Assembly: GCA_025350045.1 (NCBI GenBank)
Contig: JANXYM010000002.1
Span: forward strand, 1-64,000
Reading direction: 5' to 3'
Length of the DNA: 64,000 nt
Source: Methanomicrobiales archaeon
GTDB lineage: Archaea > Halobacteriota > Methanomicrobia > Methanomicrobiales > Methanospirillaceae
A program made the position numbers and the translations under genes. Numbering within the stretch: position 1 is the stretch's first letter; the number at the start of each line of letters is the position of its first letter. Shown piece by piece: positions 1 to 64,000 of the stretch. A model generated the notes under the pieces. It was not told the DNA's origin, ran no database searches, and worked only from the letters and a program-made list of their open reading frames with translations.

Positions 1-4
1 AAAT

Positions 5-1819
5 TTACATGTCCACGCGTGTCACCACGCCGTGGATCTTGTCGGAGGGCAGCTTGTAGAACTGCACGACTGACGGGGAGAGGCGCTTGATTGCAGAAAA
101 GATACGCCAGATCACATGAGGAGTAATGATATCTTCCATACCATAGAAGATCGTCTTCTCGTCGATCTCAGCCTCTTTTAAGATGCTCCCGATATCGACG
201 ATCTCCATATAGCCCAGATAGATCTCAAAGATCGAGAAACCCTTGGCGATCTCGCGGGTAAACCCCCAGGTCACCCCGAACGGCTGCTCGGTCCTGATGA
301 TGGAGATGATGATATTGTCATCGTACACGATATTATTCGTAAACATGATCCGGGGGATGTATACCGGCAGTTTCCGGAAGTCCCGGGCAAAGAAGAGTGC
401 TGTGCCCGAAATGCGGTTTACCGAATGATAGACTTCGTTGAATTTTACCAAAAAATCATCCAGGGGGATAGGAGTCAATGCGGTTGCAAGCTTCTTCTGG
501 CCATTGACGTAAATCATGATGATGCAGAAGGGGACCAGGGCAATAAGGAGCGAGATGTATCCCCCGTAGGGAATCTTGTGAAAGTTTGCAATGAGGAAGG
601 TAATATTAACGACCAGTACCCCCAGTGCAATACATGATTTTATGATATCTCCTCTGAGGAGGAAGATCCAGAGGATCATAATGCCGGTAATAGCCATGGT
701 CCCGCTCACCGCCAGTCCATAGGCATGTGTCAGGTTGTTGGATGTTTTGAAGATGACAATCATGAGCAGGACTGCAAAGAGGAGACACCAGTTCACGATA
801 TCGATATAAATCTGTGACCTGAGGTGGGGAGACGTGTATTCGATATGCAGAAGGGGCATAATGCGGGTGGTGATACCCTGGTACACAATGGAGAATATTC
901 CCGATATCATGGCCTGCGATGCAATGATGGATGCCAGGATACTGAGCAGGAGGAAGGGGATATACAATATCTGCATCTGGGAAAAAACCATCTCAAAAAG
1001 AATGTTTTTTGCACCGGGGTGGGTCATCAGGAATGCCCCCTGCCCGAAATAATTTATCGCGAGGGCAATAAAGACCAGGTACCAGGCTCGTATAATCGGC
1101 TCTCTTCCCAGATGCCCCATATCGGCATACAATGCTTCGCCACCGGTTGCACAGAGAATGACGGATGAGAGGATGAGGAATCCGGCAAGCCCGTTGTGCA
1201 GGAGATAATTTATCCCGTACATCGGGTTGAGTGCCAGCAGTACCTGGGGAGCTGCACATAATGCGACAAGTCCCCCGGCTGCGAGAGCCAGGAACCAGAG
1301 CACCATCACCGGGCCAAATGCCCATGCCACCCGTTCAGAGCCTCGTGCCTGAACGGCAAAGATCGCGATTGCAATGATCCCTGCCACCACCATGAGCGAT
1401 ACCTGGGCGGTATTTTCAAAGCCCGGGATCAGGAGCACTCCTTCAACGGCTGAAAGGATAGTAATTGCGGGGGTGATGACGCAATCGCCGATAAAAAGGG
1501 ATATGCCAATGATGGCAAGCAGGGACACAAACGCAACCTTATGCCCGGATTTTAAGAGGGGCAGCAGGATCTCCTTGAGCACAATCGTGCCGCCTTCACC
1601 TTTCTTTCCCAGGTGCATGGCAAGAAACGTGTACTCGAGGGTAACAAGGATAGTCAGCGTCCAGATGATCAGGGACAGGATACCCATCACGTTCTGAGGT
1701 GTAGGAGGAATGAGCAGAAAAATTGCCGTAAGGGTATAGATGGGACTGGTGCCGATATCCCCGAATACGAGACCCATGGATTTGACGATTCCGGGAATGG
1801 CAAAATAGTTTTTCAGCAT
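5..1819 (-). CDS. kup: KUP-family potassium uptake protein
   Basis: 604 aa ORF; N-terminal FGDIGTSPIYTLTAIF motif and many TM segments typical of Kup/HAK. Confidence 0.95.
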   Translation of the reverse strand: MLKNYFAIPGIVKSMGLVFGDIGTSPIYTLTAIFLLIPPTPQNVMGILSLIIWTLTILVTLEYTFLAMHLGKKGEGGTIVLKEILLPLLKSGHKVAFVSLLAIIGISLFIGDCVITPAITILSAVEGVLLIPGFENTAQVSLMVVAGIIAIAIFAVQARGSERVAWAFGPVMVLWFLALAAGGLVALCAAPQVLLALNPMYGINYLLHNGLAGFLILSSVILCATGGEALYADMGHLGREPIIRAWYLVFIALAINYFGQGAFLMTHPGAKNILFEMVFSQMQILYIPFLLLSILASIIASQAMISGIFSIVYQGITTRIMPLLHIEYTSPHLRSQIYIDIVNWCLLFAVLLMIVIFKTSNNLTHAYGLAVSGTMAITGIMILWIFLLRGDIIKSCIALGVLVVNITFLIANFHKIPYGGYISLLIALVPFCIIMIYVNGQKKLATALTPIPLDDFLVKFNEVYHSVNRISGTALFFARDFRKLPVYIPRIMFTNNIVYDDNIIISIIRTEQPFGVTWGFTREIAKGFSIFEIYLGYMEIVDIGSILKEAEIDEKTIFYGMEDIITPHVIWRIFSAIKRLSPSVVQFYKLPSDKIHGVVTRVDM

Positions 1820-1876
1820 CTCTTCATTATCTCTCGTCGGAAATAGGGTATAATGCTTTCCCTTTTGGTGTGATTG

Positions 1877-2926
1877 TTAAAAAATTCCGGCCAATTCTTC
1901 GTTATCAGCCATTGATGAAGCATTGCGCTCTTTTCTCTCTTCAGTATACATGCGGTAACTGGTGATAACCAGCACAATGATGAGCGGGCCGAGCACAAAT
2001 CCGGCAAGCCCCATGGTCAGGATTCCCCCGATAATACCGATGAACATGATCACCGGGTTGATCTTTACCCTTCTGCCGATAAGCACCGGCCGGACATAGA
2101 CCTCCGGGACCAGCGAGACTACCAGGTACCCGAGGAAGAAGAGGATCAGTACCCCACGGGTATCGCCCAGTGCCAGGGCATACGCGCCAATAAGGATAAA
2201 CGCCGTGGAGGACCCGATGATGGGGATCAGTTCACAGAATGCAGCAAAATACGCATAAAAGATGATATTGCCATACCCGAGCAGCCAGAAGACCGGGATG
2301 GCGATGAAGAACGTGAGGACTGCGATTGCTATCTGGACTATATAGATGGCGTATAAGGTGTCACCCGTGACATCCGAAAGACGGGAGATATATTTCTTCA
2401 GCGCCGCAGGAATGTGACTGATAATCTTTGTCCTGAGCTCTTCACCCCGCAAGAACAGCATGAACAGGGTAAAGAAGAAGACAAACATCTTAAAAAGGAT
2501 GATCGGAAGATAGGCGATCAGGGTTTTCTGGTAATCAACAAAGAGTGCCGTGCCTTCGTTTAACAGGGTGGAAAGACTGGTCTTGCTCAACGGGATACCG
2601 TAGGCCATGGGATTGGTCATGGGGTCATTGAGCCAGTTTCCGATAGTGGAAAACATCAGGGTGAGGGAAGAGGAATTTGCAGAGAAAATGGCAAGGGTGA
2701 CAAGTCCCATGAGGCAGAAGACTCCCAGCACGGCAAGGGTCATCACCGAAGCCGAGATCCAGGGCCGCATGCGAAGGGAAAGCCGGTGATGGAGCGGGAT
2801 CAGTACGATTGCGAGCGATGCGCCGAGCAGCACCATATCCATAATTGACCAGAATGCGGCAAACGCAAGGATAGTGAGAAGGATTAACAGAATTGACGGA
2901 AACTGGTCTGAGCGGATCCTGATCAT
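1877..2926 (-). CDS. AI-2E family transporter (PerM-like)
   Basis: 349 aa, multi-TM, C-terminal ...LVVSLVPEVYVRPVLIGRRVKINPVIMFIGIIGGILTMGLAGFVLGPLI typical of the family. Confidence 0.88.
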   Translation of the reverse strand: MIRIRSDQFPSILLILLTILAFAAFWSIMDMVLLGASLAIVLIPLHHRLSLRMRPWISASVMTLAVLGVFCLMGLVTLAIFSANSSSLTLMFSTIGNWLNDPMTNPMAYGIPLSKTSLSTLLNEGTALFVDYQKTLIAYLPIILFKMFVFFFTLFMLFLRGEELRTKIISHIPAALKKYISRLSDVTGDTLYAIYIVQIAIAVLTFFIAIPVFWLLGYGNIIFYAYFAAFCELIPIIGSSTAFILIGAYALALGDTRGVLILFFLGYLVVSLVPEVYVRPVLIGRRVKINPVIMFIGIIGGILTMGLAGFVLGPLIIVLVITSYRMYTEERKERNASSMADNEELAGIF

Positions 2927-3047
2927 GAATGAATAGCTATTGCACAGGACAGGGAATTAATAACTATGCCCGGCCTCCCGGCACCCGCAAATCAAAAAAA
3001 ATCGATACCCATAACACTAATAACCGCCCAATCACCTTGGTTATCAG

Positions 3048-4553
3048 ATGAAGCGCATCGAGCATATAGCCATGATCGCGCACGACATGGGGCTGATCTT
3101 TGAGTTCCTCGGTGTCGTATCATTCCTGCCGTTCCTGGTGCTCGTCATCTTCCGGGAATGGAATCTCATCCTCCCCATGGCAACTGCTCCGCTCGTCTTT
3201 ATCCTGCTGGGCTATGCGATCTCCCACATTCCCCACCAGGATATCGAACCTTCCCCCTCCATCACCATCGCCGCACTCGCCCTGTCGTGGCTTGCCATTG
3301 CCCTCATCGGGGCACTCCCGTTTGTCTTTGGGCTGCACATGAGTTACGTGGACAGTGTCTTTGAAGCCATGTCCGGGTGGACGGGGACCGGGTTTACCAT
3401 GATCTCCTCGCTGGATACCACGCCCAAAACCCTGCTCTTCTGGCGCTCGTTTACCCAGTGGATCGGGGGTATCGGGATCATTGTATTCGGGATATCCCTG
3501 CGCCGCAAGACCCGTATCTCGCTCTTCCGGCTTTACCGCGCAGAAGGCCGGGAAGAGGAACTGATCCCCGCTTCGGTCACCTCGAGTCGCCGCATGTGGA
3601 TGATCTACCTTGTCCTGACCTTTGGATTCACCGGCCTTATCATGCTCTCGGGAATCCCGCTCTGGGATTCCCTCAATCTTGTCATGGTTGCGATTGCAAC
3701 CGGAGGGTTCACTCTCCATGCGGGAGGACTTGGCTATTATAACAATCCGCTGCTTGAAGCCCTGCTCATCCCGGTTATGCTGGCCGGGGCCATCCCGTTC
3801 AAGATCTTTTTTTTCCTGTATCACGGTAAAGTGGTGAACATGCTGCGGGACCCAACGGTCAGGATATTGCTGCTTATCGCGCTCGTGGGATCAGTGATCA
3901 CTTCCCTGGATCTCTTTATCTTCGGGAGCCTGCCCATTACCATGGCGTTCCGCCAGGGTATCTTTACGGCAGTATCCGCATTGTGCACCTGCGGGCTCCA
4001 GAACTCATCCCCCCATTACTGGGCAGCAATCCCGATTGCTGTCGTGGCCATGCTTATGTTTATTGGCGGGTCCATGGGCAGTGCTGCCGGCGGGGTAAAA
4101 GTGAACCGGGTGATGCTCGTGTACGATGGGGTGAGATGGTGGTTCCGGCGGTTCTTTGTGAGCAGCCGTGTCCTCATACCCTTAAAGTCCGGCGGTCATA
4201 CCCTCTCTCATGCGAACTCTGACCTGGCGATCTCAAAAAACCTGCTCGTCATCGTGATGTACGTCATCACCATATTCATTGCAACGATAGTCACCCTTCA
4301 CCTCTATATCACGTCATTCCGGTTGGAAGAGGTGGTCTTTGAACTGGTCTCGGCATTGAGCAACGTGGGGCTCACGGTAGGGTTTATCAGTGCGGCAAGT
4401 CCGGTCACGATAAAATGGATCTTCATCCTGCTCATGTGGTTGGGAAGGCTCGAGATCGTGCCGGTCATTATCATTCTCCTGGGCATTGCCCGGGAGATCG
4501 AGATGGATACACACAATGCTCCCCCGGATCACGATACTGCACCCCGGAATTAA
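3048..4553 (+). CDS. trkH: TrkH family potassium uptake protein
   Basis: 501 aa; FEAMSGWTGTGFTM, FWRSFTQWIGGIGIIVFGISL, GGSMGSAAGGVKVNRV selectivity-loop motifs. Confidence 0.93.
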   Translation: MKRIEHIAMIAHDMGLIFEFLGVVSFLPFLVLVIFREWNLILPMATAPLVFILLGYAISHIPHQDIEPSPSITIAALALSWLAIALIGALPFVFGLHMSYVDSVFEAMSGWTGTGFTMISSLDTTPKTLLFWRSFTQWIGGIGIIVFGISLRRKTRISLFRLYRAEGREEELIPASVTSSRRMWMIYLVLTFGFTGLIMLSGIPLWDSLNLVMVAIATGGFTLHAGGLGYYNNPLLEALLIPVMLAGAIPFKIFFFLYHGKVVNMLRDPTVRILLLIALVGSVITSLDLFIFGSLPITMAFRQGIFTAVSALCTCGLQNSSPHYWAAIPIAVVAMLMFIGGSMGSAAGGVKVNRVMLVYDGVRWWFRRFFVSSRVLIPLKSGGHTLSHANSDLAISKNLLVIVMYVITIFIATIVTLHLYITSFRLEEVVFELVSALSNVGLTVGFISAASPVTIKWIFILLMWLGRLEIVPVIIILLGIAREIEMDTHNAPPDHDTAPRN

Positions 4554-5155
4554 TGTGCAGGGCACAGGAACATTCCGGCCCGGGTCAGAACCCTTTTTTC
4601 AACCGTTTTTTTTTTGTTCTGGAGAATGCATATTTTTCCTTACGCTTTTTTGGGGTTGTTTGCAACCCCCTTACGGTTATGGCATCTGCGGAATGCGATA
4701 GTGATGTACCGGGTTTCGGGCCATTTTGGGATATTCAGGGTAAACGGACTCCGGAATTCAAAAAGAAAATGGTATATGTGGTATTCGGCAGTGAACTGAA
4801 AAGTTCATGCAGATTTTTTTGAGAGCTTTTTATCGGTTCTGTTGAAACACCCATGAACGGGAGTTCGCACCCAATGCGTGAAAATTGTTTTTATGATGTT
4901 CCCCCGCTTCAGGGCCTCTTTTTAGGCACAGCGGGACAAAGTGGTTTCCTGTATATTTCTCGTTATTAATCCGCCGCACAGGAAGCCCTTTCGGGGGCGG
5001 CGGAGTTTATCATATCCGGGGGTATGGGGGTATCAACCCCCATCATAATTTCTGAAATTGATAATTTTCTGGGAAAATTCGATTTTTTTCCCATTTTTTC
5101 CCATTGTATGCTTATTCTCTACAGCAGCCATGAAGGAGCCCCCTATCTGCCTGAA

Positions 5156-5250
5156 GAGGGGGAAGCAGCCCAAGGGAAGCATCCCCCTGACCCCCGGTTT
5201 TCATCGGCATCTTCCTATCGCACTATTGGGAGGCACGAGCGGCAGGGGCG
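5156..5250. repeat. dispersed intergenic repeat, copy A
   Basis: agagggggaagcagcccaagggaagcatccccctgaccccc followed by ...ctattgggaggcacgagcggcaggggcg; similar sequences near 5.4, 6.95 and 20.06 kb. Confidence 0.6.
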
Positions 5251-5334
5251 TAATGGATGACGTGCAAAGAGTACTCAGGAATGACTGCGTATGTCTCATA
5301 AGGGTTTCAGCAGAGTCAGATTATCTTTAATTTC

Positions 5335-5482
5335 GTCTCTGTTGAAATCCTTTTTTCTTGTGATTCGCTTCCACATATCGGCTGTTTGGAGGGTGACCCC
5401 CTCTCTCCCTTAAGAGGGGAAGGCAGCCCAAGGGGTGCACCCCCCTGACCCCCCATTTTTTTTGAGGGTTGCAACAGAGCCT
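5335..5482. mobile_element. MITE-like remnant bounded by ends resembling the IS at 17967-18956
   Basis: left CTCTGTTGAAATCC (5337-5350) is identical to the right end of the IS at 18956 read inward; right end TTGCAACAGAGCC is an imperfect inverted copy. Confidence 0.45.
5395..5455. repeat. dispersed intergenic repeat, copy B
   Basis: gaccccctctctcccttaagaggggaaggcagcccaaggggtgcacccccctgacccccc. Confidence 0.6.
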
Positions 5483-5642
5483 TAATTTTTCATCATCAGC
5501 TCCATTCCCCCTTTTCCTGACACAACCGCGCATTCGGGGATGGCTCGGTTTTTTTCATAATGATTAAGGATAATCTGAGCGTGCAGGACCGGTTTGGTAC
5601 TCTCTTACCCCTATTCTTAATCACCCCCAAAGGCCAATACTA

Positions 5643-6866
5643 GTGACAATACGGTGGATAATGGCCGAAATAAAAATAATCGGAACTGCGCATGTCTCGC
5701 AGGAAAGTGTGGATGAAGTGCGGTTGGCTATCGAGGAATACCGGCCGGATATTGTAGCCATTGAACTCGACCAGTCGCGCTATGCAGCCTTGAAAAAACT
5801 GGGTCGCGATCCTTCGGTCAATGATGTCCTCGAAGTAAAAAATTTCAACACGCTCCTTGTCCAGTGGCTGATGGCCTATCTCCAGCGCAAGATCGGTTTT
5901 GATGTCGGTGTCGAGCCCGGTGCAGAGATGAAAGCAGCGATCGAGGAAGCAGAGAAACGCGGCATTCCCATCGGGCTGGTCGACCGGGATATACGCCTCA
6001 CCCTCCTGCGGTTCTGGAGCGCAATGGGTTTTGTGGAAAAGTTAAAGATGATCTGGGCACTCGTCATCTCGATTGCGGAAGTGGACAATGGCCAGGAGAT
6101 CGATATCGAGTCGCTCAAGCAGCAGGATGTGATCGATATGGTCATGGTGGAGTTCCGCAAGTTCTCCCCGAACGGCGCCCGGGCCCTGATTGATGAGCGC
6201 GACGCGTATATCGCTCACCAGCTGGTTCTTTTAAAAGTGCAGCGTCCCGAGGGGCGCATCCTTGCCATTGTCGGTGCCGGGCACCGGCAGGGCATTGAGA
6301 ATTATCTTCTCAGCCCGGCAAGTCTCCCCCCTTTTGATTCGCTCACCCGGGAACCCAAATCCTTCCCCTGGGCAAAGATCTTCGGGTTTACCATAACTGC
6401 GCTCTTTGCCTTCCTGCTCGCCGCAATTGCGTTTTCCGGCGTTGGCTGGGGTGTGCTGCTCTATGCCTTCCTCTTCTGGGTTGTGATCCATGGCGTACTT
6501 GCGGCAATCGGAACCCTTGCTGCAGGCGGACACCCTTACTCGGCACTCACCAGTTTTGCCGTGGCATGGATGACCTCGCTCAATCCGATGCTCCATTCCG
6601 GGTGGATTGCCGCGTATGTCGAAGCAAAGGTAAGAAAACCTCCTATGTCGGATTTCCGGAAGATCTATGATGCACAATCTCTCACCGACATGGCAAAGAT
6701 TCCCCTCTTTAAAGTGGTACTGGTAGCTGCCCTGACCAATCTTGGCAGCCTGCTGGGCACGGTGCTGTACTTCATCTTTATTTTTCCCGTGCTCGGGATC
6801 GATCCGGGGGTGGTCATCTCCACCGGTATCCAGAATATGTGGACCTGGATAACCCATCTCGTGTAA
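5643..6866 (+). CDS. TraB family protein (TraB/GumN-type domain plus C-terminal TM region)
   Basis: IIGTAHVSQESVDEV, VAIELDQSRYAAL, AIVGAGHRQGI motifs; start may be ATG 5661. Confidence 0.88.
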   Translation: MTIRWIMAEIKIIGTAHVSQESVDEVRLAIEEYRPDIVAIELDQSRYAALKKLGRDPSVNDVLEVKNFNTLLVQWLMAYLQRKIGFDVGVEPGAEMKAAIEEAEKRGIPIGLVDRDIRLTLLRFWSAMGFVEKLKMIWALVISIAEVDNGQEIDIESLKQQDVIDMVMVEFRKFSPNGARALIDERDAYIAHQLVLLKVQRPEGRILAIVGAGHRQGIENYLLSPASLPPFDSLTREPKSFPWAKIFGFTITALFAFLLAAIAFSGVGWGVLLYAFLFWVVIHGVLAAIGTLAAGGHPYSALTSFAVAWMTSLNPMLHSGWIAAYVEAKVRKPPMSDFRKIYDAQSLTDMAKIPLFKVVLVAALTNLGSLLGTVLYFIFIFPVLGIDPGVVISTGIQNMWTWITHLV

Positions 6867-6939
6867 TATTTTTCAGGCTCGTTTAAGAATCCAATTTTAT
6901 CCCGCGATTCGGGTACCCTCTTTTAGTAATTATGCGTCC

Positions 6940-7078
6940 TGACCCCCTCTTTCCCTGAAGAAGGGGAGGCAACGAGAAGGGGAGCGTTCCTTTGACCCCC
7001 TTTAAGCAGAATTTTCATTACCCTTCTGCAGGCCTATACCCGTGTAGGGGATGCCTGAAGCGACAGGGGCGGAGGCAT
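6940..7078. repeat. dispersed intergenic repeat, copy C
   Basis: gaccccctctttccctgaagaaggggaggcaac...ggagcgttcctttgaccccc ... gtaggggatgcctgaagcgacaggggcggaggc. Confidence 0.5.
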
Positions 7079-7254
7079 CATATGCCGCAGGCCCCAGGAG
7101 CGGCCTGTGATAAAAATCGGTGATTTTTACCGAGCCTTTTTTTTTTTTAAACCCAACGGATTCGTTAAAAATAAGCAGCGAAGAAGGGCCGTGTTTCTGC
7201 CGGATAAAAAAAGAGAGAGCCCGTTTCTTGGAATACTGGAGTGAACCTCAACAA

Positions 7255-7599
7255 CTAAGGGGATTTCCTTATTTCCGCAATCTCGCAGTCGATCCAGTCC
7301 TGCACAACCAGTTTCATCTCCTGTGTCGTCATGCCGGGGTGGTACCGGACACTGATCTCCACTTCCAGCAGATCGAGCACAGGCTGGACTATGGCCAGGT
7401 ATGCCTCGGGCGTGGTAAATCCCCCGTGTTGTTTGAGATGCAGCAGGACCAGCTCATTGAGGTGGACCATCTCATCGGTCATATCAATGATCCGTTCCAG
7501 CGTGTTACACCGGGGGGGTTCTGATGAAGAGGTAGTATCCGTCACCTCTGTCGCATTGCTCTCAGAACCGGTATTCCGGGGAATATTATTTTCTGTCAT
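7255..7599 (-). CDS. hypothetical protein
   Basis: 114 aa ORF in an intergenic gap with credible composition; no family recognised. Confidence 0.5.
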   Translation of the reverse strand: MTENNIPRNTGSESNATEVTDTTSSSEPPRCNTLERIIDMTDEMVHLNELVLLHLKQHGGFTTPEAYLAIVQPVLDLLEVEISVRYHPGMTTQEMKLVVQDWIDCEIAEIRKSP

Positions 7600-7769
7600 G
7601 TAACCTGTGCCTTCTTCACAATCCCTGTTTTTTTTCGCCCTGTTCCCGTGATAAAATGGTTTTTGGTTCCGGATTAAATAGGTTCGTGTCAGTGCACGAA
7701 GGTGAATGATATTGTGGTTCTGAGGAGGAGGAAGGGAAAAAAACTCCCCGCTTTTTTGGATAACTATTT

Positions 7770-8486
7770 TTATTTGGTCGGGGATTCCGGCTTTGGCAGG
7801 AACGGGATGAGGGAAGCAGCAATCTTGGCGATGCTCATGGACTGGAGGACAACTTTTCCCGGGCCGGTGAGGGTAGTGACAAAGAGTCCTTCCCCGCCAA
7901 AGAGGGCGGTGGTGATGCCGCCTGCGAGAGCGATATCGTAACGTACGGTCTTTTCAAACCCTACCACAAGACCGGTCTGCACCTTGATGACCTCTTCGGG
8001 TTTTAACATAATCTCGATGATGTCGCCGCAGCAGTGCAGGAAGACAATGCCGTTGCCACTCATGTGCTGGAGGATGAATCCCTGTCCGCCAAAAAGACCG
8101 GCACGGAATTTCTCTGCGAGTGCAATATCCAGTTCCACGCCTTCTTCGCACGCGAGAAAGGATTCCCTCTTTGCTATGAACTCCTTTCCTTCAGAGATAG
8201 TCACCGGAAAGATCTTGCCCGGCATCATGCCGGCAAAGGATACAAAACCCGGCTTGTCACCCGTTGTAAACCGGGTGAGAAAGAGACTTTCCCCGGCCAC
8301 TGCGCGTTTCAGGCCCGATATGACGCCTCCTTTGAGCTGGCTCTCCATCTGGAATGAACCGGTCATGTTCACCATGGCGCCGGCTTCTGCAAAGATTCCC
8401 TCACCCATAGCCAGGTCAATCTTTACCATCTGGAGGTTGTCACCAATAATCTCGTGCTTCATGATATTTCCTGCATGATCATTCAC
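7770..8486 (-). CDS. TIGR00266 / AIM24 family protein
   Basis: MKHEIIGDNLQMVKIDLAMGEGIFAEAGAMVNMTGSFQMESQLKGG...SLFLTRFTT; start probably the internal ATG of MKHEI. Confidence 0.85.
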   Translation of the reverse strand: MNDHAGNIMKHEIIGDNLQMVKIDLAMGEGIFAEAGAMVNMTGSFQMESQLKGGVISGLKRAVAGESLFLTRFTTGDKPGFVSFAGMMPGKIFPVTISEGKEFIAKRESFLACEEGVELDIALAEKFRAGLFGGQGFILQHMSGNGIVFLHCCGDIIEIMLKPEEVIKVQTGLVVGFEKTVRYDIALAGGITTALFGGEGLFVTTLTGPGKVVLQSMSIAKIAASLIPFLPKPESPTK

Positions 8487-9252
8487 GGGAAAAGGAGAAA
8501 TGTGTTTGGGATTTTTTTTAAAGAGCGGGAATTTTTTTTAGAGAGAATTGTTGTGAGATCTTCTGGGATTTTTTTTGAAAAATTAAAACGGTTTTGGATT
8601 TTAATGGGAAAAACCGGCATTTATACAACTCCAGAACGTCCGGAGCGATTACGGATTTTCCCTGAGATCTTTTTTGGCGGGCAGTGAAAAAAGGGAAATA
8701 TAATTGTGCGAAATCATACTGAAATTATTCCATTACCCAATTGGGAAAAAAGGTTTCTACCGGGATCCAGAAACCTTCGATTCTGGGCACTTTGCGGTCT
8801 TTGTTTTCCGGCAAAGTCCAAAACGGATTCCATTATTGTGAAGATCACCCCCTGTTCGATCGAAAACTCCTCGAAGAATTGCATGAACAGGAGGTCCGGA
8901 ATAGATCCCGAAATTTACGTCGGTACGCGACGTGAGTGAACTTCGTTCCGAGCCCCAAAAAGGGGGTTCTTTTCCCTTTTCGCCAATATCAGCCCATCCG
9001 TCAACCGATCGCCCCTCCCATTGAGCCTATTTGCGCACATTCACCTCTCCGTCATGATTTTCAGGAATCAGGAGCCTTATCGGGCAGTAAAAACTGAATT
9101 TACATCCAGTTTCTCTGAATTACGCACATTTTTCAGGATCATAGGGGGTTCCAGGAATGGGTCCACCGTCGGAGAATGACGATTTCCCTTCCGGTACTAT
9201 TCCCGGGTCTGGCCCTTTGGTGATCATTGGCGTGGGGGTGCTCTGGTCTGCT

Positions 9253-9275
9253 TATATTCACCGACGGTGAATATA
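9253..9275. promoter_or_regulatory. perfect 23-bp palindrome (operator-like)
   Basis: TATATTCACCG-A-CGGTGAATATA, 11-bp arms and 1-nt centre. Confidence 0.5.
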
Positions 9276-10104
9276 CTCTCACCTTCGGAGGGCGCTCCTC
9301 AAAAAAGGGGTTTCCTTCAATCCCCCTCCAGGAATACAGGTTAATGTGCGATCCTCAATCCAAAGGGGTCTAAAGAGGCATATTTTGGAGCCCGCCTGAT
9401 CCCGATATAAGCCAAACGGAGGGTATTTTGCGCTTCTCTGAAAAACAGAGACCTGCTTTTTTGCGAATACGGCATAAAAATGCTGCCGGAAGGGGTAAAC
9501 GGAGGCTGAAATGGGCTTTGATGGGAGGTACTCAAAGTAGGGGCGGTTATCAGATGGAGAAGGAACTGGTAGGAATGCAGGTACCCGGGAAAGGCTGTCT
9601 CTGACGATGCAGGGTCCCTTTCCGGCAATTGCATGAGTCAAGCCCCGTAGTATGCCTCAGCCGATTCTGGGGACTTCGGCAGAGAACGGATGGAGTCTGC
9701 CGGGAAATTTCCCGCCCGGTCCCGGTACGAAAAATATCGCCCGGTCTATCACAAAAAAAATTTGAGCAGTTTTTTTGATAGACACAACATGCTCTGAAGA
9801 AATTTCCGTAGTTTCAAAAAAGTATGTTCATGGATTCATGAGATTTTCTATGTGACCCCGTTTCCTAAAAAAAGCAAAGCAGCCCGGGAGGATCACTGCC
9901 CGGATACCCTTTTCCTGTAAGGTTCATGAACCCCCTGCGTTATTATTGTCATCGGGGGATGCCCTGGTGGGGGGGATCTGCGAGCCGGACTAAAAAAAAC
10001 CCTCCAGGAAAACCGGGTGATTTCTGCAGAGTGAAAAAAATGGTTTTTTTTAAAAGGCACTCCCAACATATTTATCAGCCTCGAATCAATCATTAAAACG
10101 GATT

Positions 10105-11064
10105 ATGGACAGTTATATTGATTCTAACCTGAAGATGGCCAAAGAATTATCCAATGTCATTCTTGAGGATCTGGAGATTCAGCAACTGCCGATAACGCAG
10201 GTATTAATGAAAGCAAAACGGATGGCACGCCTTTTGCATGATTCCGATGCCCAGAAATGGCTGGATTATGAGATGGTCGGATATCCGGTTATATTCGATC
10301 CCAAAGAACTGGGTTCCTGCAAAAAATACTTTATCAGTGATCGCCCGGTCATAAGGAACGAAAGGACGCACAAACAGCACCCCATCGGTCTTCCCCAGCT
10401 CGAATCCTATATTCATTCAACAACTATTGATTCCTTAACAAAGATTGGCGCTAATGAGAGCATGAAGATGCAGGCACTCAACAAGCATCACGAGCTGATC
10501 AATGATTTTGAACATATCAAAACCGGCATTCACAATTACGTGATTGAAGTAAATATCTCGCTGTCTGTGGGGGATTTTGCGCAGGATATCTTTGAAGATG
10601 TGCGCCTGTCTGCTGACAGGTTTATCCGGGAGAATTGTCCCCGATCCGGTGAACAGCTCCTCTCAATCCACGAGAGAATGAAAAACCGCGATCCTGAATC
10701 CTATGCCCAGGCCCTGGGGGCTGTCCAGAACATACTTTCCCTTGTTGCCGATGTCGTAGCTCCCGCAGAGACGAGAAGTTATAAAGACAAAAAAGGTCAC
10801 GAGCGGAAACTGGGTCCTGATCAATACCTCAACCGGCTTTTTACGTACCTGGAAGAGAATGTTCATAATGGAGCCGTCCTATCGATAACTGAATCGGAGA
10901 TGGCATACCTTTTTTCCCGGCCTGAAACGAATTCTGGCGGAGTAACGCTTGAGGATGTTCAGACTGCAATCATCCACATGTATCTGGTTATTGCAGAAAT
11001 TGCCAAAATAAGAAAAATTGACACGATTTATATCAATACCCTCTCTTCTGTTCCCCGGAATTGA
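10105..11064 (+). CDS. AbiTii-like N-terminal domain protein (candidate abortive infection/defence)
   Basis: N-terminus KELSNVILEDLEIQQLPITQVLMKAKRMARLLHDSDAQKWLDYEMVGYP resembles the AbiTii domain pattern (LL.L..P.s..L.ka..lA..l.d.....W...El.GYp); rest unassigned. Confidence 0.55.
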   Translation: MDSYIDSNLKMAKELSNVILEDLEIQQLPITQVLMKAKRMARLLHDSDAQKWLDYEMVGYPVIFDPKELGSCKKYFISDRPVIRNERTHKQHPIGLPQLESYIHSTTIDSLTKIGANESMKMQALNKHHELINDFEHIKTGIHNYVIEVNISLSVGDFAQDIFEDVRLSADRFIRENCPRSGEQLLSIHERMKNRDPESYAQALGAVQNILSLVADVVAPAETRSYKDKKGHERKLGPDQYLNRLFTYLEENVHNGAVLSITESEMAYLFSRPETNSGGVTLEDVQTAIIHMYLVIAEIAKIRKIDTIYINTLSSVPRN

Positions 11065-11420
11065 TTTTTTTATCAGATCTGGTTTTTATAAAAAAGAAAT
11101 CGTTCACACCGGATTCCGTGTTTTTTTGAGAACCCTTATGCCGGAAAATCCCCCACAATCTCATGAGGGGAATAGTACCGGTTAAAAATACGGATCCTCT
11201 TTTGATAAAACCCGCAGATTGTATGCCGGAGAATATTGCAGATGAACCGTAACTGTTCATCCCGGGAAAAACAGGATTGTGTTTCATCCGGCTTCCCCGT
11301 CAGCGATTCCAATGGCTGAATGAACTGCAGGTATTGGAGAGTTTTTTTCTTTGCGAATAATCCCCCTGTTTTTCCACCCATCAAAACAGTCATTATCTGC
11401 TTCGTCAAATCTAGATCAGA

Positions 11421-11888
11421 ATGAACGAGCGGGCGGAACGGTATAAAAACGAAGGAATTGATCTGGCCGGGCTCGGACGGCATTCAGAAGCAGTAGCCGC
11501 TTTTGACCGGGCTGTTACTCTCGATGCCGATGACGAATATACCTGGGTTTTCCGCGCCTTTGCCCTTTATGATCTTGGACGGTATGCAGAAGCCGTAGCT
11601 TCCTATGATAAGGCAATTGCCATAAACCCGGAGAAAGCCGATATTTGGCATGATCGTGGAATTGCATTACAGAATCTTGGAAAATATGCTGAGGCGATCG
11701 CATCATTTGACAGGGCGATTGCCCTCAATCCTGAGGATGCCTATACCTGGTACTACCGCGGAATAGCACTCCAGAATCTTTTAGAGTATGCCGAGGCGAT
11801 AGCCTCATTTGACCGGGCAATCGATCTGAATCCTGAGGATAAGCTTTTACGAAATAACCGGGAACTTGCCCTTAAAAGGCAAACCTGA
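11421..11888 (+). CDS. small TPR repeat protein (about 4 TPRs)
   Basis: 34-aa units: AEAVASYDKAIAINPEKADIWHDRGIALQNLGKYAEAIASFDRAIALNPEDAYTWYYRG. Confidence 0.9.
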   Translation: MNERAERYKNEGIDLAGLGRHSEAVAAFDRAVTLDADDEYTWVFRAFALYDLGRYAEAVASYDKAIAINPEKADIWHDRGIALQNLGKYAEAIASFDRAIALNPEDAYTWYYRGIALQNLLEYAEAIASFDRAIDLNPEDKLLRNNRELALKRQT

Positions 11889-11950
11889 ACTTTCCCGCCA
11901 CGTATGCACCTCAAAAATACTTCCGGGGGAGTGGCGGGATCGTTCAAACG

Positions 11951-12553
11951 ATGTTTCCAAAGAAGTGTGATAACCAGCCTTATTACCTTACCACAACAAA
12001 AATTGTGCAGATGAACGGGACAAAACTTGCCGGCGGCCCGACACAGGATGAGATCCTGGCAGTCTCCTTATGCAAACTGGGACTGCGCAGCACTGACACG
12101 GTTCTTGAGATTGGATGCGGGACCGGCAAGGTCTCGGTTGCTATGGCAACAATTGCAAAGAAAGTGTACTCGCTCGACAAACGTACAGAAGCAGTCTCGC
12201 TCGCAATGGAAACTGCCCGGCACGCGGGTGTCCGTAATATCGATTTTTTCTGCACGGATGCCGCGGATTATCTCAAAAACGATCAGGGGTATGACTGCGC
12301 ATTCCTTGGCGGCACGCAAAGCCTTGTAGAAATCTTACCGGTCCTTGCAAAGAAGGTAAAGCGGACGATCGTGATCAACGCAGTCATGGTGAGCACGCTC
12401 GAACGGGCGGTGACGGCCTTACAGGAACTCGGGCTGTTTACCGAAGTCGTGCAGGTGCAGGTCTCGCGATCCCATGATATTGCCGGCAGCATCATGTTCC
12501 GGCCCATAGATCCTGTCTTTATTATTGTCGCCCGGGGTGCAGCATGCTCATAG
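11951..12553 (+). CDS. cbiT: cobalt-precorrin-6B/7 (C15)-methyltransferase, CbiT
   Basis: GPTQDEILAVSLCKLGLRSTDTVLEIGCGTGKVSVAMA; first gene of cbi operon; start may be internal ATG (MNGTKLAGG). Confidence 0.9.
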   Translation: MFPKKCDNQPYYLTTTKIVQMNGTKLAGGPTQDEILAVSLCKLGLRSTDTVLEIGCGTGKVSVAMATIAKKVYSLDKRTEAVSLAMETARHAGVRNIDFFCTDAADYLKNDQGYDCAFLGGTQSLVEILPVLAKKVKRTIVINAVMVSTLERAVTALQELGLFTEVVQVQVSRSHDIAGSIMFRPIDPVFIIVARGAACS

Positions 12554-13149
12554 GCCTTGGTCTCGGGCCCGGTAACCCGGAACTCCTCACGCTCCGGGCA
12601 GTCCGGCTGCTTAAGGAAGCCGACACAGTATTTGCCCCGGGAAGGATTGCCCGGGATCTCGTAGCTCCCTATCGTGAGCCGGTCATGCTGGACTTTCCCA
12701 TGACCAGTGACGAGATACAGATCCGCAGGTGTCTTGTGGAGAATGCAGGAAAGATCGCCCCTGTTGCCGACAATGGTCTTGCGGTCTTTGGCATTCTTGG
12801 CGATCCCAACTTCTTCTCCACCTTCTCCCGTCTCTGTGCCGTTATTGCCGAGACGCACCCGGACATAGAGTTCCGGACTGAACCGGGCATCAGCTCCATC
12901 ACCGCTTTTGCAGCAGCTGCCGGCATCCCGGTCAACAGCAGTTTTTCCGTATCCGATGGATCAACGGATAAGGCAGGGATATTCCTCAAAGTCCGGCGGC
13001 CCCGGAAGAAAGCAGCGGAACTGCGCTCGGAAGGGTATAGTGATTTTGTGTTAGTTGAGCGGATGTTCTTTCCTGATATGAAAGTGTACCGGAACGAGGA
13101 CCTTCCTGCCGAGAGCGATTACATGAGCGTGATGTATGCCCGCAAATAA
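12544..13149 (+). CDS. cbiL: cobalt-factor II C20-methyltransferase
   Basis: MLIGLGLGPGNPELLTLRAVRLLKEADTVFAPGR; overlaps cbiT and cbiF. Confidence 0.88.
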   Translation: MLIGLGLGPGNPELLTLRAVRLLKEADTVFAPGRIARDLVAPYREPVMLDFPMTSDEIQIRRCLVENAGKIAPVADNGLAVFGILGDPNFFSTFSRLCAVIAETHPDIEFRTEPGISSITAFAAAAGIPVNSSFSVSDGSTDKAGIFLKVRRPRKKAAELRSEGYSDFVLVERMFFPDMKVYRNEDLPAESDYMSVMYARK

Positions 13150-13870
13150 TCAAGAAAAGGTCTGCTGGTTTGTCGGGGCAGGTCCCGGTGATCCTGAACT
13201 GATCACGGTCAAAGGAAAAGGTCTGCTCGACCGGGCCGATGTGCTGCTCTATGCAGGTTCGCTGGTCAACCCGGCTCTTGTCGCCGCAAGCCCTGCTGCA
13301 GAGAAAGTGGACAGCTGGGGGATGCATCTCGACGACATGGTCGCTCTTATGGCCGACCGGATCGGGCAGGGAAAGACGGTGGTCCGGCTTCACTCGGGTG
13401 ACCCGGCCCTGTATGGCTCGATCGTTGAGCAGATCGCCGAACTCCAGAAACACAGCATCACCGTGCGGATCGTACCCGGGGTATCATCCGTTTTTGCTGC
13501 CGCCGCAGCGCTTACTACGGAGTTCACCCCCCGGGGGGTCTCGGAGACGCTGATCATCACCCGCCCGGCAGGAAAAACCCTTGAAAAAGATTATATCGCC
13601 GAGCTCTCGCGATACCCGGCCACCCTGGCCTTCTTCCTGGGCAGTGAGCACTTTTTTTCCATAACAAAAAAACTGGCGTGCCCGAAAGATACCCCGGCGG
13701 CGGTGATCTTTCATGCGTCGTGGCCTGACCAGCAGGTGATCTATGGTACGGTTGCCGATATTGCCCAGAAGGCACAGGCCGCCGGTATCACCAAATCGGC
13801 CCTGCTTATTGTGGGAAACGCCGTTCAAGGTACAGCATCCGGTTACCAGCGATCGCATCTCTATTCATGA
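13136..13870 (+). CDS. cbiF: cobalt-precorrin-4 C11-methyltransferase
   Basis: WFVGAGPGDPELITVKGKGLLDRADVLLYAGSLVNPALV. Confidence 0.93.
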   Translation: MPANNQEKVCWFVGAGPGDPELITVKGKGLLDRADVLLYAGSLVNPALVAASPAAEKVDSWGMHLDDMVALMADRIGQGKTVVRLHSGDPALYGSIVEQIAELQKHSITVRIVPGVSSVFAAAAALTTEFTPRGVSETLIITRPAGKTLEKDYIAELSRYPATLAFFLGSEHFFSITKKLACPKDTPAAVIFHASWPDQQVIYGTVADIAQKAQAAGITKSALLIVGNAVQGTASGYQRSHLYS

Positions 13871-14739
13871 CCGACACTGTTGTTATCACCTTTCCCTATT
13901 CCCGTAAGGAAGCTGAACGCATTGCCGCATTTCTCGGAGCCGATGTGGTGGAATATACGGCAGATATTTTTACTACCGTTTTTGCCGGCAGGAAACGGAT
14001 CATCGCCCTGATGTCGATGGGCATTGTCGTTCGGAAGATTGCCCCGCTGCTTGAGGATAAGTGGAGGGATCCGGCGGTTGTTGTCGTGAGCCCTGACTTA
14101 CGGTATGCGGTACCGGTGCTGGGGGGCCATCATGGGGCCAACGAGCTGGCAAACGAGCTTGCGGGACTGGGGATGCAACCGGTGATCACAACGGCAACGG
14201 AGTCCCGGGGCCGAAATTCTGTTGAGACCATTGCGGAGCGGACAGGCACTGAAGTTCTCAACCGGAATTCGACCCGGCAGGTGAATGCAGCCCTGTTGAA
14301 CGCCGATATCCCGGTGCATGCAGTACAGGGACCAGCCATTGTGCTTGCCGGCCCGGATGTCTCGATTCTTGTAAAAAAAGGAGAATATACGGTAGGCATC
14401 GGGTGCCGGAAAGACGTTACTCCTGCTGAAGTCGTGGATGCAGTGCGTGCAGCGCTTGCCGGGAATGCAATTTCTGAGGATGATGTCCTTGTCTATGCGA
14501 CAACCATCAAAAAATTCAACGAGACCGGCCTTGTCGAAGCGATCGGAATACTTTCTGGCAATTTAATATTCCTTGACGACGATACCATAAATGCACAGGC
14601 CGGGATCGGGCCTTCACGGGCATCAAAGATTGGCCTTCTCGGGGTTGCCGAGCCCTGCGCCATCGCAACGTCAAAGAGAAAGACCATAGTCATGATAAAA
14701 AAAGTATACGGGAGAGTTACGGTTGCCATCGCACGCTGA
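13867..14739 (+). CDS. cbiG: cobalt-precorrin-5A hydrolase CbiG
   Basis: VVVVSPDLRYAVPVLGGHHGANELANELA; C-terminal VGIGCRKDVTPAEVVDAV; operon context. Confidence 0.92.
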   Translation: MTDTVVITFPYSRKEAERIAAFLGADVVEYTADIFTTVFAGRKRIIALMSMGIVVRKIAPLLEDKWRDPAVVVVSPDLRYAVPVLGGHHGANELANELAGLGMQPVITTATESRGRNSVETIAERTGTEVLNRNSTRQVNAALLNADIPVHAVQGPAIVLAGPDVSILVKKGEYTVGIGCRKDVTPAEVVDAVRAALAGNAISEDDVLVYATTIKKFNETGLVEAIGILSGNLIFLDDDTINAQAGIGPSRASKIGLLGVAEPCAIATSKRKTIVMIKKVYGRVTVAIAR

Positions 14740-15508
14740 ACCATTGAAGGGAAGTCTGGCCATAGTGGGCCTGGGCCCGGGCAGGCGGGAGTATATGACC
14801 GCCCGGGCGTTGAAGGTCATAGCGGGAGCAGAGTACGTGCTCGGGCACCACACCTATCTCGAACCGCTCGAACCCCTGCTGAAAGGAAAGATCGTTATCA
14901 GCAGTTCCATGGGAAAGGAAGTGGACCGGGCACAGCAGGCGATCGATCTGGCAAAATCCCATGCAGTTGCCATTGTCTCGGGCGGCGATGCCGGGGTCTA
15001 CGGTATGGCAAGTATCGTGCTCGAAGTGCTCGAGCATTCGGGGGCAGAGATCGAAGTCGAGATTATTCCGGGCGTGACTGCAGCAAATGCTGCGGCATCG
15101 CGGGTCGGCTCCCCGCTCTCCGGCGATTTTGCCGTGATCAGCCTCTCGGACCTGTTAACCCCGCTGGAGATCATCGAGAAGCGGCTCGATGCGATCTTCT
15201 CGATCGGGATCCCGGTTGTCCTGTACAACCCGAAGAGCCGGGGCCGGCCGCACAACTTTGCCCTCGCGATAGAACATGCCCGGAAACATCTCGGCACCGG
15301 CACGCCGGTTGCCATAGTAAAAAATGCCCTGCGCGAGCATGAAGAGACGATCATCACTACGCTTCAGGATATCGAGGCACATGAACCTGCCATCGACATG
15401 CACACGACCGTCATCATCGGGGGCAGCGAGACGAGGATATGGAGGATGGGAAACAATGTCAAAGGAATCATCACACCCCGCGGGTACCACCGCAAATACG
15501 TATATTGA
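14723..15508 (+). CDS. cbiH: precorrin-3B/cobalt-factor III C17-methyltransferase
   Basis: LAIVGLGPGRREYMTARALKVIAGAEYVLGHHTYLEPLEPLL; VSGGDAGVYGMASIVLE. Confidence 0.92.
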   Translation: MPSHAEPLKGSLAIVGLGPGRREYMTARALKVIAGAEYVLGHHTYLEPLEPLLKGKIVISSSMGKEVDRAQQAIDLAKSHAVAIVSGGDAGVYGMASIVLEVLEHSGAEIEVEIIPGVTAANAAASRVGSPLSGDFAVISLSDLLTPLEIIEKRLDAIFSIGIPVVLYNPKSRGRPHNFALAIEHARKHLGTGTPVAIVKNALREHEETIITTLQDIEAHEPAIDMHTTVIIGGSETRIWRMGNNVKGIITPRGYHRKYVY

Positions 15509-16121
15509 TCCGGGCGCCGACACCAGAGAAGGCTATGCGATCTCGCAAAAATCCCGTATGCTGGCCCGCGAGATGGTGGGAAATGCAACTCCTGAAGACC
15601 GCATCCGGCAGCGCTGCTCGATTGCTGTTGGGGATTTCTCCATGGCAGACCTGCTCCGGTTTGTGCATGCGCCCCTGCCAGCCGCACTCAGGGCTCTCAA
15701 CGCCGGTGCACCGATCATTACTGACATCCGCATGGTGCAGGTCGGCATCCAGAAGAAAGGACATGCAAGCGAGGTCATCTGTGCCCTCGATTTTGGGGCA
15801 GATATCGCAGAAGAACGGGGAATTACGCGAACATCCGCCGGGTTCATGGCCTTAAAAGACCGCCTCCCCGGTTCGATTGTCGTAATCGGCAATGCCCCCT
15901 CTGCCCTCCTCATGCTCTGTGAATTTGTCCGGGAGGGCATTCGGCCGGCCGTGATCATCGGAACCCCGGTAGGGTTTGTCAATGCAGCTGAGTCCAAAGA
16001 GGTGCTGCGGACGATCGCTATCCCCTCCATCTCCAATGAAGGCACCCGGGGCGGTACGCCGGTTGCCGTTGCTGCCATCAACGAGTGTATCACGATCTTT
16101 ATTGAAGGCGCAAAAAAATGA
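15456..16121 (+). CDS. cbiC: cobalt-precorrin-8 methylmutase
   Basis: EGYAISQKSRMLAREMVGNATPEDRIRQRCSIAVGDFSMADLLRF; GTPVGFVNAAESKE; start moved from 15324 to ATG 15456. Confidence 0.92.
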   Translation: MSKESSHPAGTTANTYIDPGADTREGYAISQKSRMLAREMVGNATPEDRIRQRCSIAVGDFSMADLLRFVHAPLPAALRALNAGAPIITDIRMVQVGIQKKGHASEVICALDFGADIAEERGITRTSAGFMALKDRLPGSIVVIGNAPSALLMLCEFVREGIRPAVIIGTPVGFVNAAESKEVLRTIAIPSISNEGTRGGTPVAVAAINECITIFIEGAKK

Positions 16122-17125
16122 GGGATCCGGTCACCGGTTTTGCATATCCCGTTGCATGGGTGGAACGGTGTACTGATCCGGCCCAGCTCCAGCTCGCTGT
16201 GCAGGGACTGGCGGTTCTCACATCATCCGGCACCGTCCTCCGGCGCGGGTTCAGCACCGGTACTACCGCAGCTGCCGCCTGCAAGGCAGCAGTCCTCTCT
16301 CTTTTCGGCAAAAATATTTCACTAATCTCTCTTTGTCTACCCTGCGGACTGGTAGTCAGTGTCCCGGCAGATGGACACGCGGGCAAAGCCTCCTGCACAA
16401 AATATGCAGGAGATTATCCTTCGGATGTGACTGCCGGTGTGGTTATGGTAGCGGAGGCAACTCCCTTACCGGAGGGAATCCTGCTCGAAGCAGGTGTTGG
16501 GATTGGCCGTTTTGTCCGTAATACCCCCCGGTACCGCAACAACGAACCGGCCATCAGTGTTCCTGCATCTGAAAATATCCTGCAGGCTATCCGGGAGGCT
16601 CTGGACGCGACCGGACTTGCCGGCGTACTCGTGAAACTCTCTGTTCCCCGGGGAGCAGAGGTTGCAAGAAATACCTTAAACTCCCGTGTCGGTGTGGAGG
16701 GGGGCATCTCCATCCTCGGGACAACCGGCCTGGTCGAACCGTGGGACGATCACCTGGAAGAATCTGTCTGCGGCCGGGTAGCTTCAGCAATGAACCCGGT
16801 GATCACGACCGGCAGGATCGGCCTGCGCTATGCCCGTCTTCTCTACCCCGATCATGAGGTGATCCTTGTGGGCGGGAAAATTGGCGAGGCACTCGATGCC
16901 GCACATGGAGCGGTAATCCTCTGTGGTTTACCTGCCCTTATCCTCCGCCATATCAATCCGCATATCCTTGACGGTACCGGTTTTGCGACCGTGGAAGAGT
17001 TTGCTGCATCGCCTTTGTTCAGGCCGGTAATGCTTGAGACCCTTGCATGGTTCAGGAACGAGCGACCGGCGGTTCACGTTGTACTCGTGGATCGCAGCGG
17101 AGCGGTAATCGGGGAGAGTCCATGA
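16118..17125 (+). CDS. cbiD: cobalt-precorrin-5B C1-methyltransferase
   Basis: LRRGFSTGTTAAAACKAAVLSL; GRIGLRYARLLYPDHEVILVGGKIGE. Confidence 0.93.
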   Translation: MRDPVTGFAYPVAWVERCTDPAQLQLAVQGLAVLTSSGTVLRRGFSTGTTAAAACKAAVLSLFGKNISLISLCLPCGLVVSVPADGHAGKASCTKYAGDYPSDVTAGVVMVAEATPLPEGILLEAGVGIGRFVRNTPRYRNNEPAISVPASENILQAIREALDATGLAGVLVKLSVPRGAEVARNTLNSRVGVEGGISILGTTGLVEPWDDHLEESVCGRVASAMNPVITTGRIGLRYARLLYPDHEVILVGGKIGEALDAAHGAVILCGLPALILRHINPHILDGTGFATVEEFAASPLFRPVMLETLAWFRNERPAVHVVLVDRSGAVIGESP

Positions 17126-17706
17126 TCATCATTGGCGTTGGCTGCGGGCCGGGGATGCTCACCGAAGAGGCAATCCGGGGAATACGGATGGCCAGGACCC
17201 TCTATGGGTCTGACCGGGCAATTGAGATCGCACGCCCCTTCATCTCCCCGGGATGTGAGGTTAAGACCATTGATGATTTCAAGGCCCTTCACCAGTTACC
17301 GGGGGATGCGGTTGTCCTCTCTACCGGCGATCCGATGCTGGCCGGGCTCGGGTACCTTCCCGGTACGGTAATACCGGGGGTATCTTCCCTCCAGCTTGCC
17401 GCAGCCCGGCTGCATATCCCCTTAGCCCGGATCTCTGTCGTTGTCGCACACGGAAGGGGACATGAGCAGGGTATGGCTGATACGCTTGAAGAGGTCCGGC
17501 GGGGAAAAATTGTCTACCTGCTCGCTGATCCCAAATTCGATGTACGGGCCCTGTACCGTTGCCTGTTGGAGTTACCCTGCCGGCCGATCCGGGTCGCGGT
17601 CTGCGAAAACCTTGGGTATCCCAAAGAGCATATTGACGTGGGGGATATCGCCCGGCCTCCCGTGCCACACGCGGATCTGTACTCACTGGTAATCGGGAAA
17701 TTTTAA
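17122..17706 (+). CDS. cbiE: cobalt-precorrin-7 C5-methyltransferase
   Basis: MIIIGVGCGPGMLTEEAIRGIRMARTLYGSDRAIEIAR; start at ATG 17122 overlapping cbiD stop (ATGA). Confidence 0.9.
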   Translation: MIIIGVGCGPGMLTEEAIRGIRMARTLYGSDRAIEIARPFISPGCEVKTIDDFKALHQLPGDAVVLSTGDPMLAGLGYLPGTVIPGVSSLQLAAARLHIPLARISVVVAHGRGHEQGMADTLEEVRRGKIVYLLADPKFDVRALYRCLLELPCRPIRVAVCENLGYPKEHIDVGDIARPPVPHADLYSLVIGKF

Positions 17707-17789
17707 TTACCGTCTGGTTTCTGCCGGTATCCAGACAACAAACCTTTTTTCTGCCGGATTCGATATTCTGGTGAGTAGAGTGTGATAGT

Positions 17790-17966
17790 ATGGATAAGGC
17801 AACCAAAACACAGTTCAGCATGGGATTATTTGTTATCGGTTTTGCAATGATTGCAGTTCAGGATCTGAAACGACTCGATTCGATCAATCTCGGATTTTCA
17901 TGGCCATTTGCCATCATGTTCTATCTTGGACTGATCTGCATGGCGATTGGGTATTATCTCAAATAA
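17790..17966 (+). CDS. small hydrophobic (membrane) protein, 58 aa
   Basis: MDKATKTQFSMGLFVIGFAMIAVQDLKRLDSINLGFSWPFAIMFYLGLICMAIGYYLK, two hydrophobic stretches; below the ORF-track cutoff. Confidence 0.55.
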   Translation: MDKATKTQFSMGLFVIGFAMIAVQDLKRLDSINLGFSWPFAIMFYLGLICMAIGYYLK

Positions 17967-18010
17967 CGGCTCTGTTGAAACCCTAAGTTACCGGTAGATC
18001 TAAGAACAAG

Positions 18011-18334
18011 TTGCTCCCTGTAAAAGGTATGGCAAACCGTAACAAGGAGCACTACTTCTTCTCAGATCAGAAGTATATTTGTTTTCTGACATCGTGCCAG
18101 AATGCCGTCCGACTGACCGGGGTACCGGAATACTCTTCACCATATTCGCGGAAGGATTTCACTCAGCACCAGTTGCTCACATTACTTTTATTCAAAGAAT
18201 ATCTCGGAGCTCACTATCGGGATTTCGTACAACTTGTGGAGATCATGGACATTATCCAGGAACAATTGCATCTCCATGAGATCCCCCATTACTCCACGCT
18301 CTGCACTCAAAACGGGTTCCTTCAACCGTCTTAA
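18011..18334 (+). CDS. transposase N-terminal part
   Basis: MLPVKGMANRNKEHYFFSDQKY...; inside IS. Confidence 0.75.
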   Translation: MLPVKGMANRNKEHYFFSDQKYICFLTSCQNAVRLTGVPEYSSPYSRKDFTQHQLLTLLLFKEYLGAHYRDFVQLVEIMDIIQEQLHLHEIPHYSTLCTQNGFLQPS

Positions 18335-18363
18335 ACCAGTTATTCCGAAAAGCGTGTTCATTC

Positions 18364-18939
18364 ATGACGGAATGGAAGAACGTCACATCGATAGTTGCAA
18401 TTGACTCATCCGGTTTCACACCGGACACTTCCAGTACTTATTATTCCGTCAGAACCGGTAAGACCCGTCACGACTATCTCAAAACGACAATCTCCGTCGA
18501 TTCGGATCATATCTCCCTGATAGCATTTCGCATCACAAAGAGTCGACGCCACGATTCACAAATTGCACCTATCGTACTTCGTGCATCGAATCGGATAAAA
18601 AAATCAAGGTGTTACGTCATGGATAAAGGATACGATTCTGAACAAATTCATCAGTTGATCCATGAGGATTTGGATTCTCAATCAATGATTCCTATCCGGG
18701 ACTGGCACGCTTCTTATGTTTCTGGAAAATATCGACAGATCATGGCCACCTCATTCGATGGAAAAACCTACGGCCGAAGGAATATGGCTGAAACGGTTTT
18801 TTCCATCCTGAAAAGATTGTTTGGTGAGACAATCTACTATCGGTCTTACCGACAGCAAGTAAAAGAAATCAAGTTGAAATGTATCATTTTCTCTATCGAT
18901 CGTTTCCTCAAAAACCAGCGGGTGTTCAATGTTCTATGA
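18364..18939 (+). CDS. transposase C-terminal DDE catalytic part
   Basis: VAIDSSGFTPD, YVMDKGYDSEQIH, GRRNMAETVFSILKRLFG. Confidence 0.85.
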   Translation: MTEWKNVTSIVAIDSSGFTPDTSSTYYSVRTGKTRHDYLKTTISVDSDHISLIAFRITKSRRHDSQIAPIVLRASNRIKKSRCYVMDKGYDSEQIHQLIHEDLDSQSMIPIRDWHASYVSGKYRQIMATSFDGKTYGRRNMAETVFSILKRLFGETIYYRSYRQQVKEIKLKCIIFSIDRFLKNQRVFNVL

Positions 18940-18999
18940 GGATTTCAACAGAGCCGGAAAAAAGGTTAACTGATTTTTATGTACCGGATCCGGTATATC

Positions 19000-19884
19000 T
19001 CATGCAGCAGGAGAATAACGGTTTTGTGAAGACCGGAGGAAACCTTCCTGTTCCAGAGCCCCGATGATCCTGTAAATACGTTCAGGATCCTCATGTACTG
19101 ACCGTGCGATCTCTTCTCCGGTCTTATCCGGAGTTTTTAAGAGTAATGCAAGAATCCTGCCGCGGATCTTCCGATCCGATCCTTCAAACGGGGACTGCCT
19201 CGTATAATGAGCACTCCTGCGGTTGGGATTCAGTACAGTTTTTTTGAGCGCTGTGCCAAGATCCATGAGTGCCCAATACCATACCCGGGGATTATCCGCA
19301 CAGACTGCCCTTGCAATGAGCGGGAGCAGTTCTGTATCGCTTACGGTTTTTGTATCTGCAAAAAAGAAGTGGATGAAGACTCTGCGGATGTTGGTCTCGA
19401 TAAATACTACCGGCAGGTTGAAGGCAAATGCACAGATGGATGATGCAGTTGCCCTGCCAATGCCGGGAAATGTGGCTAATATCTCCATATCCGCCGGGAG
19501 CACGCCGCCATACTCGTTTATCACCCGCTGTGCGCATCTCTGCAGCGATATTGCCCGCCGGTTATACCCCATACCCTGCCATACGGCAAGGATATCTGCA
19601 AGCGGGGCCTGTGCAAGCGAGGCAAAATCCGGAAAGGCAGCGAGAAACTCCGGGTACTTTGTAAAAACCCGCTCCACCTGTGTCTGCTGGAGCATGATCT
19701 CCGATACAAGAATCCTGTAGGGATCGGTGGTCTCACGCCATGCCATGGGGCGTCCATGATGCCGGTAATGCTCAAGGACCATCTGCCGGAACCCGGGGAT
19801 CCCGGTAGCAGGATCATATTTTTGAGAACCGATCGGGTTATCGTCTTCAAGAATTGCCTGACGGGAAATTTTTGGGGATTTCAT
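19000..19884 (-). CDS. MutY-like A/G-specific adenine glycosylase (HhH-GPD), Fe-S cysteines absent
   Basis: LVSEIMLQQTQVERVFTKYPEF, WQGMGYNRRA, FPGIGRATASSI; C-terminal region has NPNRRSAHYTRQSPFEGSDRKIRG instead of a Cys4 cluster motif. Confidence 0.85.
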   Translation of the reverse strand: MKSPKISRQAILEDDNPIGSQKYDPATGIPGFRQMVLEHYRHHGRPMAWRETTDPYRILVSEIMLQQTQVERVFTKYPEFLAAFPDFASLAQAPLADILAVWQGMGYNRRAISLQRCAQRVINEYGGVLPADMEILATFPGIGRATASSICAFAFNLPVVFIETNIRRVFIHFFFADTKTVSDTELLPLIARAVCADNPRVWYWALMDLGTALKKTVLNPNRRSAHYTRQSPFEGSDRKIRGRILALLLKTPDKTGEEIARSVHEDPERIYRIIGALEQEGFLRSSQNRYSPAA

Positions 19885-20060
19885 AGAGTACCCGGGTGAT
19901 TATTTCTTGGCTAACTATGTACTCAATCCTGCATGATAATCATTCAGATAATGACAAACCAAAACAATGCACCCTCCTGATTTTTGTGTTTAGCAAAAAT
20001 CTTATTATTCCTCTTTATGTTCATGTTCTCAGAATATTTTGAGCGTGATCTCCAATATCA

Positions 20061-20180
20061 CTAAAAAGGGGGAAGCGCCCCGGGGGAGCATCCCCTCGAC
20101 CCCCATTTTGTCGAAGGATCCACTCCCTGCAACACTATCGTTATGTTGGGATGCCACGGGCGTGCCGGGGCATGCGAGCA
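20061..20180. repeat. dispersed intergenic repeat, copy D
   Basis: ctaaaaagggggaagcgccccgggggagcatcccctcgaccccc ... ctatcgttatgttgggatgccacgggcgtgccggggc. Confidence 0.5.
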
Positions 20181-20265
20181 TGATCTAAAAGAGCGTAAGG
20201 AAAAAACAGATGATTTCTCCAGGGCAGATTTTTAAAAATCCGGATTTGCAATGGATTCTTACTAT

Positions 20266-22062
20266 CTAGGTGCGCTTGAACATCGCATCGAGATCAGTCC
20301 TGCTGAACCTGATGATCGTTGGTCTGCCGTGGGGGCAGGTATAGGGATTTTGGGCTTGCCTGAGCTGGTCGACAATGCGCTGGCACTGCTCCCGGGTGCA
20401 CACGGTGCCAGCCTTAATGGCTCCCCGGCACGCGATCACCCGGGTGATCCGCTCCCGGTTATTGACCGGACCTGTTGCGGCATCGCTGACCAGATCGCTG
20501 ATGATCTCATCGATGATACCCGCATCTTCCATCCGCCCGAGAACTACCGGAATTGCGCGGACAAGAAACGTGTCCCTTCCAAAATCCTCCAGCACAAATC
20601 CTTCCAGCATGAGAGCGGGAAGCAGATCCTTAAGAACGGATGCCTCTTTTGGCGTGCGGTGAAGGACAAAAGGTGAGATAAGCTCCTGCGAATGGTGGTC
20701 TCCCTTGAGCCGGAGCACTACCTGCTCGTACAGGATCCGCTCGTGGGCTGCATGCTGATCGATCACCACCAGTTCACCGGTATCCGTTCGTCCCAGGATG
20801 TAGATGCCGCCAAATTCTCCGATCACCTCAATGGCAGGAAGTTTCGACGGAACCGGGGAGATGCCGGTCAGCAGCTCGGTCTGCCGGAGCCGCTGGTCGG
20901 AATCAATGGTCCCCGCATGGGTGGATTCAGAAACGCCCGAAGGTGCCACTTCGGTGACCGGGTAGGTATAGGCAGGTTCTTTGTCTGCAACAACGGGTTG
21001 GGATATGATCCCCTGGACCGGGGAATCTGCTGCGGGAATAAGATCCTGGCTGAGTACAGCATCCAACACGGCTTTTTTAATCGCATCTGCAATCTCTTTT
21101 TCCCGTGACAGGCGCACCTGCTTTTTTGTCGGGTGAACATTCACATCCACAAGACGCGTGTCTATCTGGAGCGAGAGGAAGGTGACCGGGAAACGGTCTC
21201 TGGCAAGCAGGGTGCCATATCCCGCCTTGACGGCTCCGTTTATGAGCGGGGAGGAGATGAAGCGCCCGTTGATGATCACGAGCATGCGCGCCGTATCTTT
21301 TCGGGTGAGGGAGGGTTGTGAGAGATATCCTGCTATGGTCATAAACGGGCAGGAAGCATCGACCGGAAAAAGGTGTTTCACGACTTCAGTGCCATACAGG
21401 CGTGCAATCGTGTCGATGGAGCGCGTTGATCGATCCGTCACCAGCTGCTCGTGGTTATTATAGAAAAGGCGGAAAGAGCATTCCGGATGGGAGAGGCAGA
21501 CCCCTTCCATGATGGTGTGGATCTGGGCCAGTTCCGTGTTGACACTTTTCAAAAATTTTTCCCGGGCAGGAGTGTTATAGAAGAGATCCTCAACCAGGAT
21601 ACTGGTACCTTCCGGAGCCCCGACTCCCGAGGTCTCTTGTACCGTTCCTCCGGCAATCACTATCTTTGTTCCCGCCACGGTGCCGGAATCCTGCGGTTTG
21701 GTGATGAGGATCACATGCGATACAGCAGCGATACTGGCCAGTGCTTCACCCCGGAATCCGAGGGTCCGGATCGTGTCCAGATCACCAATACCCGAGATCT
21801 TGCTCGTGGCATGGGGAACAAATGCAAGCAATGCATCCACCGGGGACATACCGCACCCGTTATCGGTGATCCGGATGCGGGTAATTTTTTCTTTGGAAGC
21901 AGAGAGTTCAATGCGGATGGAACGGGCACCGGCATCGATGGCATTTTCGACCAGTTCCTTGACCACAGAAGCGGGACGTTCCACCACCTCGCCGGCTGCG
22001 ATCTTGTTGACCGTTGCCTGATCGAGGATGTGGATGACAGAGGCGCCCGGTTCAGGGGTCAT
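20266..22062 (-). CDS. mutL: DNA mismatch repair protein MutL
   Basis: IAAGEVVERPASVVKELVENAIDAGARSI, GFRGEALASIAAVSH, C-terminal dimerisation domain CRGAIKAG...CPHGRPT. Confidence 0.97.
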   Translation of the reverse strand: MTPEPGASVIHILDQATVNKIAAGEVVERPASVVKELVENAIDAGARSIRIELSASKEKITRIRITDNGCGMSPVDALLAFVPHATSKISGIGDLDTIRTLGFRGEALASIAAVSHVILITKPQDSGTVAGTKIVIAGGTVQETSGVGAPEGTSILVEDLFYNTPAREKFLKSVNTELAQIHTIMEGVCLSHPECSFRLFYNNHEQLVTDRSTRSIDTIARLYGTEVVKHLFPVDASCPFMTIAGYLSQPSLTRKDTARMLVIINGRFISSPLINGAVKAGYGTLLARDRFPVTFLSLQIDTRLVDVNVHPTKKQVRLSREKEIADAIKKAVLDAVLSQDLIPAADSPVQGIISQPVVADKEPAYTYPVTEVAPSGVSESTHAGTIDSDQRLRQTELLTGISPVPSKLPAIEVIGEFGGIYILGRTDTGELVVIDQHAAHERILYEQVVLRLKGDHHSQELISPFVLHRTPKEASVLKDLLPALMLEGFVLEDFGRDTFLVRAIPVVLGRMEDAGIIDEIISDLVSDAATGPVNNRERITRVIACRGAIKAGTVCTREQCQRIVDQLRQAQNPYTCPHGRPTIIRFSRTDLDAMFKRT

Positions 22063-24737
22063 GGAGTATCCCGGTGTTCGATCGTCTTTTTCAGTTCTGC
22101 GATCTTTGCGAGCGCCTGCATGGGTGTCATCTCATCCGGGTTGAGACGGGAGAGTGCCCGGAGCGTGGGGTGTTCGGCAGGAATGGAGGGTTCTGCACGA
22201 TCATCGACAAGGAGGATCTGGGTATAGCGCTGGGGCCGGGTACCGGCGGGAACTGCCTGGTTCATGCTTGCTGAAAGGAGCACTTCTGCCCGTTCGGTGA
22301 CTTTTTTCGGGATTCCCGCAAGCCGGGCAACATGGATACCGTAACTTTTGTCGGTGGCACCGGGAATGAGTTTTCGTAAAAAAACCACATCCTCTGCGGT
22401 CTCCCTGACGGCAAAGTGGTGGTTTTTTACCCGCCTGAGCTGCTCTTCCATGGCGATGAGTTCATGGAAGTGCGTGGCAAAGAGGGTCTTTGGCCCGGTT
22501 GCCGTTTTTCCGTGAAGGAATTCGAGCACTGCTTTTGCAATTGAGCTGCCGTCTGCAGTGCTCGTACCCCGGCCGATCTCATCGAGGATTACGAGGCTTT
22601 TTGACGTGAAGTTGTTGAGGATATTTGCCAGCTCCAGCATCTCGACAAAGAACGTGCTCTGCCCGCTGGCGAGATCATCAAACGCCCCTACCCGGGTAAA
22701 GACGCGGTCGAGGATACCTATGCTGGCATGGCGGGCGGGAACAAAACTCCCGGCCTGGGCCATGATACAGCAGAGGGCAACCGTGCGCATGTACGTGGAT
22801 TTTCCGGCCATGTTGGCTCCGGTGATGATCATGATCTGGGTCTTACTGCCGGACAGTTCGGTATCATTGGGAACAAATCCTCCCGCCACACCCTGCTCGA
22901 CCACCGGGTGACGCCCGTCACGGATCATGATGGCATCACCGTCATTGAGCTGCGGACGGACATAATCCCGTGTCTGTGCCGCTTCGGCAAGGGAAGCGGA
23001 TACATCAAGAGTCGCAATACCGGCAGCGATTGCCTGCAATGCATCGATCTGTCCCTGGAGGGTTTCTATTAGCGAGATATAGAGTTCCCGTTCGAGCGCA
23101 AGCACCCGCTCATCAGCATTGGTAATAAGGGCTTCTTTCTCCCGGAGTTCCGGAAGTGTGTACCGCTCGCCGGTTGCCGTGGTTTGCTTACGCTCATAAT
23201 GTGCAGGAACAAGGGGGAGATTGGGTTTGGTGATATCGATATAATAGCCGAAAATCCGGTTGTACCCGATCTTCAATGATCTGATTCCCGTAAGTTCCCG
23301 TTCCTTTGCCTGGAGTTCCACGATCCAGTCCTTGCCGGAATGTAAAACTACAGTAATTTCATCCAGCGCGGGGGAATATCCGCGCCGGATTACGCCGCCA
23401 TTACGGGCTATTGCCGGAGGTTCGTCCACGATCGCTCTCCGGATAAGATCGATGGTCCCGGGAAGATCCCGGCATAGTCCGAGTGCTTCATGCAATAACC
23501 GGGGCAGGTCTTTGCCCGCAAATTCTTCCAGGGGTTTCCTGAGTTCCGGCAGCGTATCGAGTGATGCAGCCAGTGCCTGGAGATCCCGGGGGCCGGCGTT
23601 TCCATAGGCAATACGGGCGGCAATCCGTTCGATGTCTGCGACATGTGTCAGCTGTGATCGCAGTAAAAGCCGTTCTGCGGTATGTCCGGCGAGAAACTCG
23701 ACCGCGTCAAGCCGGTGATTGATTGCTTCGATCTCGGTTAGCGGGCGGCTGAGATGGCGGCTTAAGAGCCGGTTGCCCATCGGCGTTTTTGTGAGATTCA
23801 GACACGAGAAGAGTGTTAAGCCTTTGGATCCGCTTCGAATGCTCTCCGTCACTTCGAGATTACGCAGGGTGATGGCATCCAGCATCATACTCTGGGCTGA
23901 GGTACGCCGGGACAAGCGGGAGATGTGGGGGAGCTTGGAGTACTGGGTCTCCTGTGCATAGGCAAGAGCTGCACCTGCTGCGCCGATAGCTGCCGGCTCA
24001 TTCTCGCATCCGTACCCGTCAAGGGAAGCAACATGGAAATGGGAGGTGAGGAGGCGGCCGGCCTTCTCCTCGTCAAACAGTGCATCAGGTACCCGGGAGA
24101 CCAGGACACCCCGCTCCTGGATACGCTCTTTGAGGTACTCCGTCACGGTCCCCGGCACAATGCATTCTGCTGGATGGTACCGGGCGATCTCTGATAGGAT
24201 GTTCTGGTTATGTTCGTCCCGCCCGATGGTGGAGACAAAGAACTCCCCGGTTGAGATATCCAGGAGTGCAATTCCCCAGATGCTCATCTTTTTGTCCGGG
24301 CAGATGGCCATCAGGTAGGTGGCTGCCGAAGAGGAGAGCATGGTGGAATCGATTACAGTGCCCGGAGTGATCACCCGGACAATCTCCCGCTTTACAATAC
24401 CCTTGGCGGTTTTGGGATCTTCTACCTGGTCGCAGATAGCCACCTTGTAGCCTTTGCCTATCAGTTTTGCAATATACCCGTCGATCGCGTGGTAGGGAAC
24501 ACCGGCAAGCGGGATCGGATTATCGCCAATCTTTGAACGGGAGGTGAGCACGATCTCAAGTTCTTTTGAGATGATCTTTGCATCCTCTTCAAACGTTTCG
24601 TAGAAATCGCCTATGCGGAAGAGAAGGACGGTATCGGCAAATTTCTCTTTGAGTTCCCGGTACTGCCGCATCACCGGTGTAAGGCGGGGACCGGTCAATT
24701 CATTATCGGATGTATCGGGTGGCGACTCACGAACCAT
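22059..24737 (-). CDS. mutS: DNA mismatch repair protein MutS
   Basis: LTPVMRQYRELKEKFADTVLLFRIGDFYETF; Walker A TGANMAGKSTYMRT; start reset to the codon for MVRESPP (24737) from 25121. Confidence 0.96.
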   Translation of the reverse strand: MVRESPPDTSDNELTGPRLTPVMRQYRELKEKFADTVLLFRIGDFYETFEEDAKIISKELEIVLTSRSKIGDNPIPLAGVPYHAIDGYIAKLIGKGYKVAICDQVEDPKTAKGIVKREIVRVITPGTVIDSTMLSSSAATYLMAICPDKKMSIWGIALLDISTGEFFVSTIGRDEHNQNILSEIARYHPAECIVPGTVTEYLKERIQERGVLVSRVPDALFDEEKAGRLLTSHFHVASLDGYGCENEPAAIGAAGAALAYAQETQYSKLPHISRLSRRTSAQSMMLDAITLRNLEVTESIRSGSKGLTLFSCLNLTKTPMGNRLLSRHLSRPLTEIEAINHRLDAVEFLAGHTAERLLLRSQLTHVADIERIAARIAYGNAGPRDLQALAASLDTLPELRKPLEEFAGKDLPRLLHEALGLCRDLPGTIDLIRRAIVDEPPAIARNGGVIRRGYSPALDEITVVLHSGKDWIVELQAKERELTGIRSLKIGYNRIFGYYIDITKPNLPLVPAHYERKQTTATGERYTLPELREKEALITNADERVLALERELYISLIETLQGQIDALQAIAAGIATLDVSASLAEAAQTRDYVRPQLNDGDAIMIRDGRHPVVEQGVAGGFVPNDTELSGSKTQIMIITGANMAGKSTYMRTVALCCIMAQAGSFVPARHASIGILDRVFTRVGAFDDLASGQSTFFVEMLELANILNNFTSKSLVILDEIGRGTSTADGSSIAKAVLEFLHGKTATGPKTLFATHFHELIAMEEQLRRVKNHHFAVRETAEDVVFLRKLIPGATDKSYGIHVARLAGIPKKVTERAEVLLSASMNQAVPAGTRPQRYTQILLVDDRAEPSIPAEHPTLRALSRLNPDEMTPMQALAKIAELKKTIEHRDTP

Positions 24738-24795
24738 GGGTGCTGAAATGTAGCCTTCCGGATGAATTAATACCGATCTTTCATACATTCGCGGC

Positions 24796-25569
24796 TCAGG
24801 GTATGTGGCGGCAGGTACAGACGAGAAGCAGAGGAGAAGAGAGCACCAGCGCGATAAGCCCGAAGCCAAGCCCGAGGACAAACCCCATGCCCAGGATGCG
24901 CGTGATTTCTGTAAGGATAGTAACCGCCCAGGGGATCCGGCTCCAGAGGATGAGTATGCCGGTAATCGCAAGTATGCAGCATCCAGTCGCGGCGTTTTTT
25001 GTATCCTGCATGCTCGGTGCAGCGGAGAGGATGAGGCTGAGTACCAGGTACAGGTAGAGGAGGAACCAGGGATTGAACCGGACCTGGAGATTCTGGGTAA
25101 ATGTCCCCAGGATTCCTCCACTCAGCGCGATGATAGTACCTGTCGAATTGAGGGTAAGGGGAAGGATGGGAAATGAACAGCCGAGGTAATGTGAAAAAAG
25201 CCATGTGCACAGGGACAGGACGAGAGGGATGCAAAAGAGGGGTGCGGTGCTGATAATCACATTGCCAATGACCGGAATCACCGGAGGGGAATGGGTTACC
25301 GATCCACCATCTTTGGAAAAAAATACCACGTTATGTATTGTTGCGCCGGTGAGCAGGCAGCCGATCATATGGGCACATTCATGGATAACAACGCCCGGTG
25401 CGCGAAGGAGATAGTAAAAAGTCCTGACAGGTAGTACCTGAACCCAGAGAAAATCCAGTGCTGTCGATATGAGTATCACCATAAAACCCGTTGCAATAAC
25501 AAGGAGAAACCCGGTGTATCCCATAAATAATCCCTTAAATTCCATGTACTGTAGGCATGCCCGACCCAT
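24796..25569 (-). CDS. M50/site-2-protease-like membrane metallopeptidase
   Basis: [19 protein letters not shown] (HExxH) in a multi-TM protein. Confidence 0.7.
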
Positions 25570-25635
25570 AAGGTAAACGATAACCGGCAGGGTGCTGCTG
25601 AAAGGCTCATCATCTCAGACTTCCCATGGTGGATT

Positions 25636-27756
25636 ATGCCGGAAGATGCCCCTTTGGCAGCACCTGGTGCAGATCGCAACAACCGGATACAGAACCGCCT
25701 TATTCATGAGAAGAGCCCGTACCTTCTCCAGCATGCAGGGAATCCGGTGGACTGGTACCCGTGGGGAGAGGAAGCTTTTTTGCGGGCTGCCCGTGAGGAC
25801 AAACCTGTCTTTCTCTCGATAGGATATGCCACCTGCCACTGGTGTCACGTCATGGCGCATGAATCATTTGAAGATGAGGAGGTTGCCGCACTGCTCAACC
25901 GGGATTTTATCGCTATCAAGGTGGATCGCGAGGAACGCCCGGATATCGATAACGTATATATGGCAGTCTGCCATCAGATGGCAGGGCAGGGGGGCTGGCC
26001 GCTCACGATTGTCATGACCCCGGAGAAAAAACCGTTCTTTGCTGCCACATACATCCCGAAAGAGACCCGGTTCTCCATGATGGGACTCTTAACCCTGCTT
26101 CCCCGGATAACCCAGACCTGGAGAGAGCAGAGATCAGATCTGATCCGCTCCGGTGAACGGGTAATTGCTGCGCTGGCTTCCCAGAATTTTTCATTGTCCG
26201 CTGCTGAACATGACAAGGATCTTCTGGAGGAGGGCTATGAGTCACTGCTTCTCCAGTTCGATCCGGTACACGGGGGATTTGGTCAGGCCCCCAAATTTCC
26301 CACGCCTCATATGCTACTTTTCCTGCTCAGGTACGCTAAACGGAACCGTAATACCCGGGCACTCCTTATGGTGGAAAAAACTCTCAATGCCATCAGAGAT
26401 GGCGGAATTTACGATCATCTCGGGGGAGGGGTCCACCGCTATTCGACAGATGCACAATGGCATGTACCGCATTTTGAGAAGATGCTCTATGATCAGGCCC
26501 TTCTGGTAATGGCATATACCGAAACGTTCCTGGTTACAAGAAACCCGTCATACAAAACGGTTGCTGAAGAGATCATCGGCTATGTGATGCGATCACTCCG
26601 TTCCCGGGAGGGTGCGTTTTTTTCTGCCGAAGATGCCGACAGTCCAGAAGGAGAGGGAGCGTTCTATGTCTGGACCCTGCAGGAGATCGAACAGGTGCTG
26701 GGAAAAGAGGACGCACTATGTGCTGCGATGGTGTTTGGTCTGACACAGAACGGCAATTACCATGATCCTGAACGGGGTCATGGGTACAACATTCTGATCC
26801 GTTCACTTCCACAGGAAAAAATAGCAGCAACTCTCCGGATGGGGGAACCGGAACTTGCCCTGCGCATAGAATCGATCCGCACACGGTTGTTTACCGCACG
26901 GGCGCAGCGGGTCCCTCCCTCTCTCGATGATAAAATCCTCTGTGACTGGAATGGATTATGTATTGCGGCACTTGCCCAGGCTGGGCGGGTTTTTGATACC
27001 CCATCCTATATCGAAGCTGCCGGGACTGCCATGCACGGTATCCTCAATACAATGCGCAGTGATGACGGGGGTCTCCTGCACCGGTACCGTAACGGGAATG
27101 CCGCGATTCCGGGATTTGCTGATGATTATGCGTTCATCATTCATGCGCTCATCGAACTGTATGAAACAACATTTGATGCGCAGTACCTTAAAACCGCACT
27201 GGACCTGAACGGATATTTTACTGAGCATTTCCGGGATACCGGCAATGCCGGTTTTTTCACGGTATCAGATACTTCAGAAACTTTGATCCTTCGCAGGAAG
27301 GAGCTTTATGATGGTGCTATTCCTTCCGGCAATTCCGCAGAGTTCATGAACCTGATCCGCCTTTCGCGGCTGACCGGGGATGCAATCCTGGAAGAGCAGG
27401 CATCAGCTCTTGCCCGGTACTTTGCCGGAACCGTGAGCCAGTCGCCTTCCTCGTACTGCTGGTTCTTATGCGGGCTCGATCTGGCCGGCCAATCTTACGA
27501 AGTGGTAATTGTCGGAGAGGATGGTGCGGCGGATACTCTGGCGCTGGTCCGGGAACTGCGAGTACGGTACCTGCCATCGGTTATGGTGATGCAGTTTGCG
27601 CCTGGACCCCCGGCATCAGTGCTGGCAGAATACGCCCCATTCACCCGGGATCTCTCCATGAAGCATGGAAAGGCAACAGCCTACATCTGTTCCGGACATG
27701 CATGCTCACTTCCGGTCACGGACCCCGAAGAGATCTTCAGACAGATGGGTGAGTAA
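25636..27756 (+). CDS. thioredoxin domain-containing protein, DUF255 (YyaL/SSP411-like)
   Basis: [46 protein letters not shown], six-hairpin glycosidase-like C-terminus. Confidence 0.95.
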
Positions 27757-27774
27757 AAAAGGATGAAGGCTGAA

Positions 27775-28281
27775 TCAAAGATTTTTTAATGCAACGAGAT
27801 CCTTGACCCCCACCAGTTTCCAGACCAGTGAACGCTCTTCTTCGCCAATTGCTGCGGGAGGGTCCAGGGGCGAATGACCCAGAGCTGCAAGGATATTGCA
27901 CGAGAGATTGCGCTCTACGATAAGGTCCACGAACTTTTCCCGGATGATCTTCTTCTCTATGGAGTCATGCACTTCCTCTAAATACCCCTGGAGTGTCACA
28001 AACGTATAGGAAGAGAGATCTTTTGTGTATTTCTCAATCTCTACCGAGGCATAGGGGCTTTTTCGGAAATACTCGATCTTTTTTCCGTATTTAGTCGAGA
28101 GGAAATACAAAAATGATCCGTCAAAGACATACAGGAATGGGGCAATATAGGGGTATTTTTCGCCCTGGAATGCGATACGGCATATGTATCCCTCCTCGAT
28201 CAGACGGTCGTATTCCTTCTTTTCCATCCGGGGAATCTTTAAAATTTCCATATGCTCACTACAATCTGCGTTCCCATACAA
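27775..28281 (-). CDS. pyridoxamine 5'-phosphate oxidase family (FMN-binding split barrel) protein
   Basis: RMEKKEYDRLIEEGYICRIAFQGEKYPYIAPFLYVFDGSFLYFLSTKYGKKIEYFRKSP. Confidence 0.82.
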   Translation of the reverse strand: MYGNADCSEHMEILKIPRMEKKEYDRLIEEGYICRIAFQGEKYPYIAPFLYVFDGSFLYFLSTKYGKKIEYFRKSPYASVEIEKYTKDLSSYTFVTLQGYLEEVHDSIEKKIIREKFVDLIVERNLSCNILAALGHSPLDPPAAIGEEERSLVWKLVGVKDLVALKNL

Positions 28282-28331
28282 AGAAGATAAACCTTGTTAA
28301 TTTTTTTCGGAACAATAAAAAAAGAATTTTA

Positions 28332-29705
28332 TTATCTCCCGATACTGAATCCTGCCCGTTTCCAGGCAGTCATACCGCCCAGCACATTGGTTGTGTCCCG
28401 ATAGTTATGACGGGCAAGGATGCTTGCTGCAAGACTGCCCTTGTAACCCGCATCACAATAAATCACCAGAGATTTATCCCGTGGAATCTCGTTAAGATGA
28501 GAAGATAGTTCCCCCACATACCGGTGATGTGCGCCCGGTATGTGCCCGACAGTGTTCCAGTTCCTGATATCCCGCACATCGAGAAGAAAGGGAGATTCGG
28601 TCTCGAGGCGTTCTCTCAGTTGCTGCACGGAACAGGTAGGAAGCGTATGAATTTCCTGCGCGGCTTTTGTCCACAGGGGAAAACCGCCCGCGAGATACCC
28701 GGCTATATTGTCATACCCCAGGCGGATGAGCTGGCGATGCACGGTATCAAGGGAGAGATTGAAATCATCCACAATGACGATCGGCCGCTGGTAATCAAAT
28801 GCCCAGCCCACGAATGCGGAGATCCCCTCGCGCCAGAGAGAGATACTCCCCGGAATATGCCCTGCGCCGAAACTGGTAGGGGAACGGATATCCATAATCT
28901 GGCAGCCTGCGGGTATGAGCGTGTTGATATCACTCACGGATAAGGGCCTGAGTTTTGGCATCCCGTGCAGGAAGGGCGCACCTTCCTTGTTGTACTGCTC
29001 CATTCTCTCAAAATAGGGGGGAACGTAGGGTGATTCATCTTCCCGTGCCCTGACAAATGCATCCTCTCCCGCCAGGAGCCAGCGGTTCGTGAGTTTTTCG
29101 TACCCGGTCGTAGTGAACGGGTGATCGGCAATCTCCCCACCACACACGGAACCCGCGCCATGCGCAGGACAGAGGATTATCCCCTCGCCAAGAGAGAGGA
29201 TTTTTGTACTTATGCTGTGGAAGATTTTTTCAGCCATCTCCCTCTTTCGTTCCTGTCCAAAAAAGTCAGTACGGGCGATATCTCCCGAAAACAGGGTGTC
29301 CCCGCAAAAAACCATGTAGGGTTCTGAGGAGACCTCTTTATCGGTAAGGACAAGAGAGATGCTCTCTTCGGTATGTCCCGGGGTATCCAGGACCGCGAGT
29401 TCCAGTGAACCAAAGGAGAAGGTATCTCCCTCACTCACCGGTTTGCCATAGGAAAATGCCATTGCTGCACCATGGTAAATCTCAGCCCCGCACCGGCTTG
29501 CGAGCTCAGGTGATCCGATCACGTAATCCTCGTTCCGGTGCGTCTCGAAGATATGCGTGATAACCAGATCGTTTCTCTGTGCGATATCGAGGTAGATCTC
29601 AGCGTCCCGGCGCGGGTCGATCACCGCAGCCTGCCCTCCGGAACCAATAAGATAGGAGAAATGGGAAATTCCTTCAGATACAATCCGTTCAAACAGCATA
29701 GCCAT
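28332..29705 (-). CDS. MBL-fold hydrolase with C-terminal rhodanese domains
   Basis: HIFETHRNEDYVIGS, LDTPGHTEESIS, rhodanese MDIRSPTSFGAGHIPGS and LLDVRDIRNWNTVGHIPGAHH...VIYCDAGYKGSLAASIL. Confidence 0.88.
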   Translation of the reverse strand: MAMLFERIVSEGISHFSYLIGSGGQAAVIDPRRDAEIYLDIAQRNDLVITHIFETHRNEDYVIGSPELASRCGAEIYHGAAMAFSYGKPVSEGDTFSFGSLELAVLDTPGHTEESISLVLTDKEVSSEPYMVFCGDTLFSGDIARTDFFGQERKREMAEKIFHSISTKILSLGEGIILCPAHGAGSVCGGEIADHPFTTTGYEKLTNRWLLAGEDAFVRAREDESPYVPPYFERMEQYNKEGAPFLHGMPKLRPLSVSDINTLIPAGCQIMDIRSPTSFGAGHIPGSISLWREGISAFVGWAFDYQRPIVIVDDFNLSLDTVHRQLIRLGYDNIAGYLAGGFPLWTKAAQEIHTLPTCSVQQLRERLETESPFLLDVRDIRNWNTVGHIPGAHHRYVGELSSHLNEIPRDKSLVIYCDAGYKGSLAASILARHNYRDTTNVLGGMTAWKRAGFSIGR

Positions 29706-29785
29706 CACACCAGCAGAATGGAATTCTGGTTTTGGTGAGTAAATAAGTTCCGAATGAATAAACCCCTTAAGTACGTGAGAAGCCG

Positions 29786-31105
29786 TCAACAAACCGGATA
29801 TCTGAGCAGAACAGGGTCGATATTTCCGCTGGCCTGACGGGATTGTATCAGTGAGCAGATCTCGTTCAATCCCAGTGGCACATATCCGATCACTTCCGCA
29901 CTTACATTAATTCTGCGGTCAGCGAAGTTGATGAAAGGGAAATGGCAGAGATCATTGTTGTGGTGGTGACCATGAATCGTCCAGCCATCAAAGCCTGATG
30001 GTGTATCTGCAGGATCATGGACCAGGAAGAATCTGAATCCCTGCCATTCGATCGTGCAGGAGGAGATGGCTCCCGGTTCCGCATCGTCATGGTTACCGGC
30101 AATGAATGTGATTGCGCCATGAAGTTTTTTCCGGTATTCATCCGTGCCCGGTGCATGCCTGCCGTACCGTAAATCTCCCAGGTAAAAAACCCTGCTTTTT
30201 AAAAAAATTACCCGGTTCCAGTTGTCGATAAGAACCTGGTCCATCTCTGCGACATCGGAAAAAAGGAAAGGCCGGGAACAATACCGGATAATATTGGCAT
30301 GCCCGAGGTGCAAATCCGAGATGAGAAAAATATCCCCTCCCGGATCCGGTTTATCGGTTACGAGCTCAAACCCTGTTCTTTTACGGAAGAGTGAAAGGCT
30401 GTTCTGCCAGGATGGAGATGTGTGACGTACCTCATCAAAAAGCCAGCGTTTCTCCAAAAGATCAAATTCAGCCAGTATTTCCGGCCCCTGCATTACCGTG
30501 ATCCTGAGTCCGTGCTCGTCAAGGGTTACCGGCCAGATGATCTGCCGGTTCCTGAAATGCAGTACCTTCACCAGCCATTTTAAGAATTGGGAAAGGATGC
30601 CCTTATGCGACCGATCGATATAGGGCAGTGTTTTTTCAGTTTTCCTGATCGCTGAAAAAATGGCATCCGCTTTTTTGGGATCGAGCCGGTTTGCTATGGT
30701 CACGTGAAACCATCTCTTTTCCGGGGATCCATCCCAAAGGTTAACGCTGGTGGACAGGGGAGTTAGAGCTTCAGCGATTGTTGTCGTGAGACTTTTGAGT
30801 GCATCGGAAGGCAGGACAGAAAATGCGATCACACTTCCGTGCATCCCCTCACGTCTCTCCCAACCGTTGATCATGAAAGGGACCGGCTCGTAGGGTAATG
30901 CAACCTGCCCTATGGCATCCAGAAGCTGTCCGGGGCTGATATCTTCATTGAGGTACAGGGGCCCGTACAGGGTGACGTGCGGGTGTTTCTCGGTAAATTG
31001 TTCCAGCCTGAACTTTTTTGCTATGGCAGAGATCGTCTCGTTAATCCGCCATCTGGTCCTTCCCAAGCGGATCTCGATAAGAAAAAGTTCATTCATGGAC
31101 CGCAT
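29786..31105 (-). CDS. 2H phosphoesterase (LigT/2'-5' RNA ligase-like) fused to calcineurin-like metallophosphoesterase
   Basis: N-terminal HVTLYGPLYL and HVTIANRLDP 2H motifs; C-terminal ISDLHLGHANII, YLGDLRYGR, GNHDDAE, IHGHHHN. Confidence 0.82.
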   Translation of the reverse strand: MRSMNELFLIEIRLGRTRWRINETISAIAKKFRLEQFTEKHPHVTLYGPLYLNEDISPGQLLDAIGQVALPYEPVPFMINGWERREGMHGSVIAFSVLPSDALKSLTTTIAEALTPLSTSVNLWDGSPEKRWFHVTIANRLDPKKADAIFSAIRKTEKTLPYIDRSHKGILSQFLKWLVKVLHFRNRQIIWPVTLDEHGLRITVMQGPEILAEFDLLEKRWLFDEVRHTSPSWQNSLSLFRKRTGFELVTDKPDPGGDIFLISDLHLGHANIIRYCSRPFLFSDVAEMDQVLIDNWNRVIFLKSRVFYLGDLRYGRHAPGTDEYRKKLHGAITFIAGNHDDAEPGAISSCTIEWQGFRFFLVHDPADTPSGFDGWTIHGHHHNNDLCHFPFINFADRRINVSAEVIGYVPLGLNEICSLIQSRQASGNIDPVLLRYPVC

Positions 31106-31156
31106 CCCAACAGGTATTTCTATGTGCCGTCTTTGGGATTAAATCTTTGACCCGAT

Positions 31157-31897
31157 ATGCCCGGATCAAAAATCCTATGCTTTCATGCATCCAACTCTAA
31201 CAGGATGATACACCCGGAGAATGGGAAGAACACCGGCATTACCACGCTTCTTTTCGATATGGATAACACGCTTTTTGATCTTGTCGGTGCACAGATAGAC
31301 TCCTGCCACGCGGTCACAAAATTTCTTGGAACCGGTGATGGCGACGCACTCTTTGAGTATTTCCTGCGCCCCGTCCGGGGGTTTGAATCCCATGAGAATA
31401 TCCTTGACTATATGAACGACCGCTCGCTTTCTCCTGAAGAAAAGTACAAGGATGCCTGCCGGATTTACGAGAAGGAAAAACTCCGTTCCATTACACCGTA
31501 TCCCGGTGTAATCGCTACCCTTGAAACGCTGAGGCAATGCGGTTATCCTATGGGTATTGTTACGGATGCCCATTCGAAAGATGCTACACTCCGCCTTGAA
31601 AAAGCCGGGCTTCTTGAATTTTTTTGCGGAATGGTGACATTCGACATGGTTGGCGTAAAAAAACCTTCACCCGATCCCTTCCTCGTTGCTCTTGAGATGA
31701 TGCGGGCAAAAACCCATGAGGTGCTGCTCGTGGGGGACAGCCCCCGCAGGGATATTGAACCGTGCAGGCTACTGGGTATTCGCTCAGTATATGCCCGGTA
31801 TGGCGACCGTTTTTCCGATGACCGGAGTGAGTTTTCGGCAGATTTTACCATTGATGCCATGGATGAGCTGCCGGGCATTCTGGCAAATATTACATAA
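31157..31897 (+). CDS. HAD family hydrolase
   Basis: TLLFDMDNTLFDL, GIVTDAHSKDA, VLLVGDSPRRDIEPCRLLGI; start may be ATG 31202. Confidence 0.9.
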   Translation: MPGSKILCFHASNSNRMIHPENGKNTGITTLLFDMDNTLFDLVGAQIDSCHAVTKFLGTGDGDALFEYFLRPVRGFESHENILDYMNDRSLSPEEKYKDACRIYEKEKLRSITPYPGVIATLETLRQCGYPMGIVTDAHSKDATLRLEKAGLLEFFCGMVTFDMVGVKKPSPDPFLVALEMMRAKTHEVLLVGDSPRRDIEPCRLLGIRSVYARYGDRFSDDRSEFSADFTIDAMDELPGILANIT

Positions 31898-32050
31898 AAA
31901 AGATGACGTTGATCTTTGAAAGTATGGTTTTTGCTATAAATCCTCCAAAAGGGCGCGTCCGGTTTTTTCTGGGAAAATTGCCCCTGTTTTTTATTATTTA
32001 TCGCTAAAATGACCAAAACTTAAAAAGGAAACAGATAATATTTTAAAAAT

Positions 32051-32593
32051 ATGTTTGTTCCGACCCGGATTTTTTTCACCAAGGGGGTTGGCGTTCATAA
32101 AGATCGTCTTGCTTCCTTTGAGCTTGCTCTGAGAAAGGCCGGGATAGAAAAATGCAATCTTGTGTATGTTTCGAGTATCTTTCCTCCCAATTGCAAACAG
32201 TTGTCCAGGACTGATGGATTAAAGCAACTTCTTCCGGGGGGCATTACCTTCTGCGTCATGGCACGGTACGATACCAATGAACCAAACCGGCTGGTATCCT
32301 CAGCAATCGGTCTTGCCCTGCCCAAGGACTCGGAGGAATACGGGTATCTTTCCGAGCATCACGCGTATGGAGAAACCCAGGAAAAGACCGGGGAATATGC
32401 CGAAGACCTTGCCGCAACCATGCTGGCTACTACGCTGGGTATCGAATTCGATGTCAACCTCGCATGGCAGGAACGCGAGCAGATCTACAAGGCAAGCGGC
32501 AAGATCATCAAGACCAAAAATACCTGCCAGTCTGCAGAAGGGGACAAAAACGGTCTCTGGACAACAACCATTGCGGTTGCTGTTTTTCTCTGA
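32051..32593 (+). CDS. pdaD: pyruvoyl-dependent arginine decarboxylase
   Basis: [49 protein letters not shown]. Confidence 0.93.
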
Positions 32594-32703
32594 TTTTTTT
32601 AGTGCTGGTCTATTCTTTAAGATAAGGGCATGAACAAGAGTTCGCACCCGTATAACACAAATCTTATACACCTTTTAAAAAAATCGTGGAGCCAACCCAC
32701 CTC

Positions 32704-32841
32704 ATGCTGGCGTCGCTGCGGAACCTTGCTTTGGCTCTCACCATGAAGATGGCGTATAAAAAGAATATCCTGTACCCGGACCGCTCCAAATGCTGCCCTG
32801 TCGGGTACGGTACAATCCGGGTGGGGTTTGGGGCAAAATGA
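32704..32841 (+). CDS. candidate 45-aa small protein
   Basis: MLASLRNLALALTMKMAYKKNILYPDRSKCCPVGYGTIRVGFGAK; TATA-like tcttataca upstream; not in ORF track. Confidence 0.3.
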   Translation: MLASLRNLALALTMKMAYKKNILYPDRSKCCPVGYGTIRVGFGAK

Positions 32842-32932
32842 TGCACCATCACAAGGCTCTCCCTCTCCCGGGAAGAGGAAATCATCCTCCCGGTTGCCGC
32901 AAAAAAAAAATAACGGGAGAAAGAAAAAATTT

Positions 32933-33703
32933 TCAAAATATTTTTGCCGGCTCTTGTGCGAGTGACCGTATCTTTTCTGCAAGCTCCCGTACGACAACCC
33001 GTGCGGGACTATTCCGGGGAATCTGTGACACGGGTGTTGCGGCAAGGTCAGCCGCCTCCACGTGGGGATCATCCGGAAGAATTGCGATCGGGATCTCATT
33101 GCCAATATCGACCGGTGCTGTGCCGGTTTTGTATTTATTGAACACGATATGGATCTTTCCCGGTTCGAGTCCCAGCTGGATAGCGATCTCCCGTATCCGC
33201 GAGATCGTACGCAGACCCCGTGCACCCGGGTCACTTACGATTAAGAGCATATCGGGTTTTCCGATGGTCCCCCTGCTGATATGCTCCATGCCCGCTTCGG
33301 TGTCAATGACAATGAACCGGTATTCCCGCTCCAGTTCGGTCATACATTCGGACAGGAGATCGTTTGCAAAACAGTAACACCCGCTGCCCTCCGGCCTTCC
33401 CATGGCGACAAGGTCAAAGCCTTCTGCCTCAACAAGCGCCTGCCGGAACCTGAAGCGGACATAATCGTGCCGGTTCATGCCGGGAGGGATCCTGCGACTG
33501 AAGGCTTCCTCCCGCATGCTGCCCAGACTCTCACTGACGGTAACCCCGAGTGCCTCATGAAGATTGGCATTGGGATCTGCATCAACCGCAAGCACCGGTC
33601 TTTCCCCCATATCAATGAACGAACGAACGAGCAGTGAGCTCAGTGTGGTCTTTCCGGTTCCGCCTTTCCCGGAAACGACAATAGTGAACGGATGATTTGA
33701 CAT
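32933..33703 (-). CDS. CooC/AcsF-type nickel-insertion ATPase
   Basis: MSNHPFTIVVSGKGGTGKTTLSSLLVRSF...DADPNANLHEALG...VIDTEAGMEHISRGT; operon context. Confidence 0.85.
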   Translation of the reverse strand: MSNHPFTIVVSGKGGTGKTTLSSLLVRSFIDMGERPVLAVDADPNANLHEALGVTVSESLGSMREEAFSRRIPPGMNRHDYVRFRFRQALVEAEGFDLVAMGRPEGSGCYCFANDLLSECMTELEREYRFIVIDTEAGMEHISRGTIGKPDMLLIVSDPGARGLRTISRIREIAIQLGLEPGKIHIVFNKYKTGTAPVDIGNEIPIAILPDDPHVEAADLAATPVSQIPRNSPARVVVRELAEKIRSLAQEPAKIF

Positions 33704-33723
33704 AGTAAAAATCCACCCCGCGA

Positions 33724-34761
33724 TTACCCGGTGTAGTTCTGGCGTATACGTTCTGAAATTTCCGCAGCAGCCTGCATTATTGCCCGGGCCATGGGGCGTT
33801 CGGCAAAACGGATCCCGCAACTCGGGGTAATGAGTGACTGGGCATCAAAGAGTGCTTCTGGCATACGACTGCAGAGCTGCGTGCGGATCCCGAGATATCT
33901 GTTGTAAAGCGAATCGGTGGTTTCCGGAGTAAAGAGCTGGGGATCTGAAGGAACAATGCCCCATGCCACAACTCCCCCGCGCTCCATATAGGCAACGATG
34001 GTATCAGCATACAACAGGAACTCTTTTGCCGTTGTGTAGGCATCCAGTGAGACGACGGATGGGTTGAGCCCGAGGATAAAATCCCAGTCGGTATTCGAAC
34101 AGCAGTGAATTCCCAGTCCCCCTTCCACCAGTGCTGCAGCATCTTCCCAGTTGGCCTTTACCGTTTCGCGGTCAATGGGGACAACTGAAGACCCCAGGGA
34201 AGCCAGATAGGGTTCGTCAAGCACAATAAGGGTCTCTTTCACCCCGGTCTTTTCCTGCATCTCTGCTTCGCACCAGCGTGCCTTGAGAGCCAGCATCTTT
34301 CCCAGTACGTCAGCTAACTGGGTGTCAAAATAGATCGGGCGCTTGGCCTCGTCGACCACCTGCATACCGAATGTGACCGGCCCGGTGATTTGGAACTTTA
34401 AGATACTGGTGTCAGGAAGCTTGCGCTTCATCATCTCAATGAATGCGGATGAATATTCGGTGTGCATGCCATACGGGGCAAAATTTCTCTCAACATAATC
34501 CATGTACACCTGTTCCATAGCTGCAGTATTGTCAGACGCACTGTCAAAGAAGAGCCGTTCATCCCGTATGATCCGCCCGGGCAGCTGTTCAGAATCATTA
34601 AAAACAATTCTCTCCAGCAATCCCCTGCGGGGTAAGGAGGGGATATAGGGAAAAGAAGGAAAGATCTCCAGCACATCGCCACAGGCTTCGTGCGGGTCTA
34701 CATTGGGAAGTGAGCCGATACCGGTTGCCCGGGAATGAGGGGGAGAGATCATCCTGGCCAC
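33724..34761 (-). CDS. core (folate-independent) methionine synthase-like / UROD-MetE fold methyltransferase
   Basis: ATGIGSLPNVDPHEAC, ITGPVTFGMQVVD, VLDEPYLASLGSS, GIHCCSNTDWDFIL, VAWGIVPS, LITPSCGIRF. Confidence 0.75.
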   Translation of the reverse strand: MARMISPPHSRATGIGSLPNVDPHEACGDVLEIFPSFPYIPSLPRRGLLERIVFNDSEQLPGRIIRDERLFFDSASDNTAAMEQVYMDYVERNFAPYGMHTEYSSAFIEMMKRKLPDTSILKFQITGPVTFGMQVVDEAKRPIYFDTQLADVLGKMLALKARWCEAEMQEKTGVKETLIVLDEPYLASLGSSVVPIDRETVKANWEDAAALVEGGLGIHCCSNTDWDFILGLNPSVVSLDAYTTAKEFLLYADTIVAYMERGGVVAWGIVPSDPQLFTPETTDSLYNRYLGIRTQLCSRMPEALFDAQSLITPSCGIRFAERPMARAIMQAAAEISERIRQNYTG

Positions 34762-34767
34762 GTGTCC

Positions 34768-36669
34768 TCACTCCTTTGCAATACGGCAGGAATCCAGGAT
34801 CTTCTGAACCGTGGGAAAGAGCGTGAGATCGGTATGGGGCAGGAACGTGCTGGAGGTGTACTCATCCATGAATGACGATTCAGCATTCAGCTCAATATAG
34901 GCAACCTGGCATGCGATATCATCGAGAGTTTTTCTCTTCCTCCGGTTGACGAGTGCGATATTTGCACCGGTTACTGCACCGTTTCCGATATTGATGATCT
35001 TGTCAACCCCGATCTCAGGGATGAGGCCGATGATGGTTGCATTCTTCTTGTTGATATAATTGCCAAACGCCCCCGCAAAATAAATCGTCGTGATCTCACG
35101 GCGGGTAATCCCCGCCTGTTTCATCAGGGTCAGGCAGGCTGCATGCACGGATGCCTTGCTCATGATCAGGTTTTTGATATCATTTTCGGTAATGACAATA
35201 TCTTTTCCCATATCCGTCTCGGCTGCCCACGCGATTACGTATTCAGGGAAGTGACCGCCAGTTCGTATCCGCGGGTTGGCAATCCCGGTGTTTATGCGCC
35301 CGGTCCGGTCAATCACACAGGTACAGAGCAGTTCTGCCAACAGATCGATCAATCCTGATCCACAGATGCCGCGGGGTTTTAGGGAGTTGATAGTGGTATA
35401 CACCGGGTTTAACGTGTCCGGCTCAATAGTGATCTTTTCAATTGCACCCGGGTTTGCCCGCATGCCAAAGAGCACTTCGCCACCTTCCAGTGCGGGGCCG
35501 GCGGCACCTGCACACGAGAACATCCACTCGCGGTTGCCGAGTACGACTTCAAAATTGGTACCGATATCGATCAGGAGGGAGATATCTTCTTTCTCACTCA
35601 TGCCGCAGGCAAGGATATCGGCAATGATATCACCCCCGATAAAATCGCTGACTGCCGGAAAGACAAAGAGTCCACCATTCGGGTTACAGGCGATGCCGAT
35701 CCTGCCCGTTGCCACTGAAAGTGCCCTGCGCACCACCGGAACATAGGGTTCTGCAATCATGTAGGCCGGATCAATGCCGAGTAACATGTGTGTCATCACG
35801 GTATTGCCTGCGACCACCACCTCGTAGATATCCTCACGGTCGATTCCTGCCGTATTTGAGGCAGTGGTGATGGCTGCATTGATACTCTCCGTAGCAAGTG
35901 CCTGAAGTTTTGAAAGTCCGTTCTTGCGGGCAAAATTCACCCGGGCAAGGATATCCTCCCCGCAACTGATCTGGCGGTTGTAATTCGATGCAATACTGAC
36001 TACCTTACCCGAACCGAGATCCCAGAGATACACCACGATGGTTGTGGAACCCAGGTCGACTGCGGCACCATAGAGTCGTTTTGCAGTATCATTTTCCTGC
36101 AGGTCCACAAGCCGGTAACCCCCGGGCACCAGTGCTACCGTCCCGGTCGCTTTCCACTCGGCATGGCGCAGGATTGCCGGGATCTCCCGGAGCACCTCTA
36201 AAGGAACATACATCTTCTCTGCAGCCGGCCCGCCGTTTTTCTGGATACCCCAGAGCAACCGGGAAAGATCCGGCGATGGATCGGAAATGGTGGGAGGCTG
36301 GAGTTCAACATAATATTTCCTGACGGACGGGTGAAAATCAATGGTTGCTTCCAGCCCGTTAATGAGAATCTTCTGTTCCTGGATAAGGGTGCTTTCGGGC
36401 ACCTGTACCTGCAGATCGCTTTCTACCGTAGTCTCACAGGCAAGACAAGCCCCCCGGGCAAGTTCGTCTTGAGAAAAAAACCGTCCGTATTTCTGCCGGT
36501 CAAAACTGGTCTTACCTGACTGGACATAGACAATGCATTTACCGCATTTTCCCTGTCCCCCGCAGACAACATTGATATTCAGACCTGCACGCTGGGCTGC
36601 ATCCAGTATCGTGCTGCCCGTTTCAACTTCGATCTTACGATAACTGGGAAGAAAAGTAACTGTGCGCAT
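34768..36669 (-). CDS. RACo-type ASKHA ATPase, reductive activator of corrinoid protein (2Fe-2S N-terminus)
   Basis: VVCGGQGKCGKCIVYVQSGK 2Fe-2S motif; AAVDLGSTTIVVYLWDL; GDIIADILACGMSEKEDISLLIDIGTNFEVVLGN; CGSGLIDLLAELL. Confidence 0.9.
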   Translation of the reverse strand: MRTVTFLPSYRKIEVETGSTILDAAQRAGLNINVVCGGQGKCGKCIVYVQSGKTSFDRQKYGRFFSQDELARGACLACETTVESDLQVQVPESTLIQEQKILINGLEATIDFHPSVRKYYVELQPPTISDPSPDLSRLLWGIQKNGGPAAEKMYVPLEVLREIPAILRHAEWKATGTVALVPGGYRLVDLQENDTAKRLYGAAVDLGSTTIVVYLWDLGSGKVVSIASNYNRQISCGEDILARVNFARKNGLSKLQALATESINAAITTASNTAGIDREDIYEVVVAGNTVMTHMLLGIDPAYMIAEPYVPVVRRALSVATGRIGIACNPNGGLFVFPAVSDFIGGDIIADILACGMSEKEDISLLIDIGTNFEVVLGNREWMFSCAGAAGPALEGGEVLFGMRANPGAIEKITIEPDTLNPVYTTINSLKPRGICGSGLIDLLAELLCTCVIDRTGRINTGIANPRIRTGGHFPEYVIAWAAETDMGKDIVITENDIKNLIMSKASVHAACLTLMKQAGITRREITTIYFAGAFGNYINKKNATIIGLIPEIGVDKIINIGNGAVTGANIALVNRRKRKTLDDIACQVAYIELNAESSFMDEYTSSTFLPHTDLTLFPTVQKILDSCRIAKE

Positions 36670-38004
36670 TTATTTTTTCCACTCCTCGTGTAAAAACTCT
36701 CCAATTTCAGCTGCATCCCGCGGTCCGACCAGTACTTTCCACCCGGTCAGGTCTTCGATCCTGCCCGAGAGCGGGGATGCATATCCCGGTATGATAAGTA
36801 TCCTGTGGGATACCTCATCTTCCAAGGCAAATTTTTTAATCGAGTCATTTACCAGCGTCTCGCTCAGTTTTCCCGCTGCCACAGCCGTAAGAACCGAGAG
36901 TCCTTCAGTGTCGACAATCAGCATAAAGCAGGGCAGACGCGTTGATTCCAGATACCCCTGGAGGGTGAAGAACGTGAGCGAGAAGTTCACGGTCATTAAG
37001 ACCGGAGCGTCCTTTCCCGGATTGCCGATACGATAGAGTCCGGGGTTCATCTGGATAGGTTTCTGGGGATCGGTGTAGATATTCTGGCGAAGGGTCAGTG
37101 CTGCTTTTGCCGATGCCGGTGAAAGAGGGGCAGAGATGATGACAGAAGCATATTTTGTTATGCCAAGGGTGATTGCTGCATCCGGTAACTCCATTAACGA
37201 GGCATCGAGGAGGACCGGGTACCCGAGATCAGGTGCTGCCCGGGTGATCGCAAGCTGACGAATCGTTGTGGACCGGATCATGAAATCCCGTAATGATGCC
37301 GGGAAGAGATCCAGGATGAGATCCTGTACACCGTCTGATGTACAGTCCCGGGTCAGCTGTGCGAGTTCATCGATGGTTTTTCCTTTCACTACCAGCGGGC
37401 AGTCATGCTGTTTTGCCAGTGCACAGAACTCAGTGCGGTTTTCCGGTGTGGCGGCGTGGATAAGCGGACGGTAGGTTCCGCAGAGTGCAAGGGCTGCGGA
37501 GAGTGCTGCAGGGTCTGCAGTCACCAGCACCAGGGGCAGATCTGCAATCTTTTCAACGGTACCGACCGCCCGGGCAAATATCTCGGCAGAACCGCTGGCA
37601 TTCTCTATCGCAATACCATTAAACCGGAGATCCGCTCCCACCCGGGTAAAAAATTCGTCCCTTACCCGCGCAGTCACCCCGGAAATCTCATACGGGGGCA
37701 TGGTATCAGGGACCCGAAACATGATTCCCGGAGGGTGATAAAATGTTTTTTCATGACGATAGAGCACAAACTCTTCACCCACAGCAAAAGAATGTTCCCC
37801 GATACCGAGTTTTACTAGTCGTATGGGCGGGCGGGTCGTAGCACCCAGCACTGATTTGGCCTCCTCATCCAGGTACGGGCAGAGTGATATATCCGCTTTA
37901 CCGCCGGCAAGTTTCATGGCAAAGGTAAGGCAGGTGGGATCTCCGCACTCCTTGCAGTTTTTCCGGGGCAGAAGTTTGTAGATGTCAAGAGCTTTTAAGG
38001 CCAT
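36670..38004 (-). CDS. acsC: corrinoid/Fe-S protein large (gamma) subunit of acetyl-CoA synthase pathway
   Basis: MALKALDIYKLLPRKNCKECGDPTCLTFAMKLAGGKADISLCPYLDEEA 4Fe-4S motif; start reset to 38004. Confidence 0.92.
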   Translation of the reverse strand: MALKALDIYKLLPRKNCKECGDPTCLTFAMKLAGGKADISLCPYLDEEAKSVLGATTRPPIRLVKLGIGEHSFAVGEEFVLYRHEKTFYHPPGIMFRVPDTMPPYEISGVTARVRDEFFTRVGADLRFNGIAIENASGSAEIFARAVGTVEKIADLPLVLVTADPAALSAALALCGTYRPLIHAATPENRTEFCALAKQHDCPLVVKGKTIDELAQLTRDCTSDGVQDLILDLFPASLRDFMIRSTTIRQLAITRAAPDLGYPVLLDASLMELPDAAITLGITKYASVIISAPLSPASAKAALTLRQNIYTDPQKPIQMNPGLYRIGNPGKDAPVLMTVNFSLTFFTLQGYLESTRLPCFMLIVDTEGLSVLTAVAAGKLSETLVNDSIKKFALEDEVSHRILIIPGYASPLSGRIEDLTGWKVLVGPRDAAEIGEFLHEEWKK

Positions 38005-38005
38005 G

Positions 38006-38974
38006 TTATCCCTCCCCGCCAGCGATTTTTCCGGGAGTAAGGCTGCCAAATGCTTTCCTGAGCAAAGGGATTGTCCTCGGGTGCCGGACACAGATGATCT
38101 CTGCACCGGCAATTGCGGCCGCAAGCCCGGTGGTAAACTCCCACTGAACAGCAATATCGTCAAGGATTGCGGGTTCTGATTCCCTCACTTCTTTGACGGT
38201 TAATGAATCTATGGCAGAACAGATGATTGGCATGGCAAGATCAGCATCACCTTTCAGCGCAGAAAAACGGATTCGTTCCATGGCGGAGTATGAATATTCA
38301 AATCCGTATCCCAGTGAACCGGTATAGGGATCGATGATGATATGGTCCCGGGATACCCCGATCTCTTTTAAGAGAATATTCAGCTGTTTTGCCAGGTTGA
38401 CATCTATGGGGGACTGGGCGATCACGGAATGATCGTAGGCCATAGCAGCAGCAGCAATACTGCGGTACCTGCCCGCTTCTGCTGTCCCAAGCAGCATACG
38501 TTCTCCCTGTCCGGCTTCCCCGCATTTTAAGAATACCTCGCTGTCGATCTTTGGTTCATTACTCCCCTCGATGATAAGGGGCAGGCCGGTACCGGACAGA
38601 ACGGTCTCTATGGTCGTCCCCACAGACGCTATATCGGAAAAATCCCGCTTACGGGTGCTGGTCAGGTACAGTCTTACCATGTCTGCTCCATACACGGTCT
38701 CTGCTGCATGTGCCCATTCCCCGGAATTATGTACCATATCCCCGCAATAGTTCGTTACAATCGGGGACCAGTATTGCGGATTATCGCAAATCTCAAGCGT
38801 AATGAGCGGGGAAGAAGAACCCTGGATCTTTTCAAGGAAGGGAAGGGTTTTTTCCCCGCCGATCCGGTATGAGATCCTCCGGGTTCCCCCCTCAGATTTT
38901 GTTGCGCCGAGCTGTACGCAGGCAATCGAACCGCTCCAGCCAAAATTCAGATCGAATCCCATGATTTTGATCAC
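38006..38974 (-). CDS. acsD: corrinoid/Fe-S protein small (delta) subunit
   Basis: TIM-barrel CFeSP small subunit: VLSGTGLPLIIEGSNEPKIDSEVF, IIDPYTGSLGYGFEYSYSAMERIR. Confidence 0.9.
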   Translation of the reverse strand: MIKIMGFDLNFGWSGSIACVQLGATKSEGGTRRISYRIGGEKTLPFLEKIQGSSSPLITLEICDNPQYWSPIVTNYCGDMVHNSGEWAHAAETVYGADMVRLYLTSTRKRDFSDIASVGTTIETVLSGTGLPLIIEGSNEPKIDSEVFLKCGEAGQGERMLLGTAEAGRYRSIAAAAMAYDHSVIAQSPIDVNLAKQLNILLKEIGVSRDHIIIDPYTGSLGYGFEYSYSAMERIRFSALKGDADLAMPIICSAIDSLTVKEVRESEPAILDDIAVQWEFTTGLAAAIAGAEIICVRHPRTIPLLRKAFGSLTPGKIAGGEG

Positions 38975-41001
38975 ACCAGGGGTTTCATTTTCAGGGCCGG
39001 GTGTTGTACCGTGTTGAGATAGACCATGAGGTCTTCAATTGTTGCTGCGCTGGTCTCATCGGCTATCTTGTCAAACAAATCGGGCATGTTCCTGTCGGCA
39101 AGTATTTTCACCAGACGGGGCTTGAGTTCTTCTTTAAGTTGTGCGGGCATCCAGACAAGGCGTCCGATTCCTCCGTCGCCCTGTAAGAAACGATCTGAGA
39201 GGATATACCCCTTTGAAATCCCTGCAAACCCCGGGGTCTGTGCACCGCCCCCGATTGTGCCGGCAAGGGTGGAGAAAGACATGCCCGAAGGCGTAAGCCC
39301 TTTGAACTCGCGGTTCACAATCATAATTCCGTTCACCTCGGGAAGCATCAGGGCAATACATTCAAAACACCCGCAACAGGTCATCGGGTACTCCATGACA
39401 CTGTAGAGTGAGCACCGGTCAACTTCTCCATGGCTGGCTTTCTTGACGAAACGGTTGACTCCTTCAAATTCACCGTTCCGGGCATTGATCACCGGTCCTT
39501 TTTCTATTGGCTGGTTTGCACCGGCAGGTGACATCTCATATGCAATCTTGCCATCCAGCCAGCTGATCGCGCCACAGAGGGCCGGACGCTCAGGAGTGAT
39601 CACACAGACGTGGTTCGGTGCAAATGTCTGGCAGAGCGTGCAGGAATAATACGTATTTACATCATTGTCACGCATGCCCCTGATGCGTGCGTCCCGCTCT
39701 TCATACACACGTTCGGCTTCTTTCCTCGCTGCCAGTACTTTTTCCCCGTCAGTGATGAGGGTAACCGATACGGCATCCAGCAACTGGGGAAAATCCATGC
39801 GAAACTTGCTTGCGAGCAGTTTGCCGATATGTTCGATCTTCACACCTTTTGCCACGGCTTCTTTCGATAACCGGACCCAGATGAGATCCCGTTGGGCAAC
39901 ATGCCACGATCCCTCTCCGTAATTGACAAAATTATGAATTCTTCGCTCGAGTACCGGCTCATAATCTTTCTTCATGGTTTTGCCAGCCACTTCAATGATG
40001 ATGGCCAGCGGGTTGGCAGAACCCTCTGTCATGGAATCGATTTCGGGACCAATGACCGTCACCTGCCCGTCTTTGATCTCCCCGGCATTTTTCATCCGCA
40101 GCAGTTCAAATGCAGGTGACCTGCCCCCTCCAAACTCCACGTACATCTCTTCTTTACGGATGCTTTTTCCTTCAAAAGCAGGAGAGCAGCCCATGGGTAT
40201 AGGAATTGCGGTCACCGTGACGCGGATACCTTTCAACTCCATGCCGGTCCGGACAATATCTTCCGGTGTCGCCGTTATCCACGCTCCTCCGGAATATTCT
40301 CCCAGTGTCAGGATGGGAAAACCGAGCACCCGCATACCATCGACAAGCGCGATCTCTTCTTCAGAAAGTCCGGGAAGTGCAATAACAATGGCTTTTGCCC
40401 GTTCTGCTGCATAGGTTAAAAGACGGTGCATATCTCCGGGAGTGACTCCCCCGAACATCATGGCTACACGTGCAATAATATCGACAAAGTGCACACCGTG
40501 CAGGGCATCAGAACCCAGCGGGATGAGGCGATAATCAAGACCGAGTTTCACCCCGGCAGAGGATAATGACGGTACAACCGGCCCGGCAAGGAAGGTGAGC
40601 ATATATTTTTCCTGGAGTTCGCGGCAGATCGCTGCCGCAGTACCGTCACTCTGTGGGGTGCCGACAATAAGGGCCAGACCAAGGATACTGCCGTCAACCA
40701 GGGAATACCCGAGTTTTCTTATGACCGTATCGGCAATAAAACCGGTATATGGCAGAACTTTCTTTCCGTCCTGTGCCGTTTTTTTTGCAAGAATTATTTC
40801 AGAGGCAACCAGGGAATTATCCTGTGTCCGGGAAAACACGTCCAGCGATGCCGTACGGTCGTGTACCGCTATACCCGTCAGGGCATAGGAAATGGGGAGG
40901 TGATAGGCAGTATCTTCATAAGAAAAGGTTCCCTGAATCGTCGCCATTGCGGATTTCAGAGAGTCCTTTCCCTTTTTTAGTGCCAACTCAACGTCGGTCA
41001 T
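38971..41001 (-). CDS. acsB: acetyl-CoA synthase, full-length bacterial type
   Basis: 676 aa including N-terminal CODH-interaction-type domain; A-cluster ligand motifs YYSCTLCQTFAPNHVCVITPERPALCGAISW and CCGCFEC. Confidence 0.93.
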   Translation of the reverse strand: MTDVELALKKGKDSLKSAMATIQGTFSYEDTAYHLPISYALTGIAVHDRTASLDVFSRTQDNSLVASEIILAKKTAQDGKKVLPYTGFIADTVIRKLGYSLVDGSILGLALIVGTPQSDGTAAAICRELQEKYMLTFLAGPVVPSLSSAGVKLGLDYRLIPLGSDALHGVHFVDIIARVAMMFGGVTPGDMHRLLTYAAERAKAIVIALPGLSEEEIALVDGMRVLGFPILTLGEYSGGAWITATPEDIVRTGMELKGIRVTVTAIPIPMGCSPAFEGKSIRKEEMYVEFGGGRSPAFELLRMKNAGEIKDGQVTVIGPEIDSMTEGSANPLAIIIEVAGKTMKKDYEPVLERRIHNFVNYGEGSWHVAQRDLIWVRLSKEAVAKGVKIEHIGKLLASKFRMDFPQLLDAVSVTLITDGEKVLAARKEAERVYEERDARIRGMRDNDVNTYYSCTLCQTFAPNHVCVITPERPALCGAISWLDGKIAYEMSPAGANQPIEKGPVINARNGEFEGVNRFVKKASHGEVDRCSLYSVMEYPMTCCGCFECIALMLPEVNGIMIVNREFKGLTPSGMSFSTLAGTIGGGAQTPGFAGISKGYILSDRFLQGDGGIGRLVWMPAQLKEELKPRLVKILADRNMPDLFDKIADETSAATIEDLMVYLNTVQHPALKMKPLV

Positions 41002-41120
41002 TGTCAGATTTCCTCTGATACAAAGTTCCCCGGTAAAACAGATATAGTTTCGTTATACGGTAACTAAAAAAAATCAGGAAACAATTGATTGTTGATGACA
41101 AAAATATATATCCCTTTTAA

Positions 41121-42239
41121 ATGATATTCTCTTTAACGAGAGGTCAGAAAATGAAAATCATGCGAATTAACCGGATTTTTTCGGTTCTTGTGCTGCTGAT
41201 TACAGCAATTTGTATTGTTCAGCCGGTGCTGGGTGACAACGGGATCGTCACTATTGCTTACCGGGGGGCCGGGGGAAGCTATATCGGGGATACCGTGATC
41301 TTTGATGGTAAAAACACGGTTGGGAATGTTACCTATATCCGGGTTACCGGTCCGGGTCTTCCTCCGGAAGGAGTACCGGTATATGACCTTAATGGAGATC
41401 CCGGATCAGGAAATTCCATTGAAGTGAAACCTGATGGTACCTGGAAACTTGCATGGTATACCTCGACAATCAAAGGTGTAGAAAAGATGCAGACAGCCCG
41501 GTATTATTTCACGGCTGCAGATCTCGCTCACCCTGAAATATCCTCCACAACCTCCGTAGTTATGAAAAAAGCAGAATTTTACGCGGTTATTTCACCGAAC
41601 CCAGCGACCACCGGGGATTATGTTTCGATAACCGGTTCTTCGGAACGGGGAGTATCGTATGTACTGATTGAGGTATCGGACAATACCGGTAAGATACTGC
41701 GTACCTACACATCTCCGGTCAGTGCATCCGGCTATTTCAATTATGGTTTCCATGTGGATATGCAACCGGGACTCTATTATACCTCCGTGAGCAATCCCTC
41801 AATAAAAACTCCCCTCCAGATAATACTGACAATAGTTCCTCCCCAAAAAAATGCAACGGGAGAGACCGCTGTGCTGATACCGACTTTCCTTCAGCCCGTT
41901 ACTACCCCCACGGGAGACTCCCCCGTTGCTACTGCAGGTAGTGGGACATTATCCATTGCATCAATACCGGCAGGTGCCTCAGTGTATGTCGATAATGTGA
42001 TGTTGGGAAAATCACCGGTAGATCTGAGCAATCTGAATTATGGAAGCCACCAGATTGAGATAAAATCCCCCGGATACCAGACCTATACTGTCCAGGTAAC
42101 CGTCAGGGAAGGAGCACCGGTGACCGTATCTCCGGTCCTGCTTAAAAATCCCTCTTCGATCCCCCTTTCACCTTTTACCGTGCTTATCGGGCTTATCATC
42201 TCCTGTGTACTAGCCATTGCCTGGCGTAAAAGAGGGTAA
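41121..42239 (+). CDS. secreted/anchored PEGA-domain protein
   Basis: signal-like MKIMRINRIFSVLVLLITAICIVQPVLG (start likely 41151); PEGA SIPAGASVYVDNVMLGKSPVDLSNLNYGSHQIEIKSPGYQTYT; C-terminal TM plus KRG. Confidence 0.8.
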   Translation: MIFSLTRGQKMKIMRINRIFSVLVLLITAICIVQPVLGDNGIVTIAYRGAGGSYIGDTVIFDGKNTVGNVTYIRVTGPGLPPEGVPVYDLNGDPGSGNSIEVKPDGTWKLAWYTSTIKGVEKMQTARYYFTAADLAHPEISSTTSVVMKKAEFYAVISPNPATTGDYVSITGSSERGVSYVLIEVSDNTGKILRTYTSPVSASGYFNYGFHVDMQPGLYYTSVSNPSIKTPLQIILTIVPPQKNATGETAVLIPTFLQPVTTPTGDSPVATAGSGTLSIASIPAGASVYVDNVMLGKSPVDLSNLNYGSHQIEIKSPGYQTYTVQVTVREGAPVTVSPVLLKNPSSIPLSPFTVLIGLIISCVLAIAWRKRG

Positions 42240-42359
42240 AAACCAATAATCCCTCACTTAATTTCCCCCCAGTCCGGTATTTTTTCTTGGCCGGATATTT
42301 CCCCCATACCTTATATCGATACAAACTCCTATCAGTTGAGAGATAAGTGGTGAATATCT

Positions 42360-43862
42360 GTGACGAAATTCTCTTTTATCGCTCACATGCCCGATACCCC
42401 GGGATCGCTGCACCGGGCTGCTGAAATTATCAAAAAATATGACGGCAACATCAACCGTATCCAGTTTGATCGCCGCATTGATTCCGGGACGGTCTTTTAT
42501 GAAGTAACTGCTTCAGAAACATCTTACGCCAGGATCACGCAGGATCTCGAGCAGATCGGGTACCTCCAGAGCTCGATAAATCCCATGAGTTTCTTAAAAT
42601 TCTGCGTTTACCTGCCCCACCGCCCGGGTGCACTGTATGAATTCCTGGGATTAACGACATTGGCCGGTGCAAATATCTCGTTTCTGGATTTCGATGATAA
42701 GGGAAGGCATCCTGATCGTCTGACCGTAAGCCTGAATCTGGAACAGGGTGCTGTTGTTGATCGTTTGCTGAACCAGCTGAAATCCCTGTACCGCATGGAG
42801 ATCATAGAATACGATACTACCGGGAAAAAACTGGATGATACGGTCTTTTACGTCCGGTACGCCCAGGCAATCCGGGACCTTATCGGGAAATCCGAGGATG
42901 CATTCCTGCTTTCATTTCTCGCTGACACCAATCGCATGGCTCAGGAACTGATGGACCGGGGGTGCGATCCCAAACAGGTTTTTGAAAGTGTTCTTAAAAC
43001 AGGTCAGACCTTAAAGGCCACTACCGGTAACCATTTTTATGCCGATGTCCAGAAATTCCGGATACATGATAATATTCTTTTATTTTGTTTCCAGGTCCCC
43101 TGTGGGGGAAATATCTTCCTCGTGAAGTCTGATGAAAAATACCTGATGATTGATACCGGGTACGGTATTTACCATGCAGATGTGATGGCCATGCTTTCAC
43201 GATACGGGGTGATTGATATCAGGAAGATCACCCGTATTGTTGTCACGCATGCCGACGCGGATCACTGCGGAGCTGCCGGCTTTTTTGCATCCCCGGTGCT
43301 TATGCACCCTAGTACGCTTGAGATCATCCGGACAAATAACCGGGCCTATGGATCCCGAAGCGATCATTCAAGCCTGGATGAATTCTATACAAAAATGATC
43401 AATCTTTTCTCACGATTCACCATACCTGAAGCGGTCGATTGTATTTCTGAATCAACCGGAATTTCCCGGGGTATATTCCCGGTTATCGGTAAGGTATCCA
43501 TGGGAGATATCGAATTTGATGTACTTGACGGATTAAGCGGGCATACTGCCGGCCAGGTGTTTCTGTATTCCCGGACATATGGTTTATTATTTGCCGCAGA
43601 CAGTGTGATCAATTTTGCCAGTCTCTCAAAAGAGCGTGCGGAGTATAGCTCTCTTGCTGCATTCCTCGTCACATCCGTAAATGTTGATAGCGACAGCGCA
43701 AAGAAGGAACGCAAAGGTCTGCTTGAACTGGCGCAGGAGACCGATAATGAACTGAGTCTCTCCGGGAGACGTTGCCTTATCTGCGGGGGACATGGCGCAG
43801 TGTCGGTACTTGAGAACGGGAAACTTGTGGCATCGGGAGAGACAGAGCGTTACGTGCCGTAA
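42360..43862 (+). CDS. two ACT-like domains fused to MBL-fold metallohydrolase
   Basis: GTG start; FIAHMPDTPGSLHRAAEII and VYLPHRPGALYEFLGLTTLAGANI ACT-like; VVTHADADHCGAAGFF, GLSGHTAGQVFLYS MBL motifs. Confidence 0.8.
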   Translation: MTKFSFIAHMPDTPGSLHRAAEIIKKYDGNINRIQFDRRIDSGTVFYEVTASETSYARITQDLEQIGYLQSSINPMSFLKFCVYLPHRPGALYEFLGLTTLAGANISFLDFDDKGRHPDRLTVSLNLEQGAVVDRLLNQLKSLYRMEIIEYDTTGKKLDDTVFYVRYAQAIRDLIGKSEDAFLLSFLADTNRMAQELMDRGCDPKQVFESVLKTGQTLKATTGNHFYADVQKFRIHDNILLFCFQVPCGGNIFLVKSDEKYLMIDTGYGIYHADVMAMLSRYGVIDIRKITRIVVTHADADHCGAAGFFASPVLMHPSTLEIIRTNNRAYGSRSDHSSLDEFYTKMINLFSRFTIPEAVDCISESTGISRGIFPVIGKVSMGDIEFDVLDGLSGHTAGQVFLYSRTYGLLFAADSVINFASLSKERAEYSSLAAFLVTSVNVDSDSAKKERKGLLELAQETDNELSLSGRRCLICGGHGAVSVLENGKLVASGETERYVP

Positions 43863-44227
43863 AAACGTAATTTTTTTATGTTCGTCAGATATTTATCAAT
43901 AATTTCGGATTTTTAAGAACCAGCAATGAGTCAGATAACGAATGACGTTATGTTAAGGCTGGCACAGAATCTTGTCCTTGTGGCAGGAACGTGTAATGAT
44001 TTTTCACGGGTTGGATTAAGCAACGGGTTCCCGTTTTTTTTATCTGGAACGGAATCTCCAATAAAAAAAAGTGATTACTCCCGAAATAATTGAATCTGGA
44101 GGAGAAGATCCCCGGCCATTTCATTCCAGAAAATTCTGTTATCCACAAATGCTGATTCAAGGACGCTTTAGAGATCTTCTGCGAAATTCTCATCTACTAT
44201 GCAATTACATCTTGTGTGGGAAACTTA

Positions 44228-44827
44228 ATGGAGAGCCACAGGGTACAGGAAATGATGCGGCTGATGGCATCAAAGATCCGCACCATTGCAAACAATATTT
44301 CGGATGAAGATGTAGGAAAGTTCATTGCCGAACTGTTAAAGGCCAGGCGCATTTATGTGATTGGTGCAGGACGGTCAGGCCTTGTGGCAAAAGCCTTCGC
44401 CATGCGCCTCATGCATCTCGGGCTCCAGGCATACGTTGTCGGTGAGACCATAACGCCGGCACTGAACAAGGGAGACCTGATGGTCATCTTTTCCGGTTCC
44501 GGCAGGACAAAGACTGTGGCCGATCTCGCGGAAACAGCAAAAGAGATTGGCGGAAGAATCTGTCTCATTTCATCGAATGCCGATTCACGTATCGGCAAGA
44601 TTGCAGACTGTATAGTCATCATTGAGCATCACCGGGATTCTGTGGAAGATGATGCCGTGGAATTCGAGATCCGCCAGATGATGGGGGAGCACAAATCGTT
44701 TGCCCCGTTAGGAACATTGTTCGAGACGGTATCCATGATCTTTTCCGATGCCGTGGTCTCACGCCTCATGGAGATCACCAAGACTGATGAGAGTGCGCTC
44801 AAGAACCGCCATACCAATATCGAATAG
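44228..44827 (+). CDS. SIS-domain 6-phospho-3-hexuloisomerase
   Basis: RRIYVIGAGRSGLVAKAFAMRLMHLGLQAYVVGETITPALNKGDLMVIFSGSGRTKTV. Confidence 0.85.
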   Translation: MESHRVQEMMRLMASKIRTIANNISDEDVGKFIAELLKARRIYVIGAGRSGLVAKAFAMRLMHLGLQAYVVGETITPALNKGDLMVIFSGSGRTKTVADLAETAKEIGGRICLISSNADSRIGKIADCIVIIEHHRDSVEDDAVEFEIRQMMGEHKSFAPLGTLFETVSMIFSDAVVSRLMEITKTDESALKNRHTNIE

Positions 44828-44836
44828 GAGAGAACG

Positions 44837-45943
44837 ATGAGCCTGAAATTTGCAGATCGGGTAAAAGATATTGAGATCTCGGGAATCCGACGCTTGTTTG
44901 AAGCAGCAGGTCCCGACTCCATCAACCTCGGACTCGGACAGCCCGATTTTGATACTCCGCAGCATATCAAGGATGCAGCAATACGCGCCATACAGGACGG
45001 AAAGACCGGGTATACCGGCAACAATGGAATCCCTGAGCTTCGCCGTGCTATCAGTGCGAAATTCAAAACCGAGAATCAGCTTTCCTATACACCGGAACAG
45101 ATCATAGTCACTGCCGGTGCCAGTGAAGCGCTCCATATCGTGATGCAGGCAATGGCCGGCAATGGCGACATCGTGCTCTGCCCGGATCCGGGATTTGTGT
45201 CCTATGCATCTCTCGCGATCCTGGCCGGGGCAACTCCGGTAGGTGTCCCGCTCACCAAAAATTTGCATATCGATGTGGAAAAGGCCAAGGAGCTGATGGA
45301 CGGGGCAAAACTTTTTGTCATAAACTCCCCGGGTAACCCGACAGGGGCAGTCGAAAGCAAGGAATCCATCAAAGCGCTTGTTGAATATGCGGATGATGCG
45401 GGTGTCACCATCATCTCGGATGAAGTGTACGAGCATTTCATTTACGGCAAGAAACACTGGAGTGCTGCCCAGTTTGGGGATAACGTAGTCACCATCAATG
45501 CGACCAGCAAGACCTATGCAATGACCGGCTGGCGTCTCGGCTATCTGGCGGCCTCGCCCGAGATCATCGGCCAGACCATCAAGGTGCACCAGTACTGCCA
45601 GGCCTGTGCCACATCCATCTCCCAGTATGCAGCAGTGGCGGCATATGAAGGTGACCAGCGTCCTGTTTTGGTTATGCGCGATGAATACCAGGCACGGCGT
45701 GATCTTTTCTGCAAGGGTTTGTCTGCGCTGGGTCTGGACTTCCCGCTTCCCGAAGGCGCATTCTATGCCTTTGTGCCGATGAAACCAGCACTTACCCAGA
45801 AGATCATCGATGCCGGGGTTGTTATTGTCCCGGGTTCTGCATTTGGGGTTAACAGGCAAGAATATGCCCGCATGAGTTATGCCACCTCGCGGGAGATGCT
45901 GGGGCGTGCCCTTGATAGGATCAAAAAGGCAACAGGTGAATAA
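44837..45943 (+). CDS. pyridoxal phosphate-dependent aminotransferase class I/II
   Basis: INLGLGQPDFDTPQHIKDAA, INSPGNPTGAVESKE, NATSKTYAMTGWRLGY. Confidence 0.92.
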   Translation: MSLKFADRVKDIEISGIRRLFEAAGPDSINLGLGQPDFDTPQHIKDAAIRAIQDGKTGYTGNNGIPELRRAISAKFKTENQLSYTPEQIIVTAGASEALHIVMQAMAGNGDIVLCPDPGFVSYASLAILAGATPVGVPLTKNLHIDVEKAKELMDGAKLFVINSPGNPTGAVESKESIKALVEYADDAGVTIISDEVYEHFIYGKKHWSAAQFGDNVVTINATSKTYAMTGWRLGYLAASPEIIGQTIKVHQYCQACATSISQYAAVAAYEGDQRPVLVMRDEYQARRDLFCKGLSALGLDFPLPEGAFYAFVPMKPALTQKIIDAGVVIVPGSAFGVNRQEYARMSYATSREMLGRALDRIKKATGE

Positions 45944-45944
45944 C

Positions 45945-46982
45945 ATGGTCAAAGAACTTTTACGCAAATTATCCAATGCCCACGGTGTTTCGGGCAGTGA
46001 AGGCAACGTTTATGCGCTCATCAAGAAAGAGCTCAAAGGGCATGTCGATGAGATCCGCGAGGATCCGATGGGCAACCTGATTGCGGTCAAGCATGGCAAC
46101 AAGTTCAAGGTGATGCTGGCAGCCCATATGGACGAGATTGGGCTCATGGTGAAGTACGTGGAGGAGAAGGGTTTCATCCGGTTCGTTGCTCTCGGCGGCT
46201 GGTATGGTCCAACGCTCTACAATCAGCGCGTAATTCTTCACGGGGCAAACGGCCCTGTTGTCGGTGTTATTGGCGGCAAACCCCCGCACATGATGGATGA
46301 CGAAGAGCGCAAGAAGGGAGTCAAAGTTGACGATCTCTTCATCGATATAGGCGCCACCAATCCCGATGAAGTCGATTATCTCGGTGTTGAAATTGGCACA
46401 CCGGTCACGATCGACCGCGAATTCTGCGAGCTGGCGAACTCCCGGGTTACCGGAAAGGCGTTTGACAACCGGGCCGGTGTTGCGATGCTGATAAAAACCC
46501 TAAAAGAGACCGATTCCCCGCTCACGATCTTCGGTGTCTTTACCGTACAGGAAGAAGTGGGCCTGAAAGGCGCACGCACCAGTGCCTATTCCCTCGATCC
46601 CGACTGTGCGATCGCCACCGATGTCACCATACCCGGCGATCACCCGGGCATCGAGATGAAGGATGCACCTGTCCTGATGGGCAAGGGTCCGGTCATCACG
46701 ATTGTTGACAGCAGCGGCAGGGGACTTATTGCCAACCGCAAGGTTGTCAGATGGCTCAAGGAAGCAGCGGACTCAAACTCGATTCCCGTGCAGATGGAAG
46801 TGGGCAGCGGCGGGACTACGGACGCAACTGCGATTCACCTGACCAAGGGAGGTATCCCGAGCACAACGATGAGTATCCCCTCGCGGTATATCCATTCACC
46901 GGTGGAAGTACTCGACTGCAATGATATTGAAGCCGGTGTGAAAATACTGGTTGCAGCACTGAAAAAGAAGCCGGTGTTGTAA
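45945..46982 (+). CDS. M42 family metallopeptidase (glutamyl aminopeptidase/endoglucanase-like)
   Basis: LLRKLSNAHGVSGSEGNVYALIKKEL, MLAAHMDEIGLMVKYV, FTVQEEVGLKGARTSAY; start reset to 45945. Confidence 0.92.
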   Translation: MVKELLRKLSNAHGVSGSEGNVYALIKKELKGHVDEIREDPMGNLIAVKHGNKFKVMLAAHMDEIGLMVKYVEEKGFIRFVALGGWYGPTLYNQRVILHGANGPVVGVIGGKPPHMMDDEERKKGVKVDDLFIDIGATNPDEVDYLGVEIGTPVTIDREFCELANSRVTGKAFDNRAGVAMLIKTLKETDSPLTIFGVFTVQEEVGLKGARTSAYSLDPDCAIATDVTIPGDHPGIEMKDAPVLMGKGPVITIVDSSGRGLIANRKVVRWLKEAADSNSIPVQMEVGSGGTTDATAIHLTKGGIPSTTMSIPSRYIHSPVEVLDCNDIEAGVKILVAALKKKPVL

Positions 46983-47098
46983 TTTTTTGTTCTTTTTTTA
47001 CATTTTTTTGAAAAATTTAAGACATAAAGGTTTACGGTAGTATTTTGACCCTCCTGATATTTTCCCGGAGACAAAGAACGTTCCATTCTGCCATGGTC

Positions 47099-47197
47099 GT
47101 TCCGGCACAGGGTGATAATGCTCAATTACGTTCCGGCAAACTATTTCCGGGTGAATATTGGACCAGCGACCGGAACGTACGCACCCTGTGCCGTAAC
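47099..47197. other. nested inverted repeat / putative structured intergenic element
   Basis: 16-bp arms GTTCCGGCACAGGGTG / CACCCTGTGCCGTAAC (1 mismatch) enclosing perfect TACGTTCCGG / CCGGAACGTA. Confidence 0.6.
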
Positions 47198-47289
47198 TTC
47201 TGAAAATACCAAAATGCTTTTTTTATTCGTTTTTAACAAGATTTTAAAAAAAATCTACGCTCCCTGTGACGTCTAAAACAAAAAAAACA

Positions 47290-47361
47290 CGCCTCGGCCG
47301 GGACTTGAACCCGGGTCAAAAGCTCCGGAGGCTTCTAGGATGTCCGCTACCCTACCGAGGC
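47290..47361 (-). tRNA. tRNA-Arg(CCG)
   Basis: acceptor GCCTCGG/CCGAGGC, anticodon loop CTCCGGA, T arm CCGGG-TTCAAGT-CCCGG. Confidence 0.92.
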
Positions 47362-47422
47362 ACTAATTTACCTACTTAATCTCACCGCCACCCATATAAA
47401 TGCGAAGGATGGTTGGGAGGAA

Positions 47423-48451
47423 TCAGACTTTTTTTGTGTGATACATATGCCAGATCCTGCAGGCACCTTCATGGCTGACCATGCAGGGACCGACAGGATT
47501 TCTCGGCGTGCAGACCTTGGCGTAGAGCTTGCAGTCTTCCGGCGTTGCTATCCCACGCAGCACCTTGTCGCAGACGCAGGCAGAGTGTTTGCTGATGTGT
47601 TTGAAGACAATATCGAATTTCTTTTGTGCATCGTACTGTTCGAATTCATTTTTAAGCCTGAGCCCGGAACCGGGAATTACCGGGAACCCCCGCCATTCCA
47701 CGTCAGAAATCTCAAAGACTTCATACATCACTTTTTTGGCTTTTACATTGCCCTCGCGTGACACCGCTCTCGGGTATGCATTGTCGACCCTGTGCGTCCC
47801 CTCTTTTACCTGTTTTACCAGCATGAGCAGCCCGAGCAGGATATCTTCCGGTTCAAAACCGGCAACCACCTGGGGTACCGGAAACTGCTCGTAATCTTCG
47901 TATCCCATGATGGTGCAGACATGTCCCGGAAGCATGAACCCCTGCAATTTTGCTTCGCCCTGTTCCAGCAGCCATTTCATGGCAGGAGGAACAATGCGAT
48001 GGCAGGAAAGTATGGAGAAATTTTTCGGAGGCCGTACGAGTATGGTTGCTGCAACCGTGGGTGCAGTCGTCTCAAATCCCACAGAGATAAATACCACATC
48101 TTTATCTGTTTTCTGTGCAATCTCCACTGCTTTATGGACCCCCTGGACCACCCGGACATCCCCTCCGCAGGACTCCAGTGAGCCCCTGGTTCCGGGAACC
48201 CGGAGAAGATCTCCATAAGTAGCGATGATGCAGTCCTTGTCAACAAGGTCGAGCGCCGCATCGATCTCACCCTGCGGGGTAATACAGACCGGGCATCCCG
48301 GGCCCATCACGATCTTCAATTGTTCGGGCAGGATACTGCGCAGACCGGACCGGGCAATCGATGCTTCATGAGTACCGCAGATATGCATGAAGGTCATATC
48401 CTGGTCTACTAACTCTGCAAGTGTCTTTGCGATATCAGTCCCCGTTGCCAT
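47423..48451 (-). CDS. hypD: hydrogenase maturation protein HypD
   Basis: FMHICGTHEASIARSGLRSILPEQLKIVMGPGCPVCITPQGEIDAAL. Confidence 0.96.
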   Translation of the reverse strand: MATGTDIAKTLAELVDQDMTFMHICGTHEASIARSGLRSILPEQLKIVMGPGCPVCITPQGEIDAALDLVDKDCIIATYGDLLRVPGTRGSLESCGGDVRVVQGVHKAVEIAQKTDKDVVFISVGFETTAPTVAATILVRPPKNFSILSCHRIVPPAMKWLLEQGEAKLQGFMLPGHVCTIMGYEDYEQFPVPQVVAGFEPEDILLGLLMLVKQVKEGTHRVDNAYPRAVSREGNVKAKKVMYEVFEISDVEWRGFPVIPGSGLRLKNEFEQYDAQKKFDIVFKHISKHSACVCDKVLRGIATPEDCKLYAKVCTPRNPVGPCMVSHEGACRIWHMYHTKKV

Positions 48452-48510
48452 GTAATCTCATAATTATTTACCTTGAGTCACATAAGACTACGTACAAGGA
48501 GGCGTGAAGT

Positions 48511-49542
48511 ATGGATCTTAATTACATGTACGCAGCAGGAACGATTATTTTCGGGGTCCTGTTAGCCCTTATAGCCCGATGGGTTGTGGGATGGCTCAAA
48601 TCCCGGGCAGATGAGACGGAGACCCAGCTGGATGACATTATTGTTGCCGCGATCGGCACCCCTGTACAGGTTGCCATTGTTGTTATTGCAGTGTATTTTG
48701 CTATCAGTCGTTTCGGTATTCTGCCGGAAAACCTGCTATGGATCCTCGATCCACGGTATGTAACGGCATTTTATATCGTCATCATTGCCTGGATCCTCTC
48801 ATCATTCATCCATGACATCATGATGATTTACGGGCACAAACTTGCCTCATTATCTGATGGTGACTGGGACGACCGGCTGGTGGAGCTGCTTGTACTGGTC
48901 AGCAAATACGTGATCTGGTTTGTTGCACTCATGGCAATCCTGTCGGTCTTTGAAGTGAATATCACCCCATTCCTCGCTGGTGCAGGTATCGCCGGGCTGG
49001 CGGTCGCACTGGCTGCCCAGGACATCATATCCAATTTTTTTGGCGGTGCAATCATAACGGTTGACAAACCGTTCAAAGTTGGTGACCGTATCAAAGTGGA
49101 CACGTATTATGGAGATGTAATCAGTATCGGACCGAGAAGTACCCGCTTAAAAACACTGGATTACCAGATTGTGACAATACCCAACAACAAGATTACCACC
49201 AATATTGTCATAAATTATGCCGAACCGGATCAAAAACTCAGGATCTCCCTGCCGGTTACCGTGGCTTATGGCAGCGATCCCAAAAAAGTAAAAGAGATCC
49301 TCCTTGCCATCGCACAAAATACCATCAAAAAAACCGAATATCTTCTTGAAGAACCTGCACCCAAAGCATTTTTCCTGGAGTTCCAGGAATCCAGCCTGAA
49401 GTTTATCCTCTACGTATGGGCCCGGAAATACAATCTTCCCGATGAAGTAAAAGATGCAATTAACATCCAGATTGCGGAACGATTTGCCGCAGAAGGTATC
49501 GAGATCCCCTTCCCGCAGATGGAAGTACGGTTAAAAAAATAA
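48511..49542 (+). CDS. MscS-family mechanosensitive ion channel
   Basis: FLAGAGIAGLAVALAAQDIISNFFGGAIITVDKPFKVGDRIKVDTYYGDV. Confidence 0.93.
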   Translation: MDLNYMYAAGTIIFGVLLALIARWVVGWLKSRADETETQLDDIIVAAIGTPVQVAIVVIAVYFAISRFGILPENLLWILDPRYVTAFYIVIIAWILSSFIHDIMMIYGHKLASLSDGDWDDRLVELLVLVSKYVIWFVALMAILSVFEVNITPFLAGAGIAGLAVALAAQDIISNFFGGAIITVDKPFKVGDRIKVDTYYGDVISIGPRSTRLKTLDYQIVTIPNNKITTNIVINYAEPDQKLRISLPVTVAYGSDPKKVKEILLAIAQNTIKKTEYLLEEPAPKAFFLEFQESSLKFILYVWARKYNLPDEVKDAINIQIAERFAAEGIEIPFPQMEVRLKK

Positions 49543-49984
49543 CTCCCCTTTTTCCTGAATCCTTTGGAACAGCCATCATCCAACAGGGCTGTATCTTCAT
49601 TCGGGCTTTAGGATACTCCGATATCTGATTCAGCACATATGCGCGCTTTCCTAAGATGCCAGACGGAATTTTTTTTAAATTACTGACTGGATGATACCAA
49701 ATTCTCCATATCCTGTCAAAATGCATCGCTCCGGACATCGCAGATTTCCCGGGGTGACTCTGGCATGTGGTCAGATAGCGAATACCTGTTCGTGCGCTCT
49801 GTGCAACAGATTACCGGAATATTCCCTGTGAAATCTTAACCATTGGGGGGTATTTCCCTTTTCTTTCCACAATGTTTTATAGGAATGACTTACAACTTTG
49901 TTAGGCAATTCGCTTCAGTGGTCTAAAGGACCCAGCACGTCCTGACAAGCGCGATTGTGCAATCAGCTGGATCTAAAAAAACAT

Positions 49985-50058
49985 GCCTATGTGACACAGC
50001 CCGGCAGTGTGCCTCCTTGGTAAGGAGGAAGTCCCGAGTTCAAATCTCGGCATAGGCT
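49985..50058 (+). tRNA. tRNA-Thr(GGT)
   Basis: acceptor GCCTATG/CATAGGC, anticodon arm CCTCC-TTGGTAA-GGAGG, T arm CCGAG-TTCAAAT-CTCGG. Confidence 0.92.
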
Positions 50059-50419
50059 CTTATTTTGTTTATGTTCTGTATTATACGGCAAGTGCGGGAT
50101 CACCGCACTATCATAATGAGCTCATCGTCGCTACTGAGGGTGAAGCGCTTTGCTATCATAGCATCATTCATGGAAGTTTCCTGCCCGAATACTATCTTGA
50201 TCTTTTCACGGATCCTGCAGAGCATCAGAGGACTGCATTTTTCCGGGGGTCTTGTCAGGATTTGCATAATAGAAAAAAGGCAAAAAGCAGTATATCAGCA
50301 ATAACCCTGCGGGTGGTGAAAGTGTCCTTTTATCCGGTAATCCCAAAAATGGGAATTTGGAGATATGAAAAACCAAAAGATTTTTGTGTATCGTACAACT
50401 CAGATGAAATTTTAACAAT

Positions 50420-51690
50420 ATGTACGTCCAACTAATTCCTGACAAATATCCGTTTATCAGGCGATGTATGAACTCCCCCAAAATCCCAAAAACCGGCACT
50501 GCAAAAAGAAAGTACATTTTTGCTTCGAGAATGGCAAAAACGCCAAAATCCTTTATCCGTGAGATACTCAAAGTTACTGAAAACCCGGATATCATCTCCT
50601 TTGCCGGGGGGCTTCCCAACCCTGCGCTCATCGATGTTGAAGGAATTGCCCGGGCCACAGCCTGTGTCCTGGCTGAAGATGGCCGGTCCGCTTTACAGTA
50701 TTCCACGACTGAAGGATATCTGCCGCTCCGCCAGTTTATCGCAGAACGGTATAGGAAAAGGCTGGGCTTATCGGTATCTCCTGCAGAGATCCTGATCACG
50801 AACGGGTCCCAGCAGTGTCTTGACCTTATTGGCAAGGTTTTTATCAATATGGGGACTCCATTGCCATAGAACGGCCCGGCTACTTAGGTGCAATCCAGGC
50901 ATTTTCTCTGTATGAACCGCTCTTTCATACGGTAAATCTTGACGACGATGGACCTGATACCGCTATGCTTCGTGAGGTCTGTCGTCACAACAGCATACGG
51001 TTGTTCTATGGGGTACCGAATTCCCAGAATCCTTCGGGAATCACTTACTCACTTGAACGACGAAAGGAGATCGCAGGTATCCTTGAAAAAACCGATGCCC
51101 TGTATATTGAAGATGATGCTTATGGGGAACTGAATTTCTCTGGCAACTCCCTGCCCTCTATGAGGAATTTTTTACCGGAACAGACTCTCATTACCGGTTC
51201 ATTTTCAAAAATACTTTCTCCGGGCATGCGACTGGGGTGGATTGTTGCCCCCCCGGAAATTATGGAGCAGATTGTCATTGCAAAGCAGGCATCGGACCTG
51301 CATTCCAATTATCTCTCACAACGAATTGCCTTTGAGTACCTTCAACAAGGAACCATCGAAATGCATATCAAAAAAATCCAGCTTGCGTACAAAAACCAGT
51401 GTGACTGTATGATCCGGATAATGGGCGAGACATTTCCTGAATCGGTTACCTATACCCGGCCGCATGGGGGGATGTTTGTCTGGGTTACCCTGCCGGATGG
51501 CTGTTCATCGATGAATATTTTTGAAGCTGCTTTAAAAGAACATATTGCCGTATTACCTGGTACACCCTTTTATGTTGACGGTGGCGGGAATAATACCCTG
51601 CGACTGAATTTCTCAAACTCCACTGATGTAAAGATCAGTGAGGGAATGAAGCGCCTTGCACAGGTTATCAAAAAACAGTGCAGGATATAA
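50420..51690 (+). pseudogene. PLP-dependent aminotransferase (fold I), split by a 1-nt frameshift near 50851
   Basis: ORFs 50420-50869 (...LDLIGKVFINMG) and 50965-51690 join as ...FINMG/DSIAIERPGYLGAIQAF...REVCRHNSIRLFYGVPNSQNPSG...GSFSKILSPGMRLGW. Confidence 0.8.
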
Positions 51691-51754
51691 TATTTTTTTT
51701 TAGATTATCCCCCGTTTTTTGTCCGGTATAAAAACAGGATTGATAAATCCCAGA

Positions 51755-51808
51755 TGTACATATATTGTACCGGAAAGGGTATATGCCGCCTTTATAAAAC
51801 GTATACCC
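51755..51808 (+). promoter_or_regulatory. putative promoter with two dyads upstream of the giant TPR gene
   Basis: GTACA-TATAT-TGTAC (51756-51770); GGGTATA (51777-51783)/TATACCC (51802-51808) bracketing TATA-like tttataaaa. Confidence 0.4.
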
Positions 51809-51868
51809 CTAAGTACTGCCGCGTGAAAAACTAACATCCGATACTTATCGTGCGAGGTAAAAAAATAC

Positions 51869-54800
51869 ATGAATAAGAGTGATGCTGAAGCAATGTTGCG
51901 ACAGGGCATCGAACTCTATGACCTTGGCAGGTTCCATGAAGCCATCGTCATGTTTGATCGTGGGCTTGCACTGTTTCCCAAACTGGCAAAAGCCCATTAT
52001 TTTAAAGGAATCGCCCTGTACGATCTCGGGAAATTTGAAGAGGCTGTCACCGCATATGATCTTGCCCTGTCAATCGAACCCGGAGATCCCAACGCATGGT
52101 ATAACAAAGCGGCAACATTAGCCCAGATGAACCGGAATGAAGAAGCCCTTGATGCCTGTGAGCAGTTGCTTTCAATACGGTCTGACAATGCCGAAGCCTG
52201 GATTTTGAAAGGTATTGCATTATATGAACTGGGGCGGTTCAAAGAGGCAATCAGTGCGTACGACCATGCACTTACCATCGATCCGAAACACGCAAAAGTA
52301 TTCTACAACAAAGGTATTGCCCTCGGTGATATCGGCAGGCACCATGAAGCAATCAATGCGTACGACAAAGCAATTGAAATTGTACCCGGATATGCCCGGG
52401 CGTACTATAACCGCGGGATATCCCTGTATGAAATCGGAAAATATGATGAAGCGCTGAAAGCCTTTGAAAAGGCCCATGAACTGGACCCTGCTGATATATG
52501 GGTCTGGTATTACCGCTGTTTTATACTGGCAAAACAGGAGCGGTATGAAGAAGCTGCACAATCAGCAGCAAAATTTCTCGAACATGAGCACGATCATGCA
52601 GATATCTGGACCATTAACGGCATTTCACTGGTGAAAATAGGAAAATTTGGGGATGCCATAACCGCACTCGATCAGGCACTTTTACTCAATCCCCAGGTAG
52701 CAGATGCATGGTATCACAAGGGACTTGCCCATAATCAGCTTCAGCAATACAGCGATGCAATCAGTGCCTTTGATAAAGCTGCAGAACTCAGCCCTGCCCA
52801 TGCCCAGACCTACTATAACCGGGGTATAGCCTATGCATTCCTGAACGACTATGATCTGGCGGTGCAGGATTTCGACCGGACTCTTTCCTTCGATCAATCG
52901 AATGCCGATGCATTTTATTTAAAGGGAGTTTCCAGCATCAACATCAGCAGTTATGATGAAGCCCTTGAAGCGTTCAACCATGCAATAGAGCAAAATGAAG
53001 ACCATGCTGCATCCTATTATTACCGCGGAGTTGCGCTCACAAGGCTGGGCAGGTACAAAGATGCCCTTGACTCTTTCGATTCTGCGCAGACTCTTGATCC
53101 CGAATGTGTACCAGCAATGTACCAGAAAGGATTATCCTATGCACATCTCGGTCGTTTTGCTGAAGCAATAACTGCCTATGACTTTGCACTACAAATTCGT
53201 CCGGCTTATGCGGATGCATTGTACCACAAAGGATTTGCTCTGGCCCGGCTGGGGAGAAATACTGAGGCAATAGGTGCATTTGATCAGACCCTTGCAGAAC
53301 AGCCCCAAAATCCCCAGGCCTACCACCAGAAGGGCCTCCTGCTGGCAAAACTCGGGAAATACGAAGATTCGGTTGATGCATACTTAAAAAGCATTGAGAT
53401 AAAGCCTTCTTACGCACAGGCATTCTACGACCTGGGTCTTGCCTATGCAAAGCTGGAACAGCCTGCCGAAGCAATCAAAGCATTTGAAAGCGCAATTGCT
53501 ATCAATCCTAATTATGTAAATGCCTATTATAACCGGGGACTGGCCTTTGCCAGTCTCGGCCAGTACCGTGAGGCATTCGATGCTTTTGACCAGGCTGCAG
53601 AGATCGATCCTTCCCATACGCTGACTCTTTACCAGAGGGGCATCATGCTCATGCATCTGGAAAGCTATGATGAAGCCCTGGATGCATTTGACTGCGTTCT
53701 TGCTCTTTCCCCCCAGAATGCCGGTGCTTTGTATGAAAAAGCGATGGCGCTTGTGCACCTCAGCCGGCTTGAAGAGGCAATTCTGGTCTTTGATGAAGCT
53801 CTTGAGCAGAATCCCTCGCTGATCAATGCCTGGTTCCATAAAGGTATAACCCTTGCATCACTTGGCATGCAGATCGATGCGATCGTAGCATTCGATAAAG
53901 TAATTATCTTAAATCCAAAACATGCCGAAGCATCTGTGCGCAAGGGAATTGCACTCGTAAACCTTAACCGGTTTGGCGAAGCGATCGTCCTTTTTAACCG
54001 CTCCCTTGAAGATAACCCGCGGGACGTCTGGGCATGGTGCTATAAAGGTGTTGCACTTCTCTCCCTGAATCGTTGCGATGAGGCAATACGGTCATTTGAT
54101 AAGGCAGTAGAGATCAACAGCCAATTCTCCTATGCCTATTATGAGCGGGGCAATGCACTGCTTCTCACCAACCGGTTGCAGGAAGCAATAGGCTCCTATG
54201 ATCTGGCACTTGATATCGAACCGGATAATGAAGAGGTTCTGTTCCAGAAAGGTCATGCACTGATAAAAAATGAACAATATGATGAGGCCATAAAGACTTT
54301 TGAGCTCGTTATCGCCCGTGATTCCCGGAATATCGATGCACTCTATGAAAAAGCGCAGGCTCTTTTTCACATCGGGAGATTCAAAGACGCTGTGCTGGTT
54401 TTCGACACGGTAATTGATATTGACCCTGCGTATCTCAAAGCCCAGTACTTCAGAGCAAAATCTCTTCTTTTAATAAATAATTATGACGATGCCGTGATTG
54501 CATTCGACCGGGTACTGGCCATCTCTCCTCTGGATGTAGCTGCTGCTTATGAAAAGGGTACAGCCCTCCTGCACCTCCGGCGTTTTGAAGAGGCAAATAT
54601 CTCCTTTAACCAGGCCCTTGAACAAGATCCGGCCCTTGTTGATGCCTGGCTAAAGAAGGGTATTACTCTCTCACACCTTGGGTTGGGAGAGAGATCTGTT
54701 GAAGCGTTCGAGAGAGCAATTGCCCTCAATCCCCAGCTCACGGAAGCCACGGTCAAAAAAGGAGTAGCGCTCGTCAATCTTTCCCGGTATTCAGATGCTG

Positions 54801-57800
54801 TTACTATCCTCAATCTGGCGCTGGAAGACGATGCCGGAAATATCTTGGCCTGGTATTATTCGGGTCTTGCCCTTGCCGCTCTGGATCAGACTGCAAAAGC
54901 AGTAAAAGCATTCGACCGGGTTCTGGAGATCAACCGGCGCTGTGCTCCGGCATGGTATGAACGGGGAATTGCACTTGCACGCATTGGTAAACATCTTGAA
55001 GCGGTCCTTTCTTATGATCAGGCACTCGAAATCTCACCGGATGATCCTCATACACTCTATCATAAAGGACTTGCTCTTGCCCAGCGTGAACGGTATGATG
55101 ATGCGATAAAGGCATTTGAACGTGCAATAACGTTTCAGCCTGAAAACGGCCCTGCATATTATTACCTGGGAATCTCCCTGGCCGGGCGGGAACGTTACGA
55201 TGAGGCCATACGGGCTTTTGACCAGGCGCTCCACATCGATCCTTCCAATGCGCCGGCCTACCACTTCCGGGGGATTGCTCTCATCCAGTCGGAAAGATAT
55301 GAGGATGCGGTCAGCACTTTTGAACAGGCTATTGAGCGGGATCCGGCAAATCCGCAGTCATATCATTATCTGGGCATTGCCTATCTCCAGTCAAAGCACT
55401 ATGAAAATGCATTGGATGCACTTATCAAATCAACAGACATGGATCCATCACTTTCTGACGGGTACATGTACCAGGGTATGGCATTTGCCCATCTCGACCG
55501 CCATGAAGAAGCAGTAGTAAGCCTTGACAAGAGCCTGTCTGCAAATCCTTCCCAGATGGAGGCGCTGATCTACCGGGCGGAATCCCTGATCTATCTCAAA
55601 CGATATGCGGATGCCATTGAAACTGACGATCATATCCTTTCATTAAATCCCACTCTTGTTGATATCTGGATGCAGAAAGGAACTGCATATGTCAGCCTGG
55701 GCAAAAAACCTGAAGCCCTGATCGCATTTACCAAGGCACTCGAGATAGATTCGAACCTTTCCGAGGGCTGGGTGAAAAAAGGGCATGTTCTCTATGATAT
55801 GGGAAAAACACAGGATGCAATTAATGCTTATACCCGTGGCCTTGACATAAATCCTTCGTTACAGGATATCTGGATCAGGAAAGGCGATGCCTTAAACGAG
55901 CTGGGAAAAACGGATGATGCCATTGTTGCCTACGCCAAAGCGGTAAAAATCGATCCGGGTAAGGAGGATGGATGGGTAAAAAGTGGCAGGGCATACTATG
56001 ATCTGGGAAGGTACCAGGATGCCATCGATGCATTTGACAATGCCATCACTTTAAACCAGCGAAGCATCGAGGCTTTCCATTATAAAGGACTGTCACTGGA
56101 AAAAATTAACCGGGTAGAAGAGTCAATCCATGTATTTGAGGTGCTTCTGGAAATTGATCCTGCCAACAGTGATGCCCAGTACCATAAAGGTCTTGCACTT
56201 GCAAAACTCGGGGATCACCAGGATGCAATTGTTGCGTATGATAAGACAATTGCACTCCAGCCCTCTGCCCAGGTATGGTACTACAAAGGCCGGTCGCTCA
56301 CAGAGATTGGGAAATATAAGGATGCGATTGATGCCTTCAGCTCTGCACTGGCGATAGAACCAGCCCTCACTGAAGCCTATTATTATCGGGGATATTCCTA
56401 TCTTAAACAGGGTAAATACCCAGAAGCGATCGATTCGTTTGACCGCAACCTTGAGCGTGATTCGAGCAATGCACAGGGATATTTTAACCGGGGTATCGCA
56501 CTCCAGAAACTTGACCGGCATAAAGAGGCCCTTGAGGCTTTTGATAAGGCCCTCATTTACGATCCTGAAAATGCCCTTGCTTTTTATCACAAAGGGCAGT
56601 CGTATGCATACCTGGAGATGTTCAGTGAGGCCGTTTTTTCCTTTGATAAAACGCTTCGTCTCAAGCCAAAATATACTGACGCACGGCTGAAAAAGGGGCA
56701 GGCCCTTTATCATCTGGGGAAACTTCGGGAATCTATTAAGGATTTTGACCGGACTATCCATGAGAATCCCCGAAATTCTTTTGCCTATTACCACAAAGCC
56801 CGTGCCTTGTCCGATCTTGGGAATTTCACTGAAGCCAATGAAGCCTTTGACAGGGCTCTGGAGATCAACCCGGCCCTGATCGAGGCACATCTCCATAAAG
56901 GACTTGGACTTCTCAAACTTTCCCTGTTCGACGATGCCGTACTGTCCTTCGATCTGGCGCTGGAGATCGATCCCGATCTCCAGTCTGCGCATTATCACCG
57001 CGGCTATGCACTGGCAAAAACCGGCAGGTATAAGGATGCAATAACCGCATTTGACCGGGCTCTTTCGCTGCTTCCGACAGATGTGTCGGCAGTCTACGAG
57101 AAAGGATTGTCCCTTTACTCCCTTGGACTGTATCGTGATGCACTTGACTCATTCGACCGCACACTGGAACTCAAACCCCAGACTGCAGATGCGGCGTTTT
57201 ACAAAGCGCTGGCACTGCATGATCTGGGACGCAATGAGGATTCCCTTGCTTCTGCCGAGCGGGCAATAGAGATCAATCCGGATTTTTCCGGGGCATGGTA
57301 CCGGAAAGGTGTTGCCCACCTGGATCTTGAACAATATGACAAGGCCGTCGAAGCATTAAACCGTACCATCGAACTGGACAAGACCAATGCCCAGGCACAT
57401 TTCGATAAGGGACTGGCTCTTATTCATCAGGAAAATCCTGCAAAAGCAATCGAATCCTTTGATCAGGTACTCGATCTCATTCCCGGGTATGCTCCCGCAT
57501 TCTATCAGAAAGGAATCGCTCTCAGCCTCATTGGCATGTATGAAGAGGCGGTACTATCCTTCAATATCGCTCTTGAAATTACTCCTGATAATGCAGATGC
57601 ACTTTACCAGAAAGGGAGAGCACTTGCCCACCTTGAGAATTACCCCGGGGCAATTATTGTTTTTTCCGAGGCTAACAAAATTGAACCAAAGAGAGCAGAT
57701 ATCGTTTACCAGAAAGGTCTCTCCCACGCATTATTGGTTCAGCACGATGATGCAGTCGTATCATTTGACCGGGCGCTTGAAATTGATCCGGGATACACCG

Positions 57801-60800
57801 ATGCCCTGTACCAGAAAGGCCTTTCTCTTGCTGAACTGGGGAGATTTGCTGAATCCATTGATGCATTATCCCGGACACTTGAGACGCGTCCAAAGATTGC
57901 CAATGCCTGGCTGATCAAAGGATTCTGTCTTGCTGCCGAAGAGCGTTACCAGGAAGCAATCCTGTCGTATAATAATGCACTCGATATTGAATCAAACAAT
58001 GCTCATTCATGGTTTTACAAAGGGAGGGCGCAACTCAGTCTCGATGCTCTTTCTGATGCAGCAGGTTCATTCGACCAGGCTTTGGTTAACCAGCCTGCAT
58101 TTGGGGAAGCCTTTTATTATAAAGGTGTTGCTTTGTTCCGTCTGGGAAATTTTTCAGACGCTGCCGCTGCTTTTGAACAGGCAAATGGCCTGATTCCCGA
58201 TTTCGAACCTGCATATCTTCAGAGAGGTCGGGCACTTTTTGTACTGGAACGATATCCGGAAGCTGCGGAGGCTTTCAGCAAAGTCATAGCCGATGATCCG
58301 AAAGATATCATCGCGCTCTATGGGCAGGCACGTGCATTTGATAAACTGGAGTCTTATGACAATGCAGTCCAGTCATACAACCGGGTCAACAGTCTTGATC
58401 CTTCCTGTGAACGGGCATTTCTCTATAAAGGCATGGCACAGGTAAAACTGCAACACACGCTAGAGGCAGTGGAATCTTTTGACCATACCCTTGAGATCAA
58501 TCCGGTAAACATTGATGCCCTGAGTGGCAAAGGTAGATCTTTAGTCGAACTCCGGATGTACGAAGAGGCAGTGAAAAGCTTTGATGCACTTCTGGCCATT
58601 AATCCCGACACTGTAGATATCCTTTATGAAAAGGGACTTGCATTAACCCGCATGAAAAGGGCAGATGCTGCACTTGAAGTGTTCAACCAGTGTATAGCCC
58701 TCGGGCTGGATACCTCACGGGTTCATGCAGAGAAAGGATTTGTACTCTTTGAACTGGGGAAGTATCCCGATGCGGTTCTTTCGTTTGACCGTGCACTTTC
58801 TGTTGACAGCAATGATGCACCCTCCTCCCTTGCAAAAGGTATGGCGCTTGCAGAGATCGGACTGCATAATGATGCGATTTCCGCATTTGATGCAGCACTC
58901 CTGATCGATCCGGAGAACGGACAGGCTCATAGGGGGCGTGGCATATCTCTTGTTAAACTCAGGAGATATGAAGATGCAGTCATATCCCTCGATCATGCAC
59001 TGGAGTACGATAAGGCAAATCCGGATATCCTTACGTGCAAGGGTTACTCACTCTATCGTCTGAACCGGTTCAAGGAATCAGTAGAGGCATTGGGAAAATC
59101 CTTAAAACAGAGACCCCAGGATATCAGGACCCTGTTCTTCCGGGCAAAAGCCTATATGCACCTCAAACGGTGGGAAGATGCAATCACGCTTTTTGAAAAA
59201 GTATTGGCTATTGATCCCCGGCACGCGGCTGCGTGGTATTACAAAGGGCTTGGATATGCCAAGATGGTCTTGTTCGACGATGCGTTACATGCATACGAGA
59301 ATGCGCTGGTAAACGACAGCTCGTGTGTTGTGGCATGGTTCGAAAAAGCAGAGACCCTCCAGAAGACAGAACGATTCGAAGAATCACTTCCGGCATATGA
59401 TCGCACCCTTGAACTCAACTCCCGGCATCAGAACGCAGCCTATCACAAAGGACTTGCACTTTTTATTCTGGGTCGGAATGATGAAGCGATTGGTGCTTTC
59501 GATCAGGCACTTACCATTGGGGGTGAAACCTCCCGGATCACGTTCAGTCGTGGCCATGCACTTATGGTTGCCGGACGGTACCAGGAGTCCTTATCCTCCC
59601 TGGACCGGTCAATTGAACTGGAACCCGACGATTCAGCCTCATGGTACGAGAAAGGACAGGTAATGGCTTTACTGGGGGATTTCAGGGGCGCTGTTAGCGC
59701 TTTTGAAAAGACCCTGGAGATGAATCCAAAGGATGCTCATGCAGCGTTTGGTAAAGGTGAGGCGCTCTTGGCACTTGGCCAGAATGAAGACGCCATCACT
59801 GCTTATGGTATGACATTGTCTCTGGACTCCGCATTCGCTGACGCAGCGTATGGAAAAGGACTTGCCCTTGCACATCTTGAAAATTATCCTGAAGCCATTA
59901 AATCCTTCGATTATACCCTTGAATATGTTCCTGAACATGCCAGAGCACATTACCAGAAAGGACTCTCCCTGAATATAATCGGAAAATATGAAAAGGCAAT
60001 CCGTGAATTCAAAACAGCACTGACTCAGGAATCTTCTCTTTACGATGCGATCTACCAGTCCGGTCTGGCATATGCCCAGCTGGGCAAACATGAAAATGCC
60101 CTCCGTGCTTTTGATCAGATGCTGGAACACAGTCCGGTAAATGCCCCGGTATTATATCAGAGAGCGCTCGCTTTGACCAAACTTCACCGGTTCGAAGAAT
60201 CACTTCCCGCTCTCGATCTTGCACTTGAATTCAATCCTGATCTTCCTGATACTGCGTACCAGAAAGGACTTGTACTTGCTACCCTTGAACGGTATGAAGA
60301 AGCAATTACTGCCTTTGAAAAGGCAATTACACTCGGTCAGGATGATGCACAGATTCAGTTCAATCTTGCTCATGCACTTCTGGTCATCGGCAGATACAAG
60401 GAAGCATTACATTCCCTGAACCGATCGATCGAATTCGCACCTGATGACGCTGGCACATGGTTTGAGAAAGGACAGGTACTGGCATTGCTGGAAGATTTCA
60501 GTGGTGTTGTTGACGCATTTACCCGGACACTGGAACTGAGTCCAAAGGACGCACATGCGGCATTTGGTAAAGGTCAGGCTTTATGCAAACTTGGACGGGA
60601 TGAAGAAGCAATCAGTGCATTTGATCTGACATTATCCCTGGATTCCGCATTCGCTGACGCAGCGTATGCCAGGGGGCTTACCTTTGCCCATCTCGGAAAT
60701 TATCCGGGAGCGATCAAATCATTTGATTACACTCTCGAATACCTTCCGACTCACGCCGGGGCACATTACCAGAAAGGACTCTCGCTGATGGCAATCGGAA

Positions 60801-63800
60801 AATATGAAAAAGCCATCAAGGAATTCAAGACCGCGCTGGCACATGATTCGTCTGTTCATGATGCGATCTATCAGTCCGGCCTGGCATATGCACAACTGGG
60901 CAAACCGGAAAATGCCCTGCAGTTATTTGATAAAATGCTGGAGTTATCTCCCGATGATGCAACGGTTATGTACCAGCGGGCGCTTGCCTTAACAAAACTC
61001 AACCGGTTTTCTGAAGCACTTACCCCCATTGAATCCGCTCTGGATCGTGAAAACAACCGGGCTGAAGTCTGGATTCTTAAAGGGAGTGCACTGTATGAAT
61101 GTGAACGATACCTAGAATCCCTGGATGCATTTGACCGGGCTCTGGCCTTAAAACCCGATGACAGCACTTCCTGGTACCGGAAAGGAAAATCATACCTTCA
61201 GCTGGAAAGGACCAAAGATGCAATACAGTGTTTTGACCGGGTACTGTCGTCAGATCCTGCATGTGCTCCGGCAGGGTTCAGAAAAGGGAGTGCCCATCTC
61301 TCGATGGGAGAGTTCGGACCCGCGGTCGATGCACTCTCCCAGGCTCTTGAGATCAGACCCGGGTCGGCAAACGGATGGTATGACCGTGGCATTGCCCTCT
61401 TTGAACTCGGCCGATTTGAAGAAGCTGTGGCATCATATGATCACGCGCTTGCCATCAACCCGAAATATGCCAACGCCTGTTATGATAAAGGGGTTGCCCT
61501 TACCCGCCTGAACCGGGATATGGATGCGATCAGTGCGTTTGACCGGGCAACGGGAATTGATCCCCATTTTGCAACGGCATTTTTTGACACGGGTCTTGCC
61601 AATATCAGACTCTCTTATTACAAGGAAGCTATAACCGCTTTTGATAAGGGTATTTTGATTGATGCATCATATGCCCCGGCCTATTACCACAAAGGCATGG
61701 CACTAGTTCACATAAAAAAATTCAAAGAAGCAATCGGTTCATTTGATAATGCAATCAGTCTTGACGGTGGCAATTATGAGGTCTGGTATAACCGAGGTCT
61801 TGCTCTCACAGAAACCCGCCAGTTTGAGCGGGCCGCAGAAGCATTCGACAAAGCAATCGGTTTCAATCCGGAGAAATATGATCCATACTTCGAAAAAGGC
61901 TGTACGCTCTTCCGGTTATCCCGGTATGAGGATGCCATTGTAGCATTTTTGCAGGCACTTTCCCTTGATGACAGCCAGCGGGATGGGCACTATGCAGCAG
62001 CTCGCACGTATGTGGTTTTACGCAGGTTCGAAGATGCCGTGCACTCTTTTGACCGTACAATCGCCTGTGATCCCGGTTTTGCTGACGCATACCTGGCCAA
62101 AGCTCTTGCTCTGGAAGAACTTGGGCGATTTGATGAGGAGATAACGACCTTATCATCCATGCTCTCGCTCAATCCGGCACATGCTGCTGCGTGGTACCAT
62201 ACCGGGTTTGCCTATGAACGTCTTTTGAAGGATGAAGAAGCAGTTGCAGCATTTGAGAAGGCCAGAACCGGTGATCCCTACAATATCTCTCTTCTCTTGT
62301 CGGAAGGAAGGATTTTAGGAAGACTGGAAAAATATGAGGATGCGATTCATATCCTTGATATCGCTCTCGGCCGTGAACCAGACAATGGAGAGATACTTTT
62401 TGAAAAAGGCCAGGCTCTCGCCAGGCTTGAACGATATGATGAATCAGCAGACACTCTTGCAGCAGCAGCAGCACATCTGCCCCGGCGGTTCGAACCACCC
62501 TATGAACAGGGACTCTCTCTGGTAATCCTTGGCAGGTACGAAGAGGCTGCTGCTGCTTTCGATACGGCACTTCTTCTCAATGGGACGAATCCAGCTATCT
62601 GGGCAGAGAAAGGTTCAGTGCTCCTGCATCTCACGCGCTATAGTGAAGCTATCGATGCATTATCCAAAGCCACGTCCTATAATCCTGACGATCACCGGGC
62701 ATTTCTTGAACAGGGCATGGCATTTGCCCATCTTGGGAAGATGGAAAATGCCCTCAGGGCTTATGATCGTGTCATCCAGCTCAGGCCCGGAGATGCTCGT
62801 GCATTATATGAAAAAGGCCTTGCCCTGTTCCATCTTAAAAAGTTTACAGAAGCGGTCAGGACCCTGGAGGAATCTCTTAAAGCAGTACCCGATAATACCG
62901 CTGCACTTTATTATCGATCGGCAGCATTGGCCGAAGCCGGAGACTATGTAAAATCAGCAGAAGCATACGGACAGTTGCTCTCTCTTACACCCGACAATGC
63001 AGATGCATGGTTAGAGCAGGGACTTATCCTCGCAAAGATCGACCGGCATGATGAAGCAGTTATGGCATTTGATCAATGTCTGAGTTTCAAACCAGATTCC
63101 TTCGCAGCAGTCTATAATAAAGCCCGCTCCCTGGATCTTCTTCACCATACAAAAGAAGCAATTACCGGGTATACCCAGGCGCTCTCTCTCGATCCTGCGC
63201 ATGCAAAAACGCACCACTTCAAGGGTATAGCCCTCTACCGCCTCGGACGGTTTGAAGAGGCTGCAAAAGAGCACGATCTGGCACTGGAAATCGATCCTGT
63301 GTTTGGTGAAGCACTTTATCACAAAGGGCGTTCACTGGCGGCCATGGGCATGTACCGCGAGGCAGTAAAAACATTTGAAAAATCATTAGTAATTGAGAAA
63401 AATTATGCTGCAGTATATTTCGATAAAGGTCTCGCACTTGCCCACCTGGGACGGCATGAAGATGCGATAATTGCATTTAACAAGAATATTGATCTCGACT
63501 CTGGTAATGCCCAGGCCTATTATAACAAAGGTCTGTCCCTTGCTGCCACCGGACTGCTCACGGATGCAATTGACGCATTCGATCGTATGCTTCACATCGA
63601 TCCCTTATCGATTGACGGGGGATTGCATCGTGGGCGGGCTCTGGCCGATCTCTCCCGATACAATGATGCAATTGAAGCTTACGTAAGGGTATTGGAGATT
63701 GATACATCCAATGCAGAGGCGTGGTACCTGAAAGGCAGTGCGCTTTATGCTCTCGGAGGGTACGAAGATGCTATTGAAGCATATGCCCGTGCGCTGGAGA

Positions 63801-64000
63801 TACGTCCGGATTATGTACTGGCCTTTTATGATAAGGGTCGTTCTCTCTTCCAGCTGGGTATGTATAAAGAGGCAACATTATCGTTTGAAAATGCCCTGTC
63901 CATTGAACCAAAAAATATTGATGCCCTGTACCAGAAAGGACGTGCACTTATCCTGCTCGGACAGTATGAAGATGCAATTGCGGCATTTGATCCAGCCCTG
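51869..64000 (+). CDS. giant TPR-repeat protein, >=4044 aa, about 119 TPR units, continues past the window end
   Basis: ATG 51869 preceded by GAGGT (51854-51858); frame read codon by codon to about 56.1 kb without a stop, spot-checked beyond; last codon ends exactly at 64000 (QYEDAIAAFDPAL); ORF track lists no terminated ORF in this frame here, as expected for a run-off ORF. Confidence 0.95.
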   Translation, partial: MNKSDAEAMLRQGIELYDLGRFHEAIVMFDRGLALFPKLAKAHYFKGIALYDLGKFEEAVTAYDLALSIEPGDPNAWYNKAATLAQMNRNEEALDACEQLLSIRSDNAEAWILKGIALYELGRFKEAISAYDHALTIDPKHAKVFYNKGIALGDIGRHHEAINAYDKAIEIVPGYARAYYNRGISLYEIGKYDEALKAFEKAHELDPADIWVWYYRCFILAKQERYEEAAQSAAKFLEHEHDHADIWTINGISLVKIGKFGDAITALDQALLLNPQVADAWYHKGLAHNQLQQYSDAISAFDKAAELSPAHAQTYYNRGIAYAFLNDYDLAVQDFDRTLSFDQSNADAFYLKGVSSINISSYDEALEAFNHAIEQNEDHAASYYYRGVALTRLGRYKDALDSFDSAQTLDPECVPAMYQKGLSYAHLGRFAEAITAYDFALQIRPAYADALYHKGFALARLGRNTEAIGAFDQTLAEQPQNPQAYHQKGLLLAKLGKYEDSVDAYLKSIEIKPSYAQAFYDLGLAYAKLEQPAEAIKAFESAIAINPNYVNAYYNRGLAFASLGQYREAFDAFDQAAEIDPSHTLTLYQRGIMLMHLESYDEALDAFDCVLALSPQNAGALYEKAMALVHLSRLEEAILVFDEALEQNPSLINAWFHKGITLASLGMQIDAIVAFDKVIILNPKHAEASVRKGIALVNLNRFGEAIVLFNRSLEDNPRDVWAWCYKGVALLSLNRCDEAIRSFDKAVEINSQFSYAYYERGNALLLTNRLQEAIGSYDLALDIEPDNEEVLFQKGHALIKNEQYDEAIKTFELVIARDSRNIDALYEKAQALFHIGRFKDAVLVFDTVIDIDPAYLKAQYFRAKSLLLINNYDDAVIAFDRVLAISPLDVAAAYEKGTALLHLRRFEEANISFNQALEQDPALVDAWLKKGITLSHLGLGERSVEAFERAIALNPQLTEATVKKGVALVNLSRYSDAVTILNLALEDDAGNILAWYYSGLALAALDQTAKAVKAFDRVLEINRRCAPAWYERGIALARIGKHLEAVLSYDQALEISPDDPHTLYHKGLALAQRERYDDAIKAFERAITFQPENGPAYYYLGISLAGRERYDEAIRAFDQALHIDPSNAPAYHFRGIALIQSERYEDAVSTFEQAIERDPANPQSYHYLGIAYLQSKHYENALDALIKSTDMDPSLSDGYMYQGMAFAHLDRHEEAVVSLDKSLSANPSQMEALIYRAESLIYLKRYADAIETDDHILSLNPTLVDIWMQKGTAYVSLGKKPEALIAFTKALEIDSNLSEGWVKKGHVLYDMGKTQDAINAYTRGLDINPSLQDIWIRKGDALNELGKTDDAIVAYAKAVKIDPGKEDGWVKSGRAYYDLGRYQDAIDAFDNAITLNQRSIEAFHYKGLSLEKINRVEESIHVFEVLLEIDPANSDAQYHKGLALAKLGDHQDAIVAYDKTIALQPSAQVWYYKGRSLTEIGKYKDAIDAFSSALAIEPALTEAYYYRGYSYLKQGKYPEAIDSFDRNLERDSSNAQGYFNRGIALQKLDRHKEALEAFDKALIYDPENALAFYHKGQSYAYLEMFSEAVFSFDKTLRLKPKYTDARLKKGQALYHLGKLRESIKDFDRTIHENPRNSFAYYHKARALSDLGNFTEANEAFDRALEINPALIEAHLHKGLGLLKLSLFDDAVLSFDLALEIDPDLQSAHYHRGYALAKTGRYKDAITAFDRALSLLPTDVSAVYEKGLSLYSLGLYRDALDSFDRTLELKPQTADAAFYKALALHDLGRNEDSLASAERAIEINPDFSGAWYRKGVAHLDLEQYDKAVEALNRTIELDKTNAQAHFDKGLALIHQENPAKAIESFDQVLDLIPGYAPAFYQKGIALSLIGMYEEAVLSFNIALEITPDNADALYQKGRALAHLENYPGAIIVFSEANKIEPKRADIVYQKGLSHALLVQHDDAVVSFDRALEIDPGYTDALYQKGLSLAELGRFAESIDALSRTLETRPKIANAWLIKGFCLAAEERYQEAILSYNNALDIESNNAHSWFYKGRAQLSLDALSDAAGSFDQALVNQPAFGEAFYYKGVALFRLGNFSDAAAAFEQANGLIPDFEPAYLQRGRALFVLERYPEAAEAFSKVIADDPKDIIALYGQARAFDKLESYDNAVQSYNRVNSLDPSCERAFLYKGMAQVKLQHTLEAVESFDHTLEINPVNIDALSGKGRSLVELRMYEEAVKSFDALLAINPDTVDILYEKGLALTRMKRADAALEVFNQCIALGLDTSRVHAEKGFVLFELGKYPDAVLSFDRALSVDSNDAPSSLAKGMALAEIGLHNDAISAFDAALLIDPENGQAHRGRGISLVKLRRYEDAVISLDHALEYDKANPDILTCKGYSLYRLNRFKESVEALGKSLKQRPQDIRTLFFRAKAYMHLKRWEDAITLFEKVLAIDPRHAAAWYYKGLGYAKMVLFDDALHAYENALVNDSSCVVAWFEKAETLQKTERFEESLPAYDRTLELNSRHQNAAYHKGLALFILGRNDEAIGAFDQALTIGGETSRITFSRGHALMVAGRYQESLSSLDRSIELEPDDSASWYEKGQVMALLGDFRGAVSAFEKTLEMNPKDAHAAFGKGEALLALGQNEDAITAYGMTLSLDSAFADAAYGKGLALAHLENYPEAIKSFDYTLEYVPEHARAHYQKGLSLNIIGKYEKAIREFKTALTQESSLYDAIYQSGLAYAQLGKHENALRAFDQMLEHSPVNAPVLYQRALALTKLHRFEESLPALDLALEFNPDLPDTAYQKGLVLATLERYEEAITAFEKAITLGQDDAQIQFNLAHALLVIGRYKEALHSLNRSIEFAPDDAGTWFEKGQVLALLEDFSGVVDAFTRTLELSPKDAHAAFGKGQALCKLGRDEEAISAFDLTLSLDSAFADAAYARGLTFAHLGNYPGAIKSFDYTLEYLPTHAGAHYQKGLSLMAIGKYEKAIKEFKTALAHDSSVHDAIYQSGLAYAQLGKPENALQLFDKMLELSPDDATVMYQRALALTKLNRFSEALTPIESALDRENNRAEVWILKGSALYECERYLESLDAFDRALALKPDDSTSWYRKGKSYLQLERTKDAIQCFDRVLSSDPACAPAGFRKGSAHLSMGEFGPAVDALSQALEIRPGSANGWYDRGIALFELGRFEEAVASYDHALAINPKYANACYDKGVALTRLNRDMDAISAFDRATGIDPHFATAFFDTGLANIRLSYYKEAITAFDKGILIDASYAPAYYHKGMALVHIKKFKEAIGSFDNAISLDGGNYEVWYNRGLALTETRQFERAAEAFDKAIGFNPEKYDPYFEKGCTLFRLSRYEDAIVAFLQALSLDDSQRDGHYAAARTYVVLRRFEDAVHSFDRTIACDPGFADAYLAKALALEELGRFDEEITTLSSMLSLNPAHAAAWYHTGFAYERLLKDEEAVAAFEKARTGDPYNISLLLSEGRILGRLEKYEDAIHILDIALGREPDNGEILFEKGQALARLERYDESADTLAAAAAHLPRRFEPPYEQGLSLVILGRYEEAAAAFDTALLLNGTNPAIWAEKGSVLLHLTRYSEAIDALSKATSYNPDDHRAFLEQGMAFAHLGKMENALRAYDRVIQLRPGDARALYEKGLALFHLKKFTEAVRTLEESLKAVPDNTAALYYRSAALAEAGDYVKSAEAYGQLLSLTPDNADAWLEQGLILAKIDRHDEAVMAFDQCLSFKPDSFAAVYNKARSLDLLHHTKEAITGYTQALSLDPAHAKTHHFKGIALYRLGRFEEAAKEHDLALEIDPVFGEALYHKGRSLAAMGMYREAVKTFEKSLVIEKNYAAVYFDKGLALAHLGRHEDAIIAFNKNIDLDSGNAQAYYNKGLSLAATGLLTDAIDAFDRMLHIDPLSIDGGLHRGRALADLSRYNDAIEAYVRVLEIDTSNAEAWYLKGSALYALGGYEDAIEAYARALEIRPDYVLAFYDKGRSLFQLGMYKEATLSFENALSIEPKNIDALYQKGRALILLGQYEDAIAAFDPAL
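53680..54916 (+). repeat. internal TPR block duplicated at 816 nt (8 units)
   Basis: YEKAMALVHLSRLEEAILVFDEALEQNPSLINAWFHKGITLASLG... (from 53732) vs YEKGTALLHLRRFEEANISFNQALEQDPALVDAWLKKGITLSHLG... (from 54548). Confidence 0.8.
59400..61032 (+). repeat. tandem duplication of an 8-TPR (816-nt) block; boundaries approximate
   Basis: gcattcgctgacgcagcgta at 59831 and 60647 (816 apart); KDAHAAFGKG, LTLSLDSAFADAAY/TLSLDSAFADAAY, AIKSFDYTLEY, AHYQKGLSL, DAIYQSGLAYAQLGK shared. Confidence 0.9.

Follow-up and report, generated by a model that had tools for sequence, protein, structure and literature searches.

The gene studied here, from the methanogen Methanoregula, encodes a giant archaeal protein that is made of TPRs alone, and its length changes among orthologs almost exclusively in steps of eight TPRs, which corresponds to one turn of the CTPR superhelix. 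We read the protein as a cytosolic TPR superhelix that may serve as a scaffold or ruler and whose length would be selected in whole turns; we give this reading a probability of about one half.

The giant TPR gene occupies positions 51869-65734 of the source contig (C58, 87,587 bp) and codes for 4,621 aa up to a TAA stop codon, with a computed mass of 515 kDa and a computed pI of 5.2. Its features are given below by position in the window (the whole stretch of DNA that was analysed, 64,000 nt), unless C58 is named.

51854..51858, + strand: SD-like GAGGT, 10 nt 5' of the ATG, as read from the sequence
51869..64000, + strand: window portion of the giant TPR gene, coding for residues 1-4044 (end of the gene at C58:65734)
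51869..51904, + strand: N-terminal 12 aa (MNKSDAEAMLRQ), helix A start of the first TPR
51905..52618, + strand: units 1-7, the most conserved stretch of the protein by ortholog comparison
53639..54862, + strand: site of an older duplication of an 8-repeat block, where units 18-21 resemble units 26-29
56189..56287, + strand: unit 43, 33 aa rather than 34 by the repeat profile
59348..60163, + strand: copy 1 of a younger 8-TPR tandem block (816 nt), units 74-81
60164..60979, + strand: copy 2 of the younger block, units 82-89
65060-65158 of C58, + strand: second 33-aa unit by the repeat profile

Re-reading the sequence confirmed two statements of the earlier note, namely the stop-free frame from ATG 51869 through 64000 and the SD-like site. 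The start codon is supported because the N-terminal end is kept among orthologs. The frame had also been described as still open at the window end. This does not apply to C58, where extension past 64000, as had been advised, led to the TAA that ends at 65734 and to no C-terminal domain. In agreement with what had been noted for the window, the 4,621-aa protein contains neither a signal peptide nor a domain other than TPRs. It also lacks a C-terminal cap, and the Pfam matches of the window part are TPR and TPR-like solenoid models only.

By every test made, this is a TPR protein. We looked for 34-aa helix-turn-helix repeats with a W/L-G-Y/L-A-F/Y-A-P pattern. PF00515 matches with 1891 bits, the dominant repeat positions are 8 G/A, 20 A, 24 F/Y, 27 A and 32 P, and a structure model of residues 1-658 contains the stacked antiparallel helix pairs of TPRs. 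A profile built from the protein's own repeats yields 133 units of 34 aa and 2 units of 33 aa in an unbroken register; the proposed checkpoints at 51905, 53741, 55373, 56087 and 56189 are all unit starts, and the single 33-aa unit reported near 56189 is unit 43. The protein begins and ends with complementary half-units of 12 aa and 21 aa. Together they form one TPR, so that the total is 136 TPRs (135 full units and 1). The C-terminal residues stop within helix B, without a capping helix. The coordinates and register given in the earlier note proved exact, but the near-perfect 34-aa register is common to the whole ortholog family and not special to one species.

The repeats have a mean identity of 30%, and Tandem Repeats Finder detected no DNA-level array in the gene. 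Hence, the repeat copies have diverged, and a collapse of repeats during assembly is unlikely. Units 22-29 form an 8-unit block that the 112-TPR and 120-TPR species lack. The two copies of the younger block (units 74-81 and 82-89) share 66% identity in amino acids and 71% in DNA, and the 144-TPR species carry this block one additional time.

A homologue search in Methanoregula and its relatives with a comparison of copy number, which had been recommended, returned orthologs with 112-159 TPRs. A 3,000-aa query detected the giant gene, with long stop-free frames and identities of 50-83%, in nearly all of the Methanoregula genomes tested. Of 39 Methanoregula genomes, 30 match the N-terminal 255 aa, as do at least five from the sister genus, there over the full query with 69-73% identity. 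Nearly all orthologs start like MNKSDAEA and end like ILDTIGKHEEAKICYEK. Full-length intact frames are present in 24 other genomes, closed Methanoregula chromosomes among them, and the worry over an assembly artefact was therefore not borne out. A search for orthologs beyond these two genera gave only generic TPR similarity (~33-47%), and a scan of the viral collection with a neighbour gene as query gave no match. Possible gene losses in G017, G049, G045, G046, G047 and G023 were not taken as such, as these drafts break or lack the locus.

The locus runs in the order hypD, mscS, aminotransferase and giant gene, towards which a small TPR gene, a methyltransferase gene, dnaJ, dnaK and grpE converge. 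The sister genus has this order too, as do most genomes whose flanks are long enough. Gene-order comparison placed the three upstream neighbours.

47423..48451, - strand: hypD, conserved upstream neighbour
48511..49542, + strand: MscS-type channel gene, conserved upstream neighbour
50420..51690, + strand: aminotransferase gene, directly upstream of the giant gene
C58:65804-66451 (L004:2804-3451), - strand: gene of a small TPR protein (215 aa) that converges with the giant gene and is conserved next to it in both genera

The frame of the aminotransferase is broken once here (~50850) and is single in relatives; it is either a pseudogene or affected by a sequencing error. Another irregularity concerns Ca. 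Methanoregula pelomyxae, an amoeba endosymbiont (G016 = CP121470). Its giant gene has a near-identical tandem copy of 16 TPRs (1,632 nt) at ~1909000-1912400 on the - strand (L041/L042), with several frame changes that reflect decay or an assembly fault.

Nei-Gojobori dN/dS of the giant gene is 0.113, 0.089 and 0.088 in three pairs and stays at 0.08-0.15 in each stretch along the gene. The shared locus, the shared ends and a dN/dS of ~0.1 together mean that the giant gene is real, of old origin and subject to purifying selection along its entire length.

We counted the TPRs of 25 full-length orthologs, and 20 of them have 112, 120, 128, 136 or 144.

112 TPRs: G048, G053
120 TPRs: G003, G010, G011, G014, G019, G040, G052
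128 TPRs: G018, G021, G043, G054, G070
136 TPRs: G000 (source genome), G001, G015, G042
144 TPRs: G006, G008
Exceptions: 121 (G064, G065), 134 (G022), 151 (G005) and 159 (G041) TPRs

The exceptional counts stem from steps of 7 and 17 TPRs. Viewed without alignment, ortholog lengths are 3806, 4078, 4349, 4621 and 4893 aa, with differences of 271-272 (8 x 34). Unit-level alignments of all pairs gave indels of 8 (330), 16 (51), 7 (50), 15 (49), 1 (25) and 24 (12) TPRs; indels of 1-6 and 9-14 TPRs combined amount to ~44. Units of one and the same protein resemble each other most at offset 8 (z up to 13), and all runs of at least four alike units occur at offsets 8 (23), 16 (5), 15 (4), 24 (1) and 7 (1). 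The 7/15 offset pattern is limited to one clade, and the other block duplications among orthologs lie at 8 or its multiples. Growth by a fixed multi-domain block, a trait expected of a nebulin-like ruler or scaffold, is found here with offsets 8/16/24.

On a tree built from the two protein ends, the TPR count changed at least 11 times. A list of indels between sister species, read by hand, contains ten of 8, two of 7 and one each of 16 and 17 TPRs. With uniform sizes of 1-17, multiples of eight would be this frequent with a probability of ~1.5e-8, and a conservative 6/9 gives 2e-4; both values are illustrative because the indel events were read by hand. When pairs with at least 50% identity are removed, only a weak residue of the offset-8 similarity is left, so the growth by eights does not extend demonstrably to the ancient array. 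The earlier note had offered repeat-driven length evolution as one explanation. Length does vary (112-159 TPRs), but this account is incomplete: the steps span roughly one superhelical turn (8 TPRs, in rare cases 7) instead of a single repeat, and they take place under strong purifying selection.

The AlphaFold check that had been proposed was made for residues 1-658, and the model has a pLDDT of 94.6, shows regular helix pairs and fits the consensus TPR superhelix. Another model, computed from a single sequence for a later stretch of 1,156 aa, reached a pLDDT of 40 and is not usable. The geometry is therefore modelled for the first seventh of the protein. In Foldseek, the model of residues 1-658 superposes on 9qhb, a 16-repeat CTPR crystal structure, with 1.4 Å over 269 columns (TM 0.95 by target) and on 8chy, an '8-repeat consensus TPR superhelix', with 1.8 Å. 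The predicted backbone of the first 658 aa is CTPR-like, and the turn size is taken from published CTPRs. Eight CTPR repeats form one turn with a length of 7.2 nm and a width of 3.8 nm (PMC12060649), and for the TPR superhelix 7-8 TPRs per turn with a pitch of ~72 Å are given (PMC4191447). As the model matches CTPRs and a CTPR turn has 8 TPRs, the length step would equal one turn, and the exceptional steps of 7 and 17 would also come close to whole turns (one or two). With 7.2 nm for each turn, a length of ~122 nm is calculated for 136 TPRs. A period-8 spectral test of charge, size and hydropathy gave no clear or consistent signal; hence, no sided face is seen. The structural part of the earlier 'very long continuous superhelical scaffold' is upheld by the unbroken register, the 658-aa model and purifying selection, and the scaffold function is what we infer.

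If consensus geometry holds throughout, the protein would be a single-chain superhelix of 136 TPRs with nominally 17 turns, ~120 nm x 4 nm in size. Its inner groove, formed by the A helices, would hold one partner protein or several at consecutive points along its length, and the conserved first and last repeats would be the anchor points. When a whole turn (8 TPRs) is gained or lost, everything beyond it would keep its rotational position. Hence, whole-turn changes would be nearly neutral and tolerated, and part-turn changes would mostly be removed. The counts 121, 134, 151 and 159 speak against strict whole turns. Positions in a TPR can be classed as groove-facing or outer. Repeat-specific conservation is 0.45 at the groove-facing helix A positions (2, 5, 6, 9, 12 and 13) versus 0.28 at outer helix B, and a paired test of groove against outer positions on raw identity is statistically weak (p = 0.049).

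Tentatively, and with less than even confidence, we propose a natural solenoid whose gene length is selected by its own superhelical turn, a ruler or filament subunit of 100-143 nm in which rotational phase would be selected. If this turn-phase reading is true, the bare repeat ends, which have no capping helix, would permit end-to-end stacking of molecules.

The main rival to turn selection is templated recombination. Here, a chance duplication of eight repeats would be followed by unequal recombination or conversion that adds or removes only eight, with no selection of turns. Many later changes do lie at sites that already have 8-repeat copies (units 74-97 and 87-120), and repeats often expand by blocks of several domains, in nebulin by seven (Bjorklund et al., PMC1553488). 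However, 8-repeat blocks arose at separate places (~units 18-30, 38-58, 74-89, 80-98 and 87-120), each of which needs its own first event, and in block-free orthologs (the 112 and several 120 types) no earlier offset-8 template block is detectable. Recombination therefore explains later changes at one site and not the origins, and as the full cause of the eights we consider it rather unlikely, although the data separate selection from mutation only in part.

A purely mutational step of eight is also opposed by other TPR arrays of the same archaea, which grow by 1-2. The Methanoregula arrays L060 (G015:C3; 3,032 aa) and L059 (G004:C14; >1,784 aa, up to the contig end) have top offsets of 1 and 2, a 6,719-aa array of another family has top offsets of 1-4, and a second TPR protein of the sister genus (L128, L129 and L130; ~71 repeats) has mixed offsets and a constant length in three genomes. 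With offsets of 1-4 or mixtures in these controls, TPR arrays of these archaea do not normally change by eight. In L060 and L059, adjacent repeats are 61-63% identical, with growth by one or two repeats. The 6,719-aa frame (G025:C6:153775-173934, + strand; L047-L049) comes from the same order, has ~197 TPRs and no 8-repeat blocks, and has partial relatives in G129 and G130. Within the order, the studied gene is thus surpassed in size by another array of this kind.

The giant protein might also be a chaperone-related hub, i.e., a co-chaperone or holding platform for the neighbouring DnaK-DnaJ-GrpE. Most genomes with enough flank place the giant gene beside the small TPR gene, the methyltransferase gene, dnaJ, dnaK and grpE. 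It lies on the opposite strand, however, converging and with other genes between, and is thus outside the dnaK operon; in M. boonei (G011) and G016, moreover, the flanks read did not reveal the dnaK side. Such a role is improbable. An assembly artefact or dead gene, which could be suspected from the source draft of 121 contigs, the broken aminotransferase frame and the frame changes in the Ca. Methanoregula pelomyxae ortholog, is refuted for the ortholog family by the intact frames in 24 other genomes, closed chromosomes included, by a dN/dS of ~0.1 and by the lack of DNA-level tandem repeats that could collapse, and has a negligible probability.

If length is selected in whole turns, as in our scaffold-or-ruler reading, the family is a natural experiment on the purpose of a superhelix. 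With 25 orthologs that differ stepwise in length, several of them from closed genomes, ruler, spring and filament models could be tested directly. The family would also be a rare case in which the evolutionary step size of a repeat protein is its structural period. No paper on the giant TPR family was found in the open-access literature, and little is known of what archaeal TPR proteins do (PMC11514114). New in this family are its size, the lack of any other domain, one locus conserved across two genera and the turn-sized step.

Among known systems, MamA of the magnetosome is likewise a prokaryotic TPR-only scaffold and gives the best-scoring NCBIfam model, but it has five TPRs and self-assembles (PMC11514114). 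Identity with MamA was rejected, given 136 TPRs and no magnetosome genes among the neighbours examined (hypD, mscS, aminotransferase, methyltransferase and dnaK genes). Human TTC28 and TTC21B are long TPR proteins as well, with 28 and 19 repeats (PMC11514114); they are eukaryotic and have several times fewer repeats. In general, the repeats of long TPR proteins that have been reviewed number in the tens, versus 112-159 in the giant family. OGT and SPINDLY (1w3b, 7y4i) share with it a continuous natural TPR superhelix and match it in sequence and fold. In contrast to the giant protein, they have far fewer repeats plus a catalytic domain.

Nebulin has a fold unrelated to TPR, and its block matches the thin filament rather than a solenoid turn of its own. 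It is the nearest precedent, as a giant array enlarged by a fixed domain block (seven; PMC1553488). CTPR superhelices (PDB 8chy, 9qhb and 2fo7) have the same 34-aa register without insertions, and the model superposes on 9qhb and 8chy as given above. Bare repeat ends are a further likeness, the natural protein being without a C-terminal solvating helix. CTPRs are designed, with identical and far fewer repeats, whereas the giant protein is natural, diverged and 112-159 repeats long.
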